In this document: positions 1 to 32,054 of the stretch, piece after piece
Numbering within the stretch: position 1 is the first letter of the stretch
Layout of the letters: each line of letters starts with the position of its first letter
From: Methanobacteriota archaeon
Lineage (GTDB): Archaea; Thermoplasmatota; Poseidoniia; Poseidoniales; Poseidoniaceae
Direction of reading: 5' to 3'
Assembly (NCBI GenBank): GCA_018650165.1
Contig: JABIGM010000038.1
Coordinates: 1-32,054 of the forward strand
DNA length: 32,054 nucleotides
Notes under the pieces: model-generated
The model's input: only the letters and a program-made list of their open reading frames with translations
Told to the model about the DNA's origin: nothing
Database searches by the model: none
Translations under genes and position numbers: made by a program

Positions 1-3000
1 ATTGCGAGACTCCATTGGGGGTCCAGTACGAGGCAAGTCTTCTATTGCAGGAGTGATTTTTGGGCCTTGCGGTAATTCATCTTTGGATTTCCGTTTCAAA
101 ATTAGTCCCAGTACCAATAAAGCAATTATTCCCGCACCTAGGCCAACATACAATCCTGTATTGAATTCTTCAGGTGCATAATAATCCTTTGAAAATGTGT
201 TGTCACTTTCGTTTAATTCCCAAATATGCTGTTCTTCATCAACTACCACTTCAAGTGTCCAATCGCCTTCAGGCACAAGAACTGAAACCCGTTTTATAAT
301 TCCCTGACCACTTGTGATTTGGGCTTGGTTATACCTTCCAATCAGTTGCTTATCCTCACCCGATATTGTGTAAACTGTAATGTTAAAGGAATTTTGAAGA
401 CTTTCACCAGTGTTTTTCACAGTAATTTCTAGCCTAATTTCTTGGCCCGGTTCGCCATTTCCTTCCGATTTAACCTCTACCAATTCGATGTTTGGCCCTA
501 TTGTAGACAAGGGCAGGGTTAACCATGGTTCAATTAGGGATTGATTTGTTGAACTAATCAAATCCCATCCTGCATCATCTTTTCCACTGGCCCAACAATC
601 AATGCGAGCTTCGGGGGACAACAAGGAAGGGTCACCTTGCTGCGAGAAATCAAAATCAAATGAAAACAGTGTTTTACCTTGGAAAACCGTAGATGGGATA
701 ACTGAACGAGTTAGAGGGGGCCATTGAAGGTCAGTAGAAATAATTTGACAAGTGAGATTTAATTCATCAGTCCATGATACCTCTTCCACAATATTTACTC
801 CAATCCCTATACTCTCAAGGTGGAATCGCGAATAGCCTTCGGAGTTCGATTCCAAAATGATGGGTGCACCTGCATCTACAATGAAGTCGGGTACTTCATA
901 ACTGCCAAGTGTTCTTGTTTCAAGTGGATCCATAATTGCCAAATTCATGTCTAGAATCCCACCAGTAGTAGGCATTGGAATAGTAGTGGAGATCACGCCA
1001 TCTACTACCGAAATTGTTCCTGCTCCAAACCAACTTTGCCCCTGAAGTAGACCCCACCAACTTACCGAAAGGTCGCCTTGATATGGTGTGCCTGAGAGTG
1101 AATGGGTAATCGTACCAGATATCTGGATTTCATCACCAATAATTACGATGCTCTCAGTAGTCACCATTCCAACAGTTGATCCTGTTATATCTTCAACCAA
1201 ATCGATAGAGAAATCAAAGTCCTGAGAAAATATCCACATATCATCAAATGTTGTTTTACTGGTGCCATCTAGATCCTCGATGAATATTTCGATCTTGCCT
1301 TCATCCAGTATGGAACGTTCGACCTCCCATCCGGAAAATAATCTTACAGATACGACCATATCATCATCGTCATATGAGTGACTACAAATTGTTCTGTCTG
1401 AATCAATACGTGAATCAAGTGTGGAGCAAGTTGAGTCTGCTACATCATAAATTACTCCGAATTGTGAATCTTTACCTAACTCAATACGTAACGACATAAC
1501 ATCAGATATTGCATTAGCATCACTGATAGTAACATCCCATGTAATATCTCGGGAAACTTCCCAGAATTGGGTTTGATTTTCACTTGATATTGATTTTATT
1601 ACTGCATTTTGTGCATCACGAGTTTGCCAAGAGACTGTATTATTTTGAGTTGAATTTCCTACCAAGTCCGAACCGATTATTCGCATGAATACTAGGTCAT
1701 GGTCCGCATTCATATCATCTGATTGTGTTGCATTGAACCACCACATACTTCCATTATTCTCTAGAGTATGGTTGATGACGCGGTATTCCATATCTTGCGG
1801 TATTTGGTCAGGGAAACTGCCATCGGAACCATCATCGAGCCCCTGAACCCACACTTCGAGGCTCATATTTTGTGAAATAAAGCCAGATGTATCTGCAAGT
1901 AGTAGTGAGATTTCTCTATCTGGCATACTGTTAATGTAACTGCCATGTTGTGGATTACTCGATAGTATAACCGGATTTTCATTATCCAATAATAGCCATG
2001 AGGAGTTTGCATCACTCAACATTTGGAATGATTGGTCACTGCGTGATTCAACTTCGATTTCAACATGCCCTGATATATCACTCGGTAGAGACCATGAGAT
2101 TATATCTGATTGACCAATTGTCAAATCAGTCCATGGAGTTGTTTGGTTTACCCAAGTTGTATAATTGTTCAATTCAGGGTCAAGAACCTGTACATAGAAG
2201 GTGATACGTGCTTGTATATCGCCACTCGACAAGGTCAATCCAGAAGAGGGGAATGTATGCTCAAGCCCTACATTGATGGGAATTCCACCAGTTATTGCAT
2301 CACCAGTAGAAAAGCCACCTAGGTCGGTGATTCTGACTTCGAGGATATTGTCAATAGCGATTGGTGCAGAATGCGTATATTCTGTAGTCTTTAACCCGTC
2401 GGAACCAACACGTATGCAGAGGTTCGTAATCCCTGTTAAATCACCGAGATCTATGTACCAATCAATAATCGTTTCACCGAGTGATGAACTATTAATCGTT
2501 ACACCACTTTGGATGAAAAGTCCCTGGGTATCTGTTTCGGTATATACTGCTCCATCATGCGATAAGCGAGACCATGGTCCAGTAATTGCACCAAAGGAAT
2601 CACAGGCAGCTAATTCGACATACATTTCACCAGAACTCGAGATATTATGGCTAGTTTGAAGGGAAAATGTCTCCGCTCTTGGATGAAGTACTGATGGAAT
2701 ATTTGATACAAATGCCGCATGCTCGGCACCTATTGATATTGAATCTAAATTTGGTTCATCCCAATTCTGCATATCTGTTACAGTCATTTTTATTCGATAT
2801 TGAATGACATCAGCATAATCATCCAAATCCAAGTCTGTAGTTCCGAGGGGGTAGGAGGTGTTAATCGTTCCATCAAGACCCACCCACACTTCGGATGAGA
2901 GTGCAGCAGAATCTGAGGCTGCACGATACTGGAATCCTAATTCTCCACCGGGTGTATTAGTGCCTTGTAACTCAAATTGAACCGGTGTGGCATGCCCATT

Positions 3001-4197
3001 CACATTTGGTCGTAAGTCAATCACTGGTGATGTAATCCACCCTGTATGTGAATCCGTCTGATTTTGATATTCTGTATCGCCTGAGAACATTTGTTGCCAA
3101 CTGGTGTAGGCATAAGTCGAGGTGTCTCCTGAGGCCCAAACTATACTACCGTTTATTTCTTCAACTATCATATCGAAATGTCCGATAGAACCGATATCAT
3201 TGCCAGCAACCCATGTGTCTGCAAGCGGGTTCCAATGATACACAGATCTCTGAGGCCCTCCGTTGTTTCCACCAACGAGAATTATTTCGTCATTGAGAAC
3301 AGTACCTCCCCACCCATACATCCCCTTTGGGAGTGAAGAAAGGTTCGACCAAGTGTCAGTAGCAGGGTCATAACGTTCTACATAGTCTAGTGCAGCACGG
3401 TTCCATGATTGTGTACCTTGGAAACCACCCATTGCATACAATTGGCCATGGTAATTAATTAATTCAAAAGAGGCTCTTGGTTGGTTCATGTCGGCCATTC
3501 GATCCCAATGGTCGGCAACAGGGTCGTAGCGATATGTACGATTTGTGGCATCAGTTCCAGCAGAATTTCGCACACCACCCGCATAGTATAGGTAGCCTCC
3601 ATCTTCTGCCATACCTCCTAGACCTCTTTCGTTATTGGATGGCATAGGGGTGCCATTGAACCATGTGTTGTTTGTAATATTGTAAATCTGAACACGGCCA
3701 GTAGGATATTCAACTGGATTAGAATTCCTGTACCAATCTCCAACTATTACAACCAAATCTCCAACCATTTCTGCTTCACAATACTGTTGGGTAAATGGCA
3801 TGTTGAGTTGTGCGGGTAGCCAGGTTTTGTTTGAGTTGGTCAGAACCTCTATCATGTTAGTTGGTAATTCATCACCGTTTTGAGTTGGGTTTGGATCCAT
3901 CCGACCTCCCATCATCCATACTTCATCAAAGGATTCTATTGCAACCGAGCATGCACCTGAACGAATTGCGGCAAGCCCTTGATTGGGCATAGTCCACTGA
4001 ATCGGAGGTCTACCAAGGTGTGCTTCACCATCAGTTGTGGTGAAGATCCCATCCTCGTAGAACCCTGTCAGGTTGAAGAGTTGGTCCTCATGATAAGTGT
4101 GGGATTTTTTATTTTCGGATAATTCACTACCTGTAATAGTCCATGCTTGCAACAGGAAAAGCGTGGCAATAAAAACAGCCCAACACCCCCTACGCAT
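1..4197 (-). CDS. Giant kelch-repeat / CARDB cell-surface protein, C-terminus cut by window edge
   Basis: The frame is open from an ATG at 4197 to the window edge, giving 1399 visible residues and no stop. The N-terminus has a basic start (MRRGCW) and a hydrophobic stretch, so it is a likely secretion signal. Residues about 50-370 hold five kelch-type blades, recognised by recurring GG doublets and Y-P-D-T-W patterns such as ERYDPATDTW and YRYDPVADHW, which predicts a beta-propeller. A long region of beta-rich, Asn/Asp/Ser-rich sequence with many N-X-S/T sequons follows. Residues about 1229-1336 look like a CARDB domain, ending in the typical ELNESDNTFS. A transmembrane helix at about 1342-1364 is followed by a basic stop-transfer (KRKSK) and a cytoplasmic tail that runs off the window. 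It is probably a type I surface protein for adhesion or glycan binding. The ligand cannot be told. Confidence 0.85.
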   Translation of the reverse strand, partial: MRRGCWAVFIATLFLLQAWTITGSELSENKKSHTYHEDQLFNLTGFYEDGIFTTTDGEAHLGRPPIQWTMPNQGLAAIRSGACSVAIESFDEVWMMGGRMDPNPTQNGDELPTNMIEVLTNSNKTWLPAQLNMPFTQQYCEAEMVGDLVVIVGDWYRNSNPVEYPTGRVQIYNITNNTWFNGTPMPSNNERGLGGMAEDGGYLYYAGGVRNSAGTDATNRTYRYDPVADHWDRMADMNQPRASFELINYHGQLYAMGGFQGTQSWNRAALDYVERYDPATDTWSNLSSLPKGMYGWGGTVLNDEIILVGGNNGGPQRSVYHWNPLADTWVAGNDIGSIGHFDMIVEEINGSIVWASGDTSTYAYTSWQQMFSGDTEYQNQTDSHTGWITSPVIDLRPNVNGHATPVQFELQGTNTPGGELGFQYRAASDSAALSSEVWVGLDGTINTSYPLGTTDLDLDDYADVIQYRIKMTVTDMQNWDEPNLDSISIGAEHAAFVSNIPSVLHPRAETFSLQTSHNISSSGEMYVELAACDSFGAITGPWSRLSHDGAVYTETDTQGLFIQSGVTINSSSLGETIIDWYIDLGDLTGITNLCIRVGSDGLKTTEYTHSAPIAIDNILEVRITDLGGFSTGDAITGGIPINVGLEHTFPSSGLTLSSGDIQARITFYVQVLDPELNNYTTWVNQTTPWTDLTIGQSDIISWSLPSDISGHVEIEVESRSDQSFQMLSDANSSWLLLDNENPVILSSNPQHGSYINSMPDREISLLLADTSGFISQNMSLEVWVQGLDDGSDGSFPDQIPQDMEYRVINHTLENNGSMWWFNATQSDDMNADHDLVFMRIIGSDLVGNSTQNNTVSWQTRDAQNAVIKSISSENQTQFWEVSRDITWDVTISDANAISDVMSLRIELGKDSQFGVIYDVADSTCSTLDSRIDSDRTICSHSYDDDDMVVSVRLFSGWEVERSILDEGKIEIFIEDLDGTSKTTFDDMWIFSQDFDFSIDLVEDITGSTVGMVTTESIVIIGDEIQISGTITHSLSGTPYQGDLSVSWWGLLQGQSWFGAGTISVVDGVISTTIPMPTTGGILDMNLAIMDPLETRTLGSYEVPDFIVDAGAPIILESNSEGYSRFHLESIGIGVNIVEEVSWTDELNLTCQIISTDLQWPPLTRSVIPSTVFQGKTLFSFDFDFSQQGDPSLLSPEARIDCWASGKDDAGWDLISSTNQSLIEPWLTLPLSTIGPNIELVEVKSEGNGEPGQEIRLEITVKNTGESLQNSFNITVYTISGEDKQLIGRYNQAQITSGQGIIKRVSVLVPEGDWTLEVVVDEEQHIWELNESDNTFSKDYYAPEEFNTGLYVGLGAGIIALLVLGLILKRKSKDELPQGPKITPAIEDLPRTGPPMESRN

Positions 4198-4294
4198 ACT
4201 GACTCGTGTGTGCATGAAGGGTTTGATAGTTGTGTTATCCGGTTAGGCAGAAAAGAGGAGGGTTCATGTCCTTCGACATTATGCCCGGCCTGCA

Positions 4295-5494
4295 ATGGCC
4301 CGAGATTACATAGCGCGCGACCCTCGAACCGGTCGCCCCCTCAATGTAGGTAATACCCGTTCTAAGACTAAGCGAAGCGAAGTCAAAGAGGGCCCCTGGA
4401 TGGTAATTCCGCAACAAGCAGTCATTCCATTAGCTACAGGACAAATCGAATCTTATCGAGTTGGTTGGAAGGAAAAGGATTACCAAATGAACCAACTCGA
4501 TGGGATCAAGGCACTATCCATTCTTTCTGGAGTGCTGGCGCATGATGGCCATGCAATCCTCCTCAAAAGTTTGATGGACAACGAACCAGAAATCAGAATT
4601 GCGGCATTATTCTCACTCCCATCAGTTGCTGAAACATGTCCTGATGAATTATTCGACCATCTGTCTGTACTATTGGATGACAGCGACGCATCGGTACGAA
4701 AGGCCGCAAGTGATTGTCTAAAGAACGTAGCACCAATCTTCCCATCAGCCACAGAGGGGACACTTGCTTTCGAATTACGGCACGAAATACGTTCTCGTCG
4801 TGATGCTGCATTCTCGGGTTTAGGTGGCCTTTGTCGAACATGGCCTGAAGTTGCTTGTGATCATATTGATGAATTATTACAGGAAGAAAATTTGGAACTG
4901 CGAAGAAAAGCAGCTGGATTACTACGCAGGGTTTTGGGAAAGGGTGGAGCTGCAGCCTGGGATTTAATTGGCTGGGCACTTAGTGACATGGATGTTGAAA
5001 CACGGCGTCAGGCATCATCGTGTCTCGTTCCTTTAGCGCATAGGGAACAGAGAATCGCAACCATACTGGCAGAAAGAGCAATTCTTGATTCGGATTCGAA
5101 GGTTATGCTTGCAGCAATTCGATGTATAGAAGTTCTAGATACTGATAACGGTCGTGCAAGAGAACTTGTATTATCTGGATGTACCCACAAGGATGTCAAT
5201 GTCCGTTTGGCTTGTGTTAAGATATTGCCTAGATTGATGGGAGATGAAATTTTGCGTAACCACTGCAATTCTTTGTTACGTGATGAAAAGGATGAACGTG
5301 TCATATCTGAATTACATCAGTTGTCATTCGATGCTCAGATTGAGGGTACTGAAGCGCAAAAGAATGCCTACTTGGCTCCGTCACCTAGCGTGCCGCAAAT
5401 AGACTTGGAAATAGCCGAATCACAGGGCAAAACCGTTGGACTGGAAGACCTTGAGCCTCCAGTCAAGGAAGATGACAAGCCGCGGCATGGTTAA
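4295..5494 (+). CDS. HEAT-repeat protein of unknown role
   Basis: This 399-residue soluble protein is built mostly of alpha-helical HEAT/armadillo-like repeats between residues about 65 and 330. Each repeat has a pattern such as D-x-x-x-x-V-R-x-A-A (DDSDASVRKAASD, LELRRKAAGLL, KDVNVRLACVKIL). Such solenoids usually bind proteins or act as assembly scaffolds. The N-terminal 60 residues are basic and Pro/Arg-rich, and the last 50 are acidic and probably disordered. There is no signal peptide or membrane segment. The ATG at 4295 is the first in-frame start after an upstream out-of-frame ATG at 4266. It lies divergent from the kelch gene and upstream of a small gene and a DEAD-box helicase on the same strand. 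No enzyme motif is visible. Confidence 0.75.
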   Translation: MARDYIARDPRTGRPLNVGNTRSKTKRSEVKEGPWMVIPQQAVIPLATGQIESYRVGWKEKDYQMNQLDGIKALSILSGVLAHDGHAILLKSLMDNEPEIRIAALFSLPSVAETCPDELFDHLSVLLDDSDASVRKAASDCLKNVAPIFPSATEGTLAFELRHEIRSRRDAAFSGLGGLCRTWPEVACDHIDELLQEENLELRRKAAGLLRRVLGKGGAAAWDLIGWALSDMDVETRRQASSCLVPLAHREQRIATILAERAILDSDSKVMLAAIRCIEVLDTDNGRARELVLSGCTHKDVNVRLACVKILPRLMGDEILRNHCNSLLRDEKDERVISELHQLSFDAQIEGTEAQKNAYLAPSPSVPQIDLEIAESQGKTVGLEDLEPPVKEDDKPRHG

Positions 5495-5522
5495 GAAGGG
5501 TGTGCTGGTCGGCGAATCGCTC

Positions 5523-5528
5523 AAGGAG
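5523..5528 (+). promoter_or_regulatory. Shine-Dalgarno site (AAGGAG) of the 71-residue gene
   Basis: AAGGAG lies 8 nt before the ATG at 5537. It supports the small downstream ORF as a real, separately initiated gene. Confidence 0.6.
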
Positions 5529-5536
5529 TTGTTATC

Positions 5537-5752
5537 ATGACTGATGAACCATTCAATGACAAAGAGAAGCAGTTTAATGACATGTGGGAAGGAGTAACTC
5601 CAAACGGTATTAATCGTACAAAGTCACTCAAATTCCGCCAGTATATCTTTGAGCATGTTCGCCAGATGCAGCGTCCTCTCACTAAGGAAAACGCCCTAAA
5701 ATATTGGGTTGGTATTCTCAAGGCTGAGGCTAAGGATAGCGACAACTTCTGA
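5537..5752 (+). CDS. Small conserved-looking hypothetical protein (71 aa)
   Basis: This short, soluble, charged protein begins MTDEPFNDKEKQFNDMWEG and contains FRQYIFEHVRQM and a final acidic stretch. It is predicted to be mainly helical, with no membrane segment, cysteines or known motif. A good ribosome binding site 8 nt upstream and its place 42 bp after the HEAT gene, on the same strand, argue that it is real. I do not recognise the family. Its link to the helicase downstream is positional only. Confidence 0.6.
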   Translation: MTDEPFNDKEKQFNDMWEGVTPNGINRTKSLKFRQYIFEHVRQMQRPLTKENALKYWVGILKAEAKDSDNF

Positions 5753-5761
5753 TCGTGAAGA

Positions 5762-5795
5762 GGGTCACTGACCCGTCCCGGTGGCCCATATTGGG
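5762..5795 (+). promoter_or_regulatory. Two adjacent inverted repeats in the helicase upstream region
   Basis: GGGTCA-C-TGACCC occupies 5762-5774 and CCCA-TAT-TGGG occupies 5785-5795. Both lie between the end of the small gene (5752) and the helicase starts (5801 or 5819). They may be an operator pair or small hairpins in the mRNA leader. Function is inferred only from symmetry and position. Confidence 0.4.
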
Positions 5796-5800
5796 AAGGG

Positions 5801-7219
5801 ATGGAACGAGGGACTCGCATGTTTACAACAACCACATTCTCTTCATGGGATTTAAAATCAGAGATTAAGGACGGTCTAGCTAGTATTGGTTGGGAGTTCG
5901 CAACACAAGTTCAAACAGAAACAATTCCACTTGCACTTTCGGGTAAAGATGTGATTGGCCAAGCAAGAACTGGCTCAGGTAAAACTGCAGCATTTGGTTT
6001 GCCAACAATGAATGCTTGCCAAACAACGGGAGAACTCCAAGCATTGATTTTAACCCCAACAAGAGAATTAGCCAATCAAGTCGCAGAAGAGTTATCCGCG
6101 ATTCAGGGTAATGCTGGACTGATTATTCAGACAGTTTATGGTGGAACTGATTTGGAAAAGCAAGCCCGCTCACTAAAGAGTGGTGTTGACATTATTGTGG
6201 GAACTCCTGGCCGAGTAATGGATATGACTAACCGTGGCCATATCGATTTGGCTAAGCCGGGTTTCTTTGTACTCGATGAGGCAGACCGTATGCTCGACAT
6301 GGGATTTTTCCCAGATATTATGTGGGTAATTGAAAGAATGACCAGTCGTTCTCAAACACTACTTTTCTCTGCAACTTTCCCTCAGGAAATTATTGATGCT
6401 GCAAATGAGTTCATGAATGAACCAGAATTTGTTTTGACAAATACCGAAAAACTTGACATCCCTCCGATTGACCAATACAGTGTTCGAATTGGAAGAGCCA
6501 ACAAGTTGTGGGTAGTCGGAAGATTACTTACTCGGATGAGCGATGAGGACCAAACTATTATTTTCGCAAATACCAAGCGGATGGTAGATTTGACCGTTCA
6601 GAAACTCAAGAAGAACCGATTTGATGCTGATGGAATTCACGGTGACCTTTCACAGAATCAGAGAGAGAAGATAATCGCCAATTTCAAAGAAGGTAATTCA
6701 CGAATACTTGTTGCAACAGATGTTGCAGCAAGAGGAATCGACGTTGACGGAATCACTCTTGTAATCAATTATGATGTCCCTGATGATGTTGATAGTTATG
6801 TCCACCGAATTGGAAGAACAGGCCGAATTGGACGCAAAGGAGAAGCATGGGTCCTTGTTGGACGAAATGATATCCCACAACTCAACAAGATAATAGCAAC
6901 ACATTCACTTGATATCGTTGCAGCAGAAGCTCCTGACCTGCCAGAAGGCGTTGATAGAGAACCTGTTCGCAAAGTAGAAGACAATTCAGAAGCAGCAGAT
7001 GTTTTCGGCATGGTTCCTATTATGATTGCAACAACATCGATGTCTAAATTTGCGATTGTTGATGAGATCACCTCCTCTTTGAATTGTAATGAATTGTCGG
7101 TTGGAGATATTGTAATCAACGACGATTTTACAATCGTTGAGGTGCACAATAAACATGCATCTTTGGCAGTACGTTCATTCAATGCAAAGGATATAGTGGC
7201 ATCAATTATTGAGTCTTGA
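5801..7219 (+). CDS. DEAD-box ATP-dependent RNA helicase with DbpA-like C-terminal RNA-binding domain
   Basis: This 472-residue helicase carries the full DEAD-box set: Q-motif glutamine near residue 38, Walker A ARTGSGKT (55-62), PTRELANQ (Ia), TPGR (Ib), DEAD (II), SAT (III), the ATDVAARGID block (V) and HRIGRTGR (VI). The last 75 residues (FGMVPIMIATT... through FNAKDIVASII) look like the small RRM-like domain of the DbpA/CsdA helicases, which directs them to structured RNA. Expected roles are ATP-driven RNA unwinding in ribosome assembly, RNA decay or cold adaptation. An alternative start at 5819 (MFTTTTF) is at least as likely, because it matches where such helicases usually begin. The stop codon abuts the stop of the convergent archaeosortase gene with no bases between. 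Confidence 0.95.
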   Translation: MERGTRMFTTTTFSSWDLKSEIKDGLASIGWEFATQVQTETIPLALSGKDVIGQARTGSGKTAAFGLPTMNACQTTGELQALILTPTRELANQVAEELSAIQGNAGLIIQTVYGGTDLEKQARSLKSGVDIIVGTPGRVMDMTNRGHIDLAKPGFFVLDEADRMLDMGFFPDIMWVIERMTSRSQTLLFSATFPQEIIDAANEFMNEPEFVLTNTEKLDIPPIDQYSVRIGRANKLWVVGRLLTRMSDEDQTIIFANTKRMVDLTVQKLKKNRFDADGIHGDLSQNQREKIIANFKEGNSRILVATDVAARGIDVDGITLVINYDVPDDVDSYVHRIGRTGRIGRKGEAWVLVGRNDIPQLNKIIATHSLDIVAAEAPDLPEGVDREPVRKVEDNSEAADVFGMVPIMIATTSMSKFAIVDEITSSLNCNELSVGDIVINDDFTIVEVHNKHASLAVRSFNAKDIVASIIES

Positions 7220-8164
7220 TTATTCTTCTTCGTCATTTGGTTTGTCGATTGCGATTATAGTACATACAAATCCAAGCATACCTAAGGTCGCAAGCGACCA
7301 AGAAGATTGAATTTCTTGTGACCATGCATCTCTCGCCTCGCCACAATCACCTGTGATGCTTGAGTAAAAATCACACATCTCAACAGTTTCCCTAGCAGCC
7401 ATTGCATCAGCATCTAGCAATACATTGGCAAATGCGCCTAGAACAAGTAAGACCGAGATTACCAATGCAGCCTTGTGGAAATTTTCCCAGTTTTTTCGAT
7501 AAATGAACTTCCACTGGCTTTGACTCTTTGCTTGTTCCTTTCTAATCAGGTCACCTGCATTTACCCACTTGAACCAAGCAAGCCACATCAAAACCAGTAT
7601 TATCAGAAATCCCCACTGATAGACGAATGAATGAAAGTCATGCATTGGTTGCTCACAATACATCAAATTTGGATTTTCGTTACAACCAGAAACAGCTAAT
7701 GGATACAAAATAAGCAGCCTGATGATATTGAGGACATATACTATGCCACAGGCCACAATCGCACTCCTGATACGAAGTTTCTGTGGAACACCGGTAGTCA
7801 TCATAATCAGTACGGTAATGAATATCATTTCATGTACACCGGCACACTCATCGGAGACATACAATCGAATGTGGTCAAAGTAAAAGTCAGGGTGTTGCAG
7901 TGTTACCAAGGTTGTCCATCCATTATACTCTGACAGAGTTGCTGCGCCTGGGCCGTATATCAGTTCGGTCAACTGGTACCAGATCCATGCCTCAGATTCT
8001 TGAATAACACCAAGAGTATTTGTTGGTTGAGTGATGAACCAATAGAACATCTCGACAATAATTAGGGCCAACGGTATTCGCAAATAACCCCGTGCAAGTG
8101 TTCCAAATTCTCCCCAAGAGAGGTCTTCGACCTCCTCAATAAGTGGCTTGGAATCTTCCGCCAT
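7220..8164 (-). CDS. Archaeosortase/exosortase-family membrane transpeptidase
   Basis: This 314-residue polytopic membrane protein has the three family hallmarks: a catalytic cysteine in ECAGV (Cys107), an arginine in LNIIRLL (Arg149) and a histidine in HDFHSF (His175 or His178), each beside a predicted membrane helix. Exosortases and archaeosortases cut surface proteins at a C-terminal motif-helix-basic signal and pass them to a lipid or other acceptor. The N-terminal 25 residues and the C-terminus (KPNDEEE) are acidic and probably cytoplasmic. A large extra loop with four cysteines follows the last core helices. The gene stands alone between a helicase and the tusA-ribA cluster, as dedicated sortases often do not. 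A candidate substrate with a PGF-type tail lies at 26342-28420. The archaeosortase subfamily cannot be assigned by eye. Confidence 0.85.
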   Translation of the reverse strand: MAEDSKPLIEEVEDLSWGEFGTLARGYLRIPLALIIVEMFYWFITQPTNTLGVIQESEAWIWYQLTELIYGPGAATLSEYNGWTTLVTLQHPDFYFDHIRLYVSDECAGVHEMIFITVLIMMTTGVPQKLRIRSAIVACGIVYVLNIIRLLILYPLAVSGCNENPNLMYCEQPMHDFHSFVYQWGFLIILVLMWLAWFKWVNAGDLIRKEQAKSQSQWKFIYRKNWENFHKAALVISVLLVLGAFANVLLDADAMAARETVEMCDFYSSITGDCGEARDAWSQEIQSSWSLATLGMLGFVCTIIAIDKPNDEEE

Positions 8165-8240
8165 GCTGTTGAATAATTCACCTCATTGATGAAGTCTCAC
8201 TTGTACGAGAGTTCAAGTTGGCTATCCCCTCGCCCAATCT

Positions 8241-8471
8241 GTGGAGCCAACTCACAAATTGGACGTATTGGGCCATTACTGTCCAGTTCCAGTTAGTAAA
8301 GCTCGAAAGGCATTGTCAGATTTGACAACTGGAGACGTGTTGCTAGTGGTTGCAGATGACCCCGAAACCATGCACGACCTGCCGATTTTGGTAGACCGTT
8401 TGGGTCATCATCTAGTCGATGTCCTCAAGTCTGCAGGGGAGTTCCGTTATATTATCGAGGTGTGCAAATGA
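8241..8471 (+). CDS. tusA: TusA/SirA-family sulfur carrier protein
   Basis: This 76-residue protein has the TusA signature LDVLGHYCPVPVSKARKAL, with the CPxP active cysteine at residue 14, followed by the usual second half (GDVLLVVADDPETMHDLPILVDRLGHHLV). TusA-like proteins carry a persulfide sulfur for tRNA thiolation, molybdenum cofactor assembly or other sulfur transfer. The start is GTG. The stop overlaps the ATG of ribA (ATGA at 8468-8471), so the two genes are translationally coupled. With OsmC-like and methyltransferase genes downstream, a thiol or sulfur-handling role is plausible. The specific acceptor is unknown, and the family has many functional variants, so the symbol is by family only. 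Confidence 0.85.
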   Translation: MEPTHKLDVLGHYCPVPVSKARKALSDLTTGDVLLVVADDPETMHDLPILVDRLGHHLVDVLKSAGEFRYIIEVCK

Positions 8472-9070
8472 CGATCGACGAAGTTCCTAGTGAGGCACGC
8501 CTACCCACGGCCCATGCTAATTTTAGGATTCGTGTATTCCATGAATCAGGGACCGGTCTTGACCATGTTGCACTGACATTAGGCGATATGGCTGGCCCTG
8601 ACCCAGTTATGATGCGAGTTCACTCTGAATGCCTGACAGGTGATGTATTCGGTTCTCTTCGTTGTGATTGTGGACCACAACTTGATGCAGCACTCCAAGC
8701 GATTGCACAACGAGGTTGGGGAGTTGTTCTTTATTTGCGCCAAGAGGGTAGAGGAATTGGACTGCATGCAAAAATTCAAGCATACCATTTACAGGACAAA
8801 GGTGCGGACACTTTAGACGCTAATTTAATGCTAGGTCTGCCGGCTGATGCTCGTAATTATAGAATTGCTAGCACCATGCTAGAAGCCCTTGGTGTAACTG
8901 ATGTATGCCTACTTTCCAATAATCCAGATAAATCAAAACAACTTGAGAGATATGGAATTAATGTTGTCGAAATGGTTCCACTAGTAGTTGGTGTTGGAAG
9001 TGACAATCGAGATTATCTTCAAACCAAGGCGGATAGAATGGGTCATGATATTGAATTGGATGGTGAGTAA
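8468..9070 (+). CDS. ribA: GTP cyclohydrolase II (bacterial type), riboflavin pathway
   Basis: This is a 200-residue single-domain GTP cyclohydrolase II. Counting from the ATG at 8468, the three zinc cysteines fall at 55, 66 and 68 (SECLTGDVFGSLRCDCG), almost the same positions as in E. coli RibA. The family motifs LRQEGRGIGL, a downstream Asp-Arg pair (DARNYRIA) and LLSNNPDK are all present. The enzyme opens GTP to 2,5-diamino-6-ribosylamino-pyrimidinone phosphate, formate and pyrophosphate, the first step of flavin synthesis. An in-frame GTG at 8462 is possible, but the ATGA overlap with tusA makes 8468 the better start. There is no DHBP-synthase domain. Most studied archaea use the unrelated ArfA here, so bacterial ancestry is likely. 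Confidence 0.93.
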   Translation: MTIDEVPSEARLPTAHANFRIRVFHESGTGLDHVALTLGDMAGPDPVMMRVHSECLTGDVFGSLRCDCGPQLDAALQAIAQRGWGVVLYLRQEGRGIGLHAKIQAYHLQDKGADTLDANLMLGLPADARNYRIASTMLEALGVTDVCLLSNNPDKSKQLERYGINVVEMVPLVVGVGSDNRDYLQTKADRMGHDIELDGE

Positions 9071-9469
9071 ATGGTTAGGATAGAAGCAACATATGATGGT
9101 AATTTACGCTGCACTGCAACTCATGGCCCATCTGGTACTGAACTGATTACCGATGCACCAGTCGATAACAAGGGGAAGGGTGAATCATTCTCTCCAACCG
9201 ATTTACTTGCAACTTCAATGCTTACATGTGTAATGACTATTGTCGCAATTCGGGCAGATTCTAGAGATATTGATGTTTCTGGGATGTCTGGAAGTGTTGA
9301 GAAATCAATGGCTGCTAACCCACGGCGTGTTGCAAAACTTGAGGTTGTAGTAAATCTCCCATCGGCACTATCTATGGATAATCGTGCTTGGTTAATTACT
9401 GAAGGTTGCAATTGTCCCGTGTGTGTATCAGTAAGTGAATCGATGGAAGTCGATGTCACTTTCCAATGA
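9071..9469 (+). CDS. OsmC/Ohr-family thiol peroxidase-like protein
   Basis: This 132-residue OsmC-fold protein has the two expected redox cysteines: Cys53 in SMLTCVMTI on the central helix and Cys115 in the GCNCPVC cluster. The family pattern SFSPTDLLATS precedes the first. OsmC and Ohr proteins reduce organic hydroperoxides using paired cysteines. YhfA-like relatives with extra cysteines have less clear roles, and the extra Cys113 and Cys118 here suggest such a variant. The ATG directly follows the ribA stop (TAA then ATG) with a GGTGAG ribosome site inside ribA, so expression is coupled. Together with TusA in the same operon it suggests sulfane-sulfur or peroxide handling, but that is inference. 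Confidence 0.85.
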   Translation: MVRIEATYDGNLRCTATHGPSGTELITDAPVDNKGKGESFSPTDLLATSMLTCVMTIVAIRADSRDIDVSGMSGSVEKSMAANPRRVAKLEVVVNLPSALSMDNRAWLITEGCNCPVCVSVSESMEVDVTFQ

Positions 9470-9478
9470 GTTGGTCTC

Positions 9479-10072
9479 ATGCCAAGCAATGCGCAACATT
9501 GGAATGATGCATTCAATGTTGCAGATACAACTCAATTAGGTTGGTATCAAAAGGAGCATGCTGTTTCAATGGAACTAATCTCATCATGTGATGGTAAGAA
9601 GATTATCGATGTGGGGGCAGGTGCCACAACTCTTGTCGATACACTTCTTTTGGATGATTATGATGTCACAGTATTGGATGTCTCGTCAGAAGCTCTTCGA
9701 ATACTTTCTAAGCGACATGGTACTAATCTGCAATATGTTCAAGGCGATCTTACTGAGAATCTGAAACTGGGAATTTTTGATATCTGGCATGACAGAGCAG
9801 TATTGCATTTCCTTCTTAACGAAAATGAAAGGAAGTCCTACGTGGTAAATTTGGAAGCAGCGATACCAAGTGGGGGTTTTGCTGTAATTGAGACCTTCTC
9901 TACAGATGGAGAACAGATGTGTTGTGGTCTTGATTTACACACATATGACGAAGGGATGCTGACTGAATTACTAGGGGCGAATTGGATTTTAATTGAAGCG
10001 ATAAGACATACTCACATCAATCCATTTGGTGGAGAGAGGCCATATATTTCTACAATCTTTAAACGTCTTTAG
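9479..10072 (+). CDS. Class I SAM-dependent methyltransferase
   Basis: This 197-residue Rossmann methyltransferase has motif I KKIIDVGAGATTLVD (about 40-54), an acidic ribose-binding end of strand 2 (VTVLDVS), motif QGDLTE and the post-I block FDIWHDRAVLHFL. The N-terminal pattern HWNDAF...LGWYQKEHAVSMELI resembles a broad small-molecule methyltransferase group that begins W-x-x-x-Y...W-Y/F. The substrate is unknown. It follows the OsmC-like gene by 9 bp, is the last gene of the tusA-ribA cluster, and ends in front of an inverted repeat shared with a convergent gene. A thiol or metalloid acceptor is conceivable from context but is not shown. Confidence 0.85.
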   Translation: MPSNAQHWNDAFNVADTTQLGWYQKEHAVSMELISSCDGKKIIDVGAGATTLVDTLLLDDYDVTVLDVSSEALRILSKRHGTNLQYVQGDLTENLKLGIFDIWHDRAVLHFLLNENERKSYVVNLEAAIPSGGFAVIETFSTDGEQMCCGLDLHTYDEGMLTELLGANWILIEAIRHTHINPFGGERPYISTIFKRL

Positions 10073-10086
10073 GATTAGATGGATTT

Positions 10087-10138
10087 GGTTACTTCTCATC
10101 ATTAAGGGGCGCATCTATGCTAAGAAAAACAAGTAACC
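10087..10138. terminator. Possible bidirectional terminator hairpin
   Basis: GGTTACTT (10087-10094) and AAGTAACC (10131-10138) form an 8-bp inverted repeat between the convergent methyltransferase and hydroxylase genes. The 36-nt loop is long, so this is a weak call. Confidence 0.3.
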
Positions 10139-10144
10139 GTTCAC

Positions 10145-11176
10145 TTACATAGGTGGTTTCATGCCTCTGGGACGAAAAATCACCCACTTCATTTTCTTCA
10201 TTAGATTCCAGTAAAATCTGAATCCTACACCTATTGAACGGAATGGGTGACGAATAATATTGAGGGGATTTCCTATTTGCCATAGTGGATACAATAGTTG
10301 ATCGATCATATTTGGCTCAATATGTTCATCGATACCATACACGCTTGGGCGCTTGTCCTTTGGCATGTAATAGGTTCCAAACACTTGGTCCCATAATGGA
10401 AGCGCTACTCCATAATTTGTCCAAACTGCATCGTTTTCATTGCTATGGTGCCAATGGTGCATTTCTGGAGTCCCCACAAATGGATGCAGCCATCTAAATC
10501 TGAATTTTACATTTGCATGTAATAAGAGACCGAGAATAATTTGGAATATTGCGAATACTCCTGTTATCTCTGGACTGAAACCAGCGGCTATTAGGAATAT
10601 AAACGCGGGTGCAATCAATGTTCCATCAAATGGATGCGCCCTAAATCCACTAACCCAATCAAGATGTTCAGTTGAGTGATGAACAGCATGAAATTTCCAA
10701 AGAACTGGAATTTCATGGTAGAAGCGATGAGTCCAATATCCAATCATATCGAATATTAAAAAACCAACAATCGGCATCCATTGTACTGGAATCTCATCCA
10801 CTAATGGCCTGATTAGTAAGCCCGGTATCCAAGCGAAAGAAATGATGGCGACGATACCTGCGGCAATTAGTCCAACCAAATTGAGTAAAGGTGACGAAAG
10901 GGCATAACTAACATCCAATTTGTATAGTGGTCTACGGACTTTTTGCCCTTTGTGCCGTGGAAATAATTTCTCAACAGGTACTATGAGAATAAATAGGACA
11001 ATCATAAACACTAATCCTTCTGTTGAATAGAATACTGCCCCTCCAACAATCAATGCGGATAATAGGCGAATTAATGCTACTAATACCCATCCTCTGTCCT
11101 TTGCTTCTTCTTCAGGTGGGGGAGTATATTCCACTACTTCAGCAGGAAGAGGTCCAAGACGAATCTCTTCTTCCAT
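10145..11176 (-). CDS. Fatty acid hydroxylase / sterol desaturase superfamily membrane protein
   Basis: This 343-residue integral membrane protein has the di-iron histidine set of the superfamily: HRFYH, HAVHH and MHHWHH, with a further HANVKF-type histidine between the clusters. Several hydrophobic helices flank these (about 30-60, 95-120, 135-155, 190-220). Members use O2 to hydroxylate or desaturate lipid chains, sterols or carotenoids at the membrane. The position next to a beta-oxidation operon points to lipid metabolism, but a TATA-like box about 24 nt upstream of its ATG shows it has its own promoter. The acidic, Pro-rich N-terminus is cytoplasmic. The substrate cannot be decided from sequence; an archaeal lipid or carotenoid is possible. 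Confidence 0.85.
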   Translation of the reverse strand: MEEEIRLGPLPAEVVEYTPPPEEEAKDRGWVLVALIRLLSALIVGGAVFYSTEGLVFMIVLFILIVPVEKLFPRHKGQKVRRPLYKLDVSYALSSPLLNLVGLIAAGIVAIISFAWIPGLLIRPLVDEIPVQWMPIVGFLIFDMIGYWTHRFYHEIPVLWKFHAVHHSTEHLDWVSGFRAHPFDGTLIAPAFIFLIAAGFSPEITGVFAIFQIILGLLLHANVKFRFRWLHPFVGTPEMHHWHHSNENDAVWTNYGVALPLWDQVFGTYYMPKDKRPSVYGIDEHIEPNMIDQLLYPLWQIGNPLNIIRHPFRSIGVGFRFYWNLMKKMKWVIFRPRGMKPPM

Positions 11177-11192
11177 GATATAGAATAATTCC

Positions 11193-11206
11193 GATAATAT
11201 ATAATT
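11193..11206 (-). promoter_or_regulatory. TATA-box promoter of the fatty acid hydroxylase gene
   Basis: On the minus strand this reads AATTATATATTATC, the clearest archaeal TATA element in the window. Its centre lies about 24 nt before the start codon at 11176, so transcription should start at or next to the ATG (leaderless mRNA). Confidence 0.6.
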
Positions 11207-11284
11207 GAATACACAAATCTTCTAGTAAACATCTCGAAGTTATGAGTTTTGCAATGCCTTGACAATATTTTGATAAGGCCTCTA

Positions 11285-12397
11285 CTAAAGATAGTAATCA
11301 GGTTGCAAAGGCATTCCTGGCTCAACAGCGTACTGGTCAAAGTCCTCTATGCCTTCTTCTCGTAAAACCGATTCATCGGTGTGGAACTGTCCAGTAAATT
11401 CACTTGATTTACTCATTATCACGAATGCAGCATCGCCAACTATTCTTGGAATTCTACTACGTCTGACCATTTCAGCTCCACCAAGTGCCTCGTTGTATCT
11501 AACTGCGGCAGTATCAATTGTAGTGGCAGGCCAAAGGCCGTTTACAGATATTCCATCGCTTGATAATTCCTCTGCAAGACCCAATACAAGCATCGACATT
11601 GAGAATTTAGAGATTGTATAGGCTACAGTTCCCTTATACCACTTTGAATCCAATGAAATTGGCGGACAAATCAGTAATAATCGGCCGTTATCACTCTTGC
11701 GTAGGTGTGGTAATGCCGCTTGGCACAGCGCAAATGATGCACGGATATTTACCTCGTGGACAAGATCAAATCTCTTCATTGGAGTTTCATCAAACGGTGC
11801 AATAAATAACGCACCAGCATTGCAAATGACAGCATCAATTCCACCAAATGCATCAACACCTATCTGGACTGCAGCAATCACATCCTCATCATTGCGAACA
11901 TCACAAACCGCTGCTACTGCTTTGCCACCTACAGATTCAACCATTTCGGCGGTTTCATTCAGAGAGCCTTTCCCGTCTTCATCATCAAGTGTACGTCCAA
12001 GAAGAACAAGGTTTGCACCTTCTTCTGCGAAGCGTAGTGCCATTGCTCTCCCAAGTCCTCGACTGGACCCACTGATTAGCACAGTACGCCCAGCCCATGA
12101 TTCGATATCTGATATTTTTTCAGAACGCTGCATTAATTCATCGACAATGTCAGAGTATTCTCCCATTGCCTCTTCAGAGCCCTTACCTTTCTGTTTTTTC
12201 CAGGCTCGATATTTTGCTATTGCGACAATTCCTCCACTTACGGGGAGTCCTCCGGTTACATCACCTTCAGTAGATTGTTTATACAGAGAATATAGCAATA
12301 GCATAGTCTTGTCATCAGGTTTGCTACCAATGTTCATTACATCCTTTGCAGATTTCAAAAATCGCTTTTCGTTACCCAATCCATCAACTCCTTTCAT
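11285..12397 (-). CDS. Fusion of acyl-CoA-binding protein (ACBP) domain to HSDL2-like short-chain dehydrogenase
   Basis: This 370-residue two-domain protein has residues about 10-92 matching the ACBP fold by eye: SKPDD, LLLYSLYKQSTEGDV (Tyr36, Tyr39, Lys40 are the usual CoA-contact positions), KYRAWKKQKG and EEAMGEYSDIVDEL. Residues about 100-370 form a classical SDR, with the nucleotide loop SGSSRGLGRA (109-118), CDVRND, CNAG and the catalytic YTISK pair. Its end (IEDFDQYAVEPGMPLQPDYYL) resembles the HSDL2 group, but the SCP2 domain of HSDL2 is missing and an ACBP domain sits at the other end. It is the last gene of the beta-oxidation operon and overlaps the hydrolase gene by 14 bp. The likely role is an NAD(P)-dependent step on acyl-CoA intermediates held by the ACBP part. 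The substrate is inferred. Confidence 0.88.
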   Translation of the reverse strand: MKGVDGLGNEKRFLKSAKDVMNIGSKPDDKTMLLLYSLYKQSTEGDVTGGLPVSGGIVAIAKYRAWKKQKGKGSEEAMGEYSDIVDELMQRSEKISDIESWAGRTVLISGSSRGLGRAMALRFAEEGANLVLLGRTLDDEDGKGSLNETAEMVESVGGKAVAAVCDVRNDEDVIAAVQIGVDAFGGIDAVICNAGALFIAPFDETPMKRFDLVHEVNIRASFALCQAALPHLRKSDNGRLLLICPPISLDSKWYKGTVAYTISKFSMSMLVLGLAEELSSDGISVNGLWPATTIDTAAVRYNEALGGAEMVRRSRIPRIVGDAAFVIMSKSSEFTGQFHTDESVLREEGIEDFDQYAVEPGMPLQPDYYL

Positions 12398-13412
12398 TCA
12401 ACCAATTCTCGAGAATATTCCTTCTATTCGGTGAATCTAAAGTGGTAGTATGCTCCAAATCAGAAACCAGATGAAACTGGTTTTCCTCATCTTCAGGAAT
12501 ATGCTTTAAAATCAAATTGTAGTGCTTTCTACCAAGTGTGTTATCATTTTTTGATTGAAGTGTGAGCACTGGTATTTTTGGTATCCCAATCTGTGGTAGT
12601 TTTGCGTTCCAAAATCTAATTGGTAAATCAGGATGTATTCTTTCCATCTCAGTGCGAATAATTCGGCGAATCAAAGGGCGACCAAAATTCCACATCGAAC
12701 CTACTCGCATTTTAACAATCAATGGTATTGATGTTACAGATGATTCCAAAATCAAAGAATCGAGTTGATCTGCCCACCATCCCGATTTGTGACTAGACAG
12801 TCTTAGGGCAAGAAATCCCCCCATCGAATGCCCGTAGAAATGCACCCGTGGTAATTCCTTGTACTCAGCAAGGATGGTATCTAAAAAGGCCTCGATGTCT
12901 GCTGCTACTTTCAGTAATGTCCAATCTTGATTTAGATCACAGCTACCATGCCCTCTCATGTCGATACCGGCTACATCAAATCCTTGATTGCTAAGATGGG
13001 ATATTCGGCTTTCTGCCCACGACATAGAAGATGAATATCCATGCATGTACAAAATCAAACCTTTCGATTTACCTTTTGCTGAAATGAAATATCCTATTGG
13101 TTCTTCGCCCCCCCATCCTGTGAATTTTATGTGGCGCCAATTTGGATTGATGTTGTTTTCTCCAACCCTTGGATGAGCTAGGAAAAATGCTGACAATACC
13201 TTTGCTTCCAAAGCCAAGTAGGTTGCATTCAATGCAATAGCAATAGCAATTGTCCAGAATAGAATATTCACCAGAATTTGACTCTCCTGACTCCACAATA
13301 TCAACTCAATGACGATTAGGGCCCAGAATATAGTCCAAGGCCATGTCATTTTCCATTGCAAACTTTTGGAATATGCAGCCGCACCTTTGCTCATTGGATA
13401 CTGTGACTTCAT
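12384..13412 (-). CDS. Membrane-anchored alpha/beta hydrolase (lipase/esterase-like)
   Basis: This 342-residue protein has two N-terminal hydrophobic helices (about 22-40 and 47-68) and then an alpha/beta-hydrolase domain. The domain shows the oxyanion strand LILYMHGYSSS, the nucleophile elbow GHSMGG, an acid in LQSKNDNTLG and a final histidine in DLEHTTT, so the triad looks complete. It resembles monoacylglycerol-lipase-type serine hydrolases. In the operon its ATG shares a base with the acyl-CoA dehydrogenase stop (TGATG), with a GGAGG site about 10 nt upstream, so it is translationally coupled. A natural role is freeing fatty acids from lipids or esters at the membrane for beta-oxidation. 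A thioesterase is the main alternative. Confidence 0.87.
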   Translation of the reverse strand: MKSQYPMSKGAAAYSKSLQWKMTWPWTIFWALIVIELILWSQESQILVNILFWTIAIAIALNATYLALEAKVLSAFFLAHPRVGENNINPNWRHIKFTGWGGEEPIGYFISAKGKSKGLILYMHGYSSSMSWAESRISHLSNQGFDVAGIDMRGHGSCDLNQDWTLLKVAADIEAFLDTILAEYKELPRVHFYGHSMGGFLALRLSSHKSGWWADQLDSLILESSVTSIPLIVKMRVGSMWNFGRPLIRRIIRTEMERIHPDLPIRFWNAKLPQIGIPKIPVLTLQSKNDNTLGRKHYNLILKHIPEDEENQFHLVSDLEHTTTLDSPNRRNILENWLNERS

Positions 13413-15196
13413 CAGAAGGCAGCCTCCGGGTATGACATTAGGTGCTTGTGTCCTGCGAGGATTTTAGCGGCAAGTCCAACATTGTCTGGATGAATTTCTG
13501 CAAAGAATACTCTTGCGCTTGCAAGTTTGGCTTCATGAAATTCAGTTGAGGTTCCTTTAGTCTTAGCATCTAGACAAACTCGCGCCATTTTTGCCCATAA
13601 GTAGGCTAGTAAGGTATTTCCGAAGTATGTACAATAATCGGTAGCACCTGCTGCCAAGAAGTGTGGATTACCTGCGCCTTCTGCCATTAGGAGAAGTGTT
13701 AGTTGTTGTAATCCTTTTACACTTTTATGCAGTGGCTTATTGAATTCTTCCATTTCCTCAATAGCACGACTTTCTTCTATGAATTCAAGTAATGGCCACA
13801 TCAAATGACGAAGATTCTGACCGAAATTTTGGGTGACTTTTCGGCCTACTAAATCGAGTGCTTGTATTCCGTTAGTTCCTTCCCAAATGGGAGCAATTCT
13901 TACATCACGATAGAATTGTTCAACTCCGTATTCAGAACAATAACCAGCCCCTCCCATAACCTGGATAGAAAGCGATGCACTCTGACACCCAACATCTGTC
14001 GAATATGCCTTCATGACAGGAGTGAGTAATGCGATTAGTGAAGTAGCTTGTTTTTTGGTTTCTCCATCGCCTCTTTTCATCTCATCGAGTAGTATCCCAA
14101 TCCATGTTCCTAGGGCTCTAGTGCCTTCACAGTTAACTTTGGCCTTTAGCAACATTCTACGGACATCTGGATGAACTAGAATGTTATCTGCAGGAGCATC
14201 TAGATCTTTCATACCACGTAGGTCTCTTCCTTGACGTCTTTCTAGAGACCAGGCTAATGCATTTTGATATGCAATTTCACCCAGTCCAAGACCCATCATT
14301 CCAGTGGCAAGTCTTTCTCTGTTCATCATCTCGAACATCAGCGCCATACCTGTATTCTCTTCACCTACTAGCCAGCCTTTACTAGAATCGAAATTAAGTA
14401 CACAGGTTGGTGAACCATGGAGGCCCATTTTGTCTTCAATTCCTGAAATTGATGTACCGTTTTTTTCACTGGAAAGATCATCACCTTCACTGAGGTATTT
14501 TGGTACAAGAAATAGCGAGATACCTTTGGAACCCTCTGGAGCATCTGGTAGTTTCGCTAGCACCATATGAACGATATTATCACTCAAATCATGGTCGCCT
14601 GCTGTAATGAATATCTTTGTACCTGTTATCGTATATGTTCCATCTTCTTGAGGGATTGCTTTGGTCTTGATCAGCCCAAGGTCGGTACCACAATGTGGCT
14701 CGGTAAGGCACATTGTGCCACACCATTCTCCGCTACCAATTTTGGCAGCATAAAGGTCGATATTTTCCTGTGAAGCATGACCACTTATTATGTCGTAAAC
14801 ACCCAGGCTCAATGCGGCTACAACGGAGATTGCCATATTGCAAGAAATCGCAGGCTCATCCATTGCATTACGGAAGAAGAGTGGCAATTCCATACCTCCA
14901 TGTTCCTCTTTGCAAACCGCCTGTAGCCAGCCGGAATCAACAGTTTGCTTCCATGCCTCTTTGAAACCAGGTGGTGAGAAAACTTCTCCATTCTTCAATT
15001 GAGAACCAAATTTATCACCATCAATGTTTGATGGCTTCCACACATCAATAACGAATTGTGACCACTCTTCAGTCATCATATCCAAGGCCTCTCTGTCCAT
15101 ATTATCATACTCTAAGCGATTACACACTTCAACAACATCGAATACTTCGTGGAATAGGAAATTGTAGTCGTCCAAAGGAGCCTTGTATACAGTCAT
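13412..15196 (-). CDS. Acyl-CoA dehydrogenase, DmdC/long FadE-like family
   Basis: This is a flavin acyl-CoA dehydrogenase of about 594 residues, longer than the common 380-residue type. It has an N-terminal extension beginning MTVYKAPLDDYNFL and a C-terminal extra domain, as in the DmdC-like group. FAD/substrate motifs are visible (CLTEPHCGTDLGLIKTKA; GTKIFITAGDHD). The catalytic base is the Glu in PIWEGTNGIQALDL. It makes the alpha-beta double bond of acyl-CoA in the first step of beta-oxidation. A start at 15202 is possible, but the strong AAGGAGGG site at 15203-15210 has proper 6-nt spacing only for 15196. DmdC itself acts on methylmercaptopropionyl-CoA, but the neighbours argue for fatty acids. 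The electron-transfer flavoprotein is not in view. Confidence 0.92.
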   Translation of the reverse strand: MTVYKAPLDDYNFLFHEVFDVVEVCNRLEYDNMDREALDMMTEEWSQFVIDVWKPSNIDGDKFGSQLKNGEVFSPPGFKEAWKQTVDSGWLQAVCKEEHGGMELPLFFRNAMDEPAISCNMAISVVAALSLGVYDIISGHASQENIDLYAAKIGSGEWCGTMCLTEPHCGTDLGLIKTKAIPQEDGTYTITGTKIFITAGDHDLSDNIVHMVLAKLPDAPEGSKGISLFLVPKYLSEGDDLSSEKNGTSISGIEDKMGLHGSPTCVLNFDSSKGWLVGEENTGMALMFEMMNRERLATGMMGLGLGEIAYQNALAWSLERRQGRDLRGMKDLDAPADNILVHPDVRRMLLKAKVNCEGTRALGTWIGILLDEMKRGDGETKKQATSLIALLTPVMKAYSTDVGCQSASLSIQVMGGAGYCSEYGVEQFYRDVRIAPIWEGTNGIQALDLVGRKVTQNFGQNLRHLMWPLLEFIEESRAIEEMEEFNKPLHKSVKGLQQLTLLLMAEGAGNPHFLAAGATDYCTYFGNTLLAYLWAKMARVCLDAKTKGTSTEFHEAKLASARVFFAEIHPDNVGLAAKILAGHKHLMSYPEAAF

Positions 15197-15202
15197 AAGC
15201 AT

Positions 15203-15210
15203 CCCTCCTT
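15203..15210 (-). promoter_or_regulatory. Strong Shine-Dalgarno site deciding the acyl-CoA dehydrogenase start
   Basis: On the minus strand it reads AAGGAGGG. It touches the possible ATG at 15202 but is 6 nt from the ATG at 15196, which favours the shorter protein. It overlaps the end of the upstream gene. Confidence 0.6.
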
Positions 15211-17600
15211 CAGTTCCTCAATGGTTTGCCTTTGCTCAGCATATGTTCCATTCTAGCCAGGCTTAGTTCATTTCGAGCCAGTGTCGAAATTGCTTTTCTT
15301 TCGAGCGCAAGAATGTCGTCCTCACTCAATTCCTTTGTATGGTCACATTCTCCTCCGGTCAGAACTTTTGCAAGTTCACTGATAACCGTAATGTCATGAG
15401 GGGTAGCATGACCGGCAATAGCAAGATCGTTCAACGCCATGGCTAGTGCGGATTTTCCAGAAGGCCCAGGTAGGTGGTAGACATGAGGTACAGGTGGGCA
15501 ATAATCTTCGGCTAGTTCTAGCAAGTATGATTTAGCATTGGACAAAACATGATTACGGTTCATAGTGATACGGTCGCTTCCTCGAAGGTAACCTAGATCT
15601 TTGGCCTGTTGAGCAGATTTAGCAATCTTAGCCATACCTATATTTTCGAATACCATCATGGTTGCAGCCATTGGCCCCAATCCTACGAGTTTCTCTGTAG
15701 TGACTCGTGCAAGCATCTCTTTACAACCTCCCCAGGCGGGGATAATACCTACTCCGGTTTCAACCAATCCGATATATGATTCTGAATGTGCAACAATACC
15801 ATCGGAGTGCAGAAGAATTTCACATCCACCTCCAAGGCACATTCCAGATGCTGCCGAAACAACAGGGACTTCGGCATATTTTAGAGCTTGATATGTGTCT
15901 TGACCTAGAGCAATAAAGTCCTCCAATGTGCCCCATGCTCCAAGGTTTGCAGCAAATAATGCAAGTCCAAGATTTGCACCTGCACAGAAATTGGCAGAAT
16001 CGTTGGCGATTAGTATTCCCTTCCAACCATCGCTTTCTGCAATGTCTACAGCAGCGAGGAGTATTTCCATGATAAATGGATCTAAAGCATTCATTTTTGA
16101 GTGGAATTCCACTAAAAGGACTCCATCATTGGCATCCCAAATACTGGCCGAAGCATTTCTTCTAATCGCCTCACCTCGTCTACGTTTGATGTCTGCTACA
16201 GTAGTATCTTGAGCGCCTTTTAGAATTTGATTGTGTCCTCCAGTGAAATCCAGTCGAGTTATTTCGGCTTCCTCTATCCCGTAGAACGAACCGTGCTCTG
16301 CCGCAAGTGACAGGAATGGCGGAATTACAATATTAGATGATTTCATTTCTTTGACAAGCCAATCGATACCAATGGAATCCATCATTTCAAAAGGTCCCTT
16401 CTTCCAACTATATCCTACCTTCATCGCATCATCAATCGCATGAATATCTTCACTGACAGTCGGTACGAGTGAGGCAGCATAAGCAAACGTATCAAGCAAT
16501 ATTTCTTTGACGAAAGTAGCACCCTTGTCCGGGTGAGTCATAAGGCGCTTGAGTCCTTGCCGACCGACTTTAGCAGAAGAAAAAGCAGCCTTGCGATTAG
16601 CGGTTTGATATGCTCCGTCGACGAGACTTCTTGCTTCTTTAGTGCGCTTACCACCTTCGGTATTGAGTCTGAAGAATCCACCTTTACCCTTGCGCCCAGT
16701 ATATCCATCAGAGATCATTTTCTCAATGACATCTACTCCCTTTCCTGCTATGGTGTGCAGTGGGTCCTCAGGTGGCAGATTATCCACCATGCTCTGGACA
16801 ACGGCGGGAATAATATCGATTCCAACTAGGTCCATCAATGCGAAAACACCAGTCTTTGGTAAGCCAATAGGACGGCCAAGCATAGCATCTGCCTGTTCCA
16901 CGGTGAAGCCATAATCTAATGTGGCTGCAATGGAACGTTGGACGAAGTATATTCCAAGACGATTGCCTATGAAGCCCGGAGTGTCATTGCAAAGAATTAC
17001 TTTCTTTCCGAGTCTCTCGGATGCGAAGATATTCATTTTGTGGAATAAGTCCTCTTCCACTTCTTCTCCGACAACTAATTCCAGTAAAGGGAGATAGCGA
17101 GGGGGATTGAAAAAGTGTGTAATTAGGAATCTTGAAGCTAAAGATGAACTCATCCCCTTGACAAGAGACGATCTTGGAATTGTTGATGTGTTTGAAGATA
17201 AAATAGCACTTTTTGAAAGATGTTTTTCTATATTGGAATAGATGGTGTGCTTGATGTCAAGGCGTTCCACTACAACTTCCACTACCCAGTCTCTATCTTT
17301 GAGGAGATGCAAATCATCCTCAAGATTAACGGGGTGTATTCTTTGGGAATTTGATGGGTGCATAAGAGGTTCAGGGTTACTTTTTTTCATTCGTAATATT
17401 GCTTCTCGAGCAACAATAGACCTATCAGTGGCACCTTTTGGGACGATGTCGTATAGTAGAACATCGCAACCTGCATTTGCACAATGGGCGGCAATACCTG
17501 CGCCCATGATTCCACTTCCAATAACTGCAACTTTGTTGATAGAACCATTGCTCTTCAATTCGGTTTTAATCACAGGAGATTGGATGTCAAGTACCATCAT
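15210..17600 (-). CDS. 3-hydroxyacyl-CoA dehydrogenase / enoyl-CoA hydratase, FadN-type domain order
   Basis: This 796-residue bifunctional beta-oxidation enzyme starts with the NAD-binding Rossmann motif VAVIGSGIMGAGIA (about 25-38), then hydroxyacyl-CoA dehydrogenase features SSNTSTIP, THFFNPP and NDTPGFIGNRLG, and two C-terminal dehydrogenase domains. The last 300 residues are a crotonase (NFCAGANLGLAL, SGMCLGGGCEI oxyanion loops, LVETGVGIIP with the catalytic-region Glu). Dehydrogenase first and hydratase last is the order of Bacillus FadN and some archaeal enzymes, the reverse of E. coli FadB; the length fits FadN (about 790). It hydrates enoyl-CoA and oxidises the 3-hydroxyacyl-CoA to 3-ketoacyl-CoA. 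The ATG overlaps the thiolase stop by 4 bp, and GGAGGG lies 4 nt upstream. Confidence 0.93.
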   Translation of the reverse strand: MMVLDIQSPVIKTELKSNGSINKVAVIGSGIMGAGIAAHCANAGCDVLLYDIVPKGATDRSIVAREAILRMKKSNPEPLMHPSNSQRIHPVNLEDDLHLLKDRDWVVEVVVERLDIKHTIYSNIEKHLSKSAILSSNTSTIPRSSLVKGMSSSLASRFLITHFFNPPRYLPLLELVVGEEVEEDLFHKMNIFASERLGKKVILCNDTPGFIGNRLGIYFVQRSIAATLDYGFTVEQADAMLGRPIGLPKTGVFALMDLVGIDIIPAVVQSMVDNLPPEDPLHTIAGKGVDVIEKMISDGYTGRKGKGGFFRLNTEGGKRTKEARSLVDGAYQTANRKAAFSSAKVGRQGLKRLMTHPDKGATFVKEILLDTFAYAASLVPTVSEDIHAIDDAMKVGYSWKKGPFEMMDSIGIDWLVKEMKSSNIVIPPFLSLAAEHGSFYGIEEAEITRLDFTGGHNQILKGAQDTTVADIKRRRGEAIRRNASASIWDANDGVLLVEFHSKMNALDPFIMEILLAAVDIAESDGWKGILIANDSANFCAGANLGLALFAANLGAWGTLEDFIALGQDTYQALKYAEVPVVSAASGMCLGGGCEILLHSDGIVAHSESYIGLVETGVGIIPAWGGCKEMLARVTTEKLVGLGPMAATMMVFENIGMAKIAKSAQQAKDLGYLRGSDRITMNRNHVLSNAKSYLLELAEDYCPPVPHVYHLPGPSGKSALAMALNDLAIAGHATPHDITVISELAKVLTGGECDHTKELSEDDILALERKAISTLARNELSLARMEHMLSKGKPLRN

Positions 17601-18721
17601 TCAACCCTCCTGAGTACTGTGGCAATTCCCTGGCCACCGCCTATGCACATGGTTGCAAGTGCAATATTCGCTTTATTTCGTGTGAGTATTGTTACAGCAC
17701 GTCCAACAATTCTTGCACCGCTGGCTCCAAGTGGGTGGCCAAGTGCGAGAGCACCCCCGTCGATGTTGACCTTGGAGGTGTCTATTCCAAGTTCTTCAAT
17801 AACTGCAAGTGATTGTGCTGAAAATGCCTCATTAAGTTCGATTACATCGATATCTTCCAGGCCGACACCGGCTCTAGCCAGTGCTTTCTGAGATGCACCA
17901 ACTGGACCTATGCCCATAATTTCGGGAGAGCAACCTGACACAGCAGTTGATTCTATAGATGCTAGTATCTTTAATCCTTGTGTGCGTGCAAATTCATCGC
18001 TACAAACGAGGACAAAGGCAGCACCATCTGTGAGCGGTGAAGAAGTTCCAGCGGTTACGCTACCATCCGCCTTGAATGCAGGCTTCAGTCTAGCAAGGGA
18101 ACTTGTATTGGAATCGGGTCTAATACAACCATCAGTTGAGACCACTCCATCAGTAGTGGTTATTGGAATTATGACATCAGTGAAGTCAGCATTCGCTGCC
18201 TTGCGGTGGCTTTCAACAGCAAATTCTTCTTGATTTTTCCGTTCAATTTCATAGATTGCAGCAAGATTCTCAGCAGTCAATCCCATGTTTGTGAAAGCAT
18301 CTGGCATTTCTGCTGCGAGTCTTGGATTAGGCATTGGATTAAAACCTGACATTGGTATTCTTGTCATAGATTCAACCCCTCCTGCGATAAATGCATCTCC
18401 CGAGCCCATAGCGATTCTACCGGCGGCATCATGAATCGCTTGCATTGAAGACCCACAAAACCGATTGACAGTAACCCCGGCGACTGTGTGTGGTAACTCG
18501 GTGAGGAAGGATAGCATTCTTCCCAAATTGAAGCCCTGTTCAGCTTCAGGAAAAGCGCAACCTAGTATCAAGTCTTCAATCAGATTTGGATCAATTCCAG
18601 TTTTTTCAATCAATCCCTTAACGACTTCAGCCGCTATGTCATCAGGTCGAGAACCTGCCAAATCTCCTTTTTTGGCGGGGGTGAATGGGGACCTATAGTA
18701 TCCACAAATTACGGCTGGCAT
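17597..18721 (-). CDS. Acetyl-CoA acyltransferase (3-ketoacyl-CoA thiolase)
   Basis: This 374-residue thiolase has all active-site residues: the nucleophile Cys89 in NRFCGSS, His329 in GHPLGASG and Cys359 in CIGGGQG, plus the NEAF motif. It cleaves 3-ketoacyl-CoA with CoA to acetyl-CoA and a shortened acyl-CoA, the last step of the cycle. Degradative rather than biosynthetic direction is inferred from the operon. It is the first gene of the five-gene unit, and a TTTAATTATT box about 25 nt before its ATG is a good leaderless promoter for the whole operon. The length is a little short for FadA/FadI (about 390-430) but the core is complete. Confidence 0.94.
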   Translation of the reverse strand: MPAVICGYYRSPFTPAKKGDLAGSRPDDIAAEVVKGLIEKTGIDPNLIEDLILGCAFPEAEQGFNLGRMLSFLTELPHTVAGVTVNRFCGSSMQAIHDAAGRIAMGSGDAFIAGGVESMTRIPMSGFNPMPNPRLAAEMPDAFTNMGLTAENLAAIYEIERKNQEEFAVESHRKAANADFTDVIIPITTTDGVVSTDGCIRPDSNTSSLARLKPAFKADGSVTAGTSSPLTDGAAFVLVCSDEFARTQGLKILASIESTAVSGCSPEIMGIGPVGASQKALARAGVGLEDIDVIELNEAFSAQSLAVIEELGIDTSKVNIDGGALALGHPLGASGARIVGRAVTILTRNKANIALATMCIGGGQGIATVLRRVE

Positions 18722-18740
18722 AATATTGTCACGGCGGTGT

Positions 18741-18750
18741 AATAATTAAA
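18741..18750 (-). promoter_or_regulatory. TATA-box promoter of the beta-oxidation operon
   Basis: The minus strand reads TTTAATTATT, centred about 25 nt before the thiolase ATG at 18721. Spacing predicts a leaderless transcript that begins at the start codon. No operator-like symmetry is seen next to it. Confidence 0.5.
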
Positions 18751-18775
18751 CCGGCAAGTATCATCGGCAACACCT

Positions 18776-18785
18776 GATATAAATT
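18776..18785 (+). promoter_or_regulatory. Probable TATA box of the FMN reductase gene
   Basis: GATATAAATT lies about 70 nt before the ATG at 18850. With the usual 25-nt TATA-to-start distance this would leave a leader of about 45 nt. It is divergent from the beta-oxidation promoter, about 30 bp away. Confidence 0.35.
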
Positions 18786-18849
18786 CAGACAGTTGGTGCT
18801 TTAGGAGTGATAACCCAAACCACACCTTTGTGAACCAAGACCTCTTGCG

Positions 18850-19353
18850 ATGTCTATGGCCAAGATACTGATGATTACCGCTACCTCGGATAATAATCTC
18901 GCTTTAGCAGAAAAGTTCGCAGATGCTGCAAGTGGTATGGGACACGAATCTGATATTGTTAATCTCGCGGAATTGGATATGCCAATGTTCACCGTTGCAA
19001 GATCTAAGGAACTTGATGTAGTTCCAGGAATGGCCGCCCTCAAAGAGGCTATGTCGTCTGCTGATTCTTGGATGATTGTAGCTCCTGAATACAACGGTTC
19101 TATGCCACCAACTCTCAACAATGCAGTAGCATGGCTTAGTACAGAATGGCAAGACTTCCGTGCATTGTTCAATCGTCGTAAAGTTGGACTTGCAACCCAC
19201 AGTGGTGGCGGTGGCGAGCATGTAATCATGGCAATGCGCCAGATGTTCTCTTATCTTGGGTGCAATGTTATCGGGCGAAAATTAGTTTCCAACAAGGATA
19301 AAGAAGCAAATCCAGAGACTATCGAGGATATGCTTAACCAGCTTGCTAACTGA
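18850..19353 (+). CDS. NAD(P)H-dependent FMN reductase family flavoprotein
   Basis: This 167-residue flavodoxin-fold protein of the NADPH-dependent FMN reductase family begins with the first strand KILMITATSDNNLALAEKFAD and contains the hallmark PEYNGSMPPTLNNAVAWLS, which binds the flavin ring, then VGLATHSGGGGEHVIMAMRQ. Members reduce FMN, quinones, azo dyes or metal ions using NAD(P)H. ATGs at 18850 and 18856 are both possible starts. The gene is divergent from the beta-oxidation operon and 21 bp upstream of an unknown acidic protein, with which it may be co-transcribed. The substrate cannot be told. Confidence 0.88.
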   Translation: MSMAKILMITATSDNNLALAEKFADAASGMGHESDIVNLAELDMPMFTVARSKELDVVPGMAALKEAMSSADSWMIVAPEYNGSMPPTLNNAVAWLSTEWQDFRALFNRRKVGLATHSGGGGEHVIMAMRQMFSYLGCNVIGRKLVSNKDKEANPETIEDMLNQLAN

Positions 19354-19374
19354 TTTCCTGTAGTAGAAATTACT

Positions 19375-19761
19375 ATGACAGATGCGCTTTCAGTGCGTAC
19401 TATGGAGAATAACGAGTGTTTCATCACCACCGTGGGTGAAGATTGGGAAAGAATCGAAGATTGCAATGTTCATATGAACGTAAAGCGCCGATTGCAGCGC
19501 ACAGTTATTCGTGGTAATGAAGGAGATGACCTTCTTGATGAAGGTGCAGAATCCGCAGTTTACACAATCACAGGTAAGATGGATATGGACCAGTACAAGA
19601 GAATCCTAGTCATATTCAGAAAGGACCAACCAATCTTCCACGACCCATTCGAAGATCGCCAGATGAAGGCAGTATTCTCAACTATCGATTATGACAGTAG
19701 GAGTGGAGAATTCGAGTTCATTCTAGTCGAAGATGCTGAACAAGACGAAATCATGTCTTGA
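19375..19761 (+). CDS. Unknown acidic, beta-rich protein (128 aa)
   Basis: I do not recognise this family. The protein is soluble and acidic, with alternating hydrophobic strands (ECFITTVGEDWERI, SAVYTITGKMDMDQYKRILVIF, KAVFSTIDYDSRSGEFEFILVED) that suggest a small beta-barrel or sandwich. It has two cysteines and no signal or membrane segment. It follows the FMN reductase gene by 21 bp on the same strand, so a shared transcript is likely. Its stop abuts the stop of the convergent kinase-like gene with no gap. Reading quality, start context and codon use look like a normal gene. Confidence 0.7.
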   Translation: MTDALSVRTMENNECFITTVGEDWERIEDCNVHMNVKRRLQRTVIRGNEGDDLLDEGAESAVYTITGKMDMDQYKRILVIFRKDQPIFHDPFEDRQMKAVFSTIDYDSRSGEFEFILVEDAEQDEIMS

Positions 19762-20445
19762 TCACAGTAGCGGTCCTAAGTGAACACCCGCTGCAATCAC
19801 TATGCTAGAAGCGATTACAATCAGTACGTTATCATCGATTGGCCCAAACTCATAGCGCTCAACAAATGAAGCAAGAGCGCCAGAGAGTGCTCCCCAAAGA
19901 GGTATTGAAGGGTCTGCATTCTTGCCGATTAGGTAGCCAAGTGGAATACAAAGAATTGCCATTCCAAGGTTTCCCCATGCACTCTTAGTCCGCTTTGCAA
20001 ACATCTTGTTGCGAATAATTCCAGTTACTCCATCACCATATGCCATGAATAGGGCAGGAAGAATTGCCAGCCAGGCATCATCCAAGTAATGCCATAGAGC
20101 GAATACTGAGATTCCAAGCATGAATGCGAATGTAGCATCATTCATGTTCTGCTCAGTTTGCATCCACCAAAGTCTGCGGTCAGTCATGTGAGCCGCAGCT
20201 AAGCCAGCAGCACCTAGAAGTCCACCTAGAAGTGGATAGATTGGGTCTGTGAACACTATTGGACACAGGATTAGCGGAACTCCACCTGCTACCATATGTG
20301 CCACTTTGCGGTTGTAGTAAACCGCAACCATGTTCTCGCAGCCTTTCGACATTAGGTATGCGTGAAACGGCTTTATTGCCATCACTGTGATGAATGCAAA
20401 AGCCCCTAGGGCGAGAAACCATAGCAACTGTGAATCGAAGACCAT
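19762..20445 (-). CDS. Dolichol/phytol-kinase-like (CTP-dependent polyprenol kinase family) membrane protein
   Basis: This 227-residue protein has about seven hydrophobic segments. It shows the pattern of the dolichol kinase/phytol kinase (SEC59/VTE5) and CdsA-related group: NRKVAHMVAGG (Arg46, Lys47, His50), MAYGDGVTGIIRN (Gly137-Asp138), TKSAWGNLGM and a late FGPIDDNVLI resembling the E...DN motif. Such enzymes phosphorylate isoprenoid alcohols with CTP. In an archaeon the product would be a dolichyl or other polyprenyl phosphate, used as sugar carrier in N-glycosylation, or a prenyl phosphate salvaged into lipids. Abundant sequons in nearby surface proteins fit the first, by inference. It may be co-transcribed with the small membrane gene upstream, 42 bp away. 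Confidence 0.75.
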   Translation of the reverse strand: MVFDSQLLWFLALGAFAFITVMAIKPFHAYLMSKGCENMVAVYYNRKVAHMVAGGVPLILCPIVFTDPIYPLLGGLLGAAGLAAAHMTDRRLWWMQTEQNMNDATFAFMLGISVFALWHYLDDAWLAILPALFMAYGDGVTGIIRNKMFAKRTKSAWGNLGMAILCIPLGYLIGKNADPSIPLWGALSGALASFVERYEFGPIDDNVLIVIASSIVIAAGVHLGPLL

Positions 20446-20469
20446 GCTGAGTCGTCAGGCAACTAGTGC

Positions 20470-20491
20470 ATAGTCATGACTGAATGACTAT
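20470..20491 (-). terminator. Inverted repeat between the small membrane gene and the kinase-like gene
   Basis: ATAGTCAT (20470-20477), loop GACTGA, ATGACTAT (20484-20491): a perfect 8-bp stem overlapping the stop of the small minus-strand gene. It may attenuate or end its transcript, or be a binding site. No T-run follows. Confidence 0.35.
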
Positions 20492-20685
20492 ACCGCTGCT
20501 GCGAAGAAAAGCCAACCAATGTTCATGATGATTACGGGGGCTAAAAGGAACATGATGGTGATCATGACCGGAAATAATGTGATGATGAATGTCATCATGA
20601 AGATGACGGTCATTATCATCACAAATTTGGCCGTCGTTGCTGCATTATTTTTCTTGAAGGTCTCTACAATATTTATTTGCTCCAT
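20488..20685 (-). CDS. Small two-helix membrane protein (65 aa)
   Basis: This short protein has a polar N-terminus (MEQINIVETFKKNNAATTAKF) and then two adjacent hydrophobic segments rich in Met, Ile and Phe, separated by a proline. It would form a helical hairpin in the membrane. A TATA-like CCTTAATATG centred about 26 nt before its ATG supports expression. The opposite-strand reading (20519-20731) is Met/Ile-rich in the mirrored way and is a shadow. It might assist a membrane complex or be a short-lived regulatory peptide. No family is recognised. Confidence 0.5.
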   Translation of the reverse strand: MEQINIVETFKKNNAATTAKFVMIMTVIFMMTFIITLFPVMITIMFLLAPVIIMNIGWLFFAAAV

Positions 20686-20706
20686 ACACTATCCATCGTC
20701 GGTCAA

Positions 20707-20714
20707 CATATTAA
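20707..20714 (-). promoter_or_regulatory. TATA-like box of the small membrane protein gene
   Basis: The minus strand reads TTAATATG, centred about 26 nt before the ATG at 20685, consistent with a leaderless mRNA. The rest of the 20686-20919 gap shows no gene; a TTTAAT near 20831 and TTTAAC at 20901 are weak plus-strand promoter candidates for the lipoprotein. Confidence 0.4.
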
Positions 20715-20919
20715 GGCCTGTTTCACACTAAGAGAAAATTCGCATACCATCAACTAGAACAAGATAGCATTGAGCATCCAACCCGATGGCGTGCCCATTC
20801 AGGTCTCTTCTGGTACCACTTGTCTTCATAGGTTTAATGCTCTTAGTAAGGGGTTTTGAGGAATTGAAGGGTCAGTATCTAATCGGAAAGATTCAAACCA
20901 TTTAACCCCTCGAAGTGTT

Positions 20920-22323
20920 ATGAATAAATTAGTTAGTTTGCTATTTTGTGTATTAATCGCAACTGCACCACTCGCCGGTTGTTTAGACGATGAAATCGAT
21001 CCTGCAGAAGAAATCGATTTACCAGTTATTGATCCTTCCTTTGATGAAACTAATGGAACTAACAACAGTAACGGAACAGGTACTCCAATAGATACTAACA
21101 ATGGAACCAACAACACTGGTAACAACAATACTGGAAACAATAATTCTGGTAACAATAACACTGGTAACAACAATACTGGTAACAACAATACTGGTAACAA
21201 CAATACTGGTAACAACAATACTGGTAACAACAATACTGGTAACAATAACACAGGGAGCAACAATACTGGTAACAATACGATTGGTAACAATACCAATACT
21301 GGCAACAATACTGGTAACAATACCAACAACGGCAATAATACCACTGGCAATAGCACATCAGGCAATACTACAGGTGGAAATGTAACCGGTGGCAATACAA
21401 CGGAATGTGGCGGAGATATTACCGGAACCTTCGCCTATTCCTTTACAGCATTTGACTACACTAATCATCCTGATTACACGAATTTAGGGGGAATCGAAAT
21501 CGATTGTGATTTGAATGTCCTTTATGGGTATGCCTGGGATGAAACTAATTCGGAGGAGGTGTTTGTTTCTATCGACCCGAGTACAGGTTTGGTGTCATAT
21601 CTAGCCACAATTCCAACAATTGAAATGGTTACACATTCTTCAACCTATGGTGAAGGGGAATATTTCGCTGTAATGCGTGATGGACAGGGTGTAGTAAATC
21701 TCATTCAGGTTTCGACACTCAATGGTAATTTAGTGTCAGTTACACCTTTTGATTATACCAATGCGCCTGATTTAGAGCAGGTTGGTGGAATTGAATATGA
21801 TGAGGTAAACGATGTGATCTATGGATATGCATTTGACAGTACAAACGATGATGCTGTTTCAGTTTCGATTGAACCAAGTACTGGATTGATAACAGAACTA
21901 GGCGTTATTTCCGCTGGACCAACTTCGGTAACAGCTTTGTCTACTACCTTTGATGGCACTAATTACTACATTGGAATTAGAGATTCTCAGAGCGAACGTT
22001 GGCTTGGTATAGTTTCAGTAACTGGAACTTTTGGTGTAACTCTTTCAGAACTTTCAAATCCTACATCAGCAAACATTTTGTCATCAGTTGCCGGATTTGA
22101 AGTCGAATCAAACACTGGCTTCGTTTATGGATATGGATGGGATTCCTCAAATAACGAAGAAATATTTGTTGAATATGACCCGGCAACTGGGACTACGACT
22201 TCGATAGGAGTTCTTACTGGAATTACTCTTACAACTGCAACTGCAACATATTTTACAGGTAATTTTTATGCCATTATGGCAGACTCATCCAAGACACAAT
22301 ACCTAGTTCACATACAATTTTGA
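20920..22323 (+). CDS. Lipoprotein with sequon-rich Asn/Thr repeat stalk and three-repeat beta domain
   Basis: This 467-residue lipoprotein has a lipobox LAGC with Cys21 as the lipid-anchored residue. Residues about 44-160 are a low-complexity stalk of repeated Gly-Asn-Asn-Asn-Thr units; each holds an N-X-T sequon, so it could be densely N-glycosylated. Residues about 177-467 hold three homologous units of about 100 residues (starting FDYTNHPDYTNLGGIEID, FDYTNAPDLEQVGGIEYD and a more diverged SNPTSANILSSVAGFEVE), each with a Y-G-Y-A/G-W/F-D strand and a D-P/E-S-T-G turn, which looks like blades of a beta-propeller. The product is expected to display a propeller on a glycosylated stalk outside the membrane. 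Binding partner unknown. Confidence 0.88.
   Translation: MNKLVSLLFCVLIATAPLAGCLDDEIDPAEEIDLPVIDPSFDETNGTNNSNGTGTPIDTNNGTNNTGNNNTGNNNSGNNNTGNNNTGNNNTGNNNTGNNNTGNNNTGNNNTGSNNTGNNTIGNNTNTGNNTGNNTNNGNNTTGNSTSGNTTGGNVTGGNTTECGGDITGTFAYSFTAFDYTNHPDYTNLGGIEIDCDLNVLYGYAWDETNSEEVFVSIDPSTGLVSYLATIPTIEMVTHSSTYGEGEYFAVMRDGQGVVNLIQVSTLNGNLVSVTPFDYTNAPDLEQVGGIEYDEVNDVIYGYAFDSTNDDAVSVSIEPSTGLITELGVISAGPTSVTALSTTFDGTNYYIGIRDSQSERWLGIVSVTGTFGVTLSELSNPTSANILSSVAGFEVESNTGFVYGYGWDSSNNEEIFVEYDPATGTTTSIGVLTGITLTTATATYFTGNFYAIMADSSKTQYLVHIQF
21118..21282 (+). repeat. 15-bp in-frame tandem repeat (Gly-Asn-Asn-Asn-Thr) in the lipoprotein gene
   Basis: There are eleven 15-bp units here, with consensus ggtaacaacaatact. 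Five consecutive units at 21163-21237 are identical, which indicates recent slippage or recombination. The unit is a multiple of three, so copy-number change alters stalk length without a frameshift. Degenerate units continue to about 21390. Confidence 0.9.
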
Positions 22324-22363
22324 GATTGTAATACATTGAACGCATGTTTGAGTGCGACAATAA

Positions 22364-22648
22364 TCAGTATTTTGCTAATGCGTTTTTGAACTCATTAGCA
22401 TCGACTCGATTGTCGTTATTGTCATCTAATATTTTGATAATTTTAGAGATTTGGCCAAGTGACATATTATTCCCAGTGATATCTTTAATTCCATTATACA
22501 ATTCTGGACCGCTAATTTTTCCATCACTATCAGCATCGATTTTATCAAAGATTTCATCGAGTGTCATTTCGCTTTGCTTTAGCAATCCGGCTAATGCTTC
22601 AATTGCTTTCTCGATGCTTAGTTCATCACTACCTGTATCTTCGGCCAT
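22364..22648 (-). CDS. Two-EF-hand calcium-binding protein (94 aa)
   Basis: This small acidic cytosolic protein has two canonical EF-hand loops: DADSDGKISGPEL and DDNNDNRVDANEF, each with acidic residues at loop positions 1, 3, 5 and 12 and a following helix. The spacing matches one paired EF-hand lobe, as in half a calmodulin. The ATG at 22648 (MAEDTG) is preferred over a longer reading from 22738, because the longer N-terminus is basic, runs into the divergent gene, and GAGGGGG lies just before the shorter start. It is divergent from a scramblase/LURP-one-like gene only 72 bp away, so the two may be co-regulated. A calcium-sensing role is inferred from the fold. Confidence 0.85.
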   Translation of the reverse strand: MAEDTGSDELSIEKAIEALAGLLKQSEMTLDEIFDKIDADSDGKISGPELYNGIKDITGNNMSLGQISKIIKILDDNNDNRVDANEFKNALAKY

Positions 22649-22691
22649 GCCCCCTCTAAGCCCCTTGCGGACAAAACATTTCCCCACAAGC

Positions 22692-22701
22692 AATTTATTT
22701 T
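22692..22701 (+). promoter_or_regulatory. TATA-like box of the scramblase-like gene
   Basis: AATTTATTTT is centred about 24 nt before the ATG at 22721. A GGAGG follows 12 nt before the ATG. The same AT block could also serve the divergent EF-hand gene at 22648. Confidence 0.45.
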
Positions 22702-22720
22702 TTGGAGGCAAGTTGATAAC

Positions 22721-23359
22721 ATGCCGAGAACAGGACAAAATATGAACTCCACACTAGAGCACATGCTCTCACGTGAAACAATAATTGTTAAACAAGATAC
22801 TGAGTTAACTAACATTATTTTGGGATTTGATGCAGCTAACCGCTATGTCCTTTTTGATCCAAGTGGTGAAGTCTTGGGCAATGCTGCCGAAGAAGGAAGT
22901 GGAGTCGGCGGTTGGTTAATGCGCCAGTTTTTGCAAAGCAGACGCCCATGTACGCTCCATATCTATGATACACAGGGCCAAGAAATAACCACTGGAAAGA
23001 AGCCATTTAAATTCTTATTCTCTGAAATGAATACAATAGTTAATCAACAAAATATCGGGTGTGCCCGTCGCCGTTTCAACATATTGAATCGCAAATATTC
23101 TATAGGTGCATCAGGTTCTTCTGGATTTGAAATAACAAGTAGTATCTTCCAGTTCGGAAAGCATTCTTTCGACATAACAAAGAACGGTCTAGTAGTTGCT
23201 AAAATCACGAAAAAATTCGAAGGTATGTTGAAAATGGCATTTACCCAAGCAGATACATTTTCAATTACATTTCATGACAAAAACTTGACACTGGAGGAGC
23301 GTTGTGTGCTCCTTCTAACTCTCTTCCTCATAGATTACGATGTATTTGAGCAAAGATGA
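22721..23359 (+). CDS. Scramblase / LURP-one-related (tubby-like fold) protein
   Basis: This 212-residue protein resembles the phospholipid-scramblase/LURP-one-related group: a twelve-strand beta-barrel pattern with FDPSGEVLGNAAEE, LQSRRPCTLHIYDTQGQEI and GKKPFKFLFSEMNTI (the typical R-P-F-x-x-x-I-Y-D-x-x-G-x-E pattern), then a second half RKYSIGASG...FDITKNGLVVAKI. The C-terminal end is hydrophobic (CVLLLTLFLIDYDVF), as in the buried helix of the tubby fold. Prokaryotic members have no settled function. Membrane phosphoinositide-like lipid binding has been proposed for relatives. An alternative start at 22742 (MNSTLEHM) is possible. Its divergent neighbour encodes an EF-hand protein, an interesting match because eukaryotic scramblases respond to calcium. 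Confidence 0.78.
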   Translation: MPRTGQNMNSTLEHMLSRETIIVKQDTELTNIILGFDAANRYVLFDPSGEVLGNAAEEGSGVGGWLMRQFLQSRRPCTLHIYDTQGQEITTGKKPFKFLFSEMNTIVNQQNIGCARRRFNILNRKYSIGASGSSGFEITSSIFQFGKHSFDITKNGLVVAKITKKFEGMLKMAFTQADTFSITFHDKNLTLEERCVLLLTLFLIDYDVFEQR

Positions 23360-23377
23360 TTCCGCTCAAAGTTGGAA

Positions 23378-23442
23378 CGGACGTGTAATTGCAAACGGGC
23401 GACCCCTCGCCCACTCCAGAAACGTCCGCCCCGGGTCTGGAG
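23378..23442 (+). other. Structured GC-rich intergenic element, possible RNA
   Basis: The 23360-23554 gap holds three nested or alternative stems: CGGACGT (23378-23384) with ACGTCCG (23422-23428); GGGCGA-CCCC-TCGCCC (23397-23412), a perfect 6-bp hairpin inside it; and CTCCAGA (23414-23420) with TCTGGAG (23436-23442). The first and third pairings cross, so they form a pseudoknot or two exclusive folds. It stands out as GC-rich in AT-rich DNA. It could be a small RNA, a leader of the TSP3 gene or a terminator. It does not look like a tRNA. Confidence 0.4.
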
Positions 23443-23554
23443 CAGGTTTAGGACGAAATCGACTGATATTAATCCATGGATGGCATTCTAAATGTGTCAT
23501 CACGTTTGCATAATCAATACAAGGTATGAAAACTAAACCGATTTTGGTACATAC

Positions 23555-26296
23555 ATGGCAACTAAGCGCGTCAGTATTATTCTTCTCGTAATCCTAGTTG
23601 CATATCTTCCATCTCCTGTTGTGGCAGATGGCGATACTCAAGTCGTTTCTCAGTTTGGAGTAAGTTTCGAAGAGGTTGTAATTGCCGATTCTTCCGATGC
23701 TCTCTCCGATCCAAGAGATCTTGAATTCCATCCCGGTAGGGCTAACGAACTTTGGATTGCAAATCGGGCAACTGATAGTATGACCATAGTCCACAATACC
23801 GGGCTTGTAAACCAAACTTCAGAAAACCGTCATGATGCTTATGGCAACCATTTTCTTGAAGAGGTAAGTGCAATTTCTTTCGGGACATATCATCCTGAAT
23901 TTGATTGGCAGTGGGGTTCAGCCCAAGAATCTGCTAATACTTACTGTGGACAAGGTAGTCCAAATAATTTCATGGGACCCACACTTTGGCCATCATCACT
24001 AAGTCACTATGCAGTGGAGCATCAAAGCGACCAATACCTCGGTAGTCACATCGACATGAACCATGAATCCCCGTACGGGATGGGGATTGCCCATGATTCA
24101 GGTAATTCATACTGGTACAATGATGGTCATAATGGTGAATTGGTTTACTATGATTTTCAAGAAGACCATGATACTGGTATGGACGACCATTCCGATGGTA
24201 TAGTCCGACGATATTCCGATGTCCAGTTAACCCATTCTTATGGTACGCCGGGGCACATGGTACTCGACAAAAACTCTGGTATACTCTACATTTCAGACCC
24301 AGGTTCAAGCCGAGTCGTTTGGGTAAATACCGATGATACAACTTACAACACAGTGAACATAATGAGCGATTCATCTAGACTTGAACCACTAGCAGAGTAT
24401 TCCCGCATCACTGGAATTGAATGGGGTGTTCTTGATACAGGCCTAAGTAAGCCTTCTGGAATCGCCTTGGAGGGCGATCAGTTATTTGTTTCATTGAAAG
24501 GCAATGGTCGTATTATCGCCTATGATTTGAGCACAAACGGAAAGAGTGCAACTGAAGCTGGCTCAATTCAAACATCAGCATCTGCCATAATGGGCTTAGA
24601 AATAGGTCCAAATGGGCATATTTACTATGTTGACAATGGAGCTGATGAAGTAGTCAGAATAGATCCCAATAACGATGGGGATGATGATGGAGTTGTTGAC
24701 CAGGATGACAATTGCCCTCTAATCGCAAATCCGAGTCAGGCAAACCATGACAACGATTTACAGGGTGATGTTTGCGATGAAGATGATGATAACGACGGTG
24801 TGCTAGATAATCTAGACAACTGTGCAACTGGAGATTTGGCTTGGTCGCAATCCTCTGCTACCGATCATGACATGGATGGTTGTAGAGATTCTTCAGAAGA
24901 CTATGATGATGACAATGATGGTGTCCTAGACATTGGAGATGGTTGCTCTACAGGTGAACTAGCCTGGACTTCAACAACTGATCTGGACTACGATGGAGAT
25001 GGCTGTAAAGATGCTACAGAAGATTATGATGATGATAATGACAACATTTGTGATTCAAGTTGGAATGAGGATTGGGGATGTATGCTCTCAACATTGGATG
25101 TTGACTTCTGTCCCGAAAGCCATCCAACGTTCTTTTCAGTATTATCTAACGATGCAGACCAAGATGGCTGTGAAGATAGAAATGAAGACAAAGATGATGA
25201 CAATGATGGTTTCTTAGATGGCCAAGATGATTGTCCAATTGAAACTGGTTTTAGCGATACTGGAAGAATATTTGGATGTCCGGATTCTGACGGTGATGGC
25301 TACGCAAATACAATTGATGTATTCCCTGACGAGCCTAGTCAATGGTCGGATGTAGATGAGGATGGCTTTGGTGATCAATCAGACGGCTTAGATGGAGATG
25401 ATTGCCCTGGTGTTTATGGAACCTCGAATCAAGACCGCACTGGTTGCTTGGATTCAGATGGAGATGGGTACTCAAATCCAGATTCAAATTGGGATACTAC
25501 GCTAGGAGCCGACGCATTTTCGACTGATATTACACAGCACCTAGACGGTGATGGAGATGGATATGGTGACAATATGGATGGGTTCCAAGCTGATTCCTGT
25601 TCAGAGATTGCAGGAACTTCGAACCAGGACCGTTTTGGCTGTTTGGATTCAGATGGTGATGGCTGGTCCGATGAAGGAGATATGTTGCCTCTCGACCCCA
25701 CCCAGCATTCTGATGATGATGGTGATGGCTATGGTGACTCATTACTTGGAAATACTCCTGATAGTTGTCCAAGTGTGTATGGGCTTTCTAGCGAGCAGCG
25801 CTACGGTTGTCTAGATTCAGATAGTGATGGTTGGGATGATGAATTTGATGCATTCCCTGACAATATCAAGTTCTGGTCAGATACAGATGGAGACTCACAT
25901 CCGGACCAACAAGACACTGAACTTTCAGACGACTGCCCTGATGAGGCAGGTGATTCATATGAAGACCGAATCGGTTGTCCAGATTCGGATGGAGATGGTT
26001 GGTCTGACAAAGCTGATTCATATCCCGATGACGCCTCACGCCATCTTGAATCGGATAGCACTTCTCTCATACTGATAGTAGTTGGAATTGTAGTTGTTGG
26101 AATTGCTCTAGGTTTACTTTTCTTGAATCGAAGAAAGGGCGGCGATATGATTCAGAATGTTGATTATAATCCAACAATAATGACTCCACAAGTCCCAGTT
26201 CAGGCTGGGCCACCATTGCCTCCAGAAGGATTACCTGTTGGTTGGACTATGGAACAGTGGGCTTGGTATGGTGAAGATTATCTCAAGAATCGCTAA
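23555..26296 (+). CDS. Type I surface protein with propeller-like domain and TSP3-like calcium repeats
   Basis: This 913-residue protein starts with a signal peptide (hydrophobic core IILLVILVAYLPSP, likely cut near VVA-DG, residue 24). Residues about 30-370 look like NHL/propeller blades (LEFHPGRANELWIANRATDSMTIV; ILYISDPGSSRVVWVN; HIYYVDNGADEVVRID). Residues about 370-830 are acidic TSP3-like repeats with many D-x-D-x-D-G loops and regular cysteines (CLDSDGDGW, CPDSDGDGY), so they are expected to bind many Ca2+ ions and form a stiff stalk. A transmembrane helix at about 836-858 (LILIVVGIVVVGIALGLLFL) is followed by NRRKGG and a 50-residue cytoplasmic tail that ends in a Trp/Tyr-rich motif, GWTMEQWAWYGEDYL. 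It is probably an adhesin or cell-surface binding protein. Confidence 0.9.
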   Translation: MATKRVSIILLVILVAYLPSPVVADGDTQVVSQFGVSFEEVVIADSSDALSDPRDLEFHPGRANELWIANRATDSMTIVHNTGLVNQTSENRHDAYGNHFLEEVSAISFGTYHPEFDWQWGSAQESANTYCGQGSPNNFMGPTLWPSSLSHYAVEHQSDQYLGSHIDMNHESPYGMGIAHDSGNSYWYNDGHNGELVYYDFQEDHDTGMDDHSDGIVRRYSDVQLTHSYGTPGHMVLDKNSGILYISDPGSSRVVWVNTDDTTYNTVNIMSDSSRLEPLAEYSRITGIEWGVLDTGLSKPSGIALEGDQLFVSLKGNGRIIAYDLSTNGKSATEAGSIQTSASAIMGLEIGPNGHIYYVDNGADEVVRIDPNNDGDDDGVVDQDDNCPLIANPSQANHDNDLQGDVCDEDDDNDGVLDNLDNCATGDLAWSQSSATDHDMDGCRDSSEDYDDDNDGVLDIGDGCSTGELAWTSTTDLDYDGDGCKDATEDYDDDNDNICDSSWNEDWGCMLSTLDVDFCPESHPTFFSVLSNDADQDGCEDRNEDKDDDNDGFLDGQDDCPIETGFSDTGRIFGCPDSDGDGYANTIDVFPDEPSQWSDVDEDGFGDQSDGLDGDDCPGVYGTSNQDRTGCLDSDGDGYSNPDSNWDTTLGADAFSTDITQHLDGDGDGYGDNMDGFQADSCSEIAGTSNQDRFGCLDSDGDGWSDEGDMLPLDPTQHSDDDGDGYGDSLLGNTPDSCPSVYGLSSEQRYGCLDSDSDGWDDEFDAFPDNIKFWSDTDGDSHPDQQDTELSDDCPDEAGDSYEDRIGCPDSDGDGWSDKADSYPDDASRHLESDSTSLILIVVGIVVVGIALGLLFLNRRKGGDMIQNVDYNPTIMTPQVPVQAGPPLPPEGLPVGWTMEQWAWYGEDYLKNR

Positions 26297-26341
26297 TTTG
26301 TAATCAAAAAATAAGTGGCCCTCTTTTGAAGGATAATGCAT

Positions 26342-28420
26342 TCACTGTTCGACCGGACGACGCTTAAGTGCGACAACGATTAGTAGGCAGAGTGTGCCTA
26401 ACATAGTAAATCCAGGTAGCAGAGCTGGGCTTTCATCGGTGTAACCATCTCCCCACAGATGGTACAACTTTACCGTAGGGTCATCCCATCTCTCGCCAGC
26501 GTCGGTGTAAATTATGATAGTATCACCATCATCGAGGTAGTTATTTTCATTTACATCTGTATATGTAAATGTCCAATTATTTCCAGATGGGTCTGTTGCT
26601 TGACCGGATTCCATTTGCGCTAGGTCAAAGGAAACATGCAATGTAAACTCGTCTTCCTCAAGATCGTCATTATATTCCGTATATCCCAAATCAAGCCTAA
26701 ATTCAGCAAGGCTGTTTTGGAACTTCATCTCATCTTCTACAAGATATCCAAATCCATAAAGTCCATCTCTATTAGATTCACCGAGACTGTAATAATTTAA
26801 CTCTGCAACAACCGATAGATTTTCACCAATTTCACTAGCGGTTGAACGTTTGAACCAAAACTCAGTACCCTTGTACCGGTCTTCATAGTTCCACATTTCT
26901 AAATAATCATCTAAAATAAAGTGGAGATATTCATTGTCCATTTCTAAGAATGTCAAGTTAGTTGTAGTTTCACAAGAATCTGTTGCTTCAACATATACTG
27001 CATGTGTAAATTGTCCAAGTCCTGAGCAGCGCAAATAAATTTCATTTTCTAGGTCGGGTTGCAAACCTTCGTCAGCACCATCACTACAATCTACGGTACC
27101 ATCATTTATTTGGCTGATTTCAACGCTACCTCCTTCGCAGTAGAACAACTGAATATTTGCTGCTGCATCGACCGAGGTTGTGACTAAGTTACCATCTTCA
27201 ATTCTCATGGTGTGATAGTCTTCTGACCATCCATCCCATCCTCCCTTGTGCTTATCTGTACTAAATCCAGCATTCCAGAAATAATCGATATCAGTCATAT
27301 CTGCAAATGTGTGGATTGAAGCATTATCGTTATAGTATTCATTACACCATTCTGGCATCTCTTCTTCAGTTACCTGTTCTTTTATGGCATTGATTTCATC
27401 GAATGTGACCATCTGGTCTCCTGGTATATCAGCAGCCCAATTACAATCCCATAAATACTCACGTGCATCATAATTTCTTTCAAGAAGGAATGGAGATGCT
27501 GCAGCCGGATATGTGTCTGAAATAGTTTTAACATCCACATCGATTATTGAAATTTTAGATTCGACATTTTCAAATCCCACACCAAAGGTATCCGCTGAAG
27601 TTGAAGACTTAACCACTAAAGAAACCATTTTTAATTCGCCATCGAAGTTAATGTAATATGTCTCATTATCAACAGTTGTAAAAATAGTTTGATAACCCTT
27701 TTCGACAGTCATTGACCAATCGTATTCCGCAAATATATCTTCACCAAAGAACAACGGAGATTGCCTACCTGTAGCCATTAATTCATCGATCTCTTCTTGC
27801 GATACTCCCTCATCAGTTCCATCTTCGCAGTGTTCCATGCCATCATTTACCCATTCCATTGGTACCTCATATCCATTCTCACAGGTAAAATAAGGGTCCA
27901 TGGTGGCATCATCACCAGTTCCTTGTAGGATTAAAGCATCAAGTAATTCAGTAACATTTTCTAACTCATCGTTCAAATTATACCATTCATCTTCGGAGTT
28001 AACATTGATAATTTCCCCATTTTGTCGGACTTCATAATAAGCCATTTGCATACCATCCATTGCATAGGTGTATGTGTATCGCATAGCGTCATTTTCGGCA
28101 TCAAAAACCTCAATTGTTGTAATTTCTGTAACCATTGAATCTCCATCGATTTCAACATCTGTTTTCACCACAGTTTCAACCCCATATGATTCGCCATTAG
28201 CTCTGCTTTGGTCTAAGGCCAACATTTGTGTTATCGCAGCACTTTCCAGTTCACTTTGTGAAGCTGGCATCACACATGAATCGTCGCCCTCATCTGCAGT
28301 TGAATCGTAGTTAACAGCATCAGAGTCTGTACAGCCAGTAGTGGGGTCATCACCCCCGAGACATCCAGCCAGAGAGGTAGTCAGCAGCAAGCATGCAATC
28401 AAAGCATGAATAATCTTCAT
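26342..28420 (-). CDS. Lipoprotein with LDLa-like modules and C-terminal PGF-CTERM-like sorting signal
   Basis: This 692-residue surface protein has a lipobox LAGC (Cys20), then a short module GCTDSDAVNYDSTADEGDDSC (split: GCTDSDAVNYDS and ADEGDDSC) of a type seen in secreted marine proteins. Residues about 178-205 and 426-452 look like cut-down LDL-receptor class A modules: C-E-N-G...ND-G...HCEDGTDE and C-E-G-G...ND-G...DCSDGADE, keeping the calcium-box acids but only two of six cysteines. The C-terminus is LLPGF, then a hydrophobic helix, then KRRPVEQ, matching the PGF-CTERM signal (PGF at 669-671) cut by archaeosortases. A TATA box lies 26 nt before the ATG. The middle of the protein is unassigned beta-rich sequence. 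Dual N- and C-terminal lipid anchoring is possible. Confidence 0.87.
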   Translation of the reverse strand: MKIIHALIACLLLTTSLAGCLGGDDPTTGCTDSDAVNYDSTADEGDDSCVMPASQSELESAAITQMLALDQSRANGESYGVETVVKTDVEIDGDSMVTEITTIEVFDAENDAMRYTYTYAMDGMQMAYYEVRQNGEIINVNSEDEWYNLNDELENVTELLDALILQGTGDDATMDPYFTCENGYEVPMEWVNDGMEHCEDGTDEGVSQEEIDELMATGRQSPLFFGEDIFAEYDWSMTVEKGYQTIFTTVDNETYYINFDGELKMVSLVVKSSTSADTFGVGFENVESKISIIDVDVKTISDTYPAAASPFLLERNYDAREYLWDCNWAADIPGDQMVTFDEINAIKEQVTEEEMPEWCNEYYNDNASIHTFADMTDIDYFWNAGFSTDKHKGGWDGWSEDYHTMRIEDGNLVTTSVDAAANIQLFYCEGGSVEISQINDGTVDCSDGADEGLQPDLENEIYLRCSGLGQFTHAVYVEATDSCETTTNLTFLEMDNEYLHFILDDYLEMWNYEDRYKGTEFWFKRSTASEIGENLSVVAELNYYSLGESNRDGLYGFGYLVEDEMKFQNSLAEFRLDLGYTEYNDDLEEDEFTLHVSFDLAQMESGQATDPSGNNWTFTYTDVNENNYLDDGDTIIIYTDAGERWDDPTVKLYHLWGDGYTDESPALLPGFTMLGTLCLLIVVALKRRPVEQ

Positions 28421-28440
28421 GATTAACCGTGGTGGCGGTA

Positions 28441-28450
28441 GTCAATAAGT
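28441..28450 (-). promoter_or_regulatory. TATA-like box of the LDLa-like lipoprotein gene
   Basis: The minus strand reads ACTTATTGAC, centred about 26 nt before the ATG at 28420. The spacing again suggests a leaderless mRNA and separates this gene from the upstream TSP3/transglutaminase gene 126 bp away. Confidence 0.4.
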
Positions 28451-28546
28451 TCACTGTATGAGGGGAAGTTTCACATTCAGAATGCATCTGTGTCTCAGAA
28501 TGAATTGAAAACCAAAGTTTTAGATTACTCGTTTTCGATACAGATT

Positions 28547-30541
28547 TCATTCGACATCGTAAAATCCGTAATCCGTGATGTCATACCAAGGGTTCACGCC
28601 AATCTCAGAGTTGCCATCATAATGGGCCGTTGCTTCAACAAAATAGAACGGTATTTCTGATTTTGGTGCATCGCCATACCAGCCGTCACCTGAGTGGTCT
28701 GGAATGTAAATTACTGCCCACGCATGACCGCCCCAATCTTCATCCGAACTCGATTTGACAGACCCCAACATTAGTGCTGAATCAAAGCCAATACTTTCTG
28801 TCAAACTGATGTATAGCAACGCAGCATCCTCACAATCTCCATTTTGTTCCCACAACATTTCTATTGGGTACTTTGGGTACTCTTGTGAACCATGTTCAAT
28901 TGAATCTAATTGGTACTGTATGTCACCCACAAATGCATGAATAAAACTTGCAATTTGTAGCTCCGATGTGTAGCCTTCCTGCACTGCCATATCTCTCAAT
29001 TCATTTGCAAGGTCCAAAATATATTGCTGGTCTGTAACCGCAAATGCTGCATATTGGTCAATTGCATCAGGAAGAGTATCTACCCCACTCCAATCTATTG
29101 CATGTGGTAATGCTTTACTTTGGGCATAGGTTGTGTAATCCAACATCCAATCTAAATAATACCAATCTCCTTCAAAGTCCCAGGAGTATTGATTTATTGC
29201 AATTCCACGGCTATCAAACGGTGCAAGTGAATATAGTAATTCACCATCCCAGCCGGTTGAATCTTGGGTTCCATCAGCGATAATAGATAGTGGCGATAGC
29301 GAAGTCACACTATCAAAAATAATTACTTCAGTGTCCCAATCTGGGTCTGAACTAATGTCGATTGGGTCATCATCCCAAGCATCAGAATCCCAAACTGAAA
29401 TCTGTATATTGTGCTCCCGTACTGATTCATTGAGATCAATATAAATCGAAGTATTAATCCAGTAATTTGTGCCGGTTTGCAAACTCAAATACGAGTTTTG
29501 GTCGGGTATGCACCCGTGATCTAATCCATTGACATATATACAGAAATACACTTCTGCATAGTCGTCAAAATAATCCATTTTAGTATGTGTAGTAAATGTA
29601 GTCAAGTTGAGGTACATTGCTGCATCACGTGTCGGGTTCAGATCGTAGATGTCCAACACAGCATCATTATCATCATCTAAATCATAGTTGTCGCCGATAC
29701 CGTCTTCGTCATAGTCTAACCACTCAGTTGAATCATAGGGAAATACATCATTTTCATCGTTTACACCATCATTGTCATCATCAGTGTCAACGATATTACA
29801 AATCATATCACCGTCATAATCGGCAGGCTGGCTAAGGCTACTTAGGTGGTTTGTGCCACACTGCGCTTCTTTGGTATCTGACCATCCATCATTGTCATCA
29901 TCAGCATCACCATCGTCATGACAACCATCAGCATCATTGTCATCACTTTGGCTCGAAATCCATCCTAATTCGCTGGTGTCACATTGGTCAATACCGTCAG
30001 TCACACCATCGTTATCATCATCATCATCTTCTGTGAAATCAAGGCATCCATCACCATCAAAATCCGAAATAATCGTAGATTCCCAATTTGTTTCACCATC
30101 AGGGCAATCATCTACATCATCATCGAGGCCATCATTATCTGTGTCGCGTAATTCAGGGTCTGTCCCCAGCAATATTTCATCTTCATCAGTAATGCCGTCC
30201 CCGTCGGAATCACGCATTTCATCAAGCAAACTAGATGTTCCTGGTGCGAGTGCTGAAACCAATAAGATTAGTGCCACTATTACCACAATTGCACCCACTC
30301 CGATGAGTACCGGCTTATTTTGAAAAGCACTCTTTTGTTCAACTTCCTTGTGCTGGAGGTCAACTGGGTTTGCAACTTTTTGTAACAGCCCCATTCCAGT
30401 TGGAGTTGTATCATTAACGGCGAGGGCATCCATTGGAGAATATGCTTCCATCCCGCTAGCAACAGCAACATTTTGCATTTCGGTAGGAACCCATGCCCCA
30501 TCGATTAGTTGCCAATATCCATCATCACTGATTTGAGGCAT
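28547..30541 (-). CDS. N-terminally anchored TSP3 protein with transglutaminase-like cysteine domain
   Basis: This protein has 664 residues from the ATG at 30541; an upstream TTG at 30571 is less likely. The N-terminal 75 residues are cytoplasmic and begin with a Trp-rich motif (DDGYWQLIDGAWVPTEM). One transmembrane helix spans about 77-99 (PVLIGVGAIVVIVALILLVSA). Residues about 110-325 are TSP3-like acidic repeats sharing a 45-residue pattern with the protein at 23555. A beta domain at 330-440 follows. The C-terminal domain, about 490-664, is transglutaminase/papain-like: NGDCEDAALLYISL (Cys570), WGGHAWAVIYIP (His606) and YFVEATAHYD, where Glu stands at the usual Asp position. It may cut or cross-link surface proteins outside the cell. 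Activity is inferred from the intact Cys-His pair. Confidence 0.87.
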   Translation of the reverse strand: MPQISDDGYWQLIDGAWVPTEMQNVAVASGMEAYSPMDALAVNDTTPTGMGLLQKVANPVDLQHKEVEQKSAFQNKPVLIGVGAIVVIVALILLVSALAPGTSSLLDEMRDSDGDGITDEDEILLGTDPELRDTDNDGLDDDVDDCPDGETNWESTIISDFDGDGCLDFTEDDDDDNDGVTDGIDQCDTSELGWISSQSDDNDADGCHDDGDADDDNDGWSDTKEAQCGTNHLSSLSQPADYDGDMICNIVDTDDDNDGVNDENDVFPYDSTEWLDYDEDGIGDNYDLDDDNDAVLDIYDLNPTRDAAMYLNLTTFTTHTKMDYFDDYAEVYFCIYVNGLDHGCIPDQNSYLSLQTGTNYWINTSIYIDLNESVREHNIQISVWDSDAWDDDPIDISSDPDWDTEVIIFDSVTSLSPLSIIADGTQDSTGWDGELLYSLAPFDSRGIAINQYSWDFEGDWYYLDWMLDYTTYAQSKALPHAIDWSGVDTLPDAIDQYAAFAVTDQQYILDLANELRDMAVQEGYTSELQIASFIHAFVGDIQYQLDSIEHGSQEYPKYPIEMLWEQNGDCEDAALLYISLTESIGFDSALMLGSVKSSSDEDWGGHAWAVIYIPDHSGDGWYGDAPKSEIPFYFVEATAHYDGNSEIGVNPWYDITDYGFYDVE

Positions 30542-30589
30542 GTATGAACATACATTCCTATCCCTTATCAATAATTCTCCGGCATTATC

Positions 30590-30604
30590 AGATTAATTTA
30601 ATCT
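30590..30604. repeat. Perfect 15-bp palindrome beside the left direct repeat
   Basis: AGATTAA-T-TTAATCT lies in the divergent region between the TSP3/transglutaminase gene and the gene at 30762. Its right arm overlaps the left part of the bipartite direct repeat (30600-30632). It may be an operator or a hairpin. Confidence 0.45.
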
Positions 30605-30632
30605 ATAGAAAAATGCTCGTACCGGAAAACTC
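30600..30632 (+). repeat. Left copy of bipartite direct repeat
   Basis: Two blocks, aatctatagaa (30600-30610) and a 21-bp block starting aatgctcg and ending aaaactc (30612-30632), recur in the same order at 31982-32054. Here only one base separates them. Copy 2 has a 41-bp insert between them. A further hairpin TACGGA/TCCGTA lies at 30643-30668. Confidence 0.8.
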
Positions 30633-30732
30633 AAACCTTCCTTACGGATAATTTCAATTGCTTCCGTAGCCTCGATATATTGAAGATGGATAGATATTAA
30701 AAATAATAATAATAATTGCTAAGAACCAAACA

Positions 30733-30740
30733 TTTAATGT
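30733..30740 (+). promoter_or_regulatory. TATA-like box of the gene at 30762
   Basis: TTTAATGT (TATA-like) lies centred about 26 nt before the GTG start at 30762, supporting that start and a leaderless mRNA. An (AAT)n-like run at 30700-30716 lies just upstream. Confidence 0.45.
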
Positions 30741-30761
30741 ATCCCAATTCTAGCATAAAAT

Positions 30762-31925
30762 GTGCGAAAGAAATCCACTGCAATATTCATTGGAATGATA
30801 TTACTGGTAAGTATTTTATATTATTCTCAATATAAGATCTCCAATAAAACTCCTAGTGATAACGTTGAAATTGATTCTGATGGCGATGGAATCGTTGATA
30901 CATTAGATTTATGCCCCAATACACTAAGTGGATCGATTGTAGATCTCAATGGCTGTAAGGAAACTCTCCGTTTTTCAAACTGGATGCATCCGAATCTAGA
31001 TAGCGGAAAAATAGATATGTTCAACGAGACTGAACAGTGGGATGAAACTTTGGCTAGTATAGATGGCTACGGTTTCTATATTGCTGAATTGAGTAATTCA
31101 CGAACAAATTACTCTCGAATAATCAATGCACTGGATAGTAATGACGTAGATGTTATTGTGGAGGGTGGGGGCACTCTCAATTTCGGAGGTTGTGATGAAC
31201 GAAATGGGGAAAATTCCGCAGAGATTGAAATTGAAAAAATGCGGCCATATTATGAAGCGGGAGGTCATGTAGACTACTTTACTATGGATGGCCCAATCTC
31301 GCGGGTAATTGATGGCGGCAGGTCAAATGATTGTGGTTTTACATTAAATCAGTCCGTTGATGAGTTGGTCGATTATATGCAAACTATGCACCTCGCCCAT
31401 CCTGAAATCGGCATAGGATTATTGGTCAATTTTCCAAATTGGGCTTATGCTGAAACAGAATCATATCAATGCAATAATTCTAATTGGGGTGGAGGAATTG
31501 ACTATTATGATGTATTGGAAGCTGCCCTTAACGCAATTGAACTAGCCGGCGAGGAATTGGCATATTTTATCGCCGATAATCCATGGGGTTATGCGTCAGG
31601 AACACATACATCAGTTTGTTCTTATGATGTCAGTCGAATTGATTGGATGGGTAGAATACTTAGTCTTGAGAATCAAGTGAAAAGTCATGGAATTCCATTC
31701 GGAATGACCTATAATTCAGAATTAGGTGGGAATTCTGATAATGAGACATATTATAATGATACGATTGAATTTATCAATACTTACCAGGACTACGGAGGGT
31801 CGCCAGACATTCGCAATATTGAATCATGGTACCCCTATCCTGCAGAAAACCGCCCTGAAGAAACACTATACACATTTACAAACTTGATGTTGGCTGCGAT
31901 AGATCTCCTTGAGAAGGATGATTAG
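30762..31925 (+). CDS. Membrane-anchored surface protein with one TSP3 motif and possible barrel-type enzyme domain
   Basis: This 387-residue protein has a signal anchor at about 6-22 (TAIFIGMILLVSILYYSQY), one TSP3 motif DSDGDGIVDTLDLCPNT (about 38-55) and a domain of about 300 residues with alternating strands and helices. In it, strands end in acidic or aromatic residues (DVDVIVEGGGTLNFGG, HVDYFTMDGP, IGIGLLVNFPNWAY, LAYFIADNPWGY, IPFGMTYNSEL, IRNIESWYPYP), which suggests a TIM-barrel, possibly a glycoside hydrolase or related enzyme. I cannot name a family. The start is GTG at 30762; the ATG at 30760 overlaps it out of frame. The gene is flanked by two copies of a bipartite direct repeat and followed by a hairpin at 31965-31988. 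Confidence 0.75.
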   Translation: MRKKSTAIFIGMILLVSILYYSQYKISNKTPSDNVEIDSDGDGIVDTLDLCPNTLSGSIVDLNGCKETLRFSNWMHPNLDSGKIDMFNETEQWDETLASIDGYGFYIAELSNSRTNYSRIINALDSNDVDVIVEGGGTLNFGGCDERNGENSAEIEIEKMRPYYEAGGHVDYFTMDGPISRVIDGGRSNDCGFTLNQSVDELVDYMQTMHLAHPEIGIGLLVNFPNWAYAETESYQCNNSNWGGGIDYYDVLEAALNAIELAGEELAYFIADNPWGYASGTHTSVCSYDVSRIDWMGRILSLENQVKSHGIPFGMTYNSELGGNSDNETYYNDTIEFINTYQDYGGSPDIRNIESWYPYPAENRPEETLYTFTNLMLAAIDLLEKDD

Positions 31926-31964
31926 AATCCCGTAAGTGCTGTGACTTGGATGAGTTTCATAATG

Positions 31965-31988
31965 ATAGATTCTCAACTTTGAATCTAT
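31965..31988 (+). terminator. Hairpin downstream of the gene at 30762
   Basis: ATAGATTC (31965-31972), loop TCAACTTT, GAATCTAT (31981-31988): a perfect 8-bp stem 39 bp after the stop codon. Its right arm overlaps the second direct-repeat copy, mirroring the palindrome at the first copy. Confidence 0.45.
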
Positions 31989-32054
31989 AGAATCTTAGTG
32001 GGTGCGAGCATAAGGACAACAATTAGCATCACTAATGCTCGTACCGGAAAACTC
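31982..32054 (+). repeat. Right copy of bipartite direct repeat, with insert, reaching the window end
   Basis: Block aatctatagaa is at 31982-31992 and the 21-bp block at 32034-32054, separated by 41 bp. The insert and block can fold: GGTGCGAGCAT (32001-32011) pairs with ATGCTCGTACC (32035-32045) with one G-U. TTAGTG (31995-32000) can pair with CACTAA (32030-32035) in a crossing way. The repeat may continue beyond the window. Confidence 0.75.

Follow-up and report, generated by a model that had tools for sequence, protein, structure and literature searches.

The window analysed here, a stretch of 32,054 nucleotides, comes from a Candidatus Poseidoniaceae (MGII) archaeon, and close copies of the protein under study occur in other metagenome-assembled genomes (MAGs) of this family. 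On its minus strand lies an operon whose genes, tightly packed or overlapping, code in order for an acetyl-CoA acyltransferase (thiolase, 17597..18721), a FadB-like fusion of 3-hydroxyacyl-CoA dehydrogenase, which comes first, with enoyl-CoA hydratase (15210..17600), an acyl-CoA dehydrogenase (ACAD, 13412..15202; these three assigned by Pfam and NCBIfam), an alpha/beta hydrolase (12384..13412; Pfam) and, closing the operon, a protein in which an ACBP domain is joined to an SDR (ACBP-SDR, 11285..12397). With thiolase, FadB and ACAD genes upstream, the beta-oxidation setting proposed by the initial annotation holds, and the same three genes with ACBP downstream recur in extended Poseidoniales loci. 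The core cycle (acyl-CoA dehydrogenase, hydratase/3-hydroxyacyl-CoA dehydrogenase, thiolase) is complete without ACBP-SDR. After a gap of 108 bp comes a gene of the fatty acid hydroxylase superfamily, weakly OlsE-like (10145..11176, minus strand). As G086 is alone among the extended fused loci in having a homologue at this place, it is uncertain whether the gene belongs to the operon. Elsewhere, the window codes for an exosortase/archaeosortase-family protein (7220-8164, minus strand; NCBIfam TIGR04178) and for large proteins at 23555-26296 (plus strand) and 26342-28420 (minus strand), among whose matches are a thrombospondin type 3 repeat and an LDL-receptor class A-like one; these are perhaps surface proteins.

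A single open frame on the minus strand fits 11285-12397, the plus-strand reading of this interval being broken by many stops. Read from ATG 12397, the frame codes for 370 residues and overlaps the hydrolase gene by 14 bp. This ATG is probably not the start. TTG 12379, which would yield 364 residues, is the likelier choice, because a Shine-Dalgarno-like AAAGGAG (12388..12394, minus strand) lies 8 nt before it and because three relatives of the fusion have no start codon available upstream of the residue-7 position, two of them carrying an in-frame TAG there. A scan for promoters and terminators gave no signal clearly exceeding shuffles.

The N-terminal ACBP domain claimed by the initial annotation is borne out by profile search. 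Pfam ACBP (PF00887) matches residues 10-85 (12143..12370, minus strand) with an E-value of 8.7e-16 and 58.3 bits, against a curated cut-off of 28.3, and residues 11-91 match ACBP structures (phmmer, E 1.6e-13), mammalian-type ACBP being the best solved relative. The ligand residues F13, L33, Y36, Y39, K40, K62 and Y81 correspond to bovine F5, L25, Y28, Y31, K32, K54 and Y73; all seven acyl-CoA contacts, whose retention had likewise been proposed, are kept in 12 of 12 fused proteins (this one and 11 relatives). No other ACBP match was found in the source genome, which is 80% complete. A short linker (residues 86-101; 12095..12142, minus strand), delimited by alignment of the fused proteins and extended by some 40-50 residues in G027 and G096, leads to the second domain.

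This second domain (residues 102-370; 11288..12094, minus strand) is an HSDL2-like SDR, as had been suggested. Pfam adh_short covers residues 105-298 (E 2.5e-33), NCBIfam NF006133/PRK08278 covers residues 100-370 (E 1.2e-97; 326 bits against a cut-off of 250), and the best PDB match in phmmer is human HSDL2 (3kvo; residues 97-370, E 4.3e-71). An AlphaFold model built from 6 close sequences reached a pLDDT of 55, with the ACBP half low and a domain arrangement that is not usable; Foldseek re-finds with it HSDL2-like SDRs only, 3kvo first. Classical SDR features are present, namely the glycine-rich nucleotide-binding motif SGSSRGLG and YxxxK (Y260/K264), and an NAG motif (CNAG) is kept as well. 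By the usual coenzyme rules for SDRs, two arginines, Arg113 within the glycine motif and Arg135 behind the second strand, point to a preference for NADP(H). The catalytic serine of classical SDRs is absent: the SDR alignment places Cys244 (11666..11668, minus strand) at this position, and every fused member has Cys or Ala there. HSDL2 and most bacterial relatives read SPP, with serine, at the same place. As a consequence of this substitution across the fused clade, SDR activity cannot be assumed. A lead towards AtuG, presumably a terpenol dehydrogenase, was also followed, and the literature search produced nothing decisive.

Among 293 Poseidoniales genomes, ACBP matches were found in 66, the operon FadB in 60, an HSDL2-like SDR in 16 and the fused frame in 12, all counts that rest on incomplete MAGs. 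The fusion is kept across five genera and two families, its frame unbroken in all 12 genomes, and in the family of the source genome it is present in 8 of the 8 FadB-positive genomes. The SDR halves of the 11 other fused genomes are 63-93% identical to this one, and dN/dS values of 0.08-0.15 for the ACBP half and 0.03-0.07 for the SDR half show that both are under purifying selection. That ACBP-SDR is a real protein of two domains, belonging to the beta-oxidation operon of Poseidoniales, is thereby confirmed. In three further genomes (G268, G069 and G250) ACBP and SDR are encoded separately by adjacent genes that fill the same slot behind the alpha/beta hydrolase, and the SDRs of G069 and G250 keep the serine. 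In G277 the SDR lies away from the operon; its neighbourhood appears on both C84 and C11 (L071, L072), probably an assembly duplicate, and a further divergent SDR-like gene sits beside it. An operon fragment in G059:C17 (L089) is nearly identical to G046:C1 (L104) of another family, a probable case of misbinning on a 5 kb contig. When 341 genomes of the phylum were searched, ACBP matches were confined to the class of the source genome. In one bacterial phylum ACBP was found in 11 of 247 genomes, and four of the longest ACBP open frames there contained no SDR. In the open-access literature we found no publication describing this protein.

An ACBP phylogeny groups all 12 fused domains together (94/89) and nests them within the clade of operonic ACBPs (100/98), separate from the non-operonic ones; by this placement the ACBP half derives from the ACBP gene of the operon itself. 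The SDR phylogeny unites the fused SDRs with the separate SDR of G268 in one clade (100/100), a clade restricted to fused SDRs being neither shown nor rejected (p-AU 0.42). In the tree of ACAD plus FadB the fused genomes make one clade (100/100), a single change, and genus g15, which belongs to the other family, nests among the family of the source genome, which suggests operon transfer between families. The three genomes in which two separate, adjoining genes occupy the slot after the hydrolase indicate that neighbours were joined in place. A single event, in which the ACBP gene of the operon was fused where it stood to the HSDL2-like SDR gene downstream, is therefore favoured, if not proven. 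Its independence from the eukaryotic SDR-SCP2 combination, as initially proposed, agrees with the different carrier, the opposite terminus and the derivation of the ACBP half from the operon.

Human HSDL2 belongs to the same SDR subfamily and also has an attached lipid-carrier domain. However, its SCP2 stands at the C-terminus, whereas in ACBP-SDR the carrier is at the other end and Cys replaces Ser; Pfam found no SCP2 match in ACBP-SDR, which ends with the SDR. HSDL2 has been linked to fatty acid oxidation, its own substrate not being known (PMC11141617), and we found in the literature no substrate for any HSDL2-like SDR. The idea that a carrier was tethered here to the 'same dehydrogenase' thus stands for the subfamily; the same activity, or a service of ACBP to this SDR like that of SCP2 to HSDL2, would be conjecture, given that the fused clade is devoid of the canonical serine and that the substrate of HSDL2 itself is not known. 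HSDL2-SCP2 is a fair analogy, and ACBD2/ECI2 is closer in layout: there too an N-terminal ACBP (2cqu, matched by sequence) is joined to an accessory beta-oxidation enzyme, although that enzyme is a crotonase-fold isomerase and not an SDR. The combination of ACBP with enoyl-CoA isomerase has been reported from animals only, and a 2020 review of ACBD proteins states that extended forms are not found among prokaryotes (PMC7057175). Another extended archaeal ACBP is encoded in G370:C53 (L101:8098-8880), in another family of the same class; its second domain is SnoaL-like and its ACBP belongs to a different clade. Among bacteria, a plasmid of Alloyangia pacifica (NZ_CP022193) carries a stand-alone PRK08278 SDR in the same order, thiolase-FadB-ACAD-SDR, with 60, 47, 46 and 46% identity, respectively, to the proteins of the source operon, but with neither alpha/beta hydrolase nor ACBP, and with the serine kept in its SDR. 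Other bacterial SDR relatives are mostly unlinked to a thiolase-FadB-ACAD operon, several of them adjoining genes of acyl-CoA enzymes.

In most other genera the small operonic ACBP, of the same clade and in the same slot, is unfused and followed by genes for a hotdog-type protein (DUF4442) and a flavoenzyme of the NMO family (L097, L098, L099, L100, L102, L104, L105 and L106), the best NCBIfam match of the latter being FabK, below cut-off. DUF4442 and FabK/NMO were searched for in 31 genomes, 25 of which, bearing the operon, were counted: neither gene occurs in the 15 genomes that have an operonic SDR, and both occur in the 10 that do not. For independent genomes the chance of such a split would be about 3e-7, but independence does not apply here; at least two switches are required on the ACAD plus FadB tree, hence few independent ones, the MAGs counted are incomplete, and genus g17 has one genome of each kind. 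Judging by this mutual exclusion, the SDR would seem to stand in for a flavin reductase module, and the slot to house an exchangeable acyl-CoA redox module. There is a parallel: FadH, a flavin and Fe-S enzyme, and the unrelated NADPH-dependent eukaryotic DECR perform the same step, and DECR complements an Escherichia coli fadH mutant (PMC12691678). By analogy we hypothesize that the step in the slot may be the reduction of an unsaturated acyl-CoA. Taken in full, the proposal would be that two unrelated modules, DUF4442 with a FabK-like flavoenzyme and the HSDL2-like SDR, interchange for the same acyl-CoA reduction, the SDR having been welded to ACBP in one lineage so that an enoyl- or dienoyl-CoA reductase, its active site altered, came to be tethered to a carrier; in so specific a form the proposal is unlikely.

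At a more general level, ACBP-SDR is rather probably an ACBP-linked accessory acyl-CoA oxidoreductase. Its ACBP half, to judge from the kept ligand residues, would bind a medium- or long-chain acyl-CoA and keep it near the SDR half with its NADP(H) site for a presumed hand-over of substrate. Acyl-CoAs beyond the reach of the core enzymes would then undergo an accessory redox step in the SDR half. Our best guess for this step is that an off-pathway acyl-CoA, either unsaturated or 3-oxo, is reduced, as the same slot holds a FabK-like flavoenzyme in sister genera. Two features do not go in this direction. Replacement of the canonical serine by Cys or Ala often lowers SDR activity, which counts against an accessory oxidoreductase. 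Furthermore, known SDR-type dienoyl-CoA reductases have no YxxxK tyrosine; the tyrosine retained here is atypical for DECR and counts against a reaction of that kind. An enoyl or dienoyl reductase, taken alone, is accordingly a somewhat unlikely assignment.

Set against that reductase assignment, and equally contained within the general oxidoreductase explanation, the SDR may be a second 3-hydroxyacyl-CoA dehydrogenase, for instance (R)-specific, or a fatty alcohol or aldehyde dehydrogenase, to which ACBP would supply substrate or from which it would remove product. Canonical YxxxK favours alcohol/ketone chemistry, and phmmer finds 3-hydroxyacyl-CoA dehydrogenases of the MFE-2 type as sequence neighbours. 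However, FadB already brings a 3-hydroxyacyl-CoA dehydrogenase to the operon, the NADP(H)-type residues favour reduction and a flavoenzyme fills the slot in sister genera, which leaves this alternative doubtful, yet a serious contender. The fusion might, instead, be functionally meaningless, having arisen by neutral read-through from one gene into a neighbour expressed together with it: where the genes adjoin, as in three genomes, it could suffice to lose one stop codon together with a short spacer. Persistence in five genera and two families, as 12 unbroken frames with every ligand residue intact, makes this quite improbable. It is even less probable that the SDR half is weak or inactive and the protein mainly a buffer of acyl-CoA, or a sensor of acyl-CoA and NADP(H) regulating the enzymes of the operon. 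To be sure, the serine is replaced in all fused members and CNAG stands where most relatives have NNAS, but neither YxxxK nor the nucleotide-binding motif has been lost, conservation is stronger in the SDR half than in the ACBP half, and the unlinked relative in G277 also has Ala at the serine position. Finally, that an assembly error or a frameshift artificially joined two genes, a natural worry with a metagenome-assembled genome, is scarcely credible and was dismissed, since the same fused frame occurs in 11 further genomes, linker lengths vary over the 12 species-level genomes and both domains have dN/dS values well below 1.

We retain the accessory acyl-CoA oxidoreductase as the preferred reading of ACBP-SDR. 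Beyond the initial annotation, the analysis contributes a probable TTG start, intermediates in which the two genes are split, and the finding that the SDR does not co-occur with DUF4442 and FabK/NMO in the operon genomes counted. The protein belongs to abundant, uncultured archaea of the ocean, whose relatives preserve both the joined and the side-by-side states, and it offers a small soluble system for asking whether tethering an acyl-CoA carrier helps catalysis. It also supplies an operon context for the HSDL2 family and, should the interchange of reductases prove true, this would parallel FadH and DECR and point to a reaction for that family. In MGII, intermediate steps of fatty acid degradation are missing in several families (PMC6336850), and the alternative modules of this slot might bear on those missing steps.
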